Position numbers and translations under genes: made by a program | Shown here: piece after piece, positions 1-46,913 of the stretch | Layout: every line of letters starts with the position of its first letter | Position numbering within the stretch: position 1 is the first letter of the stretch | Assembly (NCBI GenBank): GCA_019347895.1 | Contig: JAHWKM010000009.1 | Span: 1-46,913 of the forward strand | DNA length: 46,913 bases | Direction of reading: 5' to 3' | Source: Candidatus Parcubacteria bacterium | GTDB taxonomy: Bacteria; Patescibacteriota; Saccharimonadia; Saccharimonadales; 2-12-FULL-41-12 | Notes under the pieces: generated by a model | Seen by the model: the letters and a program-made list of their open reading frames with translations, nothing else | Databases searched by the model: none | What the model was told of the DNA's origin: nothing

Positions 1-1
1 G

Positions 2-184
2 TTGGAAAGCTATATCCTGGATTTTCCGCTGATAGATTTATATGATAGTGAAATTAGCGTGGAGATTATTGAAAAGCTGCGTGATAATAAAAAATTCGGC
101 TCGGTCGACGAGCTCATTGAGCAAATGAAAAAAGATGAAATGGAAGCTAGGAAGCGGTTTGGCTTAAAAGGGCCCGAGAACTAA
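2..184 (+). CDS. ribF: Riboflavin kinase/FAD synthetase, C-terminal end (partial)
   Basis: This is the last ~60 residues of a protein that begins before the window; the apparent TTG at position 2 is probably internal. The pattern of an LDF stretch, then [13 protein letters not shown], then [12 protein letters not shown] matches the conserved C-terminus of the flavokinase domain of bifunctional RibF, which makes FMN and FAD from riboflavin in the cytoplasm. The stop lies 3 bases before the next gene, so the two are probably cotranscribed. The catalytic parts are outside the window, so identity rests on the tail only. Confidence 0.7.
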
Positions 185-187
185 CTA

Positions 188-1708
188 ATGAAGCAAGATC
201 AGGCACTACATGTAATGCGCCGTGGCAAGTCAGTTTTTTTGACGGGGCCGGCTGGCAGTGGAAAAACTCACGTGCTCAACCGGTACATAAAAGATTTGAA
301 ACGCCAGAAAAAACAAGTGGCTATTACGGCCAGTACCGGCATCGCGGCTACCCATATCAATGGTACGACGATTCATTCCTGGTCGGGTCTAGGGATACGC
401 GAAGAACTCAGCAGCCGTGACAGGGCATGGTTATTAAGCAACTCACGTTTGAATAAACGCTATAACGCGACTGATGTGTTAATCATTGATGAAGTGTCAA
501 TGCTGCACGGCAAACGGTTGGACATGATCAATGAAGCTTGCAAGCTTTTGCGGAGCAATCCTGAGCCGTTTGGAGGCATGCAGTTAATTCTTACGGGCGA
601 TTTGTTCCAGCTGCCGCCGGTTAACAGAGATGGAAACCAGGAAGACTTTGTTCATAGTTCTGATGCCTGGAAAGAATTAGAGCCGACCATTTGCTATTTG
701 GCCGAACAGCATCGTCAGCGGGGCGGCGAGCTTTTAGATACCCTGGAAGCCATGCGAAAAAACGATTTGCGCCGCAAACATCTAAATTATCTGCAAGGCA
801 GACTCAATATAAAACCGGCTGACGACCTGATTCTTACCAGGCTATACGCGCATAATTTAGAAGTCGGACAGATAAATGACGAGCAGTTAGCACGCCTGCC
901 GGGAGAAACGCATACTTATACAATGGAAACAAAAGGTCGAAAAAAATTTATTGAGCAACTGCAAAAAAGTGTTTTAGCGCCGGAAGTTCTCGAGTTAAAA
1001 ATAGATGCCGAGGTAATGTTTGTAGCCAATAACTTTAATGCCAAATTTGCTAACGGAACACGCGGTAAAGTAGTAGATTTTGATAAAGAAACAGGCTTGC
1101 CGGTAGTTCAGCTGCAGCGCAGCAAAAGGCGGATAACCGTGGAACAGCATAGCTGGAGCAGGGAAGAGGACGGCAAGATTCGGGCTAGCGTCAGCCAGCT
1201 GCCGCTTAGGTTGGCATGGGCGATAACTATCCATAAAAGCCAAGGCATGAGCCTGGATAGCGCCCTAATTGATTTAAGCCGATCCTTTACTTATGGCATG
1301 GGTTATGTGGCGTTGAGCCGCGTTCGCTCAATAGAGGGCTTGTTTTTAACAGGGCTGAACGCCATGGCTCTTAAATTACATCCGGAAATTTTTGCCTACG
1401 ACGCCACACTGCGCCAGCTTTCCAGTGATCTAGCGGAGGAAATCGGCGAAGTTGCGGTTGAGGAAATAATTGAAGAAAAAATACAGTTTGATGACACGCT
1501 TTTTCAAAAATTGCGCGAGTGGCGGGCGGAGCGGGCGTCCAGCGAAGGCAAGCCGGCGTTTATAATTTTCCACGATAAAACCTTGCAGGAAATCGCCCAG
1601 GCCCAGCCTAAAAGTGAACAGGAGCTGCATGCTATTAATGGTATCGGTCCAAAAAAATTTGCGGCTTACGGCGAGGGCATTTTGGCGATAACAAGCAATA
1701 AACAATAA
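188..1708 (+). CDS. PIF1-like/RecD-like superfamily 1 DNA helicase with C-terminal HRDC-like domain
   Basis: A 506-residue ATP-dependent DNA helicase, probably 5'-3' and acting in replication or repair. Walker A GPAGSGKT is at residues 20-27, Walker B LIIDEVSM near 98-105, motif III GDLFQLPP near 137-144, an arginine-bearing EQHRQ stretch near 175, and the C-terminal helicase motif ITIHKSQGMS followed by YVALSRVRS. The last ~70 residues (FQKLREWRAERA to the GIGPKKFAAYG turn) look like an HRDC nucleic-acid-binding domain. PIF1-like proteins with an HRDC-type tail are known in bacteria. It starts 3 bases after the ribF stop and meets a convergent gene one base past its own stop. Which PIF1 subfamily it belongs to is not decided here. 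Confidence 0.88.
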   Translation: MKQDQALHVMRRGKSVFLTGPAGSGKTHVLNRYIKDLKRQKKQVAITASTGIAATHINGTTIHSWSGLGIREELSSRDRAWLLSNSRLNKRYNATDVLIIDEVSMLHGKRLDMINEACKLLRSNPEPFGGMQLILTGDLFQLPPVNRDGNQEDFVHSSDAWKELEPTICYLAEQHRQRGGELLDTLEAMRKNDLRRKHLNYLQGRLNIKPADDLILTRLYAHNLEVGQINDEQLARLPGETHTYTMETKGRKKFIEQLQKSVLAPEVLELKIDAEVMFVANNFNAKFANGTRGKVVDFDKETGLPVVQLQRSKRRITVEQHSWSREEDGKIRASVSQLPLRLAWAITIHKSQGMSLDSALIDLSRSFTYGMGYVALSRVRSIEGLFLTGLNAMALKLHPEIFAYDATLRQLSSDLAEEIGEVAVEEIIEEKIQFDDTLFQKLREWRAERASSEGKPAFIIFHDKTLQEIAQAQPKSEQELHAINGIGPKKFAAYGEGILAITSNKQ

Positions 1709-1709
1709 A

Positions 1710-2186
1710 TTACCAGTAAAGAGAGAGCCTGGAGCTGCACTCCGGCCACGCCTTCCAGCCCTGGATGTCTTTGAGCTTCTGGGCGCGGAATATTTGCTCT
1801 GATTTTGAGGCATGATGGGGTAATCCGCTCCCGCCTACCACTTGCCAGCTCGATAATTTAAATTGCAAGCCGCCGTAATACCCATTGCCGGTATTTATGC
1901 TCCAATCTCCGCCGGATTCACACCCGGCCAGCTGGTCCCATACACCCGCGTAACCATCTCTATCAGGGATATTTTCCTCCTCAGAAGAATTATACGGGGG
2001 TAGTGTGGCGATTGTTCGAGTAGCCGAGGAGCTTACGATATATCCTTTCTCGGTGGGTTTTATATAATCATCCGCCGAGGCCAAAGACCCTATACGGGCT
2101 CCCACGGCACCTACGACCAGAAACCAAACAATATAAAATGCTCCGATTTTAACTATTATTGTTCGTAATGCTTTATCTCTCAGCAT
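1710..2186 (-). CDS. Resuscitation-promoting factor-like transglycosylase
   Basis: A 158-residue secreted or membrane-anchored protein. Residues ~8-30 form one hydrophobic segment (signal peptide or anchor). Residues ~80-158 match the Rpf fold: WDQLAGCESGGDWSINTG, then GYYGGLQF, SSWQVVGG and a late Cys-containing end. In Rpf the glutamate of the CESGG motif is catalytic and the enzyme cleaves peptidoglycan glycan strands; the glutamate is present here. Rpf-type hydrolases are typical of Actinobacteria and also occur in Saccharibacteria. It converges on the helicase gene with one base between stops. Likely role: remodelling of its own wall or of a host's wall. Confidence 0.85.
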   Translation of the reverse strand: MLRDKALRTIIVKIGAFYIVWFLVVGAVGARIGSLASADDYIKPTEKGYIVSSSATRTIATLPPYNSSEEENIPDRDGYAGVWDQLAGCESGGDWSINTGNGYYGGLQFKLSSWQVVGGSGLPHHASKSEQIFRAQKLKDIQGWKAWPECSSRLSLYW

Positions 2187-2248
2187 GCCAACAATTTTAG
2201 TGAAAATTTATAATCCTTTCGCCTTATGGTTAATGAGAGCTTGAGACA

Positions 2249-2320
2249 TGTTCTTCTAATGAAGAACCAAATTGTTACTTTTGTTTCGTCAAAAGTAACC
2301 AAAACCGATCGGGCGTTCTA
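2249..2320 (+). repeat. Partial R2-type end (two tandem hairpins)
   Basis: Two successive perfect hairpins, GTTCTTC/GAAGAAC and GTTACTTTTG/CAAAAGTAAC, are followed by a GGGCG-containing stretch. The same tandem-hairpin arrangement starts the complete R2 repeats elsewhere in the window, so this appears to be a truncated copy. It separates the rpf-like gene from the glutaredoxin. Confidence 0.5.
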
Positions 2321-2387
2321 CCTAACATAACTGGGAAAATGATTCTAAAAATGCTAGGCTTTGGGGAGGAATGTTTAAATTTTAATC

Positions 2388-2684
2388 ATGATAAAGCTTT
2401 ATCAGGCGGAATGGTGTCCTCATTCACATAAGATCCGGCAGCGGCTTACCGAACTTGGCGTGCCGTTTATTGCGATGCAAGTTTCAGTAGACCGCGAGCA
2501 GCGAGCAGAGCTGAAGCAGGTAAGCGGGCAAGACACTATACCGGCTGTCGTGCTGGAAGACGGCACTGTCCTGAGCGGCAAAGACGAAACAATCTTGAGC
2601 AAACTCAACGAAATTTACCCGGAACCGCCAGAAGCGGCCGAACACAAAGAAAAAGATAAAAAGAACTACCCCTTCGGTGGCTAA
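2388..2684 (+). CDS. Glutaredoxin-like protein
   Basis: A 98-residue thioredoxin-fold protein. IKLYQAEWCPHSHKIRQRL carries the active-site motif CPHS at residues 10-13 (one redox cysteine, monothiol-like, versus CPYC in classical glutaredoxins). TIPAVVLEDG supplies the cis-proline near residue 52, and GKDETILSKLNE resembles the C-terminal helix of glutaredoxin/GST N-terminal domains. The tail is charged (EHKEKDKKN). Likely role: thiol-disulfide exchange in the cytoplasm. A GGGGAGG stretch at 2363-2369 is 18 bases upstream, farther than a normal ribosome site. It stands alone between repeats. Confidence 0.8.
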   Translation: MIKLYQAEWCPHSHKIRQRLTELGVPFIAMQVSVDREQRAELKQVSGQDTIPAVVLEDGTVLSGKDETILSKLNEIYPEPPEAAEHKEKDKKNYPFGG

Positions 2685-2716
2685 GAACCAGAGCAGTCTT
2701 TTTTTTATAAAAAAGT

Positions 2717-2968
2717 AATGACATTTCGGCGGTACTTCGTACCTACCCCGACCTACTTTCTTGTGTTGACAAGAAAGTAGGCAAAGAAACAACAGCAGGT
2801 TGCCAAACGCGACTGCCTTGAGATACCAGACTGGCTGGTTAGGCAAAAAACGTCCCTTCGGGGCCGGTCTTCGAATTTATATTTAATATAAGATGATTCT
2901 CAGACTAGCTTTTGCCTAAGCCATTCCAACCGGCCTGATTCAAACCAATCGGTTTAGCAAATGCTGAG
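2717..2968 (+). repeat. R1 structured repeat, copy a
   Basis: An intergenic element shared with 10993-11230 (-), 27924-28166 (-) and 30669-30910 (+). Order: short hairpin CGGTAC-TTC-GTACC, terminal hairpin CTTTCTTGTG/CAAGAAAG, the conserved GAGATACCAG segment, then a nested palindrome with outer arms AGGCAAAA and TTTTGCCT, and an ACCAATCGGTTT end. In the other copies the arms read GAAGCAAAA/TTTTGCTTC, so both sides changed together. The structure is therefore under constraint. Together with R2a it brackets the gene at 3114-3524. Confidence 0.75.
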
Positions 2969-3113
2969 AAAAAATAAGTTAGGATTCATCGATAACAAAT
3001 CCTAGTTTTAGCGTTAAAACTAGGATGAGCCCCAAAAGAAACAACTATAAAACCCCCCTTAAAAACCGTGTTCTCCGTAGCTTCAAGCGAAGAAGAATGC
3101 TATCCTTCTCGTC

Positions 3114-3524
3114 ATGAAGGCTTATCAAGCAAAAAACCAAAAACTGCCAGGTACTTCATATAGAGAAATAGAGCCACGGGCCAGGCATCTTTATAATATC
3201 GAACGAAAAAGGACTAAGCGCAATGCTTACATTCGCTCGGCATTTTTCAAAAATGACAAAATATTTTTAACACGTTTTTGGAATCATTTGTCACAAAAGA
3301 GGCAACGCGACCGCAAGCGGCGACTAAAGTATTTTCCTTGCGGGCTGGAGCTTGTTAGACACTCAAGGATTGAACCAGTATCAAAAGAGAATCCTAACAA
3401 AAGAAGCGAGATACTGCATCGATTTGTTGGAATTACTCCAGATAAGGAAATTTTCTTTGTTCAAATTATTGAAGATAAAAAGTCTGGAAACAAGTATTTA
3501 ATTTCCATATTTCCAGCGGGATAA
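3114..3524 (+). CDS. Hypothetical protein with a possible BECR-type nuclease-like C-terminus
   Basis: A 136-residue basic protein (many K/R before residue 75). The C-terminal part, RHSRIEPVSKENPNKRSE then HRFVGIT, FFVQIIEDKKSGNKY and ISIFPA, resembles compact BECR-fold (RelE/barnase/colicin-like) nuclease-type domains. This is a visual impression, not a search. The ATG follows an extended -10 box TGCTATCCT (3098-3106) by 7 bases, so the transcript should start at or next to the AUG. It is the only gene between R1a and R2a and has no partner antitoxin visible. A 16-base perfect palindrome lies just after the stop. Confidence 0.6.
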   Translation: MKAYQAKNQKLPGTSYREIEPRARHLYNIERKRTKRNAYIRSAFFKNDKIFLTRFWNHLSQKRQRDRKRRLKYFPCGLELVRHSRIEPVSKENPNKRSEILHRFVGITPDKEIFFVQIIEDKKSGNKYLISIFPAG

Positions 3525-3542
3525 AAAAAGGCCTCCCGCAAG

Positions 3543-3558
3543 TGTAGTTTATAAACTA
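3543..3558. terminator. Perfect palindrome after the lone gene
   Basis: GTAGTTTATAAACTAC is a perfect 16-base palindrome 19 bases after the stop at 3524. It could act as a hairpin end for the transcript, but no T-run follows, so a terminator role is uncertain. Confidence 0.3.
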
Positions 3559-3727
3559 CGCGCCGAAGGTCTTAATTCAAATATAGCAAAAAGAAAGAAA
3601 TAAATCAATATTTGAAGCGGCTAAAGTCATTTCGCACGGCTTAACAGACTTGCAGCGAGATACTTTTCCCAGCAGTAGCAAAAGAATGTAAAAGATGATT
3701 TTTATTAAAATACTTCTTATTTAGAAA

Positions 3728-4052
3728 GTTATTTCACCGCTATTTCATAGCTGGAGGTGTTCTTTCAAGAAGAACCAAGACAAGTTCTTTCAATAAAGAA
3801 TCAAATTCATTCTTTTGTACCGACAAAAGAATGCAAAAACTCTTGGGCGTCGAGCCATCGTTATTGATCTCATTGTCAAAAAGCACAATGCTCGGCAAAC
3901 TCACCCCGCCTTAATTAATTCAATAGAAATAGAGGGCGGGGCTTAACACTGCCTCGCTAGTAATTGTGCTTTTGACATTCGCTAATCAGGACGGCTCTCT
4001 ATGCCCAAACCCAATAAGCAGAATCGAAAAACCTTATTTTCCGATGATTGAT
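3728..4052 (+). repeat. R2 structured repeat, copy a
   Basis: Related to 10249-10488 (-), 26899-27200 (+) and 30971-31221 (-). It opens with tandem hairpins (GTTCTT-, TTCTTT- and CATTCTTTTGT-type arms), then a conserved CTCTTGGGCGTCGA block. A nested palindrome follows with outer arms TTGTCAAAAAGCACAAT and ATTGTGCTTTTGACA and inner arms CCCCGCC/GGCGGGG. It ends with CAGGACGGCTCTCTATGCCC. In copy c the outer arms read TTGTCAAAAACAACAAT and ATTGTTGTTTTGACA, which are matched changes. It precedes the restriction-modification island. Confidence 0.75.
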
Positions 4053-4150
4053 AGAGCCAAACCAACCAACCCAAACTAGACCCGCCCGCTAGTACAACCC
4101 AAGTAACTACTGGGAAAACCCCTTAAAAAATGCTATTCTATCTCTAAACT

Positions 4151-6883
4151 ATGTCTTTACCTTTGAATGAAATTCGTGCTCGTTCTGCTGCTTTTGCTGA
4201 AAGGTGGAAGGGTGTATCAAGCGAACAAGGTGAGAGGCAGTCTTTTTGGAATGAATTTTTTGAAATTTACGGTACTGATCGAAAAAGCGTGGCCATTTTT
4301 GAGAGTGCTGTTAATAGATTAGGAAGAGCGCAAGGCTTTATTGATCTTTTCTGGCCAGGCTTAGTAATAGTAGAGCACAAAAGTCTTGGTAAGCCTCTTG
4401 ACGCTGCTTTTGATCAAGCGGCTGATTATGCTTCTTTTTTACCCCCTAAAGACCATCCGAGATATATCATAACCTCTGATTTTCATAGCATTAGATTGTA
4501 TGATTTGTCCGCCAAAGACGGCCCTAAACATTGGGAAATTAATCTAGAAGAATTGCCTAAAAAAGCCGATATGTTTAGTTTCTTAGGTGGCTACAAAAAA
4601 CAAGAAATTATTGAAGAAGATCCCGTTAACCGTAAGGCAGCCGAGAGGTTTGCCGAGCTTCATGACCAACTTAAGTCTACTGGCTACTCGGGGCATGAGT
4701 TAGAAGTTTTGTTAGTGCGTATTTTATTTTGCTTATTTGCTGAAGACAGTGGAATTTTTGAAAGAAATCAATTCCACGATCTCATATATAACGGCACAGA
4801 TATCTACGGTAATAACCTTGGCCCCCATCTTATGCAGCTGTTTGATGTGCTTAATAAGCCCAAAGACAAAAGGCAGTCAAATCTTGATGAAAATTTAAAT
4901 AAATTCCCCTATATAAATGGCAAACTTTTTGAAGAACGCATAGCTACCCCAACATTTGATTATAAAATGCGAGATTGGCTACTTGAAACAGCGCATAAAC
5001 TTGATTGGAGTAGCATTAGTCCGGCTATTTTTGGGGCTATGTTCCAGGGTGTTATGGAGCCAAAACAACGACGCAGTCTTGGAGCTCACTACACAAGCGA
5101 ACAAAACATTATGAAGGTAATCAAGCCATTATTCTTAGATGATTTATGGAAAGAATTTGAGAATGTAAAGGATAACCGTTCAGAACTTTTAGCTTTTCAT
5201 GATAAAATATCATGCCTTAAGTTTTTAGATCCGGCTTGCGGATGTGGTAATTTTCTAGTTGTTTCATATAAAGAGCTAAGGCGATTGGAGCTAGAAATTA
5301 TTAAAATCACTTGCTCTGTTCCAGGCATTGAAATGAAAGGTCTCAAAGTTAGTTTAAAATCTCTTACAAAATGCAACGTAGACCAATTTTACGGAATCGA
5401 AATAGAAGAATTTCCAGCACAAATTGCCCAGGTAGCATTATGGCTTACTGACGTGCAAATGAACAATGAAGCCGCCGATTATTTCGGTAAGCCTTTAGTT
5501 AGGCTTCCGCTACTGAACTCCGCAACCATTATTAATGAAAATGCGCTAGAAGCGGATTGGCACGAGTTAGTTAAACCAAGTCAGCTAGATTATTTATTTG
5601 GAAATCCTCCGTTTAGCGGTGGCAAGCAAATGAATCAAGATCAAAGAGACCAAATTGTCGAGCTTTTTCCTAAAGGCAGCGGGGCAGGAGTATTGGACTT
5701 TGTGGCTGGCTGGTATGTCAAAGCCATAGATTATATAAAAGACACACAGATAAAAGTTGCATTCGTATCAACCAACTCTATAACTCAGGGCGAGCAGGTC
5801 AGTATCTTATGGCAATACCTATTAGATAAAGGGGCAAAAATCAACTTTGCACATCGCACTTTCCGTTGGAATAACGAAGCAAGCGGCAAAGCCGCTGTTT
5901 ACTGCGTCATAATTGGCTTTTGGCTAAAGAATGAAATCGACAAAACTCTATACGATTATGCAGAAGTCAACGGTGAACCGCATGGCACAATCGTAAAAAA
6001 CCTCAATCCATATCTTATAGATGGTCCAAATGTCATTATTAAAAAAAGAACAAACCCTATGTGCAATGTTCCAAAAATGCAGTTCGGCAATATGCCTCTC
6101 GATGGTGGGTATTTACTTTTGACGACAAAAGAAAAAAGTGCATTCATAGAATCTGAGCCTTTGGCAAAAGACTATATAAAGAAATTTATTGGCGCTAAAG
6201 AGTTTCTAAACAGACAAACAAAATGGTGCCTTTGGCTTATTGGTACTACTCCAGATCAACTTCACAAAATGCCTCAAGTGCTGAAGCGCGTGGAAGAAGT
6301 TAAGAAGTTTAGATTATCAAGTAAGGCTCTTTCAACCCAAAAGTTTGCATCTTCACCGGCCCTCTTCAGAGATCGTAATTGGCCGGATAGCTCAATAGTA
6401 GTTCCTAGGGTTTCTTCTGAAAACCGACGCTACATACCTATGGGCTTCTTTGATAAAAATTCCATCGTAGGCGACACCTGCATGAGTATTCCAAACGGTA
6501 ACATGTTTCATTTCGGAGTCTTAGAAAGCGAAATGCATATGACTTGGATGCGTTATGTAGCTGGCAGGCTAGAAAGCCGCTATCGTTATTCTAAAGATAT
6601 TGTTTACAATAATTTTCCTTGGCCCAAAGCGAGCTCAGAGGAACAAAAAACTATAGAACAAGCCGCTCAAAATGTTTTAAGTATTCGAGAGAAATATCCG
6701 GATAGCTCATTAGCTCATCTTTATGGTCCGCTAACCATGCCGCCAGATTTATTCAAAGCTCATCAGACTTTGGACCAAGCCGTGGATAAACTATATAGAA
6801 AAGAGAAATTCATAGACGAAAAAGACCGCATGCAATTTCTTTTGAAAAATTATCAGGAATTAACAAAATCGAGAAAATTATGA
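4151..6883 (+). CDS. MmeI-like single-chain type IIL restriction endonuclease/DNA adenine methyltransferase
   Basis: A 910-residue enzyme matching the MmeI plan: nuclease, helical spacer, methylase, specificity domain. The nuclease motif is D65-X9-E75-H-K77, the D-X9-EXK spacing of MmeI. Methylase motif I is LDPACGCGNF (359-368) and motif IV is NPPF (485-488), typical of N6-adenine methylation. The last ~330 residues should hold the target recognition and C-terminal domains. In this family one protein both cuts and protects by hemimethylation, so it works without a partner. It is followed after 27 bases by the ParB-like/REase gene. An extended -10 TGCTATTCT at 4131-4139 ends 11 bases before the ATG, leaving a very short leader and no ribosome site. 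Confidence 0.9.
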   Translation: MSLPLNEIRARSAAFAERWKGVSSEQGERQSFWNEFFEIYGTDRKSVAIFESAVNRLGRAQGFIDLFWPGLVIVEHKSLGKPLDAAFDQAADYASFLPPKDHPRYIITSDFHSIRLYDLSAKDGPKHWEINLEELPKKADMFSFLGGYKKQEIIEEDPVNRKAAERFAELHDQLKSTGYSGHELEVLLVRILFCLFAEDSGIFERNQFHDLIYNGTDIYGNNLGPHLMQLFDVLNKPKDKRQSNLDENLNKFPYINGKLFEERIATPTFDYKMRDWLLETAHKLDWSSISPAIFGAMFQGVMEPKQRRSLGAHYTSEQNIMKVIKPLFLDDLWKEFENVKDNRSELLAFHDKISCLKFLDPACGCGNFLVVSYKELRRLELEIIKITCSVPGIEMKGLKVSLKSLTKCNVDQFYGIEIEEFPAQIAQVALWLTDVQMNNEAADYFGKPLVRLPLLNSATIINENALEADWHELVKPSQLDYLFGNPPFSGGKQMNQDQRDQIVELFPKGSGAGVLDFVAGWYVKAIDYIKDTQIKVAFVSTNSITQGEQVSILWQYLLDKGAKINFAHRTFRWNNEASGKAAVYCVIIGFWLKNEIDKTLYDYAEVNGEPHGTIVKNLNPYLIDGPNVIIKKRTNPMCNVPKMQFGNMPLDGGYLLLTTKEKSAFIESEPLAKDYIKKFIGAKEFLNRQTKWCLWLIGTTPDQLHKMPQVLKRVEEVKKFRLSSKALSTQKFASSPALFRDRNWPDSSIVVPRVSSENRRYIPMGFFDKNSIVGDTCMSIPNGNMFHFGVLESEMHMTWMRYVAGRLESRYRYSKDIVYNNFPWPKASSEEQKTIEQAAQNVLSIREKYPDSSLAHLYGPLTMPPDLFKAHQTLDQAVDKLYRKEKFIDEKDRMQFLLKNYQELTKSRKL

Positions 6884-6910
6884 AAGAAATAGATAATGAA
6901 AGGAATATTG

Positions 6911-8380
6911 ATGAGTAAGCCAAGGAAATGGGTGCACAGGACCATTAATGCTAATCGCTTAAATCTAGATTTACACAACCCACGCTTGCCAAAGTACGTA
7001 AAAGAGCATAAAGATGAGAACATTATTCGTAACCATTTATTAGCTAAAACTGAAGTAATGAGAATAGCTCGCAGCATAGCAAATAATGGTTATCACAAAA
7101 CAGCTGTTAGTATTGTTATAAATGAAGGTCGAAACTTCGTCGTGCTTGATGGAAACCGACGACTAGCAGCGTGCCAAGTTTTACTTAAACCAAGTCTTGC
7201 CTCAAATCCTAGAGATCAAAAAGAGCTTAAGGAACTAGCAAAAAGCTTGAACATAGATGAGCTAAAAAGAATTAGGATTGCCGTTGCACCTTCGCGTAAA
7301 GAAGCAAATAAAGAAATATGGGATATCCATGTAAGTAAATTGTTAAGACCGTGGGAAAGGCTAGAACGAATCAGAATGTACGGAGAGCTAATTGAAACGG
7401 GGGAATATACAGTTCCCGCTGCTGCTAAAGCCTACAATGTACCGCTCGCTACGTTTAAGGAGGAGCTCCAGACACTTTTCTTTTATGAAAAAATTGCTGA
7501 AGCAAAAGAGCTAGATGAAGATGACACAAATTTAAGAAAAACATTTAACATGATTGAAAGAATCCTATTGAGTACCAACGGTAAAAATATACTAGAGTAT
7601 TCAATCGATGAAACAGGTAATATTATAGCCAAAAATAAAAAACAGTTTGACTCCACATTTAAACAACTTTTGCCTTATGTCGGCGGAGACAATAAACTAA
7701 AAGCCCAAATTACTCAAGATGAACTTGTAGACGAGGTTTATAGTAAAATTGCTCCAAAAAAATTTCCTCCAAAAAAGAAGCTCCCTCCCAAAAAGACTCA
7801 AGATAAGTCAACAAAACCCAATAAGCCAAAAAGCCCTGATCAAAGCGATGGAAATTTTCCATTGAAGGTTGTCAATGGGGACGAAAGAATATTTAATATT
7901 CAGACCAACCAGGAAGCCATATTAATTATTCGTGCGATTGCAAGCAGGTTCCACGCAGTTGTAAGCAAGCTAAAAAACGCGCAACGTAGATCATCAAAAA
8001 CACATTTATTAGTAAACGACGAATATGACGTCCAGTACCTTCTCGAGGCGATTCTAGAACTTTTCTTTAAAAATGTTCGTCCGGAAGAGTGGACTCCTTC
8101 TTACTTAGGTGGATCTAGTAGAGTAGATTTTCTACTTTCAGAATTTCAAATTGTGATCGAGGTTAAGCTCGTAAGTGACAAATTAAAAGATAAAGAGCTA
8201 GGTAAGCAACTTATGGAAGATATCTTGCATTACAATGTTATGTCTGAATGCAAAACTCTCATTTGTTTTATTTATAATCCAGACGGCAAATTAAAAAACC
8301 CCAGTGTAATAAAAGCTGATTTAGAGAAAAAGACGGTTACTGACATTGATGATGTCATTGCCCTTATAGAGCCTCATTGA
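6911..8380 (+). CDS. ParB-like domain fused to a DpnII/MboI-type PD-(D/E)XK nuclease
   Basis: A 489-residue protein. The start at 6911 is chosen over ATG 6896 because AAAGGA (6899-6904) lies 6 bases before it. The N-terminal part has the ParB/Srx-like signature VVLDGNRRLAACQ (DGNRRLAA at 80-87), and helices around 155-195 resemble a helix-turn-helix. A Lys/Pro-rich linker lies near 285-320. The C-terminal domain carries D406-X10-E417-V-K419 followed by KELGKQLMEDILHY, the layout of the DpnII/MboI-like restriction domain. The D12 methylase follows after 62 bases, so this is probably the cutting subunit of a second restriction-modification system. A ParB-like module on such a nuclease is unusual. 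Specificity is unknown. Confidence 0.75.
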   Translation: MSKPRKWVHRTINANRLNLDLHNPRLPKYVKEHKDENIIRNHLLAKTEVMRIARSIANNGYHKTAVSIVINEGRNFVVLDGNRRLAACQVLLKPSLASNPRDQKELKELAKSLNIDELKRIRIAVAPSRKEANKEIWDIHVSKLLRPWERLERIRMYGELIETGEYTVPAAAKAYNVPLATFKEELQTLFFYEKIAEAKELDEDDTNLRKTFNMIERILLSTNGKNILEYSIDETGNIIAKNKKQFDSTFKQLLPYVGGDNKLKAQITQDELVDEVYSKIAPKKFPPKKKLPPKKTQDKSTKPNKPKSPDQSDGNFPLKVVNGDERIFNIQTNQEAILIIRAIASRFHAVVSKLKNAQRRSSKTHLLVNDEYDVQYLLEAILELFFKNVRPEEWTPSYLGGSSRVDFLLSEFQIVIEVKLVSDKLKDKELGKQLMEDILHYNVMSECKTLICFIYNPDGKLKNPSVIKADLEKKTVTDIDDVIALIEPH

Positions 8381-8442
8381 TTTAATTATTAAATTATAAT
8401 TTTTAAGAAGTCGTCGAGTTTGTTATCATACACTTGACGATT

Positions 8443-9288
8443 ATGCTTACTACAAAAATAAAAAGAAAACACTATTTTACGCCTCTACGTTATCCTGGGG
8501 GTAAAACCTCTCTGTTCAATTATTTTGATCAGATTATTAAAGATAATAAATGGCGCGACATCAAATACATTGAGCCATATGCTGGCGGAGCGGGTGCGGC
8601 TTTATCATTATTGCTATTAGAAAAAGTAGATTCGATTGTAATAAATGATTATGACCCAGCTATTTATGCGTTTTGGAAGTCTGTTCTAGATAATACAGAT
8701 GATTTTATTGACCTTATCGACTCTACACCATTAAGCGTAAACGAATGGGAGACTCAAAAAAGAATCTATAAAATTGCGGACTATAACAAGCTACTTAGAC
8801 TTGGGTTTGCTACCTTTTATTTAAACAGAACAAATAGGTCGGGGGTACTTAATGGCGGTCCTATTGGCGGCAAAGCTCAAGAAGGAAATTGGAAAATCGA
8901 TGCGCGATATAACAAGAAGGCTCTTATTGATCGAATTAGACTCATTTCCCTTTACAAAGATCGAATCAAAGTCACAAAAAGCGATGGAATAAAGGTTATA
9001 AAAAAATATGCGATCGATCCCAAGGCCTTTTTGTATATTGACCCGCCATATTTTGTTAAGGGCGCAAATTTATATCTAAATGCATTTAAGCTAGAAGACC
9101 ATAAAAGATTAGCAGAGGTTTTGAATGAGCTTAATAACTCAAAGTGGATTTTAACTTATGATAATGAAGAAAATATCAAAAAGCTTTATCTGAGACGAAG
9201 ACAAGAACCTTTTTCACTCAAATATTCTGTTCATCGAAATTCAAAAGTCGGTTCCGAAATTATGATTTTTTCAGACTCTATAAACTGA
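8443..9288 (+). CDS. D12-class DNA adenine-N6 methyltransferase (Dam/M.DpnII-like)
   Basis: A 281-residue enzyme from ATG 8443; a TTG at 8434 is a weaker alternative. It has the D12 N-terminal signature TPLRYPGGKT (13-22), SAM motif I IEPYAGGAGAAL (43-54), a specificity region with FYLNRTNRSGVLNGGP (125-140), catalytic motif DPPY at 200-203 and the late ILTYDNEE stretch. It transfers methyl from SAM to adenine in a short target and presumably protects the host from the nuclease encoded just upstream. Members of this class often modify GATC, but the target cannot be read here. The length is normal for the family. Confidence 0.9.
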   Translation: MLTTKIKRKHYFTPLRYPGGKTSLFNYFDQIIKDNKWRDIKYIEPYAGGAGAALSLLLLEKVDSIVINDYDPAIYAFWKSVLDNTDDFIDLIDSTPLSVNEWETQKRIYKIADYNKLLRLGFATFYLNRTNRSGVLNGGPIGGKAQEGNWKIDARYNKKALIDRIRLISLYKDRIKVTKSDGIKVIKKYAIDPKAFLYIDPPYFVKGANLYLNAFKLEDHKRLAEVLNELNNSKWILTYDNEENIKKLYLRRRQEPFSLKYSVHRNSKVGSEIMIFSDSIN

Positions 9289-9317
9289 TTCTCTAAAATG
9301 CTGGCAGGTTTTAGGGT

Positions 9318-9491
9318 TTATTCAATTACTGCTAAAGCAGCAATCTCCTTTACCCTTTGTGCAGAGCGCACGGCTTGTGGTCTAAGCGGATAGCTTTCGC
9401 CAACGGCAACTATTTCACCGTTACCGGCTACTAGTCGCCATCGCCATTGCAATGCACGGTCTTGATATATTTGGAACTTTGGGGTTCTCAT
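9318..9491 (-). CDS. DUF1508 small protein
   Basis: A 57-residue protein consisting of one DUF1508 (YegP-like) repeat: FQIYQDRALQWRWRLVAGNG, then IVAVGESY and AVRSAQRVKEIA. The function of the family is not established; it is found as short lone proteins or tandem copies. The start at 9491 is preferred because AGAGAGG ends 8 bases upstream of this ATG; an upstream GTG at 9500 is the alternative. It converges on the D12 methylase gene. Confidence 0.75.
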   Translation of the reverse strand: MRTPKFQIYQDRALQWRWRLVAGNGEIVAVGESYPLRPQAVRSAQRVKEIAALAVIE

Positions 9492-9543
9492 AATCAACAC
9501 CTCTCTTGGTTATTAGTTACAGGAGAGTTCGACCTTTTTAAAA

Positions 9544-9590
9544 CCTCTCCCCGCCACAGATCACGACTATGAACTGTGGAGGAGGAGGTA
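9544..9590. repeat. Intergenic hairpin
   Basis: ACCTCTCC and CCACAG upstream pair with CTGTGG and GGAGGAGGT downstream around a 14-base loop. It lies in the leader region of the DUF1508 gene (minus strand). It may be a regulatory leader or a terminator; no T-run is present. Confidence 0.35.
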
Positions 9591-9695
9591 AGATAGCAAA
9601 CTAACCGGCAACGTAAGTCCCCGAAGGTTATCCCGCCAGCATTTTAAGGAACTAAAAAGCATTATAATTTATAGTCAAAAATTTTAAAAACAGCT

Positions 9696-9782
9696 GTGGT
9701 TTTATCACTTGCTGTCTGCTTTTTCGGTTCCTTTTTTCAGACAAAAAAGGAACTCACGCAAAGCTATGAAATAGCGGTGAAC
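9696..9782 (-). repeat. R1 partial copy
   Basis: Matches the outer end of R1 on the minus strand: the GGTTTTATCAC-TTGCTG segment, a hairpin with arms GGTTCCTTTTTTCAG/AAAAAAGGAAC, and GCTATGAAATAGCGG. The nested palindrome half is missing. With R2b it brackets the gene at 9825-10196. Confidence 0.6.
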
Positions 9783-9788
9783 CCCTGC

Positions 9789-9817
9789 TTGTTAAACAAG
9801 ATTATTTGTGCTATAAT
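9789..9817 (+). promoter_or_regulatory. Sigma-70-type promoter for a leaderless gene
   Basis: TTGTTA at 9789-9794, 17-base spacer, TATAAT at 9812-9817. The ATG at 9825 lies 7 bases after the -10 box, at the expected transcription start, so the mRNA should begin with AUG. Confidence 0.6.
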
Positions 9818-9824
9818 ACTTATA

Positions 9825-10196
9825 ATGAGATTTGCAATAGACTATTTGGAAAAAGTTCCTTATGAAATTTTGAATGATCCTGTCGAGAGCCAGGCAAGCG
9901 CGGAAGAGATTACAGCTCGTATCGGCAAGTATTTAGTAATGGAGCGCTTAAGCTTACCTTGCAAAGAAGAAACTAGAATAAAGATAGCCCGTAATGAAAT
10001 GACGGAGTCTAAAACTTTCGTAACACTGTGTCGAATTATCTGGCGCTCAAAATATAAGAGCCGTGAAGGTTTAACAGCCGGCGATATTGAACTGACAGCA
10101 GACGCCCTGGGTGTGTATGAAGATATCTGGCCTATGGATCCAGACGAAGAAGCACGGGCTCTACTGCCCGACCCAGAAGAAGCCTTAGTCCCTTAA
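9825..10196 (+). CDS. Hypothetical small acidic protein
   Basis: A 123-residue protein starting MRFAIDYLEK. A longer reading frame opens at 9696, but its first 43 residues come from the R1 fragment and lie upstream of the promoter, so they are not part of the gene. The protein is mostly helical in look, with RIGKYLVMERLSLPCKEE in the middle and an acidic, proline-bearing C-terminus (DPDEEARALLPDPEE). No family was recognised. It is the only gene between a partial R1 and R2b, the same single-gene bracket arrangement seen elsewhere in this window. Confidence 0.6.
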   Translation: MRFAIDYLEKVPYEILNDPVESQASAEEITARIGKYLVMERLSLPCKEETRIKIARNEMTESKTFVTLCRIIWRSKYKSREGLTAGDIELTADALGVYEDIWPMDPDEEARALLPDPEEALVP

Positions 10197-10248
10197 GCAA
10201 AGCTTCACTACTTCACAGAAACCTTCATTGAGGGTGTCTAGTTTCACT

Positions 10249-10488
10249 TGGGTTTGGGCATAGAGAGGCGTCCTGATTGGCGAATGTCAAAAGCACAATT
10301 ATTCGCTGCAGAAGCGAAGCGAGGCAGTGTTAAGACCTGTCGGGCCTGTAAATATGTATAGACAGGTTGAGTTTGCCGAGCATTGTGCTCTTTGACAATG
10401 AGGCAGTCATGATGGATCGACGCCCAAGAGTTTTTGCATTCTTTTGTCGGCACAAAAGAATGAATTTGGTTCTTTATTGAAAGAACAT
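10249..10488 (-). repeat. R2 structured repeat, copy b
   Basis: A minus-strand copy running from TGGGTTTGGGCATAGAG to the hairpin-bearing end ATTGAAAGAAC. Outer palindrome arms: TGTCAAAAGCACAATTATTC and CATTGTGCTCTTTGACAA. The inner part differs from copies a and d (GACCTGTCGGGCC with GACAGGTTGAG), so the inner sequence is exchangeable while the arms are kept. It sits between two lone genes. Confidence 0.75.
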
Positions 10489-10544
10489 CCACTGTAAGAT
10501 ACGAAGTATCTTCAAAAAATTACTTTTTGCTTATAATTAAACAA

Positions 10545-10952
10545 ATGAACATCTACCTAGACATCGACGGCGTCCTACTAATCAACGAAAACCAGGCGGC
10601 GCCTTTTGCTGATGAATTTTTGCAGTATATTCTTACTAATTATCCGAATAGTACTTATTGGCTGACTACGCATTGCTGGAGGGGAGAGAATAGGGCGGTC
10701 GAGATACTTACACCTGTATTAAAGGAGAAAACACTTAAGATGTTAAGTATAATTAAGCCTACTGAGTGGGGTAATTATAAAACCGACGCGATCGACTTCA
10801 GCCAGCCATTTTTATGGTTTGACGATGATCTATTCCCGGAAGAAGAAGTCATACTGCAGCAAAACAATGCCTCGGGCAGCCAAGTTAGAGTAAATTTATA
10901 CAAAGACCCAAACCAACTCCAAAAAATCCTAGATTCATTTCCTGTCCGTTAG
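10545..10952 (+). CDS. HAD-like small phosphatase-type protein
   Basis: A 135-residue protein starting MNIYLDIDGVLL, which carries the HAD motif I DxDGV at residues 5-9. FLWFDDDLFPEE near residue 90 looks like the acidic motif IV. It is short for a HAD enzyme, so it would be a capless phosphatase-like domain with unknown substrate. ATG 10545 is chosen because TATAAT at 10532-10537 ends 7 bases before it, which predicts a leaderless mRNA; an upstream in-frame start at 10527 would lie inside the promoter. It is the single gene between R2b and R1b. Confidence 0.7.
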   Translation: MNIYLDIDGVLLINENQAAPFADEFLQYILTNYPNSTYWLTTHCWRGENRAVEILTPVLKEKTLKMLSIIKPTEWGNYKTDAIDFSQPFLWFDDDLFPEEEVILQQNNASGSQVRVNLYKDPNQLQKILDSFPVR

Positions 10953-10992
10953 AATTACAGAGAAAATCAAGCATTTTCTCCTCCGCTTTTTA

Positions 10993-11230
10993 CCAGCATT
11001 GATAAAACCGATTGAAGCGAATCAGCTTGGCTGGAGTCACTGAAGCAAAAGCTAGTCCAGGCCGCTCCTTTGGGAAATAGGGCTGGACCGGCCCCGAAGG
11101 GACGTTTTTTGCTTCACCAGACAAGCTGGTATCTCGGCTCAGTAGTGTTTTGTCACCTGCTGTCTGCTTTTTCGGTTCGTTTTTTCAGACAAAAAAGGAA
11201 CTCGGGATCGGTACGAAGTACCGCCGAAAA
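10993..11230 (-). repeat. R1 structured repeat, copy b
   Basis: A minus-strand R1: CAGCATTGATAAAACCGATT end, arms TGAAGCAAAAGCTAGTCCAG and GGAC...TTTTTTGCTTCACCAG, then the GGTATCTC block and a terminal hairpin GGTTCG/AAGGAAC with the GGTACGAAGTACC end. It is nearly identical in its inner part to copy c. Confidence 0.75.
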
Positions 11231-11254
11231 TTGTTCTTAATTCAAAAGAAATTG

Positions 11255-11296
11255 GTTCTTGGTCACAAGAACACCTTGGGTTCTTTTCCAAAGAAC
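11255..11296. repeat. Tandem short hairpins before def
   Basis: GTTCTT-GGTCAC-AAGAAC (11255-11272) and GTTCTTTTCCAAAGAAC (11280-11296) repeat the hairpin style found at the ends of R2. They lie just upstream of the def promoter. Confidence 0.45.
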
Positions 11297-11321
11297 ATAA
11301 TTAAAGTGATAGACTCATATT

Positions 11322-11882
11322 ATGAAACTCATGGAGTTTGGCGAACCGCTGTTGAGGCAAAAAGCCAGGAAAATTAAAACTGCCGAGATAAAAACAAAAA
11401 AATTCCAAGCCTTAATAAAAGAAATGAAAGAGTTTTTAGCTGATAAAAAACTTGGCATTGGGTTAGCAGCTCCGCAAATAGGGCAGGATGCCAGCCTGGC
11501 AATCATATTGATTCAGCCCACTAAACATAGAAGTAAAGTCAAGAAATTTGAGCTAACCATCATCAATCCTGAGATCATCAAGACTTACGGCAGAAAATCT
11601 CAAATGTGGGAAGGCTGCATTAGCGGCGGATCAACCAAGGCCGGTTTGTTTGCCCGTGTTCCCAGATATAAAAAGATAGAACTAAAGTACCAAGATGTGA
11701 GAGGTCAGTCCTTTCACAAAGTTTTCGAAGGATTGCCGGCCCAAGTTATTCAGCACGAAGTGGATCATTTGAGCGGCGTGTTATTCGTAGACCGGGTAAA
11801 GGACAGCAAAACTTTCGTAACTTATAGAAATTACTTAAAAATAATAAAAAATAGCTCGGCCAGAACCAATGCTAAAAAATAA
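11322..11882 (+). CDS. def: Peptide deformylase
   Basis: Removes the formyl group from the N-terminal methionine of new proteins. All three family motifs are present in 186 residues: GIGLAAPQIG (45-54), EGCIS (97-101) and QHEVDH (144-149). The metal ligands would be C99, H145 and H149, and E146 is the catalytic base. The start coincides with the predicted transcript start: an extended -10 TGATAGACT at 11307-11315 ends 7 bases before the ATG. The stop overlaps the following membrane-protein gene by 14 bases, suggesting translational coupling. The tail (NSSARTNAKK) is basic and beyond the catalytic fold. Confidence 0.93.
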   Translation: MKLMEFGEPLLRQKARKIKTAEIKTKKFQALIKEMKEFLADKKLGIGLAAPQIGQDASLAIILIQPTKHRSKVKKFELTIINPEIIKTYGRKSQMWEGCISGGSTKAGLFARVPRYKKIELKYQDVRGQSFHKVFEGLPAQVIQHEVDHLSGVLFVDRVKDSKTFVTYRNYLKIIKNSSARTNAKK

Positions 11883-12669
11883 CCAGCGAAAATTTGAATA
11901 TCTGAATATTATTATTCTTTGTTCTAGCGTTATTGTCTTGATGGCTTTTCAAATAAAGATTTTAGGCTTTTTAATGCTGGCCGCAGGTATTTTAGGGTTA
12001 GTTTTATGTTCAAAAGATTTTAGACGCAACATCGGGCTAGTCTATGGCTGCGCGGCTTTGCTCGGAATAACCCCGATTAATACCAGCACTGACTTTCCTC
12101 ACATATTAACTATGGGCGTACCTTTATTTTTAGCGGTATTCGGACCGTACCTTATTTCTAAATACATTTATAAAAACCATTTAGTCAGATTTCCGTTCCG
12201 CAAGGACAGGGAATGGAAGAAACGCGAGATAAGCTACGTATTATTTACGGCAATTGTCGGATTTTTAATTTTGCCGCCTATGCTTAGAAGCGGAAATTCT
12301 TTTCAAAATTGGGAAATATTGCCGGGAGCTTGGAACCTAGCTGAATCATACATAGGTCTTAATGCTGTAGGGATATGGGATGAATTATTCTTTATTTCAA
12401 CGGTACTTGGAATATTCCGCCGCCATCTGCCATTTTGGGCAGCTAATTTAGCCCAAACAGCTTTTTTTACGTCCTTTTTGTATACTCTGGGGTTCCAAGG
12501 TTGGGCCCCGGCAATAATTATCCCGTTCGCTCTTAGCCAAGGATACATATTTAAAAAAACAGATTCGCTGCTGTATGTGCTTACTATTCATTTAACGCTT
12601 GATCTGGTATTGCATTTAACTATCGTACATCTTCATCATCCAAGCTGGCTGCCATTTTTTATAACATGA
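11869..12669 (+). CDS. CPBP-family-like multi-pass membrane protein with degenerate active site
   Basis: A 266-residue integral membrane protein with about seven hydrophobic segments. It resembles CPBP/CAAX-type intramembrane proteases by layout: GIWDELFFISTVLGIFRR sits where the EExxxR motif is expected, FTSFLYTLGF at motif 2, and IHLTLDLVLH at the HxxxN/D position. The first motif has DE instead of EE and the second lacks its histidine, so catalysis is doubtful. The gene overlaps def by 14 bases. A membrane scaffold or receptor role is equally possible. Confidence 0.6.
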   Translation: MLKNNQRKFEYLNIIILCSSVIVLMAFQIKILGFLMLAAGILGLVLCSKDFRRNIGLVYGCAALLGITPINTSTDFPHILTMGVPLFLAVFGPYLISKYIYKNHLVRFPFRKDREWKKREISYVLFTAIVGFLILPPMLRSGNSFQNWEILPGAWNLAESYIGLNAVGIWDELFFISTVLGIFRRHLPFWAANLAQTAFFTSFLYTLGFQGWAPAIIIPFALSQGYIFKKTDSLLYVLTIHLTLDLVLHLTIVHLHHPSWLPFFIT

Positions 12670-12786
12670 TATTGAACAATAATATTACTCAATATTTAAG
12701 GTGTTATACGCCAAAAAATTATAGAATTGCATGGAGAATGCCGTAGCTTGTTTGTTTTTATATCCGGTAGTTTAATTGCGGTTAAC

Positions 12787-12795
12787 TGATATAAT
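12787..12795 (+). promoter_or_regulatory. Extended -10 promoter upstream of the GH1 gene
   Basis: TGATATAAT is a perfect extended -10 box. Transcription would start near 12802, giving a ~95-base leader that contains a short upstream ORF. No good -35 is visible. Confidence 0.45.
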
Positions 12796-12848
12796 CAAGC
12801 ATGTAAATCTTTAAAGTTAAAAAAACGAGGCACTAAAGATCCAATAAT

Positions 12849-12899
12849 ATGAGCATAATAAAAACCATAGCTATAAATACGTTAGGACTTAACTGGTGA
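12849..12899 (+). CDS. Possible 16-residue leader peptide overlapping the GH1 start
   Basis: ATG 12849 opens a 16-codon frame (MSIIKTIAINTLGLNW) whose TGA at 12897-12899 overlaps the GTG start of the glycosidase at 12896. Such overlap can couple translation of the second gene to the first. There is no ribosome site directly before the ATG, and chance is possible. Confidence 0.25.
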   Translation: MSIIKTIAINTLGLNW

Positions 12900-14194
12900 A
12901 GATAGAAAAAAACGCCGATATATTTCCCAGGCATTTTTTTTGGGGTGCTTCTACATCGGCTCACCAGGTAGAGGGAAGGAACCAAAATCAATGGAGCGTA
13001 TGGGAGCTGGAAAATGCCTCGCAATTAGCCCAAACGGCCCATATAAGATTATCCTGGATGCCTGGCTGGGAGCAGATTAAAGACCAAGCTGAGGAGCCGA
13101 GCAACTATATTTCCGGCGAAGGAGTGGACCACTATAACCGCTACAAAGAAGACTTTGCCTTAGCCAAACAGCTGAATCTAAACGCTTTTAGATTTTCTAT
13201 AGAATGGTCGCGGATTGAGCCTATGGAAGGCCAGTGGAACGATGAGGCAATCAAGCACTACCAGGACTACATTAAAGAACTGCGAAGCCAAAATCTTGAA
13301 CCTTTTTTGAACCTCTGGCACTGGACATTGCCGGTGTGGTTTAGCGAAAAAGGCGGCTTTGAAAACAAAGAAAATTTAAAATACTGGAAAAGGTTCATAG
13401 AAAAGGTGGCAGCCGATCTCATATATGACGTTGAGTATATTATTACGCTTAATGAGCCGAACGTGGACGCGACCTTTTCGTACTTGTTTGATTTGCATCC
13501 GGGAAATGAAGTTAAGCGCTCTAAATTAGTTACTCCGGCTGTCTGGAAGTATATAAGGTTTTTTAGAGTTTATTTAAATCTTATGCAGGCGCATCGCTCA
13601 GCTTATAAGATTCTAAAAGGAAAGAAGCCGACCCTGAAGATCGGTCTGGCCAACCAGCTAGCTAACATACAAGCCAAGCGGCCGCATAATTATCTTGATC
13701 AAACTACTACTCAAGTCATGAGATATTTTTGGAACTGGTGGTTATTAAACCGCATTCGCCGGCAGCTGGATTTTATAGGTGTAAATTATTATTTTTCAGA
13801 TTATTATACCGGGCTTGGCAAACGCAAAAATCCTAAAGTACCGACCAACGACATGGGTTGGTATATGGAGCCGGAAGGCATATATCCATTACTGCTTAGA
13901 GTATGGGCGAGGTATAAAAAACCTATATTTATCACCGAAAGCGGACTGGCTGACGCGAAGGACGAATACAGGCAGTGGTGGATTGAGGAGACTATTGTAA
14001 GTATGGAAAAAGCGCTTAGCGAGGGCGTGGATCTGCGCGGATATTTTTACTGGAGTCTTCTGGATAACTTTGAATGGCAGGATGGCTGGTGGCCGCAGTT
14101 CGGCCTGGTTCACGTCGATAGAAAAAAAGGCATGAAGCGTACAATCCGGCCTAGCGCTAAGTGGTTTGCCGACTGGCTGGCTAATTTAAAATAA
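12896..14194 (+). CDS. Glycoside hydrolase family 1 (beta-glucosidase/beta-glycosidase-like)
   Basis: A 432-residue retaining glycosidase with the full GH1 plan. FFWGASTSAHQVEG is at 14-27, NAFRFSIEWSRIEP near 96-109, the acid/base E187 is in TLNEPN, and the nucleophile E348 is in FITESGL. The substrate-handling end is YFYWSLLDNFEWQDGW. It acts on beta-linked sugars, probably in the cytoplasm since no signal peptide is visible. The GTG start is supported by AGGA seven bases upstream and by alignment of the N-terminal FPRHFFWG motif. The same-strand GNAT gene follows after 6 bases. The actual sugar is not predictable. Confidence 0.9.
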   Translation: MKIEKNADIFPRHFFWGASTSAHQVEGRNQNQWSVWELENASQLAQTAHIRLSWMPGWEQIKDQAEEPSNYISGEGVDHYNRYKEDFALAKQLNLNAFRFSIEWSRIEPMEGQWNDEAIKHYQDYIKELRSQNLEPFLNLWHWTLPVWFSEKGGFENKENLKYWKRFIEKVAADLIYDVEYIITLNEPNVDATFSYLFDLHPGNEVKRSKLVTPAVWKYIRFFRVYLNLMQAHRSAYKILKGKKPTLKIGLANQLANIQAKRPHNYLDQTTTQVMRYFWNWWLLNRIRRQLDFIGVNYYFSDYYTGLGKRKNPKVPTNDMGWYMEPEGIYPLLLRVWARYKKPIFITESGLADAKDEYRQWWIEETIVSMEKALSEGVDLRGYFYWSLLDNFEWQDGWWPQFGLVHVDRKKGMKRTIRPSAKWFADWLANLK

Positions 14195-14200
14195 AGGTAG

Positions 14201-14734
14201 ATGATAATGGAAATCATAGAAGAATTACCGGAAAGGCTAAAAGATATCGGGCTTCATGTTGAAGTATACGAAGCGGAAAATTTACCTGAAATATATATTG
14301 ACCAGTTGATCGAAAAATCCCGCCAACCGCACGTTTTAGAGTATGAAGGGCACGAAGACGCAGGAGGGCGTTTTAAGGACAGGGAAGCCTTCAATAGATG
14401 GACAAAAGACAAAAAGCGGATTTTTTACTTGCTTCTTGAGAAAGAAAATATAGCGGGTGTCATATGGTTTGGCGAACGGCAAAACCAGCACATTGATAGG
14501 TCCTACGGCTTAACGTTCGCTATCAGGCTGTACGAGGGATTTGTGGGCAAGGGACTGTCGAAACCTTTTATGAGAGTCGCCCACGACGGCATGAAAAAAT
14601 ACTATCCCGGCCAAAAAATATGGCTGGATTTCGCGGCAGAGAATGTAGCGGCCCAAAAAGCTTACGAATCATTCGGCTATAAATACCTTGGTACCAGCGA
14701 CGGGAGAATGGTTATGGGACTGGACAATTTTTAA
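14201..14734 (+). CDS. GNAT-family N-acetyltransferase
   Basis: A 177-residue protein with GNAT-like layout. A beta-rich core contains IFYLLLEKENIAGVIWFGE, the acetyl-CoA loop region appears as GFVGKGLSKPFMRVAHDG (non-canonical Q/RxxGxG/A), and WLDFAAENVAAQKAYESFGYK is the classic C-terminal helix and beta strand. The substrate is unknown. AAGG lies just before ATG 14201; ATG 14207 is also possible. The stop is immediately followed by the yvcK start, so these genes form one transcription unit. Confidence 0.75.
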   Translation: MIMEIIEELPERLKDIGLHVEVYEAENLPEIYIDQLIEKSRQPHVLEYEGHEDAGGRFKDREAFNRWTKDKKRIFYLLLEKENIAGVIWFGERQNQHIDRSYGLTFAIRLYEGFVGKGLSKPFMRVAHDGMKKYYPGQKIWLDFAAENVAAQKAYESFGYKYLGTSDGRMVMGLDNF

Positions 14735-15697
14735 ATGAAGGCCGGAAAAAAAATTGTAGTGATTGGCGGCGGGCACGGAAGCTCGGTGGTTTTGTCGGGG
14801 CTTAAAGATAAGGACCTGGAACTGACCGCAGTGATTTCGATGGCCGATAACGGCGGGTCAACGGGCAGGCTAAGGCGCGAGTTGGGGGTTTCTGCACTCG
14901 GCGACATTAGAAACTGCCTGGCGGCGTTATGTGATTCAGCAGAGCTTAGCAGCTTGTTTTCCTACCGTTTTTCCAAAGGGGAGCTGGAGGGACACAGTTT
15001 GGGCAACCTATTTTTAGCTGCCGGCGAGCTATCGTCTGGAAACCTGCAGACAAGCATAGACAATGCCCGCGAGGCTCTGAGTATAAGGGCCAAAATTTTT
15101 CCGGTTACCTTAGACAAACCGCAGCTAAAATATACCGCTGAGGAGAGGGAAGTTGTAGGCATGCATCAAATTGCCGGCATAACTATTAATTCAAAACCCA
15201 AGCTAACGCTGGAGCCTGAGGCAAAATTAACCGAGCAAGCCAGAAAATCTATCAGCGAGGCTGACTTGATAATTATAGCGCCCGGTAATTTTTATTGCTC
15301 GATAGCCCAGACCTTAATAGTCGGGGGTATGGCAGAGGCGCTGGAGAGTACTTCTGCAAAAGTAGCTATGGTGGCTAACCTGATAAATATTAAAAATCAC
15401 ACGAAAAACTTTAATGTAGTTGACTATATTCTAGAGGTTAACAGGCTGCTCGGCAGGGAAGTTCTTGATTATATGGTTTATAACACCAAACTGCTCGACC
15501 AATCCGTCTTAAGGCCTAATGAAGAGCTGGTTAGATTGGATTTTGACAAAGCAAACGCGAAATCTGTGATTTTTAAAGGGGGCGATCTGGCTGATGAAAA
15601 TCTAACGCAGCCCGATCCTAACGACAAAATAGCCCATATTCGCTCTAAAGTTCGCCACGATAATAAAAAATTAGCCGAAATAATTTTAGCGCTCTAA
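14735..15697 (+). CDS. yvcK: YvcK/CofD-like gluconeogenesis factor
   Basis: A 320-residue Rossmann-type protein. IVVIGGGHGSSVVLSGL (7-23) and the hallmark SMADNGGSTGRLRRELG identify the YvcK family. GDIRNCLAAL and the HSLGNLFLAA and IIAPGNFY motifs follow. YvcK proteins bind UDP-sugars and help peptidoglycan synthesis and cell shape during growth on certain carbon sources; CofD relatives make F420, but the YvcK-type lengths and motifs fit better. Its place directly upstream of the dcw cluster supports a cell-wall role. It starts one base after the GNAT stop. Confidence 0.85.
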   Translation: MKAGKKIVVIGGGHGSSVVLSGLKDKDLELTAVISMADNGGSTGRLRRELGVSALGDIRNCLAALCDSAELSSLFSYRFSKGELEGHSLGNLFLAAGELSSGNLQTSIDNAREALSIRAKIFPVTLDKPQLKYTAEEREVVGMHQIAGITINSKPKLTLEPEAKLTEQARKSISEADLIIIAPGNFYCSIAQTLIVGGMAEALESTSAKVAMVANLINIKNHTKNFNVVDYILEVNRLLGREVLDYMVYNTKLLDQSVLRPNEELVRLDFDKANAKSVIFKGGDLADENLTQPDPNDKIAHIRSKVRHDNKKLAEIILAL

Positions 15698-15782
15698 GCG
15701 AATAGGTAACGCTAAATATGGTGCTTTTTGTTTTTCTGTGGAAAAGTATGCCATTTTTCTCTATAAAAACTCAATAAAATAC

Positions 15783-15834
15783 TTGTCTGTGGGTAGGAAT
15801 AGATAGTATATTCAAGTAAGTGGGTAGTCGTGGG
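15783..15834 (+). promoter_or_regulatory. dcw promoter with MraZ-box-like TGGG repeats
   Basis: TTGTCT (15783-15788) with an 18-base spacer and TATATT (15807-15812) forms a candidate promoter. TGGG occurs at 15790, 15821 and 15831; the last two have the 10-base period typical of MraZ operators (TGGGN, 5-base spacer), and the first is about three periods upstream. MraZ is known to bind such repeats in front of its own gene, so autoregulation is likely. This is read by eye. Confidence 0.5.
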
Positions 15835-15966
15835 TAAGCCAAAATAGCTTACTCCCGGTAAACCCCGTAGTAGATCTTCACTCTCCGCCCTGGCGGAAAA
15901 AAGCCTGAGAAGCAACAAGAGAAGGCCTATTACAGGGAAAAATAAAAACCACTGAAATTTAAAACG

Positions 15967-16326
15967 ATGGCCACGATAGATTACTTTGAGAGGAAACTCG
16001 ACGATAAGCGGCGGTTAACCATACCGACCGAACTTAGAGCTGAGTTTGCTAGCGGAGTAGTCATCACTAGAGGTTTTAAGGATTATCTGCACCTTTACCC
16101 ATTAGTTGTTTGGGAAGAGGAAGTCGAGCCCAAGCTGAAAGGCAATATTCTCGACGAACAAACGGCAGATTTAAACGTCCAATTCAGGATGGGCAAAACT
16201 GAAGGTGAAATCGATGGCAAACAAGGCCGGGTAATGATTGAGCAGCATTTGCTGAATCATGCCGGGATCAAACGGGATATCGTTGCGGTGCGCGCCGGCA
16301 AATACTGGCGTCTGCAAGCTCTTTAA
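15967..16326 (+). CDS. mraZ: Transcriptional regulator MraZ
   Basis: A 119-residue protein made of two SpoVT/AbrB-like halves. The first is YFERKLDDKRRLTIPTELR (6-24); the second, GEIDGKQGRVMIEQHL near 79-94, is followed by AGIKRDIVAVRAGKYWRL. It is shorter than the usual ~140 residues, with a trimmed linker. MraZ forms a ring, binds TGGG repeats and controls the dcw operon. TGGG repeats with the right period lie 130-180 bases upstream. Unusually, a 511-base structured spacer separates it from rsmH. Confidence 0.93.
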   Translation: MATIDYFERKLDDKRRLTIPTELRAEFASGVVITRGFKDYLHLYPLVVWEEEVEPKLKGNILDEQTADLNVQFRMGKTEGEIDGKQGRVMIEQHLLNHAGIKRDIVAVRAGKYWRLQAL

Positions 16327-16392
16327 CAAAAAATAGCAAGCTAGTAATTAGCAACTAGAAAATAGTAAGTAGCTAAAACTAGCAAAAAACAC

Positions 16393-16560
16393 AACTTGCC
16401 AAGGTTTGCATTCGGGTGCAGTGCAAGGAAGATTTGAGAAGCGGACCAAAGTCGTATGGTAATACGACGTAGGGAGCATCGAAAAATCTGACGCAGCAAT
16501 GTGCGCGAAAATATAATCGGGGTTTCCGGCTTGGCCGGGAAGCAGGATTATATGGTGCAA
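16393..16560 (+). ncRNA. Structured spacer between mraZ and rsmH (candidate RNA element)
   Basis: Several strong helices in order: a hairpin ending in TGCAGTGCAAGG (CTTGC pairs with GCAAG), an AGATTT/AAATCT helix enclosing GTCGTAT-GGTA-ATACGAC (16451-16467), then ATATAATC/GGATTATAT with inner CCGG/CCGG (16511-16553). The order hairpin, GCAAGG, helix enclosing a second hairpin resembles the CAAGG elements near the tRNA-Glu. It could be a leader switch, a processing site or an inserted element. Confidence 0.45.
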
Positions 16561-16575
16561 GACTTGGGGTTAGCT

Positions 16576-16837
16576 ATTCGGCAGTCAGTAAGTGGATATA
16601 CAGGGCACCACTATAAAAACCCTAGCTCTTTCTATAAAAACACCTCCCAAAACTCCACCTCACACATAAGTCTCTAAAACTTAGTCTTAAAGCTTGTTGG
16701 CAATTAAGCAGATTTTTTAAATCTCTATATCAAAACCAACACCTAAGCAATAAGACAAACAAAAACAAAAACGTATAAAAACAAAAAACTGACTGCTGAT
16801 TAGGTGACCTTGTAAAAATAAAAACAAAAACAAAAAT
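16576..16837 (+). other. A/C-rich untranslated leader of rsmH
   Basis: No gene is seen. The last 80 bases are made of CAAAAA-type runs, ending in AAAACAAAAACAAAAAT just before the ATG, with no Shine-Dalgarno. A similar A/C run precedes ftsL. Such unstructured A-rich leaders could help ribosome loading; this is inference. Confidence 0.4.
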
Positions 16838-17731
16838 ATGCAAGCAGAGATCACCAGTACAAAACACATTCCGGTTCTAGCAACTGAAGTAATGCAACAG
16901 CTGGATCCTAAGCCGAACGATCATTATCTTGATCTAACTGCCGGGTACGGCGGGCACGCCCAGCTGGTTTCAGCTAAGGCGGGCGCCACAGGCAACCTTA
17001 CTTTAGTAGACCGGGACGAACAAGCCGTAGAACATCTAAAGCAGATATTCAAAGGCAAGTCCAACGTGCGGATTATGCACAGCGACTTTTTATCAGCCAG
17101 TCGAGAGCTGCTAAAAGAAAACAAAAAGTTCGATGTGATTTTGGCAGATTTAGGCGTATCGTCGCCGCACCTTAACATAGCCGAGCGCGGCTTTTCTTTC
17201 TCAAGCGAGGGGCCGCTGGACATGAGAATGGATCAAAGGCAGAGCAAAACTGCCGCCGATATCATTAACCATGCGTCTGAAGCGGAACTGGTCGGCATAC
17301 TAAAAAAGTATGGAGAAATTAAGCACTCAGCTAAGCTAGCGCGAATATTAGCCGCTGGCAGGCCGTACAAATCAACGCGCGATCTAGCCGGCAGAGTGGC
17401 TGAAGCGATACCGCGCCGGAAAAAGCGGACTCATCCTGCGACGGAAGTCTTTCAAGCGCTTAGAATCGCAGTTAACAGCGAGTTAGAACTTTTAGAGCAA
17501 AGCTTGCCGCTCTGGTTTGAACTGCTGGCTCACAAGGGCAGAATAGGGGTCATATCGTTCCATAGTCTTGAGGACAGGCTGGTAAAACAAGCCTTCCGAG
17601 ACTACGGAGGAAATCGGTATGATGCCAGGCTGCATATTGTGACCAAGCGTCCAATAGTAGGCAGTGACAAAGAAATTGTTTTTAATCCGCGTGCCCGCAG
17701 TGCAAAATTGCGGGTGGCGCAGCGAAAATAA
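16838..17731 (+). CDS. rsmH: 16S rRNA (cytosine1402-N4)-methyltransferase
   Basis: A 297-residue SAM enzyme (former MraW). HIPVLATEVMQQL at the start, motif I DLTAGYGGHA, then DVILADLGVSSPHL, the RGFSFSSEGPLDMRMD hallmark, THPATEVFQALRIAVN and VISFHSLEDRLVK all match the family. It methylates cytosine 1402 in 16S rRNA at the P site. Length is normal. It is second in the dcw cluster after mraZ, the usual order, but an unusually long structured leader lies in front of it. Confidence 0.96.
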   Translation: MQAEITSTKHIPVLATEVMQQLDPKPNDHYLDLTAGYGGHAQLVSAKAGATGNLTLVDRDEQAVEHLKQIFKGKSNVRIMHSDFLSASRELLKENKKFDVILADLGVSSPHLNIAERGFSFSSEGPLDMRMDQRQSKTAADIINHASEAELVGILKKYGEIKHSAKLARILAAGRPYKSTRDLAGRVAEAIPRRKKRTHPATEVFQALRIAVNSELELLEQSLPLWFELLAHKGRIGVISFHSLEDRLVKQAFRDYGGNRYDARLHIVTKRPIVGSDKEIVFNPRARSAKLRVAQRK

Positions 17732-17793
17732 AAACAAAGAAAGGGAGCAACGCATGCCTATACAGGTAAAAAAAAGTGCCTCCCGGACCTACA

Positions 17794-17877
17794 AAGTACC
17801 GGTAAGGGTACTTTAGACTAGGTCAACCCCGCGTCTTTTTGAGGCGCGGGGACCAAAACCTCTCGAGCGACTCGAGA
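17794..17877 (+). repeat. Three hairpins in the rsmH-ftsL spacer
   Basis: AAGTACC/GGGTACTT (17794-17813), GGTC plus CCCCGCG paired with CGCGGGG plus ACC (17821-17854), and TCTCGAG-CGA-CTCGAGA (17861-17877). The last is followed by A-runs rather than T-runs, so it is not a typical terminator on this strand. They may control or process the dcw transcript. Confidence 0.5.
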
Positions 17878-17911
17878 AAAAACAAAAACAAAAAAGGAAA
17901 ACAAAAATAAA

Positions 17912-18256
17912 ATGACATACTCAAACTCAGTATCAGTTAACAGAAGGCGTTTTGCCGCCCGCCATCAAAATGCCGTAAGCCTGGCCGAAAAAACAAAAGT
18001 AATCGGCCCGGTCAGCAATACAATCGTTTTAGTAATTCTCAGCTGTATGCTGGGTCTGCTATACTTAACTCAAGTTACAAAAACTAACGCCAACGGCTAT
18101 ACGATTGACAGCCTCCAAAAAGAAAATGTGGCGCTGCAAAAAGAGCACGACCAGCTGGAATTAAGCGCGGCTCGCTTGCAGTCTATGGACAGGGTGGCAG
18201 GCAGCGAGGCAGCTGAAAATCTGGTGTCAATCGCGCCGACAGCTACTATCCAATAA
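17912..18256 (+). CDS. ftsL: FtsL-like septum protein
   Basis: A 114-residue bitopic membrane protein: basic cytoplasmic N-terminus, one membrane segment at ~34-53 (IVLVILSCMLGLLYLTQV), then a coiled-coil-like stretch SLQKENVALQKEHDQLELSAARLQ. This size, topology and position between rsmH and ftsI are the standard marks of FtsL, which links FtsQ and FtsW/FtsI in the divisome. FtsL sequences diverge strongly, so the call is by topology and synteny. The leader is A/C-rich (CAAAAA runs). Confidence 0.75.
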   Translation: MTYSNSVSVNRRRFAARHQNAVSLAEKTKVIGPVSNTIVLVILSCMLGLLYLTQVTKTNANGYTIDSLQKENVALQKEHDQLELSAARLQSMDRVAGSEAAENLVSIAPTATIQ

Positions 18257-18296
18257 ATTATACCTTTATTGAAAAGTAAGCTGGCTAAAGTAGACA

Positions 18297-20027
18297 ATGA
18301 ACCCAAGACTAAATATAACCCGAGTAAACTTTTCTAATCTTAGATTTAATATCTTCTACAGCCTGCTTATTTTAATACTGGCGCTGTTTGTCGTCAGGTT
18401 ATTTTACATCCAGGTTATCGAACACCAAACTTATAAAACGGCAGCTTTAGACACCCAGCTAAAAGAGTATAAAGTACCGGCCGAGCGGGGCGTGATCGAA
18501 GCACGTGACGGTGCCGGCGTGGTACCGATTGTATTAAATGAAGAAGTTTATACGCTATTTGCCGATCCGGTCTATATCAGCGACATAGAAGATACGGCCA
18601 ATAAACTGGCGCAAATAACCGGCGTTAAAGCCCCAGAATACGAAGAAAAAATGAATGCTAAAACTCGCTACGCAGTCCTAGAGAAAAAACTCGGCAGCGA
18701 CGTAAAAGATAAAATAGAAAAACTAGCAATAAAAGGCGTCGGGCTGCGCGCCGAATCAATTCGCACTTATCCTCAAGGCGTGTTAGCCGCCCAGATCCTA
18801 GGCTTTGTAAATGACGAAGGCGAAGGAACTTACGGCGTCGAGCAGTTTATGGACGAAAAACTTAGGGGCAAGCCCGGACAGCTCAAGGCTATTACCGACT
18901 CAAAAGGCATTCCCTTGGTTTCCAACAGGGACAATATATTAAAAGATCCGGAGCCGGGGCAAAGGTTGCTGCTGAGCGTAGATATTGGCATGCAAAGAAG
19001 GGCCGAAAAGCTTTTAGCTGATCATTTAAAATCGGTGAGATCAAAATCCGGCAGCGTGATAATCCTTGACCCAAATAGCGGCGCGGTAAAAGCCATGGCT
19101 AATCTGCCCAGCTATAACCCGGCCGAATTTTATAAAGAATCAGATGCGTCGGTCTTTACCAATGATTCCGTTAACGCACCGCTGGAAGTCGGCTCCATCA
19201 TGAAGACGCTGACGGTTGCGGCCGGGCTGAATGAAGGCGCCATTAAAGCCGATACGACCTTTTATGATCCGGCAAAGTTTGAAATAGACGGAGCCACGGT
19301 CAGAAACGTGGAAGAAGACGGAGGTGCTCAGACCAGAAGCATAGCCGATATTTTGCGCTACTCGCTAAACACCGGGGCAATTTACGTTTTGAAGCAACTT
19401 GGCGGCGGCGAAATAAATGAAAAAGCCCGCAAAACCTGGCATAAATACCTGACTGAGCACTACTTATTCGGTCAAAAAACCGGCATAGAGCAAGGCTATG
19501 AAGCCGAGGGAAGCATACCGGACCCCGTGGAAGGGTTTGGCCGGAACATAAAATACGCTAACGCGGTATTCGGGCAGGGCTTAACTGTGACGCCTATTCA
19601 GTTCGCCGCGGCCTTTGCCTCAACCATTAATGGCGGCACATATTATCAGCCCCACTTGGTTGAAAGAGAAAAGCCCGAAGTAAGAAAAAAAGATGTGGTT
19701 AGCGGGAAAGTCTCCGGGGAGCTGCGAGCTTTGCACGAAAATAGCGTCGACAAGCGTTATCCGTTTGTCGATCGCGCCGGATATAAAATTGGCGGCAAGA
19801 CAGGTACGGCTGAAGTAGCCAGCCCTGAGGGGGGGTATTATGACGATCGTTTTGACGGAACTTTTATAGGTTATTTAGGCGGCGATAAACCCGAATATGT
19901 CATTATGGTGAGAATTGACGATCCAAAGATATACGGCTACGCGGGCTCTGTGGCTGCCGCTCCGCTATTTGGCAAGATAACTTCAATGTTGATTGATAAC
20001 TTCGCGGTTTCGCCGGCGGGAGAATAG
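18297..20027 (+). CDS. ftsI: Penicillin-binding protein 2/FtsI, peptidoglycan transpeptidase
   Basis: A 576-residue class B PBP. One N-terminal membrane anchor (~19-40), a dimerisation domain with PAERGVIEARDG, then the transpeptidase domain. Catalytic motifs: SIMK at 300-303 (Ser nucleophile), SLN at 356-358, KTGT at 501-504. It crosslinks septal peptidoglycan together with FtsW, encoded two genes downstream. The gene starts 40 bases after ftsL. No PASTA domains are present after the catalytic domain. Confidence 0.93.
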   Translation: MNPRLNITRVNFSNLRFNIFYSLLILILALFVVRLFYIQVIEHQTYKTAALDTQLKEYKVPAERGVIEARDGAGVVPIVLNEEVYTLFADPVYISDIEDTANKLAQITGVKAPEYEEKMNAKTRYAVLEKKLGSDVKDKIEKLAIKGVGLRAESIRTYPQGVLAAQILGFVNDEGEGTYGVEQFMDEKLRGKPGQLKAITDSKGIPLVSNRDNILKDPEPGQRLLLSVDIGMQRRAEKLLADHLKSVRSKSGSVIILDPNSGAVKAMANLPSYNPAEFYKESDASVFTNDSVNAPLEVGSIMKTLTVAAGLNEGAIKADTTFYDPAKFEIDGATVRNVEEDGGAQTRSIADILRYSLNTGAIYVLKQLGGGEINEKARKTWHKYLTEHYLFGQKTGIEQGYEAEGSIPDPVEGFGRNIKYANAVFGQGLTVTPIQFAAAFASTINGGTYYQPHLVEREKPEVRKKDVVSGKVSGELRALHENSVDKRYPFVDRAGYKIGGKTGTAEVASPEGGYYDDRFDGTFIGYLGGDKPEYVIMVRIDDPKIYGYAGSVAAAPLFGKITSMLIDNFAVSPAGE

Positions 20028-20095
20028 AGTTATAATGTACGTCAGTATTAACACTAAAAACCCAGACGAAAAAACAAAATATATCAGCCTAAATT

Positions 20096-21142
20096 ATGTT
20101 AGATACAATATTCATAACGATTGAAAGCGGAAGAGTCGCCGAGCTAGTCCTTTTAGCTTTTTTGGGCTTCACTTTTAGTATGCTTATCACGCCGCTTTAC
20201 ACCTCGCTGGCATACAAAGGCCAGTGGTGGAAAAAACCGCGAACTGCGGCTGCGACCGGTGAAACAGCCAAAGTATTCGCGCGTCTTCACGCCTCTAAGC
20301 ACAAGCGCTTGATTCCTACTATGGCCGGCCTTATTTTCGTTACTTCGGTCGCACTTATTACGCTAGTATTTAATCTGTCCAGAGAGCAGACATGGCTGCC
20401 GATAGCAGCGTTTGTCGGCGCGGGCTTGGTCGGATTACTGGACGATGTCATCAATCTGAAAGGCACAGGGGGAGGGAAGGGCGGTTTGCCGGTCAAGCTC
20501 AAACTGTTTTTTATAAGCTTTATTTCTTTAGTGGGCGGACTGTTTTTCTATTACAAGCTAGACATTAACAGCGTGAATATCCCGGGATACGGCGACCTCG
20601 CGATAGGCTGGTTGATCGTACCGCTGTTTATTTTAGTAGTAGTCAGCACGGCCAACGCGGTAAATATTAGCGACGGATTGGACGGGTTAGCCGGCGGTCT
20701 GGCAACCTCGGCCTTTACGACTTATGCGATTATAGCCTTTATGCAGGGCAGGTACGGCATAGCCGGATTTTGCTTGACTATAGTCGGCGCTCTTTTGAGC
20801 TACACCTGGTTTAATATTTTTCCGGCCCGGTTTTTTATGGGCGATGTCGGGTCTTTTTCTTTGGGCACGGCTCTCGGAGTGGTAGCCATGCTGACAAATA
20901 CGGTTTTGCTACTGCCGATTATCGGGGCGGTATTTGTGGCTGAAGCCGGTTCCTCGCTGCTCCAAATCTTATCCAAAAAACTAAGAAACGGCAAAAAAAT
21001 CTTTAAAATTGCGCCGATACACCACCATTTTGAAGCTTCCGGCTGGGAAGAAACCAAGGTCACAATGCGCTTTTGGATTCTCGGCCAGGTTTCAGGCTTT
21101 GTCGGCCTGATAATTTTTATTGTTAGCAACTACCATGCTTAA
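20096..21142 (+). CDS. mraY: Phospho-MurNAc-pentapeptide transferase
   Basis: A 348-residue polytopic membrane enzyme with about ten hydrophobic segments. It forms lipid I from UDP-MurNAc-pentapeptide and undecaprenyl phosphate. Family motifs: VGLLDDVINL (first catalytic Asp pair), NAVNISDGLDGLAGG, RFFMGDVGSFSLG and APIHHHFEASGWEE. Its last 8 bases overlap the ftsW start, so the two are translationally coupled. Confidence 0.95.
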   Translation: MLDTIFITIESGRVAELVLLAFLGFTFSMLITPLYTSLAYKGQWWKKPRTAAATGETAKVFARLHASKHKRLIPTMAGLIFVTSVALITLVFNLSREQTWLPIAAFVGAGLVGLLDDVINLKGTGGGKGGLPVKLKLFFISFISLVGGLFFYYKLDINSVNIPGYGDLAIGWLIVPLFILVVVSTANAVNISDGLDGLAGGLATSAFTTYAIIAFMQGRYGIAGFCLTIVGALLSYTWFNIFPARFFMGDVGSFSLGTALGVVAMLTNTVLLLPIIGAVFVAEAGSSLLQILSKKLRNGKKIFKIAPIHHHFEASGWEETKVTMRFWILGQVSGFVGLIIFIVSNYHA

Positions 21143-22418
21143 TCTTTTTAAAAGCGCACCAAGAAATCGTTCCCGGCAAACAAGCCGGAAATTGAACAAT
21201 TTTTTTGACGACGGCGGTTCAACGCCCGAGAGAAAACACAAGCCGGACTACTTAATAGTTATTATTGCCATTATTTTATTAATAATCGGCCTGATCGTCA
21301 TGTATTCAATCAGTCCGGCTTTAGCGGCCGCGGAAGGAGTTAGCCAGCACTATTTTGTTACAAAACAATTCGTAGCCATCGGTTTGGGCCTGCTAGCTTT
21401 TGTTTTATTTAGTTATTTGCCCCTGAAATTCTTACGCAGATCAAAGCGAACCTTAATTTGGCTGTCTTTTATCATGATATTGGCTGTGCATTTTTTTGGC
21501 GAGCAGCGCTGGATACAAATCGGCGGGTTTTCATTCCAGTCGGCAGAGCTGGTTAAGTTCACGGTCGTGGTCTGGGCGGCTTGTTTTCTATTTGAAAGGC
21601 TAGCTAATTCGGAAATAAAATCTACCCCGAAGACGCTCTATCCCATATTGATTTTAATAGGCTTGGTCGGGTTTTTTATTGCCGGACTACAAAGCGATTT
21701 AGGTTCGGCCGGCGTAATAGTAGCGATAGCGGTGGTCATGGCTTTCGCGGCGGGAATGCCCGTAAAAAGGCTGGCTGTCATCGGGGGTATAGTAGCAGTC
21801 GGAACAGTTATTGCTATTGCGTCGACGCCTTATCGCCAGGACAGGCTGACCACATTTCTTAACCCGGCCAGTGACTGCCAGGCAGCAGGCTATCAGTCGT
21901 GCCAAGCGTTAATTGCTATTGGCAGCGGCGGTATGTTCGGACTGGGCGTCGGTAACGGAGTGCAAGCTTACGGCTATCTTCCTGAAGCTGAAAATGATTC
22001 TATCTTCGCTATTGTCGGAGAAAAGTTTGGTTTTGTCGGTACCGGCGCGATTATCGGACTTTATGCGCTGCTTTTTTCCCGGATGCGCCGGGTTATTTTA
22101 CATACTAGTGACGCCTTCTCGCGCTTGCTAGTAATCGGAGTTTTAACTTGGCTGGGTATACAAACTATAATTAATATCGGCGCGATGATAGGACTGTTGC
22201 CGTTAAAGGGAATTACCTTGCCGTTCATAAGTTATGGCGGCACCAGCCTGGTATTTGTAATGGCCGCAGTAGGCGTAGTTTTTAAAATTTCCAGATACAT
22301 GGCTTATAGTCCTGTCAGAAATGTTGCATTAACCAAAAACGAGGAGGGTCCGCGTGACAATTCTATTAGTGGGCGGCGGCAGCGGCGGCCATATTACGCC
22401 TCTGTTAGCGGTCGCTAA
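21135..22418 (+). CDS. ftsW: FtsW, SEDS-family septal peptidoglycan polymerase
   Basis: A 427-residue membrane protein with about ten segments. The start at 21135 overlaps the mraY stop (ATGCTTAA); an upstream TTG at 21120 is less likely. SEDS marks: HFFGEQRWIQIGGFSFQSAELVKF (split motif with the WI and Q-E-K residues), LQSDLGSAGVI, and the late PLKGITLPFISYGGTSL. Works with FtsI as polymerase plus crosslinker. The last 65 bases overlap murG in another frame, a long overlap. Confidence 0.94.
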   Translation: MLNLFKSAPRNRSRQTSRKLNNFFDDGGSTPERKHKPDYLIVIIAIILLIIGLIVMYSISPALAAAEGVSQHYFVTKQFVAIGLGLLAFVLFSYLPLKFLRRSKRTLIWLSFIMILAVHFFGEQRWIQIGGFSFQSAELVKFTVVVWAACFLFERLANSEIKSTPKTLYPILILIGLVGFFIAGLQSDLGSAGVIVAIAVVMAFAAGMPVKRLAVIGGIVAVGTVIAIASTPYRQDRLTTFLNPASDCQAAGYQSCQALIAIGSGGMFGLGVGNGVQAYGYLPEAENDSIFAIVGEKFGFVGTGAIIGLYALLFSRMRRVILHTSDAFSRLLVIGVLTWLGIQTIINIGAMIGLLPLKGITLPFISYGGTSLVFVMAAVGVVFKISRYMAYSPVRNVALTKNEEGPRDNSISGRRQRRPYYASVSGR

Positions 22419-23517
22419 CCAATTAAAAAACGATCACCCGCAAATTAAGGTTGCAGCAATTTCAGAAAAGCGGGGCATTTTTAACCATATGTTTGAAGGT
22501 GCCAGGCCGATAGATGATCTTTATTTAATCAACGCCGGGAAATACCGCCGGTATTACGGCCAAAGCCTGCTGCGGCGTTTAATTGATTTCAAAAGCCTGC
22601 TGTTTAATGCCAGAGATATTATCCGGTTGCTGGCAGGAGCTCTTGAGAGTACTTTTTTGCTGCTTAGGATCAAACCCGGTGTGGTGTTTATAAAAGGAGG
22701 TTACGTTGGCGTGCCCGTTGGTTTAGCCTGCCGGTTGCTAGGAGTTCCTTATGTCACCCATGACTCAGACGCGGTGCCCGGGCTGACAAACCGCTTGATT
22801 GCTAGTAATGCGGTTATAAACATGGTGGGTATGCCGCCGGCCTTTTATCCTTATCCGTCGGAAAAAATAAATTTCGTGGGCGTACCCGTAACTCGTGATT
22901 ACATAAATCCTGATAAAAACGCCCGGTTTAAAAAACGTCGGGAACTTGATATCGGCAAAGAAGATTTTTTACTTCTTATAACCGGCGGCAGCAACGGCGC
23001 CCAGCGGCTGGATAGAGTAGTGCACGGTGCTTTAGCCCGGTTGCTTATCAATAACCCTGCTTTGCATATTATCCATCAGGTCGGCAAAGACAATGAAAGA
23101 ATATATGAAGATTACCCCGTAAAGTTGCATTCTAGAATCCGGGTTTCGGCTTTTTTTAAACCCTTATCCGGCTATATTGATGCGGCTGACGCCGTTATAG
23201 CTAGAGCGGGCGCTACAGCTATAGCCGAAATAGGCCATTTGAAAAAGCCACTGATAGTTGTTCCCAACGCCCTCCTAAGCGGCGGCCACCAGACAAAAAA
23301 CGCCGAACTGCTCGAAGAATCCAACGCGGCTATAATTGTGAATGAAAACCAAGCCCTGCAAAACCCGGATTTACTGGCAGAAAATATTGAAAGAATTATG
23401 AAATCAGATGAATTAAGGGCGCGCTTAAGCAAAAACTTAAATGATTTGACGCGCAAGGACGCTACAGAAAAAATCAGCCGGCTGCTTACCGGTATAGCGC
23501 ACTCGCGCAAAGATTGA
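22354..23517 (+). CDS. murG: UDP-GlcNAc:lipid I GlcNAc transferase
   Basis: A 387-residue peripheral glycosyltransferase making lipid II from lipid I. GGGSGGH at 7-13 binds the lipid diphosphate; GGSNGAQRL, RAGATAIAEIG and PNALLSGGHQTKNA are the GT28 sugar-nucleotide motifs. The GTG start is well supported: GAGGAGG at 22341-22347, 6 bases upstream, one of the few strong ribosome sites in the window. It lies inside the end of ftsW, suggesting the internal ribosome site is needed for expression. Confidence 0.95.
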   Translation: MTILLVGGGSGGHITPLLAVANQLKNDHPQIKVAAISEKRGIFNHMFEGARPIDDLYLINAGKYRRYYGQSLLRRLIDFKSLLFNARDIIRLLAGALESTFLLLRIKPGVVFIKGGYVGVPVGLACRLLGVPYVTHDSDAVPGLTNRLIASNAVINMVGMPPAFYPYPSEKINFVGVPVTRDYINPDKNARFKKRRELDIGKEDFLLLITGGSNGAQRLDRVVHGALARLLINNPALHIIHQVGKDNERIYEDYPVKLHSRIRVSAFFKPLSGYIDAADAVIARAGATAIAEIGHLKKPLIVVPNALLSGGHQTKNAELLEESNAAIIVNENQALQNPDLLAENIERIMKSDELRARLSKNLNDLTRKDATEKISRLLTGIAHSRKD

Positions 23518-23520
23518 GAA

Positions 23521-24423
23521 ATGAAAATACCATTTACCAAAAAAAGAACTAAAGCCAGGCAAATTGTCCGCCGTCCTAATGTTAATCAATCCAGGTCAAT
23601 CTATAATTACCGTTCATCAAGAAATGAATCTAGCCGGCAATACAATCGCGGCGATGAGCCAAAAGAAGCCGCAGCGATATATACTCGCCGTTACGTTAAA
23701 TATATCGCTTTGGCCGGCGTATTGCTAAGCTTATTTTATTTATTAACCCTAACGCCTAGTGCTGACGTTAAGCTGAACGGCCAGCCGATTATATCGAGGC
23801 CAGAAAACTCTTACGAAGCCGCAATCAACCGGTACTTTAAACAGTCAATATTGAACTCCACTAAACTAACATTTAACAATGATAAAATGTCTAGTCAGAT
23901 TCTAAGCGAATTTCCTGAAATTTCTCATGCGGAAATTGCGACACCGTTGTTTAACCGTCACCCAAAGGTGAATATTAGCTTCGCTGAGCCTTCGGTCAAG
24001 TTAAAGGTGTTCGGTGATGATACCTTTATTTTGGATGAACAGGGCACGGTACTGGCGCTGGAATCCGAAGCCGCAAAAAACGTAAATGTAAATAAACTTA
24101 TAGTAATAAATGACACCTCAAATCAGCCAGTAAAACTGGGCGAGTTCGCACTAACTGAGCAGCAGCTTAATTTTATTAACAAAACTGCAGAACATGCCAA
24201 AAACAACAAACTAAAAGTCGAATCAGTTACCTTATCCGGCGGCGCTTCACAACTGAATGTTAATTATGGAGGCGTAAATTACACGGTAAAGTACAGCTTT
24301 TTTGCCGACCCGCGTCTTAGCAGCGGGGCATATTTAGCTCTGCGGGATCGATTGAAGAGGGACAATACCGAGCCTAAAGAATATATAGATCTTCGCATAC
24401 CAGACCGCGCCTATATTAAATAA
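23521..24423 (+). CDS. ftsQ: FtsQ/DivIB-like cell division protein
   Basis: A 300-residue bitopic protein: Arg/Asn/Ser-rich cytoplasmic tail (~1-55), one membrane segment (~57-76), then an extracellular region in which SILNSTKLTFNNDKMSSQILSEFPEI fits a POTRA-like domain and FILDEQGTVLAL the beta domain of FtsQ/DivIB. It is coupled to murG (3 bases apart) and is the last gene of the cluster. ftsA, ftsZ and the mur ligases are not in the window. Confidence 0.8.
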   Translation: MKIPFTKKRTKARQIVRRPNVNQSRSIYNYRSSRNESSRQYNRGDEPKEAAAIYTRRYVKYIALAGVLLSLFYLLTLTPSADVKLNGQPIISRPENSYEAAINRYFKQSILNSTKLTFNNDKMSSQILSEFPEISHAEIATPLFNRHPKVNISFAEPSVKLKVFGDDTFILDEQGTVLALESEAAKNVNVNKLIVINDTSNQPVKLGEFALTEQQLNFINKTAEHAKNNKLKVESVTLSGGASQLNVNYGGVNYTVKYSFFADPRLSSGAYLALRDRLKRDNTEPKEYIDLRIPDRAYIK

Positions 24424-25022
24424 CTGCCACTCCTCCACTGCTCTACCTAAGTTCGCTTTTTGTTCGTGCCTGTATTATATCTTACTATCCGAAGAAAACT
24501 ATATAAAAATATATAAAAAGCTAAAATGCAAATTTTTATAAAAAAGCAGGGCAGTAGGCAGGGAATCGGAAAAAACCATATTAAGAATAAGAAACTGTGG
24601 AAAAGTCAAACTAAGCCATAGCGCCTGAAATTATATTAAAACACTATAGGGTTTTTAGCTCGGGATAGCATAGCACTACATGTTTGTTACAGTGAATAGA
24701 AACCACAGGCCTTAAGAAAATTTATTAAATGAAATTTGCGGCTAAAGCCATTTCGCTCCCCTATAGGAAGGTACTGCTTAAGCTTATTATCTCCATTAGT
24801 TAACGTCGCAAAATATACATTGTACGACCTTATTTCTATTGTCCGGTTATGCTTAATTATACATTCCCTTTTCATGCGGTTTATGGTTTTTTGTTTATGG
24901 TTTATGGTTTTTGTTTTCATGCCGCCTGCTCTGCCAGCCACGGCTTAAAATGATTGTCTTATTATCTTATTCCTTAAACTAAAATTTATATAAATTAGGC
25001 AGTGTTCGCTTTTTGTTTAACT
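24424..25022. other. AT-rich intergenic region, no gene seen
   Basis: A 599-base region. It holds an AT-rich stretch (24490-24545) and one solitary short module GCGGCTAAAGCCATTTCGC (24738-24756) of the kind seen at R1 ends. Near 24886-24922 there is a drifting TTTATGGTTTTTTG-type tandem repeat. Short frames here overlap these repeats and look spurious. Confidence 0.4.
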
Positions 25023-25592
25023 TTATCTGAACCTATCAAACCTTGGCTCAATATCAACAAGCCAGAGAGAACTACTTAAATCCTCTGTAGGTGCAAGGAA
25101 TTGATCTGGACCTATATCCCATAAGCCATAATCTTTTCCTAATCTATAAGAGTCAACTCCTTTTAGTATACGCTCAACAAAAGGCGTAGATAGTTCATCG
25201 GGTAAAGCATTTACGGGTGCACTGTCACGTACAATTTCGACTTCTGCAACTAAAATATAGCCTCTTGGAAAAAATTGTCTTGGCAGCCGCCGCGGTATAT
25301 ATCTCTCATATGTTTTGAGGTTTGAACCATCAATTTTGTATAAACCGAATTGATGTCCAACGACTAGTGCTCCGCATCCATTGGCTATAACTTCTAAGTC
25401 TTCATTAGTTGTATCAATCACCCCCTTCAAAGAACCATGACGGTCTTCATCAATCTCAAGGTAAGCAGGTCTTATAAAGGTAGATTCTGAAGCTCTTGTA
25501 GCTTGTGCCTCAAAGTTACCTCTGTTGACGACGACGGTTTCGGGGCTGTAAACCGGTAATTCTAACCCAGAAAAATGATGTACCGCAATCAT
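25023..25592 (-). CDS. Hypothetical protein
   Basis: A 189-residue soluble protein, no recognised family. It looks like a mixed alpha/beta fold: GLELPVYSPETVVVNRGNFEAQ at the start, then CGALVVGHQFGLYKIDG, a short Pro/Arg stretch RRLPRQFFPRGYILVAEVEIVRD and a Trp-rich end (LWDIGPDQF, SLWLVDIEPRF). No membrane segment. It lies downstream of the sigma4-HARE gene on the same strand with 43 bases between, so they may be cotranscribed. Its codon use looks less G/C-ending than neighbours, compatible with acquired origin. Confidence 0.55.
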   Translation of the reverse strand: MIAVHHFSGLELPVYSPETVVVNRGNFEAQATRASESTFIRPAYLEIDEDRHGSLKGVIDTTNEDLEVIANGCGALVVGHQFGLYKIDGSNLKTYERYIPRRLPRQFFPRGYILVAEVEIVRDSAPVNALPDELSTPFVERILKGVDSYRLGKDYGLWDIGPDQFLAPTEDLSSSLWLVDIEPRFDRFR

Positions 25593-25635
25593 TATTGATA
25601 AGCTTACTTTAGAGACATTAATAAATCATGGTTCA

Positions 25636-26661
25636 CTATTCCGCGAGGGCGTAGGTGGCTTTGGCTACGCGTTGGAATTGGGGTTTGCCTTGAAGGTTGA
25701 GTAAGATTGTGGTTTCTTTCACATAGCGGCTTTTTAAGACTCTTTTTACGATTTCGTCGCGGTGCAGCGGCTCGCCGGCTTCTTTGAGAACTTGGGAAAT
25801 AATATCGGCGACAGTGCCTTTTTTGTAGCCCCATTCTTTAAGCGCATAAATTCCCCGGCCGATCAAAACAAACCGGCTGTCTTTAATAAGTTCATTATGA
25901 ATTGCCTGGGTGGTTACGTCTTTGTGTTTAAACTCAGAGCCTTTTATAGCGTCGGCAATTTCGTTGAAATGCATATGCTTGCCTTGTTGCTTCAAAATAA
26001 CATAGATTTTGTCACGAATATTTCTTGGATTAACTGTTGGCCACTTGATATGTCCCCACATGCCGTGCAAAGTCGCCAGGTGTTTAGAGGTGCTGGAAAG
26101 CGCGCCGACGTGCTTGGGGTCATCGTGCTTGATGTGCTCGCTAATTTTCTCTATCGGATGAGGTTTGCCTAATTCTTTTACGGCTTCCACAATTTTCTCC
26201 ACCTGAGCGTGCAGTGACTTCACGTCATGAACCTTGGCTATGGCGACTGATTGATGTACGTGGTCGTTTTCAGCCACTACAGTTAATGCCGGGCTTAATT
26301 CGGACAAAAAGGCAACGCGGGATTGCTCTATTTTGCTCGTATCCTGCCCCGTTATTTTGTTCGTTAGTGTGCTCACCCGAGCTACATGGCCTATGTCTTC
26401 AAGAGTTTTAACGGCATTGGTTTCAAATTTGTCGAGATCCGGTATGTTGCTTTTTTCAGCGTCAGCCCGGAGACGGGCCATTACAGATTTTTCAAGCTGC
26501 CGGACACGCTCGCGGGTTATACCAAGCAATTCCCCTATTTGCTCTAGGGTTTCTTTACGGTCGAATAAACCGTATCTTCTGGATATAATTTCCCGCTCAC
26601 GTTCTCTCTCGATTGTTGCGAGTGTTTTATTGATTTGTTCTTCGATCTCTTTTGGGGTCAT
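25636..26661 (-). CDS. Sigma-70 region 4-like protein with C-terminal HARE-HTH winged helices
   Basis: A 341-residue protein. Residues ~38-66 (ETLEQIGELLGITRERVRQL) are an almost canonical sigma-70 region 4 helix-turn-helix, which binds -35 elements. There is no region 2, so it cannot be a complete sigma factor. The rest has two winged-helix-like units: NIRDKIYVILKQQGKHMHFNEIADAI (~213-238) and VADIISQVLKEAGEPLHRDEIVKRVL (~287-312). This is the HARE-HTH layout also found in the RNA polymerase delta subunit. Probable role: an RNA-polymerase-associated regulator. Its own promoter is near-consensus. Confidence 0.75.
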   Translation of the reverse strand: MTPKEIEEQINKTLATIEREREREIISRRYGLFDRKETLEQIGELLGITRERVRQLEKSVMARLRADAEKSNIPDLDKFETNAVKTLEDIGHVARVSTLTNKITGQDTSKIEQSRVAFLSELSPALTVVAENDHVHQSVAIAKVHDVKSLHAQVEKIVEAVKELGKPHPIEKISEHIKHDDPKHVGALSSTSKHLATLHGMWGHIKWPTVNPRNIRDKIYVILKQQGKHMHFNEIADAIKGSEFKHKDVTTQAIHNELIKDSRFVLIGRGIYALKEWGYKKGTVADIISQVLKEAGEPLHRDEIVKRVLKSRYVKETTILLNLQGKPQFQRVAKATYALAE

Positions 26662-26709
26662 CCGACGAATTCCCTTCTATCTTAGCCTGTCAATTTTAGC
26701 TTAAGTATA

Positions 26710-26738
26710 ATTATAACATTAATATTTTTTAAAGTCAA
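26710..26738 (-). promoter_or_regulatory. Near-consensus promoter for the sigma4-HARE gene
   Basis: On the minus strand TTGACT (26738-26733), 17-base spacer, TATAAT (26715-26710). The start of transcription would be near 26703, leaving a ~40-base leader with GAAGGGA ahead of the ATG. Confidence 0.65.
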
Positions 26739-26898
26739 GAACTTCGTAATATCTTGTATATTCTCTGCCCTCCACTGTTAATCCCAGTAAAACTGCCAGA
26801 ACAGTTTATGTCAGTTTTGTGAATATATTGTACCACTAAATAAAAACATCTGTCTAGTTTATGCGTTAGCAGTTTAAATACTACTAAAAATAGTGTCT

Positions 26899-27200
26899 AA
26901 TGTTCTTCTGCTGAAGAACCAAGCCATCTTCTTTCGACAAAGAAGCAAGTCCATTCTTTTGTGCCGACAAAAGAATGCAAAAACTCTTGGGCGTCGATCC
27001 ATCGTGACTGTCTCATTGTCAAAAACAACAATGGCTTGGGCGACTCCTTTCAGTCGGCCCAGTCTTTCTATAAATTTCATAAGCAAAGACTGGGCTAGCT
27101 CCCAAGCCTTAAAATTGTTGTTTTGACATTCGCCAATCAGGACGGCTCTCAATGCCCAAACCCAAAAAAGCAGAATCGAAAAAATTCGATGATTGATTAA
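26899..27200 (+). repeat. R2 structured repeat, copy c
   Basis: Starts with three tandem hairpins (GTTCTTC-TGCT-GAAGAAC, CTTCTTT-CGAC-AAAGAAG, ATTCTTTTGT-GCCG-ACAAAAGAAT). Palindrome arms read TTGTCAAAAACAACAAT and ATTGTTGTTTTGACA, versus GCAC-containing arms in copy a: both sides have changed to keep pairing. Inner arms CAAAGACTGGGC and GCCCAGTCTTT also pair. Ends with a GAATCGAA/TTCGAT hairpin. Adjoins the 3' end of the lone gene at 27209. Confidence 0.75.
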
Positions 27201-27208
27201 TAATATGC

Positions 27209-27829
27209 CTAAGCCGCAGCTGGCATTAATTGTTCAGAATATACAACTATACCTGGTCTAAAAGTTCTATATTCTGTTTCATTTTCTCTACCAATTGTCG
27301 TATAGCCGGACAGAAATTCTGGGTTGGTACCTGAATCGTTAGAAGCCATATGTGCCATCTCGCCTCCAGCTCCAATTCTCGCTATACTTTCGCCCGTTAA
27401 CCACGTGTCTGTTTTGGCCGATTCCCCAGATGCGTCTATATGTTGACCCTCGTCTAAGCCTAGTACCATGCCCTTGTATACTTCCCACGTCATGGCCGTA
27501 CGAGTATCGTGTCGTTCACCGTCAACTTCAACAACGTATTTTTCGGTTTTTTTTGGGTCAAATATGTCTACCCATGATCTGCGTAAACCGTTTGGCGCGC
27601 TGTACACAAGAACAGCCTTTCTTTCTCTCTCGGTTTCGCTAACCACTACAGAAAAATCTTCTTCTTGCACACTAAATCTCTCGGCCATAGCAGTTTTCCC
27701 GGCTCGAATACGTTCACCAACCCTATCATAAACTCTTTCCTCGGCAGCTATTAGCGCTCGGCCAACGCTTCTTTCAACTGGCTGTTCTTCTTTAGCATAT
27801 TTCGGCTTTAGTACCTCGGGTAATTTCAT
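27209..27829 (-). CDS. Hypothetical protein
   Basis: A 206-residue protein, family not recognised. The N-terminal half is highly charged and helical (EEQPVERSVGRALIAAEERVYDR). A middle region looks beta-rich (DFSVVVSETERERKAVLVYS, YVVEVDGERHDTRTAMTWEVY), and the C-terminus is Gly/Ser/Thr-rich. No signal peptide or membrane segment. GAGGAG lies 5 bases before the ATG, a proper ribosome site and unlike the leaderless lone genes. It is the only gene between R2c and R1c. Confidence 0.6.
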   Translation of the reverse strand: MKLPEVLKPKYAKEEQPVERSVGRALIAAEERVYDRVGERIRAGKTAMAERFSVQEEDFSVVVSETERERKAVLVYSAPNGLRRSWVDIFDPKKTEKYVVEVDGERHDTRTAMTWEVYKGMVLGLDEGQHIDASGESAKTDTWLTGESIARIGAGGEMAHMASNDSGTNPEFLSGYTTIGRENETEYRTFRPGIVVYSEQLMPAAA

Positions 27830-27923
27830 ATAGCTCCTCTAGATAAAATAGTTACAAATGATTTACATTTTTGCAAGCATGAGCAAAATATTATTTTGAA
27901 GCGAATTTCTCATCTACCTTTGG

Positions 27924-28166
27924 TCAGCATTGATAAAACCGATTGAAGCGAATCAGCTTGGCTGGAGTCACTGAAGCAAAAGCTAGTCCAGACCGCTCCT
28001 TTGGGAAATAGGGCTGGACCGGCCCCGGAGGGACGTTTTTTGCTTCACCAGTCAAGGTGGTATCTCGCTTCAGTCGGGTTTTATCACCTGCTGTTGTTTC
28101 TTTGCTCACTTTCTTGTCAACACAAGAAAGTGGGTCGCATCAGCTAACGGAGTTAGCGGCGAAACG
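27924..28166 (-). repeat. R1 structured repeat, copy c
   Basis: Minus-strand R1, closely matching copy b in the palindrome (TGAAGCAAAAGCTAGTCCAG arm, GGCTGGACCGGCCCC, TTTTTTGCTTCACCAG arm). It carries the other terminal hairpin type, ACTTTCTTGTC/CACAAGAAAGT, followed by CAGCTAACGGAGTTAGC. R1 therefore has two exchangeable terminal hairpins. Lies between topA and the lone gene. Confidence 0.75.
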
Positions 28167-28209
28167 ACTTTGTTTTTAACAAATGTGCTTTTACTTTCTT
28201 GAAAAATAT

Positions 28210-30498
28210 CTATTTACTTGGCCGGCGTTTGGGGCGTTTCTTGCGGGCTGGGGCGGCGGCTAGAAGTTCTTTGCAGGTTTGTTCGTCCAGTTCCTCGGGC
28301 TTTAGATCTTTGGTTATGCGGGCGTTTTTTTTGCCGTCGGTTATGTAGGGTCCGAATGGCCCGTTGATTATAGAGATACCGCTGTCAAACTGGCGTATGT
28401 ACTTATTTTTTTCCTTCTCTAGTTTCTCCGCATAAAGCTCGCGGGCTTTAGCTTCGTCAATAGTCAAGGGATCCAGCGGCTTAATCGAAATATAAATTTT
28501 ATCTACCTGGACGTAGGGGCCAAATCTGCCGATGTTAGCCAGTATAGGTTTGCCGTCTTCGGTTTTACCCACTTCCCGGGGCAGCTTAAACATTTCCAAG
28601 GCTTGTTCTAAGGTCACGGAATTTATGCCCGTGCCTTCAGGCAGCGGTGCAAAGGCCGGCTTTTCCTCGCTCTCTGTTTCGCCTTTTTGCAGCATAGGAC
28701 TAAACCGGCCGTAGCGGGCCATAATCGGTTTTTTGGTTTTTGGATCATGGCCTAATAATCTGGCCTGCGACGTTTCCTCGCGGCTGACATCAGCGGATTT
28801 CTCTATTAACGGATGGAAAGATCCGTAAAATTTCTTGAGCATCTCTTGCCAGCCTATTTTCCCCTCGGCTATTTCGTCGAAGCTGGCTTCGGCTTTGGCT
28901 GTAAAATCATAATTAACAATCTCGCCGAAATGCTTTACCAGGAAATCGGTAGTCACGTCCGCGATATATGTCGGCAATAATTTGCCGCGTTCAGCTCCTG
29001 TCGTTTCTTCCGTTTCTTCATGGCTGATCCTGCCGTTTTTCAAAATAAGATTTTTTAGTTTTCGTTTCACGCCTTCGGCGTCGCTTTTTTCAATATAGCC
29101 CCTGGTTTGGATTGTAGAAATGGTCGGCGCGTAAGTACTTGGCCGGCCAATCCCAAGCTCCTCCAGCTTGCGTACCAGCGAGGCTTCAGAATATCGGGCC
29201 GGTGGTCTGTCATAAGTTTCTACCCCGCGGATATAGTCCAGTTGCAGCTGGTCGCCTATTTTTACTTCCGGCAAAATGACGTCATCTTTGCCGCCACCGT
29301 AAACCTTTAAATAACCGTCAAAGCTAAGTATCTCGCCTTTTGCTATAAAGATGTCGCTGGAGGAGCTGTTTGCGATTTTAATTTCGCTGCGGTCAAATTG
29401 GGCGCTGGCCATTTGGCTGGCTAAAGCCCGCCGCCAGATAAGTTTGTAGAGTTTTATTTGCTGGCTGTCAGCGCCCGCCTCCAGCGCTCTAATGTTGGAA
29501 GGCCTGATTGCTTCATGGGCTTCCTGGGCGGAGGCGCTCTTTGTTTTATATTTTCTGACCTGGTGATAGCGTTCTCCATATTCAGAATTTATATATTCCG
29601 CCATGGCAGATATAGAGCTATCTGATAAGTTTGTGCTGTCCGTCCGGATATATGTAATGTGGCCGTTTTCATACAGTCTTTGCGCCAGCGTCATGGTTTG
29701 TTTGACACTAAAGCCCAATTTAGTCGAAGCTTCCTGCTGGAGACTGCTGGTCGTAAATGGAGCGCTCGGGTTGCGCGAACCTGGCTTTTGGTCGATGTCG
29801 TCTACTTTAAAATTAGCGTTTTTGAGTTTTTCTAACAGTTCCAGGGCGGTTTTTGCATCAGGTAAGGCCTTGGCTAGTTCAGCCTTTAGCGCTTGACCAT
29901 TGACTTCAAAATGGGCGCTGACCCTAAACTGCGATTTGGACTGAAAATTCTTAATTTCACGTTCGCGTTCCACTATCAGCCGGACAGCAACAGACTGTAC
30001 TCGGCCGGCGCTTAAGCCGCGCTGGATCTTTTTCCAAAGCACCGGACTTAATTCGTAACCCACCAGCCGGTCTAGTATCCTTCTAGCTTGCTGGGCGTCG
30101 ACTAACTTCTCATTTACTACCCTTGGATTTTTGACGGCCTGGTCGATAGCGGATTTGGTAATTTCATGAAAGACAATTCGTTTGGCGGATTTGGGGTCAA
30201 GTTTTAGGGCGGCGCAAAGATGCCAGGCAATAGCCTCCCCTTCCCGGTCTTCATCGCTGGCCAGCCAGACGGTCGGATTGTCTTTTAGGCTTTGCTTAAG
30301 CTCTGATACAACTTTTTTCTTCGAGGCCGGAATTTCATAATCCGGAATAAAGCCGTTCTCTACGTCAATAGACAGGCCTTTCGCCGGCAAATCACGTATA
30401 TGGCCAAAGGAACTCTTGACCATAAAATCATTACCCAAGAATTTTTCAATAGTCTTAGCCTTGGCCGGGGATTCAACAATAACAAGGTTCTTACTCAT
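28210..30498 (-). CDS. topA: DNA topoisomerase I
   Basis: A 762-residue type IA topoisomerase that relaxes negative supercoils. Toprim domain: VESPAKAKTIEKFLG with Glu9, and SDEDREGEA with D82 and D84. Catalytic tyrosine Y283 is in ITYIRTDS. GLSAGRVQSVAVRLI and EAHEAIRPSN are family motifs. The C-terminus has repeats with GRFGPYVQ and GPFGPYITDGKK instead of four-cysteine zinc fingers, then a basic tail KKRPKRR. Lack of zinc fingers is common in several phyla. Monocistronic, between repeat regions. Confidence 0.96.
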   Translation of the reverse strand: MSKNLVIVESPAKAKTIEKFLGNDFMVKSSFGHIRDLPAKGLSIDVENGFIPDYEIPASKKKVVSELKQSLKDNPTVWLASDEDREGEAIAWHLCAALKLDPKSAKRIVFHEITKSAIDQAVKNPRVVNEKLVDAQQARRILDRLVGYELSPVLWKKIQRGLSAGRVQSVAVRLIVEREREIKNFQSKSQFRVSAHFEVNGQALKAELAKALPDAKTALELLEKLKNANFKVDDIDQKPGSRNPSAPFTTSSLQQEASTKLGFSVKQTMTLAQRLYENGHITYIRTDSTNLSDSSISAMAEYINSEYGERYHQVRKYKTKSASAQEAHEAIRPSNIRALEAGADSQQIKLYKLIWRRALASQMASAQFDRSEIKIANSSSSDIFIAKGEILSFDGYLKVYGGGKDDVILPEVKIGDQLQLDYIRGVETYDRPPARYSEASLVRKLEELGIGRPSTYAPTISTIQTRGYIEKSDAEGVKRKLKNLILKNGRISHEETEETTGAERGKLLPTYIADVTTDFLVKHFGEIVNYDFTAKAEASFDEIAEGKIGWQEMLKKFYGSFHPLIEKSADVSREETSQARLLGHDPKTKKPIMARYGRFSPMLQKGETESEEKPAFAPLPEGTGINSVTLEQALEMFKLPREVGKTEDGKPILANIGRFGPYVQVDKIYISIKPLDPLTIDEAKARELYAEKLEKEKNKYIRQFDSGISIINGPFGPYITDGKKNARITKDLKPEELDEQTCKELLAAAPARKKRPKRRPSK

Positions 30499-30580
30499 AT
30501 ATGTATGCTTATGCTAATTTGACTTACGTAACTCGTCAAGCCTACGTTGATTATGATTTCTAGTCAATAAAATTTTTTAG

Positions 30581-30650
30581 AAAGCCATTTCGCACGGTCG
30601 CCGCGGCGACCTACCCCGACCCACTTCCTTGTGTCGACAAGAAATTAGAA
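30581..30650 (+). repeat. R1 end, partial
   Basis: GCCATTTCGCACGGTCGCC-GCGGCGACC then CCCGACCCACTTCCTTGTG and CGACAAGAAATTAG. It matches the left end of R1a but stops after the terminal hairpin, immediately before R1d. Confidence 0.55.
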
Positions 30651-30668
30651 CAATTTTGTTAAAAATAA

Positions 30669-30910
30669 AGTCATTTCACCGCTAACTTCGTTAGCTGACG
30701 TGGGTTCCTTTTTTGTCTGAAAAAAGGAACCGAAAAAGCAGACAGGCGGTATCAAAACGCGACTAGTCTGAGATACCAGGCCTGTCCGTGAAGCAAAAGA
30801 CTCCCTCCGGTCGGTCCTGTTCTATTTTATATAAGGAGCGAACAGGACTTGGTTTTGCTTCAGTGACTCGGACAGGCCTGATTCAGCCTAATCGGTTTTG
30901 CTAAGCCTGG
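30669..30910 (+). repeat. R1 structured repeat, copy d
   Basis: Full copy: CGCTAAC-TTC-GTTAGC, terminal hairpin GGTTCCTTTTTTGTC/AAAAAAGGAACC, conserved GAGATACCAG, arms GTGAAGCAAAA and TTTTGCTTCAGTGACT, inner GGTCCTGTTC/GAACAGGAC, and the CCTAATCGGTTTTGCTAAGC end. Directly followed by R2d with no gene between them. Confidence 0.75.
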
Positions 30911-30970
30911 CCAAAAGCAGATGAGAAATTCTTGAATTTCTCAAATAATAAATAATGATAATTCTAATTA

Positions 30971-31221
30971 TTGGGTTTGGGCATAGAGAGCCGTCCTGAT
31001 TGGCGAATGTCAAAAACACAATTAGTAGCGAGGCAGTGTCTAAGCCCCGCCTTCTATTGAATTAATTAAGGCGGGGTGAGTTTGCCGAGCATTGTGTTTT
31101 TTGACAATGAGACAGTAAAGACGCGGAATATGCCCAATCGGTTTGGAATACCTTTGCCGAAACAAAGGTATTGATTTGCTTCTTTATCTAAAGAAGAGGT
31201 TTGGTTCTTCGGCAGAAGAAC
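30971..31221 (-). repeat. R2 structured repeat, copy d
   Basis: Minus-strand copy. Arms TGTCAAAAACACAATTAG and ATTGTGTTTTTTGACAA, inner GCCCCGCC/GGCGGGG as in copy a. It ends with three tandem hairpins, the last (GTTCTTC-GGCA-GAAGAAC) finishing on the first base of the dprA stop triplet. The dprA transcript must run directly into these hairpins. Confidence 0.75.
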
Positions 31222-32087
31222 TACTTCAACTTCCAGTGGTTATTGCCTAAAGCGGAGATAGCGCCTTTTATTTCCAGCATGGTTAGGGTTTGTTGAAATA
31301 TACCTATTTCCATTTCGCTTTTGGCTAAGAGTTCATCCCCGGCAGAAGCACCGCCTCGTAGCAGCTCAAGCAAATTTGTTTCATGTTCATTATCGCCTAG
31401 CAAACTAACTTTTTCTGAAGGACTTTTAGTTATGATTTTTAGCGCGTCGAAGATATCTTGCTCGCTGGTTACGGAGATTGCCCCGGATTTAATAAGGTTA
31501 TTAGTGCCGCTGCTGGTTGGGCTGGTAATATTGCCCGGAACGGCTAAAACCGGCCTGCCTATCTCCATAGCGAAATTGGCAGTGTACAAACTGCCGCTGC
31601 GCTCGGCAGCCTCGGTAACTAAAAGCGCGTCAGACAGCCCGGCGATGATTCGGTTTCTTTGGATAAAGGATTCCCTTCTGGGCATGAAGTAATCATCGAA
31701 TTCACTCAGAAGTGTTCCGCAGCTTTCTAAAATCTGCTTAGCCAGCCCGCGGTGCATGGCCGGGTAAATTGCCTTAAGCCCGCTTGGTAGTACGGCGATA
31801 GTTTTGCCTTTGGCATTTAAAGCTGCGGCGTGGGCAATACTGTCGACACCAATAGCCAGCCCGCTAACTATACAGACACCTGCCCTTGCGGCGGATTCAG
31901 CAAAACGCTCGGTAATTTGCCTGCCGTAAACCGTAACCTTCCTGGAGCCGACAATCCCCAGTACCGGCTGTTTTAATTGCTCTTGCAGTTTTGCGCCTTG
32001 CGATTTCAACTCCTTTGGAGGCTCATGCAATTGCTCAAGACGCTGAGGATAGTTATTTTGCTTTTTGGATATAATCTCTAGCTGCAT
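31221..32087 (-). CDS. dprA: DNA processing protein DprA
   Basis: A 288-residue protein from ATG 32087; a longer frame to 32198 adds 37 residues that do not match the family. DprA loads RecA on single-stranded DNA taken up during transformation. Rossmann-type core: VLGIVGSRKVTVYG, then VSGLAIGVDSIAHAAAL, AVLPSGLKAIYP, RNRIIAGLSDALLVTEA, SGSLYTANFA and GRPVLAVPGN. The C-terminal ~60 residues fit the winged-helix DprA tail. CPR bacteria often keep com/dprA genes for DNA uptake. The stop codon touches the end of repeat R2d. Confidence 0.93.
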   Translation of the reverse strand: MQLEIISKKQNNYPQRLEQLHEPPKELKSQGAKLQEQLKQPVLGIVGSRKVTVYGRQITERFAESAARAGVCIVSGLAIGVDSIAHAAALNAKGKTIAVLPSGLKAIYPAMHRGLAKQILESCGTLLSEFDDYFMPRRESFIQRNRIIAGLSDALLVTEAAERSGSLYTANFAMEIGRPVLAVPGNITSPTSSGTNNLIKSGAISVTSEQDIFDALKIITKSPSEKVSLLGDNEHETNLLELLRGGASAGDELLAKSEMEIGIFQQTLTMLEIKGAISALGNNHWKLK

Positions 32088-32123
32088 AGTAATTTGATAT
32101 TTATACAATATTATATTTAAGTA

Positions 32124-32152
32124 TTGACATAAAGAAATATTTTTGCTAAAAT
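32124..32152 (+). promoter_or_regulatory. Near-consensus promoter facing a gene-free region
   Basis: TTGACA (32124-32129), 17-base spacer, extended -10 TGCTAAAAT (TAAAAT at 32147-32152). It is one of the best promoters in the window and points toward ~350 bases with no ORF, supporting an RNA gene. Start expected near 32159. Confidence 0.7.
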
Positions 32153-32158
32153 AGCAAT

Positions 32159-32440
32159 TTGTAAGTCCAAAATACTTGGTCTTAAGTACCTTACACATCT
32201 TATTTCGGTAATATATGCCGGAATAAGTAGTTAGATTGTTTTAGAGTCGCTGTCGCTTATAGTGCCAGCGAAGCTTTAATTAGTTGTACCCTCCGCTAAT
32301 TATACGCTTGTTTCGCTCCGCTGGACAGCGGATGGCGAAAGCTCTAAAACAAGCTAATCCCTTTAACCCTGTTCGCTCACGAAGCGCATAGGATTCCCTT
32401 TATCAAGGCGAGCCTGAACGGTTTTCCGTTTTTAGCGGAG
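32159..32440 (+). ncRNA. Candidate structured non-coding RNA
   Basis: Gene-free but highly folded. Helices in order: GTAAG/CTTAC, CTTATTTCGG/CCGGAATAAG (32199-32227), then a large domain closed by TTGTTTTAGAG/CTCTAAAACAA (~32237-32355) that encloses TAATTAG/CTAATTA and TCCGCT-GGAC-AGCGGA. Next come AATCC/GGATT and AGGC/GCCT, and an AACGG-TTTT-CCGTT-TTT terminator-like end near 32437. A near-consensus promoter precedes it. I looked for hallmarks of RNase P, tmRNA and SRP RNA and did not find them. A second, stronger terminator lies at 32511. Confidence 0.55.
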
Positions 32441-32510
32441 AGACACAGCACTTTATATTTTTAATAGTCGTCTGATGTTTCGCTCAAGGGTGGGTTGAAG
32501 GGGTGTAATT

Positions 32511-32551
32511 GGTCAACGAGCGGTGCCCACCCCCTCTCGTTGGCCTTTTTT
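32511..32551 (+). terminator. Strong intrinsic terminator
   Basis: GGTCAACGAG pairs with CTCGTTGGCC across a ~14-base loop, followed by a run of seven T. No coding gene lies upstream on this strand for ~450 bases, so it most likely ends the candidate ncRNA transcript. Confidence 0.7.
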
Positions 32552-32561
32552 ATTTTGTGCC

Positions 32562-32655
32562 CATCCAACCATAATTTTCTACTGAAAATTTGGTCGGACC
32601 CGCCTCAGCGCCGCCGCGCTTCCGGCCTTGCGTCCCGCCCCTGGCGGGACTCACC
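32562..32655 (-). repeat. CAAGG structured element, copy E
   Basis: On the minus strand: GTGAG, hairpin TCCCGCC/GGCGGGA, CGCAAGGCCGGA, hairpin AGCGC/GCGCT, GGCGGGTCCGACC, hairpin AATTTTC-AGTA-GAAAATT, then GGTTGG. The hairpin 1 sequence is entirely different from copies A-C near the tRNA-Glu, yet it pairs perfectly. It lies outside any recognisable tRNA. A degenerate second copy may sit just upstream (32696-32750), where the CAGCAGAAAA hairpin recurs. Confidence 0.65.
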
Positions 32656-32783
32656 CTCTGGAGGTTCTTTTTATTGCGCAATTCCCAGTCACTTGTCATT
32701 TTCTGCTGAAAAATTTAGCTGGTAACGTTCCGCGACCGCACTCTTCACTCCTAAGTAAGGTGCTTTTACTAATTTATAAATTA

Positions 32784-32792
32784 TGATATAAT
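32784..32792 (+). promoter_or_regulatory. Extended -10 promoter for a leaderless gene
   Basis: TGATATAAT with TTTACT (32765-32770) 16 bases before TATAAT. The ATG at 32799 is 7 bases after the -10 box, so the AUG should be at the transcript start. Confidence 0.6.
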
Positions 32793-32798
32793 GTATTA

Positions 32799-33440
32799 AT
32801 GACAATAACTCCGTTACCTCCAATTATACAGTTAAAGCACGAAGTTGATCGAAGCAAAGAAGCATTTCCAGGTTCATCAATGACAGATGGTGTAATAGCT
32901 TCAGTTCCTTCTAATGAGCTATCTAGTCTGCTTCTCCGTGGTCGCATTAGAGACGGACATGACGAGTCTTTACTTACTTATGCGCAAGCAGACAGCTATG
33001 CAAACATTAAAGTTAGAAGAAGTAATACTGGTAGAAATCCTTTAGAGCCGCAAATAGATGAAGGTCATTTAGAGATAGTCGAAGATTTTACAGTGGAGGA
33101 TGGGACTTATAATGAAATAAAAGATTTTAACCAAACGATAGAGTCAATTGAGCGAAGGAGACGAAGACTTGCTGCACCATTGCAAATGGGCGCCGTATTG
33201 GTTAGCGCACTCGCAATAGGAGGAGGCCTTTCCGTATATGCAAAGTTAGTGCAATATCATAGTGATAAAAGTGCTCCACAAGCACAAAAGGAGTTACCGT
33301 CAGCAACGGAAGCAGGCTTGCTTGGTGCGGGTGCAGGAGCAGGCACGGGTTTTTTTTATAGTATTTGTTTCGCTGGCAGACTTGCTAGGGTCCGAGCGAC
33401 CCATATTGTGAAAAAGCAGAATAATGACATCTTTGGTTAG
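32799..33440 (+). CDS. Hypothetical membrane-associated protein
   Basis: A 213-residue protein, no recognised family. Cytosolic-looking N-terminal ~125 residues, a basic turn IERRRRRLAA, then a hydrophobic segment (~130-150, MGAVLVSALAIGGGLSVY). A Gly/Ala-rich segment (GLLGAGAGAGTGFFYSICFAG) could be a second membrane helix, and the tail is basic. It is probably leaderless. Its stop overlaps the convergent pth stop by 4 bases. It stands alone, like the other orphan genes here. Confidence 0.55.
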   Translation: MTITPLPPIIQLKHEVDRSKEAFPGSSMTDGVIASVPSNELSSLLLRGRIRDGHDESLLTYAQADSYANIKVRRSNTGRNPLEPQIDEGHLEIVEDFTVEDGTYNEIKDFNQTIESIERRRRRLAAPLQMGAVLVSALAIGGGLSVYAKLVQYHSDKSAPQAQKELPSATEAGLLGAGAGAGTGFFYSICFAGRLARVRATHIVKKQNNDIFG

Positions 33441-34117
33441 ATAATGAAGCTGCGGGTTTCGGCTGGGAGTGGATCGTTTGAAAAACAGTGTTCGCTTAAG
33501 ATAGCGTTTGCTTCCTGAAGGAGTAGTGGCAGGTGTTTCTCCTGGGTTTTGCTGAATCGACTGAGTACAAAATCTGAACTATCTACTTGCTCAGTCTGCT
33601 GTCCAGCGGACTTTGGACCGATGCCGACGCGGACTCTGCCGAAGCCTTCGCCAATATTGGCAATAATAGATTTAATGCCGTTGTGGCCAGCAGCGCCGCC
33701 GCCAATTCTTGTACGTATCTGGCCGAATACTATGTCTAATTCATCGTGCACGACAATCGTATTGGCGTTATCGATTTTATAAAAATGCTGGACGGCCTGG
33801 ACTGCCCTGCCGCTTTCGTTCATAAATGTAGTTGGCTTGCACAATATTACTTTTTTGTTGCCTACGTTTCCGATAGCTTGCTGAGAGTGCAGGTCTTTTT
33901 TGTTTGCCCAGCTTTCAAAATTTTGTTTTTTGGCAAAATGCTCAACTATTTCAAAGCCAATATTGTGGCGCGTCCCAACGTATTCTTTTCCTATGTTGCC
34001 AAGGCCTACGATAAGAAGCAGTTCCGAGCCCTGGGCATTGTTGTACAGCCGCGAAGTAGCGACTGTTTTATAAAGAGGGGCCTCGTCAGAACTTTCGCGC
34101 CTTACAAACAGACTCAT
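33437..34117 (-). CDS. pth: Peptidyl-tRNA hydrolase
   Basis: Frees tRNA from peptidyl-tRNA that has dropped off ribosomes. Family motifs: LLLIVGLGNIGKEYVGTRHNIGF (catalytic His in RHNIGF), KPTTFMNESG, VVHDELDI (catalytic Asp), GGGAAGHNGIKSI and RVRVGIG. At 226 residues it is longer than the usual ~190: about 30 extra residues precede the core (MSLFVRRESSDE) and a short extension follows. The start is fixed by a 4-base ATGA overlap with the der stop. A later start near the LLLIVGLG motif is possible but has no ATG. Confidence 0.94.
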   Translation of the reverse strand: MSLFVRRESSDEAPLYKTVATSRLYNNAQGSELLLIVGLGNIGKEYVGTRHNIGFEIVEHFAKKQNFESWANKKDLHSQQAIGNVGNKKVILCKPTTFMNESGRAVQAVQHFYKIDNANTIVVHDELDIVFGQIRTRIGGGAAGHNGIKSIIANIGEGFGRVRVGIGPKSAGQQTEQVDSSDFVLSRFSKTQEKHLPLLLQEANAILSEHCFSNDPLPAETRSFII

Positions 34118-35469
34118 TTAAAACTTGCCTCTTTTCTGTCGACGTGCTTTTCGATGAACCACAGTTGGACGGCTGAGCCGGCGTAGCCAAAAGCTCTGCG
34201 CAATTCTTTTTCTAAATAACGCTTGTAGCTCCAGTGTAAAAATTTAGTATGAGCGCCAAAAATTTTAAAGGCCGGGATCGGGTTGTCGTGTTCTTGAACC
34301 ATGTAATTTAGCTTAGGCTGGCGGTTCTTTAGCCCGGCCGGCGGATGCTGGTTGATTACTTGGCGAAGCCAGCGGTTTAGCTCGGGGGTTTTTAATTTTT
34401 TGCTTCGTTCAAACACAATATCTAGCACAAGATCATAAATCTTCGAAATATTTTGCCCGGTGACGCTGCTGGTAAATATCAAAGGAGCCCAAGGAACAAA
34501 AGAATAATTATGGATTATTTGCGGTGCTATATTATCTCTGGTAAAGCCGTCCTTTTCGACGATGTCCCATTTGCTGACCACTAATATCAGGCCTTTGCCG
34601 GCTTCTTTTATCATGCCGGCGATCTTTTGATCCAGCTGGACGTTTAGTTCATTGCCGTCCATTAAAAGCAAGCACACATCGGATTGCTCAATAACTGACA
34701 GCGCCCGCAGAACACTAAACTGTTCGATGCCTTTTTGGATCTTACCGCTGCGGCGGATGCCGGCGGTGTCTATTAGCTCGATTGCCTTGCCTTTGTATTT
34801 AATTATATTCCGGTTAACATCGCGGGTAGTTCCGGCGCGTGGCGACACGATAGCCTGCTGTTTCTTGGCCAGTGTATTGAAAATTGCCGATTTGCCTACA
34901 TTAGGCCGGCCTAGTATCCCCAGCCTGATTCTATCTTCGTCCAGACTGATGCTGGCTTTGGGCAGTATCGCAGACAGGCTTTGCATTAAATCTTCAATTC
35001 CTCTGGCATGCGTCACGCTGGTTAAAAAGATTTGTTTAACACCTAATTTTTGAAGATGATCGGCGGCTTTGCGGCCAAGTTTGTCAGCTTTGTTAGCTAC
35101 CAGCATGACCGGTTTTTTAGATTTCAGCGCCATTTTAGCGACTCGGCGGTCCTCTTCGGTTATTGGCAAATGAGCTTCTACCATCACTAAAATAATGTCG
35201 GCGCTGTCGGCGGCCTGAATAATTTGTTCTTGTATAGTGAATTCAAATTCATCCTCAGCTGTTTTAAGCCCCGCTGTATCAACTATCCAAAAATCCTGCC
35301 GGGATCCTGGGTGCCCTATGGATGCCTTAGCCATAAGGGCATCGCGAGTAGTACCGGGTTCATTGGCAACGATTGCTTCGCGTGTTTTGATAACGGCATT
35401 AAAAAGGCTGGACTTGCCTACGTTAGCCCGTCCTACAATAGCCACAATCGGCACTTTTGATTTATTCAC
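34114..35469 (-). CDS. der: Double-GTPase ribosome assembly factor Der (EngA)
   Basis: About 451 residues with two G domains: GRANVGKSS and DTAGLK, NKAD in the first; GRPNVGKSA, DTAGIRR and SKWD in the second. A C-terminal KH-like domain contains NRWLRQVINQHPP, PKLNYMVQEH and FLHWSYKRYLEKELRRAFG. Acts in 50S subunit maturation. Start: GTG at 35469, just before KSKVPIVAIVG; a TTG at 35499 would add ten residues and cannot be excluded. Coupled to pth by a 4-base overlap. Confidence 0.94.
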   Translation of the reverse strand: MNKSKVPIVAIVGRANVGKSSLFNAVIKTREAIVANEPGTTRDALMAKASIGHPGSRQDFWIVDTAGLKTAEDEFEFTIQEQIIQAADSADIILVMVEAHLPITEEDRRVAKMALKSKKPVMLVANKADKLGRKAADHLQKLGVKQIFLTSVTHARGIEDLMQSLSAILPKASISLDEDRIRLGILGRPNVGKSAIFNTLAKKQQAIVSPRAGTTRDVNRNIIKYKGKAIELIDTAGIRRSGKIQKGIEQFSVLRALSVIEQSDVCLLLMDGNELNVQLDQKIAGMIKEAGKGLILVVSKWDIVEKDGFTRDNIAPQIIHNYSFVPWAPLIFTSSVTGQNISKIYDLVLDIVFERSKKLKTPELNRWLRQVINQHPPAGLKNRQPKLNYMVQEHDNPIPAFKIFGAHTKFLHWSYKRYLEKELRRAFGYAGSAVQLWFIEKHVDRKEASFK

Positions 35470-35644
35470 CGTAATTTGCCAGCTTTCTGGCGGAGCCAAA
35501 AACCCTGCAAATTACTCTCGGCACATACCCGCATTTTCTCCTGCGATTCTCCTGCCGCCGTACTATATGTACGGCTCTGTCCGATTCTCAGAGAGAAATG
35601 CCGGTCTGCACTCGAGTGAGCTAAATCAAAAGTCATCATACTCA

Positions 35645-36361
35645 TTACAGTATAACTTGGAATGAGCCGGATGTAAGGTTGTCTAGCTTATACGGTCCGA
35701 ATTCTACCCGCCGTAGAAGCCTTATCTTGTAGCCGAGGACGGCGAAGGTGCGGCGGATTTGCCGGTTCCGCCCTTCGGCGAGCGTGACTTGCCACGCAGA
35801 AGTATGAGGCAAGAAGCATGAAGCATGTTTTTTGGAGCCAGAGCTTGATTCCTGACTCATGCTTCTTGCTTCAAGCCGAAAGCTGCTGGGTTTGCTGTCG
35901 CCAATATCAACACCCGCTCTCGTAATCTTATGAAAATCTGGCTCGCTAAGCGGACGGTCAATTTCAATTTCATAGGCTTTAGTTTTTTGATAGCGCGGGT
36001 GGGCCAGCTTGTTGGCTAGCAGGCCGTCGTTGGTAAGCAAGAGCAAACCGGACGAGTCCTTGTCTAGCCGGCCAATCGGGTTTAAGTGGTGTAAGTCTTT
36101 CGGCAAAAGATCATAGATTGTCTGGCTCCCCTGCCCGGCCTTGGAACAGACGTAGCCAATTGGTTTATGAAGCATGATAGTTTGGGTTTTAATCTCGGGG
36201 GAAATCTTTTCGCCGTCGAGGCTAACCTCGCTGTCCGGTAATACGGCTTGGCCTAATTTTGCCGGCAGTCCATCTACGTATACCCTGCCTTGTTCTATTG
36301 CTCTGTCGCCGGCCCGGCGGCTTAAACCCGCATGAAGCGCTAAATACCTATTCAATCTCAT
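35645..36361 (-). CDS. rRNA pseudouridine synthase, RsuA/RluB family
   Basis: A 238-residue enzyme with an N-terminal S4 RNA-binding domain (RLNRYLALHAGLSRRAGDRAI, residues 2-22). The catalytic motif is GRLDKDSSGLLLLTNDG, in which the Asp attacks uridine. Later motifs are HPRYQKTKAYEI and LAEGRNRQIRRTFAVLG. It isomerises a uridine in 16S or 23S rRNA; which one cannot be fixed by eye. Oddity: about 20 extra Ser/Lys/His-rich residues (SSGSKKHASCFLPH) sit just before WQVTLAEGRNR. They are encoded by an inverted repeat (35802-35874) that looks inserted in frame. Confidence 0.9.
   Translation of the reverse strand: MRLNRYLALHAGLSRRAGDRAIEQGRVYVDGLPAKLGQAVLPDSEVSLDGEKISPEIKTQTIMLHKPIGYVCSKAGQGSQTIYDLLPKDLHHLNPIGRLDKDSSGLLLLTNDGLLANKLAHPRYQKTKAYEIEIDRPLSEPDFHKITRAGVDIGDSKPSSFRLEARSMSQESSSGSKKHASCFLPHTSAWQVTLAEGRNRQIRRTFAVLGYKIRLLRRVEFGPYKLDNLTSGSFQVIL
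35802..35874. repeat. In-frame inverted repeat inside the pseudouridine synthase gene
   Basis: GAGGCAAGAAGCATGA on the left and TCATGCTTCTTGCTTC on the right pair at 15 of 16 positions with ~35 bases between. AAGCATGAAGCATG adds an internal direct repeat. The encoded residues are absent from the usual family plan, so this is likely a palindromic insertion tolerated in a surface loop. Confidence 0.55.
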
Positions 36362-36461
36362 ACCTTAATAGTAGCTAGCAATTAGAAAATAGAAAATAGT
36401 AGTCCGGGGTGGAATAGGCATTTAATCCTAAAAAACTAATTCCTATTTACTAATTCCTAAT

Positions 36462-38033
36462 CTAGAGAGCTATTTTGTTTATTTCTTGGTTGGTCTTTTC
36501 GATTTCGTCGATGACTTGATCGGGATCTTTCAAGCCTCTGGACTGTGGGTCCCGTACGATAGTGCTGGGATCAGGCCGCTTGACTGCTTCGTTGGCCACT
36601 TCTTTGTTTAACAACTCATCGATGTTTGGACCGCCCTTTAGAAAGTCTTCGCTTGGTTGAATTACTTTTTTTTTAGGGGTGTCAGAATTATCTTCAACTT
36701 TGATTACTTTAGCTTCGGAAACTTCGCTTTGTCCCGGCAAATCTTGTCCGTCAGCGGCTTTAACAGCTGGGTCGCCGTCGTCTAGCTGCAGAGGGTCGTG
36801 GGAGGCTTGCTCCCGGTTTAATACAGGAGCGCTTAACTGCGGCTCAGGCTTTTTTACTTCTAGTGTCGGAGTATTGTCAGGGGTTGATGGGGGGGCTTGA
36901 TCTGGGCCGGAAGGCTCAGCAGGTACTGAGCTATCATAGGAAAGAGCCGGCGCTGGAGGCGGAGGCGGAGTAGATTTTTTTTCAAACTCTTGGATGTGCT
37001 CATTAACGGATTTTTCTTCATCCGCCAAGGCTTCGGCTAAGTTGGGGCCTATGCTGGGTTTCGGCGGTGCATCTGCCTGAGCCGCCGGTGCAGCTTGGCT
37101 GTTTATTGCTCCATTTGAAGTATTATCTTCATCAGAGTCATCGGGCAAAACTACTTGAATCGGCGTAGGCGAAGATTTGGTACCTGGCGTAGGTGAATTT
37201 CCCTCTGTTTTTGGGGGAGAAGGATTATTGCTATAGTCAGCTGCCGCTGGAGTCTGCCCGACTGCTTGATCAGACGCCGGCTCCTCTTTTGCCGGCTGGC
37301 TTTGGGACGGCGCGCGGCTTGTAAGAGGCGTAGGCACTACAAAGCTGGAATTATTAGGATTTGTTGAAACTGGCTCTTCTGGCGGCGGCGGATTTTCGGG
37401 TTCAGGTTCTGGTGGAGGGGGGGTGGGCTGCGGTTGTTCTGGCGGCGGAGTTGGTTGAGGGGGGTCTAGCGGCGGCGTACCTGGCGCAGGACCATTGGAT
37501 GAAACCTGCTGGGAGCTTTGGCTAGCCGGGGCGGACGAATCCTCATTCGAGGACGAATCGTCACTTGAACTAGTATTATCATCTGGCGGGCTATCACTGG
37601 AGTTTGCCTGGGGATTGGTCGAACCGGATTGGCTGGAAGCATCTTCGCCCTCAGCATCAGACGCGTCGGGGTTTAATATGTCGCGTACGGCCTTGGCTAC
37701 ATCTTCCAGCGTAACCTGGCTTTTTACCAAATACATGTCGGCTCCCAGGCTATCGGCTCTGGCTTTATCTTCAGCCTGCGAAAGAGCGGTCATCATGATC
37801 ACTTTGGTATCTTTGGTCTCCGGAGCGTTGCGTAATATGTCCAGCATATCGAAGCCGCTAATGCGTGGCATCATTACATCTGTAATCACTAAATCAGGCT
37901 TTTCTTTAACGGCAATCGCCAAGGCTTCTTCGCCGTCATTGGCGGACACGATGTCGTACCCCTCAGCGGTTAGGCGGGCGCCGTAAATCTCGCGCAGGTT
38001 ATTGTCGTCTTCTACCAGTAATATTTTAGCCAC
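36462..38033 (-). CDS. Response regulator with a very long disordered Pro/Ser-rich tail
   Basis: A 523-residue protein. Residues 1-120 are a complete receiver domain: acidic pair E8/D9/D10 in LLVEDDN, phospho-acceptor D52 in VITDVMMPR, T82 in MMTALS and K104 in YLVKSQ. No DNA-binding or enzymatic output domain follows. Residues ~125-420 are low-complexity (SSSDDSSSNEDSS, PPPEQPQPTPPPPEP and similar), and the last ~60 residues are charged and helical (FLKGGPNIDELLNKE). It pairs with the histidine kinase 177 bases upstream. Output probably works by protein contact or as an unstructured linker; this is inference. Confidence 0.85.
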   Translation of the reverse strand: MAKILLVEDDNNLREIYGARLTAEGYDIVSANDGEEALAIAVKEKPDLVITDVMMPRISGFDMLDILRNAPETKDTKVIMMTALSQAEDKARADSLGADMYLVKSQVTLEDVAKAVRDILNPDASDAEGEDASSQSGSTNPQANSSDSPPDDNTSSSDDSSSNEDSSAPASQSSQQVSSNGPAPGTPPLDPPQPTPPPEQPQPTPPPPEPEPENPPPPEEPVSTNPNNSSFVVPTPLTSRAPSQSQPAKEEPASDQAVGQTPAAADYSNNPSPPKTEGNSPTPGTKSSPTPIQVVLPDDSDEDNTSNGAINSQAAPAAQADAPPKPSIGPNLAEALADEEKSVNEHIQEFEKKSTPPPPPAPALSYDSSVPAEPSGPDQAPPSTPDNTPTLEVKKPEPQLSAPVLNREQASHDPLQLDDGDPAVKAADGQDLPGQSEVSEAKVIKVEDNSDTPKKKVIQPSEDFLKGGPNIDELLNKEVANEAVKRPDPSTIVRDPQSRGLKDPDQVIDEIEKTNQEINKIAL

Positions 38034-38210
38034 CGAAGCCTCCTTTTGGTCGCAAATCAGAAATCCGAAACGCGAAACCCGAAACTAAAGACCTCGTTTC
38101 ATCTTTCGTGTTTCTTTTTTGGAGTTTGTTTCTATTTTCGTGCTTCGAGTTTCGAACTTTCATACTTTTAGATTGTATCATGATTATGCTTGGTTTTGTA
38201 CAATGCGCCG
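38034..38210. repeat. Drifting CGAAA-type tandem repeat between kinase and regulator
   Basis: Units such as AAATC-CGAAACG-CGAAACC-CGAAACT repeat with ~8-base period, and the opposite half (CGTTTCATCTTTCGTGTTTC) is roughly their complement. No gene is seen. Similar short drifting repeats with other sequences occur in other spacers of the window. Confidence 0.4.
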
Positions 38211-39536
38211 TCAAATTACCTGATTTGTATTTTCCTGGCTTTTTAGCTGCTGCGCCCGGTCACTCGATAACCTCGGCAGATTTATATAAAATGTGCTGCC
38301 TTCGCCAACTTTGCTTTCAGCCCAAATAGTACCTTGATACATTTCCACAATTTTACGGCAGATAAACAAGCCTAACCCGGTTCCGCCGATGGACCTGGTG
38401 GCGGAATTGTCTACGCGGTAAAATTTCTGAAAGAGATGAGGCAAATCCTCGGCCTGTATGCCTGGCCCCGTATCGTTTACTCGCACTTGAACCACCTCGT
38501 CGTTGCCCGTTAAGCCAAGCGAGACCTTGCCCTGCTCGGTGTATTTCACAGCATTGTCGAACAAATTAGTAATAACCTCGCGGATGCGGTCGGGGTCGAT
38601 ATGGCAGTAATAAAGCGGCTGGACTGTTTTCATGCCGCCGCTGGTGTCGATAATATTTGAATCGCCCTGCGTGGAATTAACCACCAGTTCTACGGTTAAG
38701 CCTTTTTTTTCGGCGGTGAAGCGCAAATCTTCTACGAGCTGTTCCACGAAGGCGCTCATTTCTGTGATCACAGGGTGGCTGGTCAGACGTCCGTCTTCGG
38801 CTTTGGCGCTGGTCAATAAATCTTGGAACAACTTGCCTAGGTTTTGGGTGGAGGCGTGGGCTTTATTTAAATAATTGCGGGCGCTGGCGTCGATCTTGCT
38901 TACTTTGTCATTCAAAGCCAGGGCCAAATAGCCTTCTATAGCGGCGACGGGCGTACGCATTTCGTGGCTGGCGGTGGAGATAAATTCAGCCCGCCGCTGT
39001 TCGTCGCTCTTCTCAGCCGTTACATCGCGAAACACGGCCACGGCGCCGACCAGCTCGTCCGTTTTGGGCAAAATCACCGGCGATATTACCAGTGAGATAA
39101 AAATTTTGTCGCCCTTTATTTTTAACAGCTGCAAGGTTTGGCTGAAGCGCTGTTTTTGGCTTAAAACTTGCGCAAACGGATGTCTATCGCCGGGTATAGA
39201 CTCGGTGGTTTTTTCATCGGCCGATAATTTCAATACTAATTTGGCATCCAGTCCGAGGATTTCATCAAGCGGCCAGCCGGTCATATCGGCGGCGGCTTTA
39301 TTGGCTAGATTGATATTTGAGTTGGTATCAACCACGATAATGCCGTCCGATATGGAGTTGATAAGAATTTCGGCTTGCACGTCTTTGCTATGCAGCGCGC
39401 CGGCTAGCTTATTGACTTCACGGCTTTTGCTGCCGCCACGTTTGTGGTGCTTGGCCCAAAACCAAAAAAACCCGGACAACGCCAAAAATGTCAGGACGGC
39501 CGAAGCCAGTAAAACTGGCAATATCCCTAATTCCAT
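38211..39536 (-). CDS. PAS-domain sensor histidine kinase
   Basis: A 441-residue membrane kinase from ATG 39536; an upstream ATG at 39578 adds 14 residues before the hydrophobic segment. One membrane segment (~5-27), then a PAS domain (~55-175: ILINSISDGIIVVD, then DMTGWPLDEILG). The HisKA helix has phospho-acceptor H191 in STASHEMRTPVAAIEGY. The ATPase domain shows N box REVITNLFDNAVKYTE, VNDTGPGI and GGTGLGLFICRKIVE. There is almost no extracellular part, so it probably senses a cytoplasmic or membrane signal through PAS. It feeds the response regulator downstream. Confidence 0.92.
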   Translation of the reverse strand: MELGILPVLLASAVLTFLALSGFFWFWAKHHKRGGSKSREVNKLAGALHSKDVQAEILINSISDGIIVVDTNSNINLANKAAADMTGWPLDEILGLDAKLVLKLSADEKTTESIPGDRHPFAQVLSQKQRFSQTLQLLKIKGDKIFISLVISPVILPKTDELVGAVAVFRDVTAEKSDEQRRAEFISTASHEMRTPVAAIEGYLALALNDKVSKIDASARNYLNKAHASTQNLGKLFQDLLTSAKAEDGRLTSHPVITEMSAFVEQLVEDLRFTAEKKGLTVELVVNSTQGDSNIIDTSGGMKTVQPLYYCHIDPDRIREVITNLFDNAVKYTEQGKVSLGLTGNDEVVQVRVNDTGPGIQAEDLPHLFQKFYRVDNSATRSIGGTGLGLFICRKIVEMYQGTIWAESKVGEGSTFYINLPRLSSDRAQQLKSQENTNQVI

Positions 39537-39672
39537 TTTATGTTTGTATTGATAAGCATAACTGTAACTAGTATACAAGAACTAGAGTTCAGAGTTTAGA
39601 GAATAGAGTTTAGAAAAAAACGAGAAGAAAAAGCGATTATTATTTTCTGAGAAAATTCGATCGTTGCTAATC

Positions 39673-39681
39673 TGTTATACT
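39673..39681 (+). promoter_or_regulatory. Extended -10 promoter for the tRNA-Glu-like array
   Basis: TGTTATACT, with a predicted start near 39688. It lies 80 bases before the first interrupted tRNA-like copy; no good -35 is visible. Confidence 0.4.
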
Positions 39682-39761
39682 GGACTTGCGTAAACAGCTA
39701 GTTTCCAGAGCTTCTATTGAAAATTGCTAATTGCAAATTGAAGATTGGAGCGAAGCGACCA

Positions 39762-39912
39762 GGTCCCTTCGTCTAGTGCGAGAAATGCCAGTGGCATTTC
39801 GCAAGGCCGGAGCGCGACGGCGTGAGGCATGCCGAAAAGAATTTTCAGCAGAAAATTACTTTTGGGTAGGATATCTTAATGTCAGAAATATCTGTGGGTC
39901 GAATCCTCAATG
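39762..39912 (+). pseudogene. tRNA-Glu-like copy A, interrupted in the D loop
   Basis: GGTCCCTTCGTCTAG matches the acceptor/D-arm start of a tRNA-Glu. It is followed by an ~87-base folded insert (39777-39863), then GGTAGGATATC and a T-arm-like GGGTCGAATCC. The anticodon arm does not fold properly, so a working tRNA is unlikely even if the insert were removed. Confidence 0.5.
39777..39863 (+). repeat. CAAGG structured element, copy A
   Basis: Hairpin GAAATGCC-AGT-GGCATTTC, then GCAAGGCCGGA, hairpin GCGC-GACG-GCG, GCCG (pairs with CGG), and hairpin AATTTTC-AGCA-GAAAATT. Same layout as copies B1, C and E. Confidence 0.65.
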
Positions 39913-39917
39913 AACTG

Positions 39918-39923
39918 TATAAT
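39918..39923 (+). promoter_or_regulatory. -10 box before tRNA-like copy B
   Basis: TATAAT ends 12 bases before the first base of copy B. The same TATAAT with a 12-base gap precedes copy C, so these copies look individually transcribed. Confidence 0.45.
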
Positions 39924-39951
39924 TATCTCCGTTAAGGCCTCATCGTCTAAC

Positions 39952-40040
39952 GTGAGGATTGCCCGGTGGCAATCTGCAAGACCGGAGCTGCGACGGCAGC
40001 GAGGTGGGGTCGACGAATTTTTCAGCAGAAAAATATCGGT
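39952..40040 (+). repeat. CAAGG structured element, copy B1
   Basis: GTGAG, hairpin GATTGCC/GGCAATC, TGCAAGACCGGA, hairpin GCTGC/GCAGC, GGGGTCGAC (GACC pairs with GGTC), hairpin ATTTTTC-AGCA-GAAAAAT, ATCGGTG. Every helix differs in sequence from copy E but still pairs. Confidence 0.7.
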
Positions 40041-40074
40041 GACTAGGACACCAGGTTCTCATCCTGGCAATGGG

Positions 40075-40146
40075 GTGAGACAAGCCGGGGGCTTGTCGCA
40101 AGGAAACCTACTCTTCAAAACTTGTTTTTGAAAGATGTAGTTTCGG
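40075..40146 (+). repeat. CAAGG structured element, copy B2
   Basis: GTGAG, hairpin ACAAGCC/GGCTTGT, CGCAAGGAAA, long hairpin CTAC-TC-TTCAAAA with TTTTTGAA-AGA-TGTAG, then TTCGGG. Shorter than A/B1/C: the GCGC hairpin is replaced. Confidence 0.6.
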
Positions 40147-40222
40147 GTGAGATGAGCTGGGAGCTGATCGCAAGGACACTTGACTGATTTGGAACTTGTT
40201 TCAAGTAAGTCAATGTTGGGCC
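40147..40222 (+). repeat. CAAGG structured element, copy B3
   Basis: Tandem with B2: GTGAG, hairpin ATGAGCT/AGCTGAT (one mismatch), CGCAAGGACA, hairpin TTGACT/AGTCAA enclosing ACTTG/CAAGT, then TTGGGCC. Same order of parts as B2. Confidence 0.6.
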
Positions 40223-40267
40223 TGCAGAATGTAGGTGCCGAAGGTAGGTCGATTCGAATCGAACATT

Positions 40268-40273
40268 TATAAT
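40268..40273 (+). promoter_or_regulatory. -10 box before tRNA-like copy C
   Basis: TATAAT ends 12 bases before copy C (40286), the same spacing as for copy B. Confidence 0.45.
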
Positions 40274-40285
40274 TAAACGCTACAT

Positions 40286-40401
40286 GGCCTCATCGTCTAA
40301 CGTGAGAAATGCCAGTGGCATTTCGCAAGGTCGGAAGCGCGACGGCGCTGAGACGGGCCCGACGAATTTTTCACAAGAAAAATATCGGTGGGTAGGACGC
40401 C
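40286..40401 (+). pseudogene. tRNA-Glu-like copy C, interrupted in the D loop
   Basis: GGCCTCATCGTCTAACG as in the intact gene, then an ~88-base element, then GGGTAGGACGCCAGG. After this the sequence leaves the tRNA (CTGTCCGGTATAATGC), so only the 5' half is present. Confidence 0.55.
40302..40389 (+). repeat. CAAGG structured element, copy C
   Basis: GTGAG, hairpin GAAATGCC/GGCATTTC, GCAAGGTCGGA, hairpin AGCGC-GACG-GCGCT, GGGCCCGAC (GTCGG pairs with CCGAC), hairpin ATTTTTC-ACAA-GAAAAAT, ATCGGTG. Best-formed copy. Confidence 0.7.
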
Positions 40402-40460
40402 AGGCTGTCCGGTATAATGCAATAATACTTTCTTGTTAGCACAGTCTTTTGAGAAAGCAT

Positions 40461-40535
40461 GGCCTCATCGTCTAACGGTTAGGACACCAGGTTCTCATCC
40501 TGGCAATGGGGGTTCGATTCCCCCTGAGGTCACCA
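40461..40535 (+). tRNA. tRNA-Glu (anticodon CTC), CCA encoded
   Basis: Complete cloverleaf: acceptor GGCCTCA/TGAGGTC (one G-U), D arm GTC/GAC, anticodon arm CCAGG-TTCTCAT-CCTGG with anticodon CTC, T arm GGGGG-TTCGATT-CCCCC, discriminator A and an encoded CCA. It reads GAG codons. It is the only intact member of the four tRNA-Glu-like copies at this site. Its 3' end is repeated at 41502-41523. Confidence 0.95.
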
Positions 40536-40536
40536 T

Positions 40537-40565
40537 TTGTAAATAATACCTTGTTATGGTATTAT
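40537..40565 (+). promoter_or_regulatory. Promoter for a leaderless gene after tRNA-Glu
   Basis: TTGTAA (40537-40542), 17-base spacer, extended -10 TGGTATTAT (TATTAT at 40560-40565). ATG 40572 lies 7 bases after the -10 box. Confidence 0.6.
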
Positions 40566-40571
40566 ATTTTC

Positions 40572-41294
40572 ATGTCCCGCCAAACCTTCGAACCACTTGA
40601 ATTAATTCCTGCAGACACAGTACCAAGCTATGACATTCTGATGTCTGGTATCAGTCAACCGCCAGACCCTCCTGATCGTGATTATTCTGACTTATTCCCG
40701 CAAAATCACTACAGCCATTTTCAAGGACCACTTGGTCGTTACATGGGCGGCGACCCACAAGTTGGTCACCCGCTCTATACTGCCACACAAGGTTTATACG
40801 CAGCCTACTATTCATTTGCACAACAAGAAAGAGACAATGATTTCCGTCGCACGGAGACTACCGGTCGAGGTTTATCCTCTACAATGCTGCAAAAACATAT
40901 CGGACGATGCATAGCAAAAGGCTACGACAATCTTTTGGAACAAACTGACTCAATTACTGCAATAGAAGCCATTGGCCACTATATTGAAAGTCAGGATATA
41001 GACCGTGCAACTGCATATAATGAAGCGCTAGATTACCACACAAATGAGCTTGCAGCACTTGATCGCGGTGACGAAGAGCCCATACCAACCGAAATTGATG
41101 GAATACCAGTCATTTCCGGCAGAGATATTGCTCTTGCTATGGGCGAAATACCTGAATCAACAGAGGTTGAGTGTGAGCAACGTAAGGAGTGGACGCAAAA
41201 GCAGATAAGTTTTGTTAGGAAGCGTCTTGTTCGTTTACGTTTTGAATACATGTCTGCAACGGCGCTTGCAGAGTTACTAGGTCGAGCCGTCTAG
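40572..41294 (+). CDS. Hypothetical protein in a segment bounded by tRNA-Glu 3' repeats
   Basis: A 240-residue soluble protein, no recognised family. Pro/Asp-rich start (SQPPDPPDRDYSDLFP), a Tyr-rich stretch (LYTATQGLYAAYYSFAQQERD), then a mostly helical acidic region and a basic C-terminal helix (WTQKQISFVRKRLVRLRFEY) ending in AELLGRAV. The frame opens earlier (40506), but that part overlaps the tRNA; ATG 40572 sits at the predicted transcription start. The gene lies between the tRNA-Glu 3' end and a second copy of it, which suggests it entered on a small integrated segment. Confidence 0.55.
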   Translation: MSRQTFEPLELIPADTVPSYDILMSGISQPPDPPDRDYSDLFPQNHYSHFQGPLGRYMGGDPQVGHPLYTATQGLYAAYYSFAQQERDNDFRRTETTGRGLSSTMLQKHIGRCIAKGYDNLLEQTDSITAIEAIGHYIESQDIDRATAYNEALDYHTNELAALDRGDEEPIPTEIDGIPVISGRDIALAMGEIPESTEVECEQRKEWTQKQISFVRKRLVRLRFEYMSATALAELLGRAV

Positions 41295-41384
41295 CAAGAA
41301 GAACACGAGGCAGATCATCAAAAGCAATTAACTCTTGTTTAATTCGGTTCCAATCGATCCCACTTACTTTCATAGGCGGACTTC

Positions 41385-41500
41385 CGGGGAATCGAACGGG
41401 ATTAATTACTCATTAATCCCCGTACCTTGCTCCTCAAGATGCCAGTTGGCATGTTGAGGAGTTGTCTCTAGCAAAACTAAGTTTGTTTTGCGGGGACAAG
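41385..41500 (-). repeat. CAAGG-type structured element, copy D (diverged)
   Basis: Three strong hairpins: TTGTCTC-GCAAAAC / GTTTTGC-GGGACAA, CTCCTCAA-ATGCCA / TGGCAT-TTGAGGAG, and ACGGG-ATTAAT / ATTAAT-CCCCGT. Read on the minus strand the middle hairpin is followed by GCAAGGTACGGGG, as in the other elements. Then comes GTTCGATTCCCC, which is itself tRNA T-arm-like. Confidence 0.5.
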
Positions 41501-41501
41501 G

Positions 41502-41523
41502 CGATTCCCCCTGAGGTCACCAT
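41502..41523 (+). repeat. Second copy of the tRNA-Glu 3' end (attachment-site-like)
   Basis: CGATTCCCCCTGAGGTCACC plus AT is identical to the end of tRNA-Glu (40515-40536). The two copies are ~990 bases apart and enclose one gene and element D. A duplicated tRNA 3' end is the usual footprint of site-specific integration; no integrase gene is present in between. Confidence 0.6.
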
Positions 41524-41525
41524 GT

Positions 41526-42197
41526 TTATGTTTGTGGCGGCGTGCTTGGCGGACGTGATTCGGGTTGAGGGGACGGGCTGTTTTGCTGCTGCGGCTGTTG
41601 TGGGGGCATGGTCGGCCTGATCACTCCCTGCTGAAAACCCCCTGGCTGAGGATAGACAGAATTCTCGGCCGTGCTATTGCCAAAAGGCTGCACTACCTGA
41701 CCGTAGAAAGCTGCTTCTTTTCTTTTACGATTAACTATAAATGAAAAAACCAATGTCGCGACTATGAGAGATACGTTGATTATCGCCCACAGCCAAGAGT
41801 ACCCACTAGCAGAGAATGAAGAAGACCCGCCTTCGAAAGTCGTAGTAGAATTCTTTGAAAAGTATGCCGCAAAAGGAAATCCGCGGAATGCCGCTCCTTT
41901 ATACAAAGGTTCTGATTCCGACATCTCGCTGGCTTGTGCGTCCGGCGTATCAACCGGATTGCCGGCGGAATTAAAAGAGAAAGTTGCGGCGCTGAAATTA
42001 GCAGACGAATTTTCCTGATAGTCCAACATTTTCCAGTGGGCGGGAGAAATCGTGGTCGCTGCCGCCGCGAAATCTTCGAATTGAGCATCCGGATTTTTCG
42101 ATATCAAAAAGTCAACTTTGTCTTTGTATAAGCTTATTGGTGTGGCCGATAAGACAGTTAGAAGCAGCGGTATGAGATATAGAAGTTGTTTTTTCAT
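41526..42197 (-). CDS. Hypothetical membrane protein with Gln/Pro-rich tail
   Basis: A 223-residue protein: N-terminal signal-like segment (MKKQLLYLIPLLLTVLSATP), a Ser/Ala/Phe-rich external part, then one clear membrane helix (~135-155, WLWAIINVSLIVATLVFSFIV). A basic stop-transfer NRKRKE follows, then a low-complexity cytoplasmic tail rich in Pro and Gln (PPQQPQQQNSPSPQPESRP). Topology suggests a type I membrane protein. No family recognised. Its stop is next to the tRNA 3' repeat. Confidence 0.65.
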   Translation of the reverse strand: MKKQLLYLIPLLLTVLSATPISLYKDKVDFLISKNPDAQFEDFAAAATTISPAHWKMLDYQENSSANFSAATFSFNSAGNPVDTPDAQASEMSESEPLYKGAAFRGFPFAAYFSKNSTTTFEGGSSSFSASGYSWLWAIINVSLIVATLVFSFIVNRKRKEAAFYGQVVQPFGNSTAENSVYPQPGGFQQGVIRPTMPPQQPQQQNSPSPQPESRPPSTPPQT

Positions 42198-42371
42198 AAG
42201 CTAAGGTTATCATATTTATGCTTATATTTCGCAATCGGTTTTTTATATGTTTAACCCTGAAAATTATTAATGTTAAAGTATAAGTAGTAAATGTTATAGA
42301 ATAATGTTCATGGCTTTGTCAGAACCACTAGAATTTTTATAGACAGTCATTATTAAAAATATAACAAAGAG

Positions 42372-42413
42372 TATCCTCCGTCATTTCACTTTTTGTGAAG
42401 TTACGTTAGGATT
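42372..42413. terminator. Hairpin in the 3' region of the DUF1761 gene
   Basis: ATCCT and TTTCAC upstream pair with GTGAA and AGGAT downstream around TTTTT. It lies 25-65 bases past the stop of the minus-strand DUF1761 gene. A weak terminator is possible, but no clear T-run follows. Confidence 0.35.
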
Positions 42414-42437
42414 ATTGATTTAAGGCGAATCAAACTT

Positions 42438-42845
42438 CTATTGCCAGGCTGCCAGAATGCCGCCCATAACGATCACTGTGATGGCTTGATAGCCAATATC
42501 AATCAGGTAGAGCTTCATGCTCTTTTGGGCGAAGATATAGTTGATGCCCAGTGTCGTGGCCATGAAACCTACTGCAGCCATGGCGCCAATAAGCAACCCC
42601 TCAGCTAAGGACTGAGCGCCGGCAAACGCGATAAAGTAGGCTAAAATCCAGGCTTCCACCAAGGAGGCGATCATCGTCCAGAAGTAGCCGCCTTTTGGCC
42701 CTTTGGCAAGCTCCTCTTTGCTTAAACCATTTTCCTTCATCCAAGCCAGGCTAAAAAGCGGGCCGAACCAAATTATCCCTATTGGCATAGCTGCTAAACC
42801 GGCTATTAGTATGGCTAAATAATTCAAATCAATTCCTTCAAACAT
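42438..42845 (-). CDS. DUF1761 family membrane protein
   Basis: A 135-residue protein with four hydrophobic segments. The N-terminal MPIGIIWFGPLFSLAWMKENGLS, then GYFWTMIASLVEAWILAYF and the C-terminal LIDIGYQAITVIVMGGILAAW match the DUF1761 plan (short four-helix membrane proteins, function unknown). Convenient start at MFEGIDLNYLAI. Single gene facing away from the dap operon. Confidence 0.8.
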   Translation of the reverse strand: MFEGIDLNYLAILIAGLAAMPIGIIWFGPLFSLAWMKENGLSKEELAKGPKGGYFWTMIASLVEAWILAYFIAFAGAQSLAEGLLIGAMAAVGFMATTLGINYIFAQKSMKLYLIDIGYQAITVIVMGGILAAWQ

Positions 42846-42995
42846 GTCTACTCCTCAATACAAGGTACTATTATGTTATTATGTATACACCCTTAATTGC
42901 TATAAAACAAGTATAAGCTACCCCTCTAACATGGATCGGCCGAGCGTACCTAGTTCAGGCTATCTCATATGATAAGCTATTCATAAGGAGTTGTT

Positions 42996-44219
42996 TTGGC
43001 GAGAATAAATGAGAATTATAAGAAGCTTCAGGCTGGATATTTGTTTCCGGAGATTGCCCGACGTACTCGGGAATTTGCCGCTAAAAATCCCCAGGCTGAG
43101 CTGGTCCGTTTAGGCATTGGCGACACCACCCTCCCATTAAGCGAATCAGTTATAAAAAGTCTCCATGCAACGGTTGATAAAATGGCCGATTCCAAGACCT
43201 ACCGGGGTTATGGCGCCGAGCAAGGCCAAGAAGAACTCCGCCAAGCTATAGTCGACCATTATAGAAAGTACAAGGTGGATTTGCAGCCCGATGAAGTATT
43301 TGTCAGCGACGGCGCCAAACCTGACTCGGCCAACATCCAGTCTATTTTCTCCAGTGGGGCGGTGGTTGCTGTTCAGGATCCGGTCTATCCGGTATATGTT
43401 GACAGCGCGGTTATCGGTGGCAAAACCAGCGGCTTCTATAATGGCCGCTACGAAGGCCTTGTCTATATGGACTGCACAGAGGAGAATGAATTTTTCCCTG
43501 AAGTCCCCGACCAGAAGGTAGATTTAGTTTATCTTTGCAGCCCGAACAATCCGACCGGCGCCGTAGCCACACATAAACAACTAAAAAAATTTGTTGACTA
43601 TGCTCATGATAATGAGGCCGTGATCATTTTTGACGCGGCTTATGCGGCCTTCATATCCGACCCGTCCCTGCCCCGCAGCATATTTGAAATTGAAGGTGCT
43701 GAGGAACATTGCATTGAGATAAACAGCTTTTCTAAACTGGCCGGATTTACCGGCGTGCGGTTGGGCTGGACAATTGTGCCGCATAAATTAGTAATTGAAG
43801 GAACTGTTCCCGGCGAAGTACAGTCCCTTTGGAACCGCCGCCAAACCACAATGTTTAACGGCGCTTCCAATATTGTTCAGCTAGCCGGCGTGGCCGCCCT
43901 GTCCAGTGCCGGCCAAAAAGAATGCCAAAAAATGATTGACTATTATATGGAAAATGCCCGGATAATCCGCAATGGTCTGAATGACGTCGGCATTGTAACC
44001 TTCGGCGGCATAAACGCGCCGTACATTTGGGCCAAGACTCCGGACGGGTTGGATTCCTGGGAGTTTTTTGACAAGCTGATGAATGAAGCCCATGTGGTGG
44101 GCACGCCCGGCGCCGGTTTTGGCAGGCTCGGCGAGGGCTATTTCCGCCTCAGCGCCTTCGGCGAACGCTCTAATATAAAAAAAGCTGTGGCCAGCATAAA
44201 AAAGAATTTAAAAATATGA
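42996..44219 (+). CDS. dapL: LL-diaminopimelate aminotransferase
   Basis: A 407-residue PLP enzyme converting tetrahydrodipicolinate and glutamate directly to LL-diaminopimelate, bypassing the acylated pathway. ARINENYKKLQAGYLFPEIARR is the family N-terminus; the RLGIGDTTLPL, YGAEQGQEELR and SPNNPTGA motifs follow. K247 in INSFSKLAGF binds PLP. Start is TTG 42996: AAGGAG lies 5-6 bases before it and the residues after it align with the family. First gene of a three-gene operon; its TGA overlaps the dapF ATG by four bases. Confidence 0.93.
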   Translation: MARINENYKKLQAGYLFPEIARRTREFAAKNPQAELVRLGIGDTTLPLSESVIKSLHATVDKMADSKTYRGYGAEQGQEELRQAIVDHYRKYKVDLQPDEVFVSDGAKPDSANIQSIFSSGAVVAVQDPVYPVYVDSAVIGGKTSGFYNGRYEGLVYMDCTEENEFFPEVPDQKVDLVYLCSPNNPTGAVATHKQLKKFVDYAHDNEAVIIFDAAYAAFISDPSLPRSIFEIEGAEEHCIEINSFSKLAGFTGVRLGWTIVPHKLVIEGTVPGEVQSLWNRRQTTMFNGASNIVQLAGVAALSSAGQKECQKMIDYYMENARIIRNGLNDVGIVTFGGINAPYIWAKTPDGLDSWEFFDKLMNEAHVVGTPGAGFGRLGEGYFRLSAFGERSNIKKAVASIKKNLKI

Positions 44220-44989
44220 AATTCACTAAAATGCACGGTCTAGGAAATGACTTCGTGGTTTTAAAAGGGCCTCTTGTCATTAAATCGGAAATTATTGCCA
44301 AGCTCTGCGAGCGCAATTTTGGAATTGGCGCCGACGGACTTTTGGTTATTAGCCCGATTGATTCGGGCGTCAAAATGGAGTATTGGAATGCCGATGGCTC
44401 GAGAGCGGAAATGTGCGGCAACGGCCTAAGGTGTGCTGCCCGGTTCGCGGTAGATAACGATATGGTTGAGGCCGGAGAATTCAAGGTTCTAACACCTGTG
44501 GGGCCATTGAAGGTGTCTTGGGATGGCCAAGATGAAAATAACATTTCCGGCCAAGTCGGCAAGGTTACGGTTGACAGCGACCCTATAGAAATTGAAGGAT
44601 CAGTTTTTTATAGGGCTAATGTAGGCAATCCGCACGCGATCAGCTTTGTCACCGATGTTGGCTCGGCTCCGGTTAGGACTTTGGGTCCGAAGGTGGAAAC
44701 AAATTCCCTTTTTCCCGACAAAACCAATGTTGAATTTGCTCACATTGAAGACAAAAATAAAATCAATTTGCGGATTTGGGAACGCGGCGTCGGCGAAACT
44801 AAAGCTTGCGGCACCGGTATGGTCGCTACGGCAGTCCTAAGCGAGAGTTTGGACAAAACAGCCTTTCCTACCCGGTTGCAAGTCCCCGGCGGCATGGCCG
44901 AAGCCTGGGTGGATAAGGACGGCTACGCCTGCCTGCGCGGGCCGGCTGTGAATGTATTTGCCGGCGAGATAGATTTGGAGGCGCTATAA
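44216..44989 (+). CDS. dapF: Diaminopimelate epimerase
   Basis: A 257-residue cofactor-free epimerase that turns LL- into meso-diaminopimelate, the crosslinking residue of many cell walls. FTKMHGLGNDFVV is the N-terminal signature. The two catalytic cysteines are present: C67 in AEMCGNGLRC and C198 in ETKACGTGM. ANVGNPHA is also typical. It overlaps dapL (ATGA) and lysA (TAATG), so all three are translationally coupled. Confidence 0.95.
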   Translation: MKFTKMHGLGNDFVVLKGPLVIKSEIIAKLCERNFGIGADGLLVISPIDSGVKMEYWNADGSRAEMCGNGLRCAARFAVDNDMVEAGEFKVLTPVGPLKVSWDGQDENNISGQVGKVTVDSDPIEIEGSVFYRANVGNPHAISFVTDVGSAPVRTLGPKVETNSLFPDKTNVEFAHIEDKNKINLRIWERGVGETKACGTGMVATAVLSESLDKTAFPTRLQVPGGMAEAWVDKDGYACLRGPAVNVFAGEIDLEAL

Positions 44990-46182
44990 TGCAAGATATC
45001 GAAAAATTACAATTTTTAAGCGAAGATCAAGTCCGCCAGATTGCCCAGGGCGGCACTCCGGTTTTTGTTTACTCCCGGTCGCGTTTGGCTAAAAGTGCAA
45101 GGCAAGCCCTAGCGTTCAAAGTTCTATACGGTCTGACGGTTCGTTATGCCATGAAGGCTAACCCTCACCCAGAAATAATAAAGCTATTTGCCGGTCTAGG
45201 TCTCGGTATTGATGCCAGCTCGGGTTTTGAGGCAGACGTAGCTATCAAAGCTGGTGTGAATCCTCAGAAAATCCAGCTTACCGGGCAGGAATTACCCGCA
45301 AATCTGGCTGATTTACTAAAAGTGGGAGTTGGCTTTACAGCTTGTTCACTTCACCAATTAGAGGAATATGGCAAATTGGCGCGAGGCAAGGAAGTTGGTG
45401 TTCGTATCAATCCAGGTGCTGGCGCCGGAATGAATAACCGTCTTACTACCGGGGGCTTAGCAGCCAGCTTTGGCATTTGGTACGAATACATTAATCAAAT
45501 TCACACTATAGCCAAAAAATATAAATTAATTATTAACCACCTTCATACACACGCCGGAACAGATACTAGCTCGGAAGGTTGGTTAAATGTGGCTAAACGA
45601 AACTTAGGTTTTTTATCTCAATTCCCAGATGCAGTTAGCACTAGTCTGGGCGGTGGTTTCAAAATAGCCCGGATGAGCTATGAGAAATCAGCTGATTTAC
45701 AGGAAATATCAATACCAATTGCCAAGTTGCTTAAAGAATTTTACGAACAGACCGGTCGTAAAATACATCTTGAGATTGAACCCGGCAAGTTTCTGGTAAC
45801 TAATGCAGGCACTTTAGTTACACGGGTCATTGACTCAAAAGATACTGGCAAGAATGGTTATAATTTTCTTGTCATTGACGGCGGTATGACCGAAATAATA
45901 CGCCCCGCCATGTTTGGCGCCCAGCATCCATTAGTTGTTGTGCCGCGGAATGAGCGTAAATCTAACGAAGTTACTGAGTACGCCGTGGCCGGGCATTGTT
46001 GCGAGTCCAGCGATGTATTGACAGTTGTCCCCGGTGACCCGGAGACGCTTCAACCCCGGAAGCTCGAGAGAGCTGAAATCGGGGATTACTTATGCGTAGA
46101 GGGTGCTGGCGCTTACTGCGCCAGCTGGAGCACAGTTGGCTATAACTCCTTCCCTGCCGCCCGCGAAATCATCATCGATTAA
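44989..46182 (+). CDS. lysA: Diaminopimelate decarboxylase (fold III PLP decarboxylase)
   Basis: A 397-residue PLP enzyme. K56 in RYAMKANPHP binds PLP; GIDASSGFEADVA, the Gly-rich SLGGGFKIARM, LEIEPGKFLV and CCESSDVL (catalytic Cys region) fit the LysA/ornithine decarboxylase-like family. The usual HxGSQ motif is replaced by HTHAGTDTSS, so it is a divergent member. dapL and dapF directly upstream favour meso-diaminopimelate as substrate, giving lysine. Start overlaps the dapF stop by one base. It meets a convergent gene 11 bases past its stop. Confidence 0.85.
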   Translation: MQDIEKLQFLSEDQVRQIAQGGTPVFVYSRSRLAKSARQALAFKVLYGLTVRYAMKANPHPEIIKLFAGLGLGIDASSGFEADVAIKAGVNPQKIQLTGQELPANLADLLKVGVGFTACSLHQLEEYGKLARGKEVGVRINPGAGAGMNNRLTTGGLAASFGIWYEYINQIHTIAKKYKLIINHLHTHAGTDTSSEGWLNVAKRNLGFLSQFPDAVSTSLGGGFKIARMSYEKSADLQEISIPIAKLLKEFYEQTGRKIHLEIEPGKFLVTNAGTLVTRVIDSKDTGKNGYNFLVIDGGMTEIIRPAMFGAQHPLVVVPRNERKSNEVTEYAVAGHCCESSDVLTVVPGDPETLQPRKLERAEIGDYLCVEGAGAYCASWSTVGYNSFPAAREIIID

Positions 46183-46193
46183 TGAGACGCGTC

Positions 46194-46610
46194 TTAAGCA
46201 GGAGGATCATTTGGTTCTTCTAGATTATTGAGAGCGTCGGCTAAAGCTTCATAATTTTTCTCTAATCCCTCTTTCGTTATGTCAACATCAACTTCAACAC
46301 CCACTTCTTTCATAGCCCTTCCACCCATTCCGACAACTCTTACTGGTATATTTCTATCATTAATGTATTGTGTTATTTTTCTTGCGTCTTCACCCGTGGT
46401 GGTGCCAGATGTTAAATTGCCGTCAAGAATAACTACGTTAGCTTTTAAATTACCAGTCTCAATCTCATGCAAAACTGCGAAAGCACCTGCCAGATCAGCA
46501 GCTTCGCCAACAACTTCGTGCCTTTTATCACTAGATAATTTTAAGCACCTCTTCGTCATACGACGAAATGTTTCATGATCTTCAAAATGTACTGCTCTAC
46601 CATTATTCAC
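46194..46610 (-). CDS. Stand-alone receiver-like protein
   Basis: A 138-residue protein made of a single CheY-like receiver domain. The acidic pair appears in VHFEDHETF (E10, D11), the phospho-acceptor is in NVVILDGNL, a conserved strand end in VRVVGMGG, and the Lys in DITKEGL. The Thr/Ser usual before the beta-4/alpha-4 loop seems replaced by Gly. No output domain. It could be a phospho-relay or adapter; no kinase is next to it. Confidence 0.65.
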   Translation of the reverse strand: MNNGRAVHFEDHETFRRMTKRCLKLSSDKRHEVVGEAADLAGAFAVLHEIETGNLKANVVILDGNLTSGTTTGEDARKITQYINDRNIPVRVVGMGGRAMKEVGVEVDVDITKEGLEKNYEALADALNNLEEPNDPPA

Positions 46611-46731
46611 AACAGCGTCCTCGTTACTTACCTAAATTATAGCACATTATATAGTTACTTGTCAAACTTTGCGAACTGCGAACTGCGCACTGCGAATCGC
46701 CCCTAGTTCTTCCCTTGAAGGATAAAATCTT

Positions 46732-46740
46732 TGCTATAAT
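46732..46740 (+). promoter_or_regulatory. Extended -10 promoter for the last gene
   Basis: TGCTATAAT; transcription would start near 46747, leaving a ~24-base leader with GGAGAA (46755-46760) before ATG 46771. Confidence 0.5.
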
Positions 46741-46770
46741 GCATCTATTAATTTGGAGAATTAAAATAAT

Positions 46771-46913
46771 ATGATCAGAGCTTTCGCACTTGAGTGCAAA
46801 ACGGAATTTATTGGCGAGCAGCGGAGTAAAACGTACAAGCGGTACGTTGCACGAGCAGCGCAGCCAAAAATTGCGTTATGTGCCAAGAGCGGCTTGCAAG
46901 AGCAAACTGGTTT
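46771..46913 (+). CDS. Hypothetical protein, N-terminus only (runs off the window)
   Basis: ATG 46771 has a ribosome site and a promoter in front and stays open to the end of the window (47 codons, MIRAFALECKTEFIGEQ onward). No family recognised. From 46814 to 46863 the sequence contains near-direct repeats CGAGCAGCGGAG and CGAGCAGCGCAG flanking a hairpin ACGTAC-AAGCG-GTACGT, so part of the frame may be a structured insertion. Later GCCAAGAGCGGCTTGCAAGAGC is also repeat-like. Whether this is translated throughout is uncertain. Confidence 0.4.
   Translation, partial: MIRAFALECKTEFIGEQRSKTYKRYVARAAQPKIALCAKSGLQEQTG

Follow-up and report, generated by a model that had tools for sequence, protein, structure and literature searches.

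The window, a stretch of 46,913 nucleotides that is contig C27 of a Saccharibacteria genome (G000; 907,117 bases on 27 contigs, 92.6% complete), contains four full copies each of two repeats, R1 and R2, together with fragments (Table 1). Both repeats are intergenic, multi-branched palindromes of about 170 nt preceded by hairpin leaders. The order of the first group is glutaredoxin gene, R1a, a gene for 136 amino acids, R2a, a type IIG restriction-modification (RM) gene, the PD-Lambda-5 A and B genes, R2b, a small gene, R1b and a peptide deformylase gene; that of the second is R2c, a gene for 206 amino acids, R1c, topA, R1d, R2d and dprA. R1a and R2a are co-oriented and enclose, with R2b and R1b facing them, a nested island. 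The single gene between R1a and R2a had been taken in the preliminary description as a cassette of its own. In view of this nested order that cassette is the left shoulder of a larger unit, and R1a-gene-R2a is not the unit that recurs: what is repeated is a convergent pair.

Table 1. R elements and associated genes in the window (position 1 is its first nucleotide).
Feature	Position	Strand	Basis or remark
Truncated R2 (leader and first stem)	2235-2332	+	sequence match
R1a leader hairpins (GGTACTTCGTACC; ACTTTCTTGTGTTGACAAGAAAGT + AGGCAAAGAAAC), ~33 nt past glutaredoxin stop codon	2717-2791	+	reading
R1a body, multi-branched palindrome with three-way junction	2792-2966	+	alignment, fold; full R1 copy 2723-2966
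136-aa orphan gene between R1a and R2a	3114-3524	+	
R2a leader hairpins	3733-3841	+	reading
R2a body	3842-4024	+	alignment, fold; full R2 copy 3769-4024
Type IIG restriction-methyltransferase (MmeI-like), cargo	4151-6883	+	
PD-Lambda-5 A-like protein, DpnII-MboI REase domain, cargo	6896-8380	+	
PD-Lambda-5 B-like adenine methyltransferase (D12), cargo	8434-9288	+	
R1 leader fragment	9699-9781	-	
R2b (body 10251-10428), faces R2a	10248-10486	-	
Small gene between R2b and R1b, weak HAD-like similarity	10527-10952	+	E 0.03-0.1, below cut-offs
R1b (body 10994-11163), faces R1a	10987-11229	-	
R2c, left end of second cargo unit	26913-27183	+	
206-aa orphan gene, cargo of R2c/R1c	27209-27829	-	
R1c, right end of second cargo unit, leader just behind topA stop codon	27924-28137	-	
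R1d, left half of compact pair between topA and dprA	30702-30909	+	
R2d, right half of compact pair, leader just behind dprA stop codon	30961-31210	-	

Copies, pairing and distribution of R elements

The copies and fragments reported earlier for the window were all recovered. The observation is confirmed and is larger than first noted, with 22 matches to R1 and 22 to R2 across the genome. The leader pattern is found at 25 sites in the genome and not once in a reversed control; at three of these sites (C20:67152, C21:15481 and C25:5237) neither R1 nor R2 was matched, which leaves room for additional end types or for remnants.

Pairing was surveyed on 39 R elements placed in the genome, hand-assigned from the searches. 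All 11 pairs of close neighbors (<150 nt apart) are convergent with their leaders outward, separated by gaps of 9-79 nt, of which five measure 52-53 nt. The joint between the paired bodies, about 50 nt long, contains a hairpin and is conserved among the 10 joints aligned; the compact form is thus an end, the joint and an inverted end. Among 18 more widely spaced neighbors, 5 are convergent (0.7-6.2 kb, with genes within all of them), 5 tandem and 8 divergent. Facing pairs are also found, partly by reading, in G001, G004, G005, G037 and G098, and G028 has single elements. Single elements in the present genome (C22:46326, C20:58800, C25:51606) speak against a mobile element.

Copies are up to 97% identical within the genome and about 50% identical between genera. 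With 16 matches to the R1 model here and one in G001, a member of the same genus, R is amplified in this genome relative to G001. R1 was matched in 10 of 148 genomes of the order. A stricter first look at a phylum sample of 286 genomes found R1 only in this genome, a weak negative because few candidates were scored in each. Plasmid collections queried with R2, phage collections queried with R1, and both queried with the G005 element gave no R match among the matches listed, the sole exceptions being the tRNA-Glu stretch that ends the G005 query and one 32-nt piece. Viral contigs searched for the hairpin string yielded none; two core patterns matched four viral contigs and on reading looked like chance matches.

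Elsewhere in the window, repeated tRNA-Glu-like pieces (GCCTCATCGTCTAACG ... GGACACCAGGTTCTCATCCTGGCAATGGGG) lie at 39755-40532, upstream of the sole called tRNA (40461-40532), and look like broken duplicates. A similar broken tRNA-Glu copy adjoins an R element and tRNA-like sequence in G005 (L036).

Structure and constraint of the R ends

By reading of the copies, each end consists of tandem leader hairpins on the outside and the body on the inside. Leader hairpins are exemplified by GTTCTTCTGGCGAAGAAC-CAAGCC and ACTTTCTTGTGTTGACAAGAAAGT-NNGCAAAGAAAC, and at many copies the leader starts a few nucleotides behind a stop codon, in sense with the upstream gene. The body has a closing stem, further stems, a bulge and a tip where a three-way junction bears one short and one variable hairpin; it is predicted to fold as a long bulged stem with this junction at its tip. 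The junction GACTCC-hairpin-AGTCGG-hairpin-TAGC is common to R1 and to R2 of the R2c type. Two copies are chimeric: L012 has an R1 leader on an R2-type body, and L005 an R1 half fused to R2.

Further end types, R2' (GGCTTCCAGTTCTTGAGGAGTTC) and R3 (GGCCGCGCCGAAAAAACTC), share leaders and junctions with R1 and R2 (L012 1800-2036, L017 2137-2340, L018 1690-1927, L001 2045-2216), as if modules had been shuffled among end types. An exact R1 leader hairpin was also found once in an intergenic gap of an Oscillospiraceae assembly from goat cecum (L100, JAFQFH010000011.1, 6261-6296), where it is followed by GCAAAGAAAC and another long hairpin and there is no R body. The leader hairpin may be a much wider repeat type, and an AACTC-hairpin-CTCAAACA core might recur in other phyla.

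The preliminary description had noted that the outer arms change together and concluded that the folded form matters. Those changes are real and part of a larger pattern. In an alignment of 14 R1 copies (16 less L005 and the R3-like L001 copy), 27 of the 56 pairs given by RNAalifold have two-sided changes, a count that none of 500 shuffles reached, and slid-partner controls gave 0-7 such pairs. In 18 R2 copies (20 less two of <140 nt each), 9 of 29 pairs have two-sided changes, again with 0 of 500 shuffles as high. Further pair types do not exceed shuffles in either set (76 of 500 as high for R1, 423 of 500 for R2). Among 20 R1 matches in other genomes, at about half identity, 50 of the 56 pairs covary, in an alignment that was fitted to the model, so that structure is favored in this count. 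Folded as single-stranded DNA, R1a and R2a have z-scores of -3.8 and -4.2. The TGAYTC bulge, TCGG and TACCA are conserved across genera; averaged over all columns, conservation is 0.62 at unpaired positions, scarcely more than the 0.60 at paired positions. The covariation, seen within the genome and between genera, argues that the fold is constrained and that the folded form matters, as proposed. Whether RNA or DNA folds is a separate matter: G.T and A.C mismatches, counted at pairs where Watson-Crick pairing is the majority, stand at 13:15 in R1, 17:3 in R2 (mostly in two columns) and 43:22 in other genomes, a mixed result that gives DNA no clear preference.

Cargo genes and gene gain at R borders

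Facing pairs enclose from nothing to about 6 kb. Among the ORFs scanned, the proteins encoded within them include the MmeI-like type IIG enzyme, PD-Lambda-5 A and B, an SF1 helicase-nuclease and orphans; judged by homology, several are components of anti-phage systems. The helicase (1157 aa, with an MTES_1575 nuclease domain) shows partial-length similarity to Hhe, ProA and PDC-S37, below NCBIfam cut-offs. Orphan cargo includes the 206-aa protein of the window, proteins of 130 and 178 aa on C11, and of 205 and 186 aa on C22, at a contig end. The 136-aa gene belongs to no family and has no relative in the viral, plasmid or phage sets; its predicted structure is poor (mean pLDDT 48.8). An MzaB-like ATPase, below the NCBIfam cut-off, adjoins a single R2 (L008) for which no second end was found. 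G004 has two R elements on either side of a type I RM island that includes a reverse transcriptase gene; both elements face outward from the island, an arrangement that counts against the mobile-element reading.

At loci that can be compared with relatives, gene gain coincides with R borders, in agreement with the earlier proposal. The order hare-topA-dprA is kept in all five genomes of the same family. Between hare and topA there are 1548 nt here and about 160-330 nt in the five relatives, where BLAST intervals and reading revealed no R at this site and the 206-aa gene is absent from it; the part of the hare upstream region that resembles the relatives stops just before R2c, and the R1c leader begins about 20 nt behind topA. 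The topA-dprA gap is 722 nt here and, by reading, about 42, 84, 193, 326 and 453 nt in the relatives, the longest of which seems to hold another ORF. In G001 topA is split into two frames with in-frame stops (C18 448-2644), an assembly error or decay. The ftsH-murJ gap measures about 1730 nt against 80-163 nt in the four of five genomes in which murJ was found, all four lacking R there. Between pyrF and purP, 4.2 kb with R1 and R2 facing each other across the helicase contrast with G001, where the two genes stand tail to tail with overlapping stop codons. G005 has R-type hairpins between pyrF and purP, and G004 has 1 kb of other genes and no R, which speaks against a mobile element. In G004 (C3, L162) the junction holds two small accessory ORFs; with R units there in G000 and G005, it looks like a general insertion hot spot. 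No target-site duplication was recognized at pyrF-purP against the empty G001 site, nor in the flanks read. Synteny with G001 does not extend to the flanks of the R1a-R1b island.

Some R sites recur between genera: a PEGA/sortase site in G000, G001, G004 and G098 (four genomes, two families), gltX in G000 and G098 (two families), a histidine-kinase site in G000 and G005, a helicase in G004 and G005, and a prfB-like gene in G000 and G078. These gene names are by reading, and left and right genes are longest-ORF choices, some of them doubtful. Such recurrence fits long residence, preferred sites and content exchange at occupied sites as well as it fits movement.

Nature and possible movement of R elements

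Candidate movers were sought among tyrosine recombinases and Y1 transposases. Each of the seven R-bearing genomes searched has a single tyrosine recombinase match (PF00589). The five that were read (all but those of G001 and G005) best fit Xer models and score 131-144 bits against TIGR02249, whose cut-off is 265. Y1_Tnp occurs in 45 of the 148 genomes of the order, in 5 of 10 with R1 and 40 of 138 others; G004, 97% complete and with 5 R1 matches, has none. The preliminary description had looked to a tyrosine recombinase or a REP-type transposase with matching distribution, and neither bore it out: the former is one protein per genome, Xer-like in the five read, and the latter, present here, does not track R. 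RAYT as the mover was further set aside in that the hairpins at two RAYT genes (G000, G028) differ from R. These genes (L119 6729-7340 on G000:C20; L088 15141-15809 on G028:C3) have their own short inverted hairpins at their flanks, which suggests that ordinary REP-RAYT systems are present in Saccharibacteria as well. REPINs occur also in genomes without RAYT (PMC8049555), and the RAYT distribution therefore weighs only moderately against it. In G005 (C7, L094 4850-6373) a large serine recombinase (domains Resolvase, Recombinase and zinc-ribbon) is separated from an R unit by 1.3 kb that contain a metK-like gene. No mover emerged from the enzymes covered.

Integron attC sites are recombination sites that take a folded form; they have bulges and a variable tip, stand beside single genes and bear RYYYAAC and GTTRRRY core sites at their ends. 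R shares the bulged palindrome, the variable tip and the neighborhood of single genes. GTTAGGC/GCCTAA lies inside the stem of some R1 copies, in reversed polarity, and others have GTGAAGC. R differs from attC in that its pairs are inverted and dispersed rather than forming one co-oriented array with one attC per gene, and no IntI was found among the tyrosine recombinases read. In the proposal that R1 and R2 are shape-recognized, attC-like sites that move single-gene cassettes, the constrained fold and the gain at R borders hold up; the likeness to integrons does not, given 11 of 11 pairs inverted, cargo ranging from none to several kilobases, and the Xer-like recombinases. Movement of attC cassettes by an integron integrase is barely tenable and is already contradicted by the tests made, in a genome that is 92.6% complete.

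Other known systems offer partial likenesses. Tn7-like and other transposons have inverted ends enclosing defence genes; R ends, unlike theirs, are large folds, and no transposase was found for R. MITEs have terminal inverted repeats together with a target-site duplication; the ends of R are inverted, and no duplication was recognized at pyrF-purP or in the flanks read. The bcr1 repeat of Bacillus cereus is a lone element accompanied by a short duplication of its target, whereas R comes with paired ends and cargo and showed no duplication. Bcr1 and other stem-loop repeats of B. cereus and other bacteria resemble R in being dispersed, of similar size and predicted to have a conserved fold; bcr1 is listed with such a fold and a size of 147-167 (PMC2267715). 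The closest resemblance is to REPINs and BIMEs, which are non-coding and intergenic and are moved by RAYT transposases. REPINs are inverted REP pairs with a short spacer, compensatory changes and singlets as likely remnants (PMC3116915, PMC8049555), features that R shares; R too is an inverted palindrome pair around a short spacer. A REP is a short hairpin of 20-40 bp with a GTAG- or CGTC-type tag (PMC3733652). Each R half, by contrast, is a multi-branched body of ~170 nt plus leaders, the types R1, R2, R2' and R3 mix, the pairs carry genes, and a cognate RAYT flanked by the same repeats was not found, RAYT not tracking R and having other hairpins at its flanks. On our best reading of the tests made, R belongs to neither the REP-RAYT nor the integron family, and the system it most resembles in its working is a REPIN expanded to a cassette.

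The explanation we favor is that R is a REPIN-like but far larger, cargo-capable interspersed mobile element of Saccharibacteria, whose ends are recognized as folded DNA and which is moved or copied by a factor in trans. We put its probability at roughly 0.46, slightly short of even. R1, R2 and their variants would be its two inverted ends; these would be recognized, most likely as single-stranded DNA, by the factor acting in trans, and the unit, with cargo or none, would insert by copying or moving into short gaps, many of which directly follow a stop codon. Alternatively, within the same explanation, units might be exchanged through their conserved ends. Mobility itself is inferred from sequence comparison. 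Our lean to DNA over RNA comes from the unit being an inverted pair with cargo. That Saccharibacteria swap anti-phage genes between chromosomal sites through these large folded DNA ends, as a shape-recognized mobile cassette with no dedicated recombinase and perhaps by way of the single Xer or host single-strand DNA machinery, is a tentative and somewhat doubtful extension.

Near-identical R copies could instead serve as homology arms, cargo being exchanged between R sites by homologous recombination, for example after DNA uptake, with R not transposing as such. The high identity within the genome and the chimeric modules favor this, as do the differing contents of the PEGA/sortase site (in G001 it holds a compact pair, in G004 only R1, in G098 R, and in G000 the MzaB-like ATPase beside R2) and of pyrF-purP in G005 and G000. 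With R missing from hare-topA and ftsH-murJ in the relatives, however, such portable homology still needs a first insertion, and it leaves unexplained a fold kept at 50% identity; we regard it as possible rather than probable. It is unlikely that R is a structured RNA that is transcribed following the upstream gene and acts as a small RNA or within the 3' UTR, its DNA copies being passive. The sense leaders behind stop codons, the strong covariation and a certain surplus of G.T mismatches in R2 and the other genomes would suit an RNA, but pairs between co-directional genes have one half antisense to its neighbor (e.g. R1d, R2b, R1b), A.C is about as common as G.T in R1, and R has no Rfam family: on the window only tRNA reached the gathering threshold, and five matches at 2200-4200 (E 1.3-4.2) all fell far below it.

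Were R a set of ordinary bidirectional terminators, or of REP-like nucleoid sites, that multiplied by duplication and are not mobile, the intergenic position, often behind gene tails, and the hairpin at each end would be accounted for. Yet terminator-like matches are near those of shuffles (3 against a mean of 2.1, sd 1.6, at 2600-4200; 1 against 0.4, sd 0.6, at 30490-31230), GC-rich hairpins followed by T runs not being above chance in either interval, and cargo and conserved 170-nt bodies would go unexplained, so that we hold this quite improbable. Template-switch correction of quasi-palindromes is known in bacteria, and the R arms are long quasi-palindromes; covariation might thus be a mutational by-product, one arm being repaired on the template of the other while the fold itself is under no selection. 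Such correction would be expected to iron out bulges, but the bulges and some unpaired residues listed above are kept across genera, although unpaired columns as a whole are scarcely better conserved than paired ones; this origin seems very improbable.

Searches of the open-access PMC literature for Saccharibacteria repeats, the hairpin strings, Saccharibacteria with defence or integron cassettes and palindrome-flanked defence genes brought up no description of R, subscription papers and preprints being outside its scope. R is real, constrained, paired, cargo-bearing and, within the collections searched, undescribed. It bears on how defence genes are gained and lost in the tiny genomes of Patescibacteria. 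A recognizable end with a conserved fold gives defence genes exact borders, and through their orphan cargo the R ends offer a route to uncharacterized defence genes. With R, the idea that genes can be mobile by virtue of DNA shape also becomes open to test.

What the first reader, a model, noticed from the sequence alone, without database searches (positions are those of the whole stretch)
39762..40535. Array of interrupted tRNA-Glu copies carrying a small folded element in the D loop
Seen: one intact tRNA-Glu(CTC) preceded by three partial copies, each broken right after GTCTAAC or GTCTAG in the D loop by an ~88-base element (A, B1, C). Copy B is broken again in the T stem by two tandem shorter elements (B2, B3). 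All begin GTGAG or similar, then a hairpin, then CAAGG, then more hairpins. Hairpin 1 is GATTGCC/GGCAATC in B1, GAAATGCC/GGCATTTC in C and ACAAGCC/GGCTTGT in B2, so pairing is kept while sequence changes. Copies B and C each have TATAAT 12 bases upstream, so they may be transcribed. I know no described bacterial element with this layout. Inference: a small mobile or self-processing RNA/DNA element that targets tRNA-Glu, or tRNA genes with unusual non-group-I introns.
Basis: partly seen in the sequence, partly recalled or inferred. Interest (0 to 1): 0.88.

Follow-up and report, generated by a model that had tools for sequence, protein, structure and literature searches.

The report
Mobile folded element invading tRNA genes
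Tiny Saccharibacteria carry an apparently undescribed family of ~90-base, three-hairpin, apparently mobile sequences that break into tRNA genes at precise spots, while a duplicated piece of each gene keeps an intact tRNA beside the broken one.

Summary
Three partial tRNA-Glu copies (A, B, C) precede an intact tRNA-Glu. Each is interrupted by an ~90-nt element ("EL") of three consecutive hairpins. EL is a multicopy family of the order Saccharimonadales: up to 37 copies per genome, absent from 29 of 61 genomes searched, including the only same-genus relative. It matches no Rfam family. Base pairing is massively supported (27/32 and 24/32 pairs with compensatory double changes; 0/500 shuffles match).

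EL is not tRNA-Glu-specific. Of 87 motif-selected copies, 70 lie beside tRNA genes of nearly all isotypes. In 52 resolved junctions the replaced stretch begins with G, usually after R-G/R-A, and is exactly 3 nt in 38. EL also nests inside other ELs: B3 sits inside B2. Clean empty sites exist in two relatives.

An intact tRNA usually survives because the outer half of the broken gene is kept and the missing half, with promoter or terminator, is duplicated beside it. I read EL as a non-autonomous mobile element acting at DNA level, recognised as a folded strand by an unidentified enzyme. An intron is unlikely. Group I/II introns, IS110 bridge RNA, a dedicated tyrosine integrase and RAYT-driven REPs were considered; the tests run went against them.

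The parts
39762..39776 (+). 5' part of interrupted tRNA-Glu copy A (GGTCCCTTCGTCTAG)
   Evidence: sequence; repeat family D3
39778..39866 (+). EL copy A (long type, H1-H2-H3; begins GCGAG)
   Evidence: model R1 match 39778-39870, 89 bits, (by construction: A was in the model); covariation
39936..39951 (+). 5' part of tRNA-Glu copy B; TATAAT 12 nt upstream at 39918-39923
   Evidence: sequence
39952..40043 (+). EL copy B1 (long type) in the D loop of copy B, replacing GGT
   Evidence: R1 match 39952-40047, 102 bits
40044..40074 (+). continuation of tRNA-Glu copy B (anticodon arm up to the T stem)
   Evidence: 40044-40075 identical to 40480-40511, family D7
40075..40146 (+). EL copy B2 (short type), 5' part, inserted in the T stem of copy B
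   Evidence: R2 match 64.5 bits
40147..40235 (+). EL copy B3 (short type), nested in hairpin 3 of B2
   Evidence: R2 match 63.2 bits; same nesting in L061
40236..40248 (+). 3' remainder of B2 (TGCCGAAGGTAGG) after the nested B3
   Evidence: matches hairpin 3 of members of A4
40286..40301 (+). 5' part of tRNA-Glu copy C; TATAAT 12 nt upstream at 40268-40273
   Evidence: sequence
40302..40392 (+). EL copy C (long type) in the D loop, replacing GGT; an identical copy lies at the end of contig C5
   Evidence: R1 111.5 bits
40393..40412 (+). short tRNA continuation that folds back on itself (TAGGACGCCAGGCTGTCCGG); closely similar hairpin at two loci of G003
40461..40535 (+). intact tRNA-Glu(CTC)
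   Evidence: ARAGORN; Rfam RF00005 62.4 bits
32563..32654 (-). EL copy D, in a partial copy of the first hairpin of a structured sequence upstream of an ORF that reads like dprA (AGAGG|EL|TGGGCAC; intact AGAGGGGGTGGGCACC at about 32515-32545)
   Evidence: R1 107.9 bits; same arrangement in L014 and L018
41386..41522 (+). second kind of folded insert: antisense T arm (41386-41397), hairpins without GTGAG, then a copy of the tRNA-Glu 3' end (41503-41522); ORF 40572-41294 lies between it and the intact tRNA

Best explanation
EL is a small non-autonomous mobile element of Saccharimonadales. Shown: it is a conserved three-hairpin unit of about 90 nt in many copies, present or absent between relatives, inserted almost always in one orientation at defined positions of tRNA genes (T arm, D arm, rarely anticodon loop or variable region), replacing usually three bases that begin with G, mostly after R-G/R-A, and nested in other ELs. 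Also shown: the broken gene keeps its outer half (5' half if EL lies upstream of the intact tRNA, 3' half if downstream), and the other half, with a short promoter or terminator stretch, is duplicated so that an intact tRNA stands beside it; the inner junction often carries a fold-back copy of the target. Inferred: the folded strand with the tRNA sense (as single-stranded DNA or as RNA) is recognised by an unidentified trans-acting enzyme that inserts EL at DNA level; cells survive only if a copy of the lost half arises with or around the event.
For: Covariation: 27/32 pairs (32 long-type copies) and 24/32 (50 short-type copies) with double compensatory changes, 0/500 shuffles. Distribution: 32 of 61 genomes positive, 29 zero; 0-37 copies; G000 has 21 while same-genus G001 has 0. 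Empty sites at the syntenic tRNA-Glu(CTC) next to the histidine kinase gene in G001 and G004, occupied in G000, G003, G042. tRNA association: 70/87 within 400 nt, 68/70 same strand. Precise target: replaced stretch starts with G in 52/52, exactly 3 nt in 38/52. Nesting and tandem arrays. Two tRNA-Lys loci on one contig share the unit at 98.9% within EL while outer flanks differ. Copies within a genome are more alike than between genomes, 0.74 vs 0.68, permutation p<0.002. Antisense insertions in tRNA-Phe keep a G-G|G target on that strand, which fits DNA-level insertion. Outer half kept in the copies screened (56 with EL). G.T pairs exceed A.C mismatches in the helices, 93 vs 15 short type and 43 vs 25 long type, so one strand seems to be the folded one.
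Against: No mobilising enzyme was found; the single-contig genome G040 has 17 copies without RAYT. No transposition event was observed directly. Maintained flanking tRNA sequence and conserved linkers (AAGG, CGGG) could also mean a selected function. Spread between similar tRNA loci could partly be gene conversion. The 87-copy sample was chosen by an exact motif.
Confidence: 0.66

Rival explanations
1. EL is a selected functional RNA (for example a tRNA-linked regulator or processing signal) copied next to tRNA genes, mobility being incidental.
For: Very strong RNA-like covariation with conserved linkers; G.T wobbles exceed A.C mismatches, clearly so in short-type helices; adjacent tRNA halves often identical to the neighbouring tRNA.
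Against: 29 of 61 genomes have none; position, side (up- or downstream of the tRNA) and isotype vary freely; nested copies disrupt other copies; copies in non-tRNA sites.
Confidence: 0.15
2. EL is the attachment site of an integrative cassette, similar in logic to integron attC or a tRNA-integrating island: unit = tRNA half + terminator or promoter + (cargo) + folded site.
For: An intact tRNA followed by a second tRNA 3' end is the classic attL/attR picture; some units enclose genes or longer DNA (window 40572-41294; L055 about 2.9 kb); tandem head-to-tail units; fold-back pairing around EL.
Against: Most genomes have one tyrosine recombinase with or without EL; most units are only about 150-240 bp and carry no gene; EL also inserts in D arm, anticodon loop, other ELs and other structured sequences.
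Confidence: 0.15
3. EL is a REP-like element mobilised by RAYT-type Y1 transposases.
For: RAYT-like proteins co-occur with EL: 16 of 19 RAYT genomes have EL vs 16 of 42 without, Fisher p=0.0009; a tag next to a hairpin and a folded-ssDNA substrate fit the type.
Against: Several RAYT genes here are flanked by their own, unrelated palindromes; in the 16 RAYT loci fetched EL lies directly beside the gene only in G003 contig 4; G012, G040, G044 have 16-18 copies and no RAYT hit; tag GTGAG differs from GTAG; reverse transcriptases also tend to co-occur (p=0.08), so mobile-DNA load may confound.
Confidence: 0.1
4. tRNA genes with unusual introns, spliced at RNA level.
For: Insertion in tRNA loops; compact folded insert; promoter-like TATAAT before B and C.
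Against: About three tRNA bases are missing at most junctions; usually only one tRNA half remains next to EL and an intact tRNA is present; antisense insertions; far smaller than group I/II introns and no Rfam match.
Confidence: 0.03

Closest known systems
REP / BIME elements with RAYT transposases (PMC3733652)
   Same: Small, multicopy, palindromic, tag next to a hairpin, patchy distribution, folded-strand logic.
   Different: Three hairpins, about 90 nt, tag GTGAG, located at tRNA genes with a precise about 3-nt replacement; RAYT genes here carry other palindromes.
Rickettsia palindromic elements (RPE), from general knowledge and PMC3733652
   Same: Small palindromic repeats inserted inside genes of a reduced genome.
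   Different: PMC3733652 reports a CGTC tag for R. conorii RPE; no tRNA specialisation with compensating half-gene duplication is known to me; no direct sequence or structure comparison with RPE was run.
tRNA-integrating islands and integron cassettes (attL/attR, attC)
   Same: Second tRNA 3' end downstream of an intact tRNA; folded site; tandem units.
   Different: Unit usually without genes and without a dedicated recombinase; several target positions per tRNA; also a mirror-image 5' type.
Group I / group II introns in tRNA genes
   Same: Structured insert inside a tRNA gene.
   Different: Too small, no Rfam match, bases replaced, only half a tRNA usually remains.
IS110 bridge RNA
   Same: Structured non-coding part next to target-derived sense and antisense stretches.
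   Different: IS110 transposase detected only in G056 and G060, both EL-negative.

Membership tests
Any Rfam RNA family | score at or above the gathering threshold | tested here: not met
   Searches (gathering; E-value): at gathering only tRNA, RNase P and lysM-TM7, none covering EL
Group I / II intron | intron fold and uninterrupted exons that rejoin | tested here: not met
   no Rfam match; about 3 target bases missing and usually one tRNA half absent
REP/RAYT | cognate RAYT gene flanked by the repeat | tested here: not met
   EL directly beside 1 of 16 RAYT loci fetched; several flanked by other palindromes
REP/RAYT | GTAG tag beside the hairpin | tested here: not met
   tag is GTGAG, less often GTGAA; GTAG tag from PMC3733652
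Tyrosine-integrase island / integron | dedicated integrase linked to copies | tested here: not met
   typically one PF00589 protein per genome irrespective of EL (vs 71)
Integron attC | GTTRRRY/RYYYAAC core boxes | tested here: inconclusive
   by eye only: tRNA-Glu D loop GTCTAAC/GTTAGGA comes close, T-arm sites do not fit
IS110 / bridge RNA | IS110 transposase in host | tested here: not met
   2 of 61 genomes, both EL-negative
Retroelement | reverse transcriptase in EL genomes | tested here: not met
   PF00078 in 10 of 61, absent from G000 and G003
Mobile repeat | presence/absence at orthologous sites | tested here: met
   empty sites in G001 and G004
Mobile repeat | observed transposition | not testable with these tools
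   needs strains or cultures

The most novel reading that the evidence does not exclude
EL is the first known class of mobile element specialised on stable-RNA genes that is recognised as a folded strand, replaces about three bases of its target, and whose surviving insertions duplicate half of the invaded tRNA gene, using an enzyme that is none of the transposase, integrase or RT families tested here.
Probability: 0.4. Interest if true: 0.9.

Novelty: categorically new. Interest (0 to 1): 0.8.

Why it matters
tRNA genes are classic landing sites for large islands, but a tiny folded repeat that breaks them at fixed positions across nearly all isotypes, with survival through half-gene duplication, has no counterpart that I found in Rfam or the searched literature. 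It would reveal a mobile system of Saccharibacteria, which include cultured human-associated members, and a natural folded substrate that could be used to search for its enzyme. It also explains stray tRNA fragments that could confuse annotation.

Tried and rejected
Rfam searches with loose thresholds gave only chance hits to EL. Viral contigs: none; plasmids: none; the annotated phage matches listed were tRNA-Glu only. Tyrosine recombinase, RT, Y1 and IS110 were tested over 61 genomes: no convincing mobiliser; the Y1/RAYT correlation was undercut by the unrelated palindromes beside RAYT genes. Simple duplication followed by decay of either half was rejected because the retained half was the outer one in the EL copies screened. 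tmRNA for the dprA-side structured sequence: not found by ARAGORN. Promoter/terminator scan of the array: no more sites than in shuffles.

Full report
Setting. The window is contig 27 of a 907-kb, 27-contig genome. The family lies in Saccharimonadales (TM7): a genome-collection scan with the H1 motif returned 116 or more stretches, and the records with a stated group are nearly all Saccharibacteria. One exception, a Doudnabacteria contig end (L101), is identical over the region shown to a Saccharibacteria contig (L094) and is probably mis-binned. In a sample of 380 genomes of the phylum, 10 of the 11 positives are in the same order; the eleventh is a hit at the end of a contig and is probably contamination.

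Anatomy. The window shows A, B, C and an intact tRNA-Glu. The insert (EL) consists of H1 (GTGAG-stem-CGCAAGG, with an A.G mismatch near its base), H2 (an internal loop GGA/GA in the long type, a longer bulged stem in the short type) and H3 (long type: conserved bulged A and a 2x2 loop; short type: a 7-bp hairpin with a conserved G.T pair). On 32 long-type copies, 95.2% of cells pair, 27 of 32 pairs have double changes and the covariation score is 0.631 against 0.185 in shuffles. On 50 short-type copies the values are 95.6%, 24 of 32, and 0.572 against 0.167. Sliding the pairs by 1-3 columns drops pairing to 27-45%. The long-type alignment was fitted to its model, so those counts lean towards the structure; the short-type alignment was made by MAFFT without it, its structure then being the RNAalifold consensus. 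G.T cells exceed A.C cells (93 vs 15 short type, 43 vs 25 long type), which suggests that the strand with the tRNA sense is the one folded.

tRNA association. Of 87 motif-selected copies, 70 lie within 400 nt of a tRNA gene, 68 on the same strand. Distances fall mostly into two classes: the tRNA ends 63-109 nt before EL, or starts 124-193 nt after EL's start. Fifty-two junctions could be resolved against the neighbouring tRNA: T arm 30, D arm 15, anticodon loop 5, variable region 2; 14 isotypes. The replaced stretch begins with G in all 52 and is exactly 3 nt in 38; the two bases before it are GG, AG or GA in 47. Because EL itself begins with G, the first G may be shared with the target, so the true loss may be 2 nt. 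Two tRNA-Phe cases are inserted in the antisense strand, again after G-G|G, which points to DNA-level insertion.

Half-gene duplication. Downstream units read: intact tRNA - terminator - fold-back stretch - about 10 nt of tRNA - EL - tRNA 3' part to CCA (31 cases in the screen). Upstream units read: tRNA 5' part - EL - short continuation, often with a hairpin - promoter stretch - intact tRNA (25 cases). The outer half is the one kept. D-arm, anticodon and variable-region sites occur only as upstream units, T-arm sites as both, consistent with duplication of the shorter missing piece. The stretch left of EL in downstream units often carries a reverse complement of the uninterrupted T arm: joint folding energy averages -15.9 against -10.7 kcal/mol for shuffled flanks over 31 units, with many individual cases not better than shuffles.

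Mobility. G000 has 21 copies and same-genus G001 none; 29 of the 61 genomes have none. At the syntenic histidine-kinase/tRNA-Glu(CTC) locus, G001 and G004 have a single tRNA without EL, while G000, G003 and G042 carry EL. In G004 a copy of the tRNA 3' end follows without EL. ELs nest: B3 inside H3 of B2 in the window, the same in L061, and a short type inside H3 of a long type in G040. Head-to-tail arrays occur in G003 and G016. Two tRNA-Lys genes on one contig share the unit almost exactly while outer flanks differ. Copies within a genome are more alike than between genomes (0.74 vs 0.68). The single-contig genome G040 has 17 copies, which argues against an assembly artefact.

Other targets. 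Copy D and its counterparts in L014 and L018 lie in a copy of the first hairpin of a conserved, Rfam-negative structured sequence, in the window upstream of an ORF that reads like dprA. L074, L096 and L107 lie between G-rich and C-rich flanks that could pair; L084 and L103 lie in another conserved element.

Enzyme. One tyrosine recombinase in most genomes, EL or not. RT in 10 of 61, absent from G000 and G003. IS110 only in two EL-negative genomes. RAYT-like Y1 in 19, associated with EL (Fisher p=0.0009), but several RAYT genes carry their own palindromes, EL lies directly beside the gene in only one of 16 loci fetched, and genomes with 16-18 copies lack it. The mobiliser is therefore unknown, and only a few families were tested.

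Novelty. No Rfam family matches it, and the searches of the paper library turned up no description of it; most hits were judged by title and start of abstract, and subscription papers and preprints were not available. If all small palindromic repeats are lumped together, it is a very unusual new variant of that kind; the target choice, about 3-nt replacement and half-gene duplication are why I call it a new kind.

Noticed in passing
window 41386-41522, ORF 40572-41294: A second kind of folded insert, without GTGAG, ends at the same T-arm point (tRNA resumes at C56) with a tRNA-Glu 3'-end copy; one unknown 240-aa ORF lies between it and the intact tRNA. Similar inserts beside tRNA-Ser in L081 and L114.
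   Followed up: partly
window about 32120-32540 (minus), L014, L018: Conserved ~500-nt structured sequence (upstream of a dprA-like ORF in the window) with no Rfam or tmRNA match.
   Followed up: partly
L191-L205 (RAYT loci): Several Saccharibacteria RAYT genes are flanked by gene-specific near-perfect palindromes unrelated to EL.
   Followed up: partly
L009 1-123 (contig C5): Identical second copy of interrupted tRNA copy C at a contig end, with a different left flank.
   Followed up: no
L108 around 3926 (same sequence in L036): Near-complete tRNA-Gln-like gene with anticodon CTA carrying EL in the T arm; no intact tRNA found in the locus.
   Followed up: no
L084 around 2500 (minus), L103 around 7262: EL inside another conserved element (CGGGTGACGTTCGKCGGG..GGGGCGGA.CGGACGGCAGGACCCG) in two genomes.
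   Followed up: no
L173 (G004), after the tRNA at 623-697: tRNA-Glu 3'-end duplication with a short palindrome but no EL.
   Followed up: no
L055 4167-4865: LexA/UmuD-like gene inside a long tRNA-Lys-bounded unit that ends in EL; possible cargo.
   Followed up: partly
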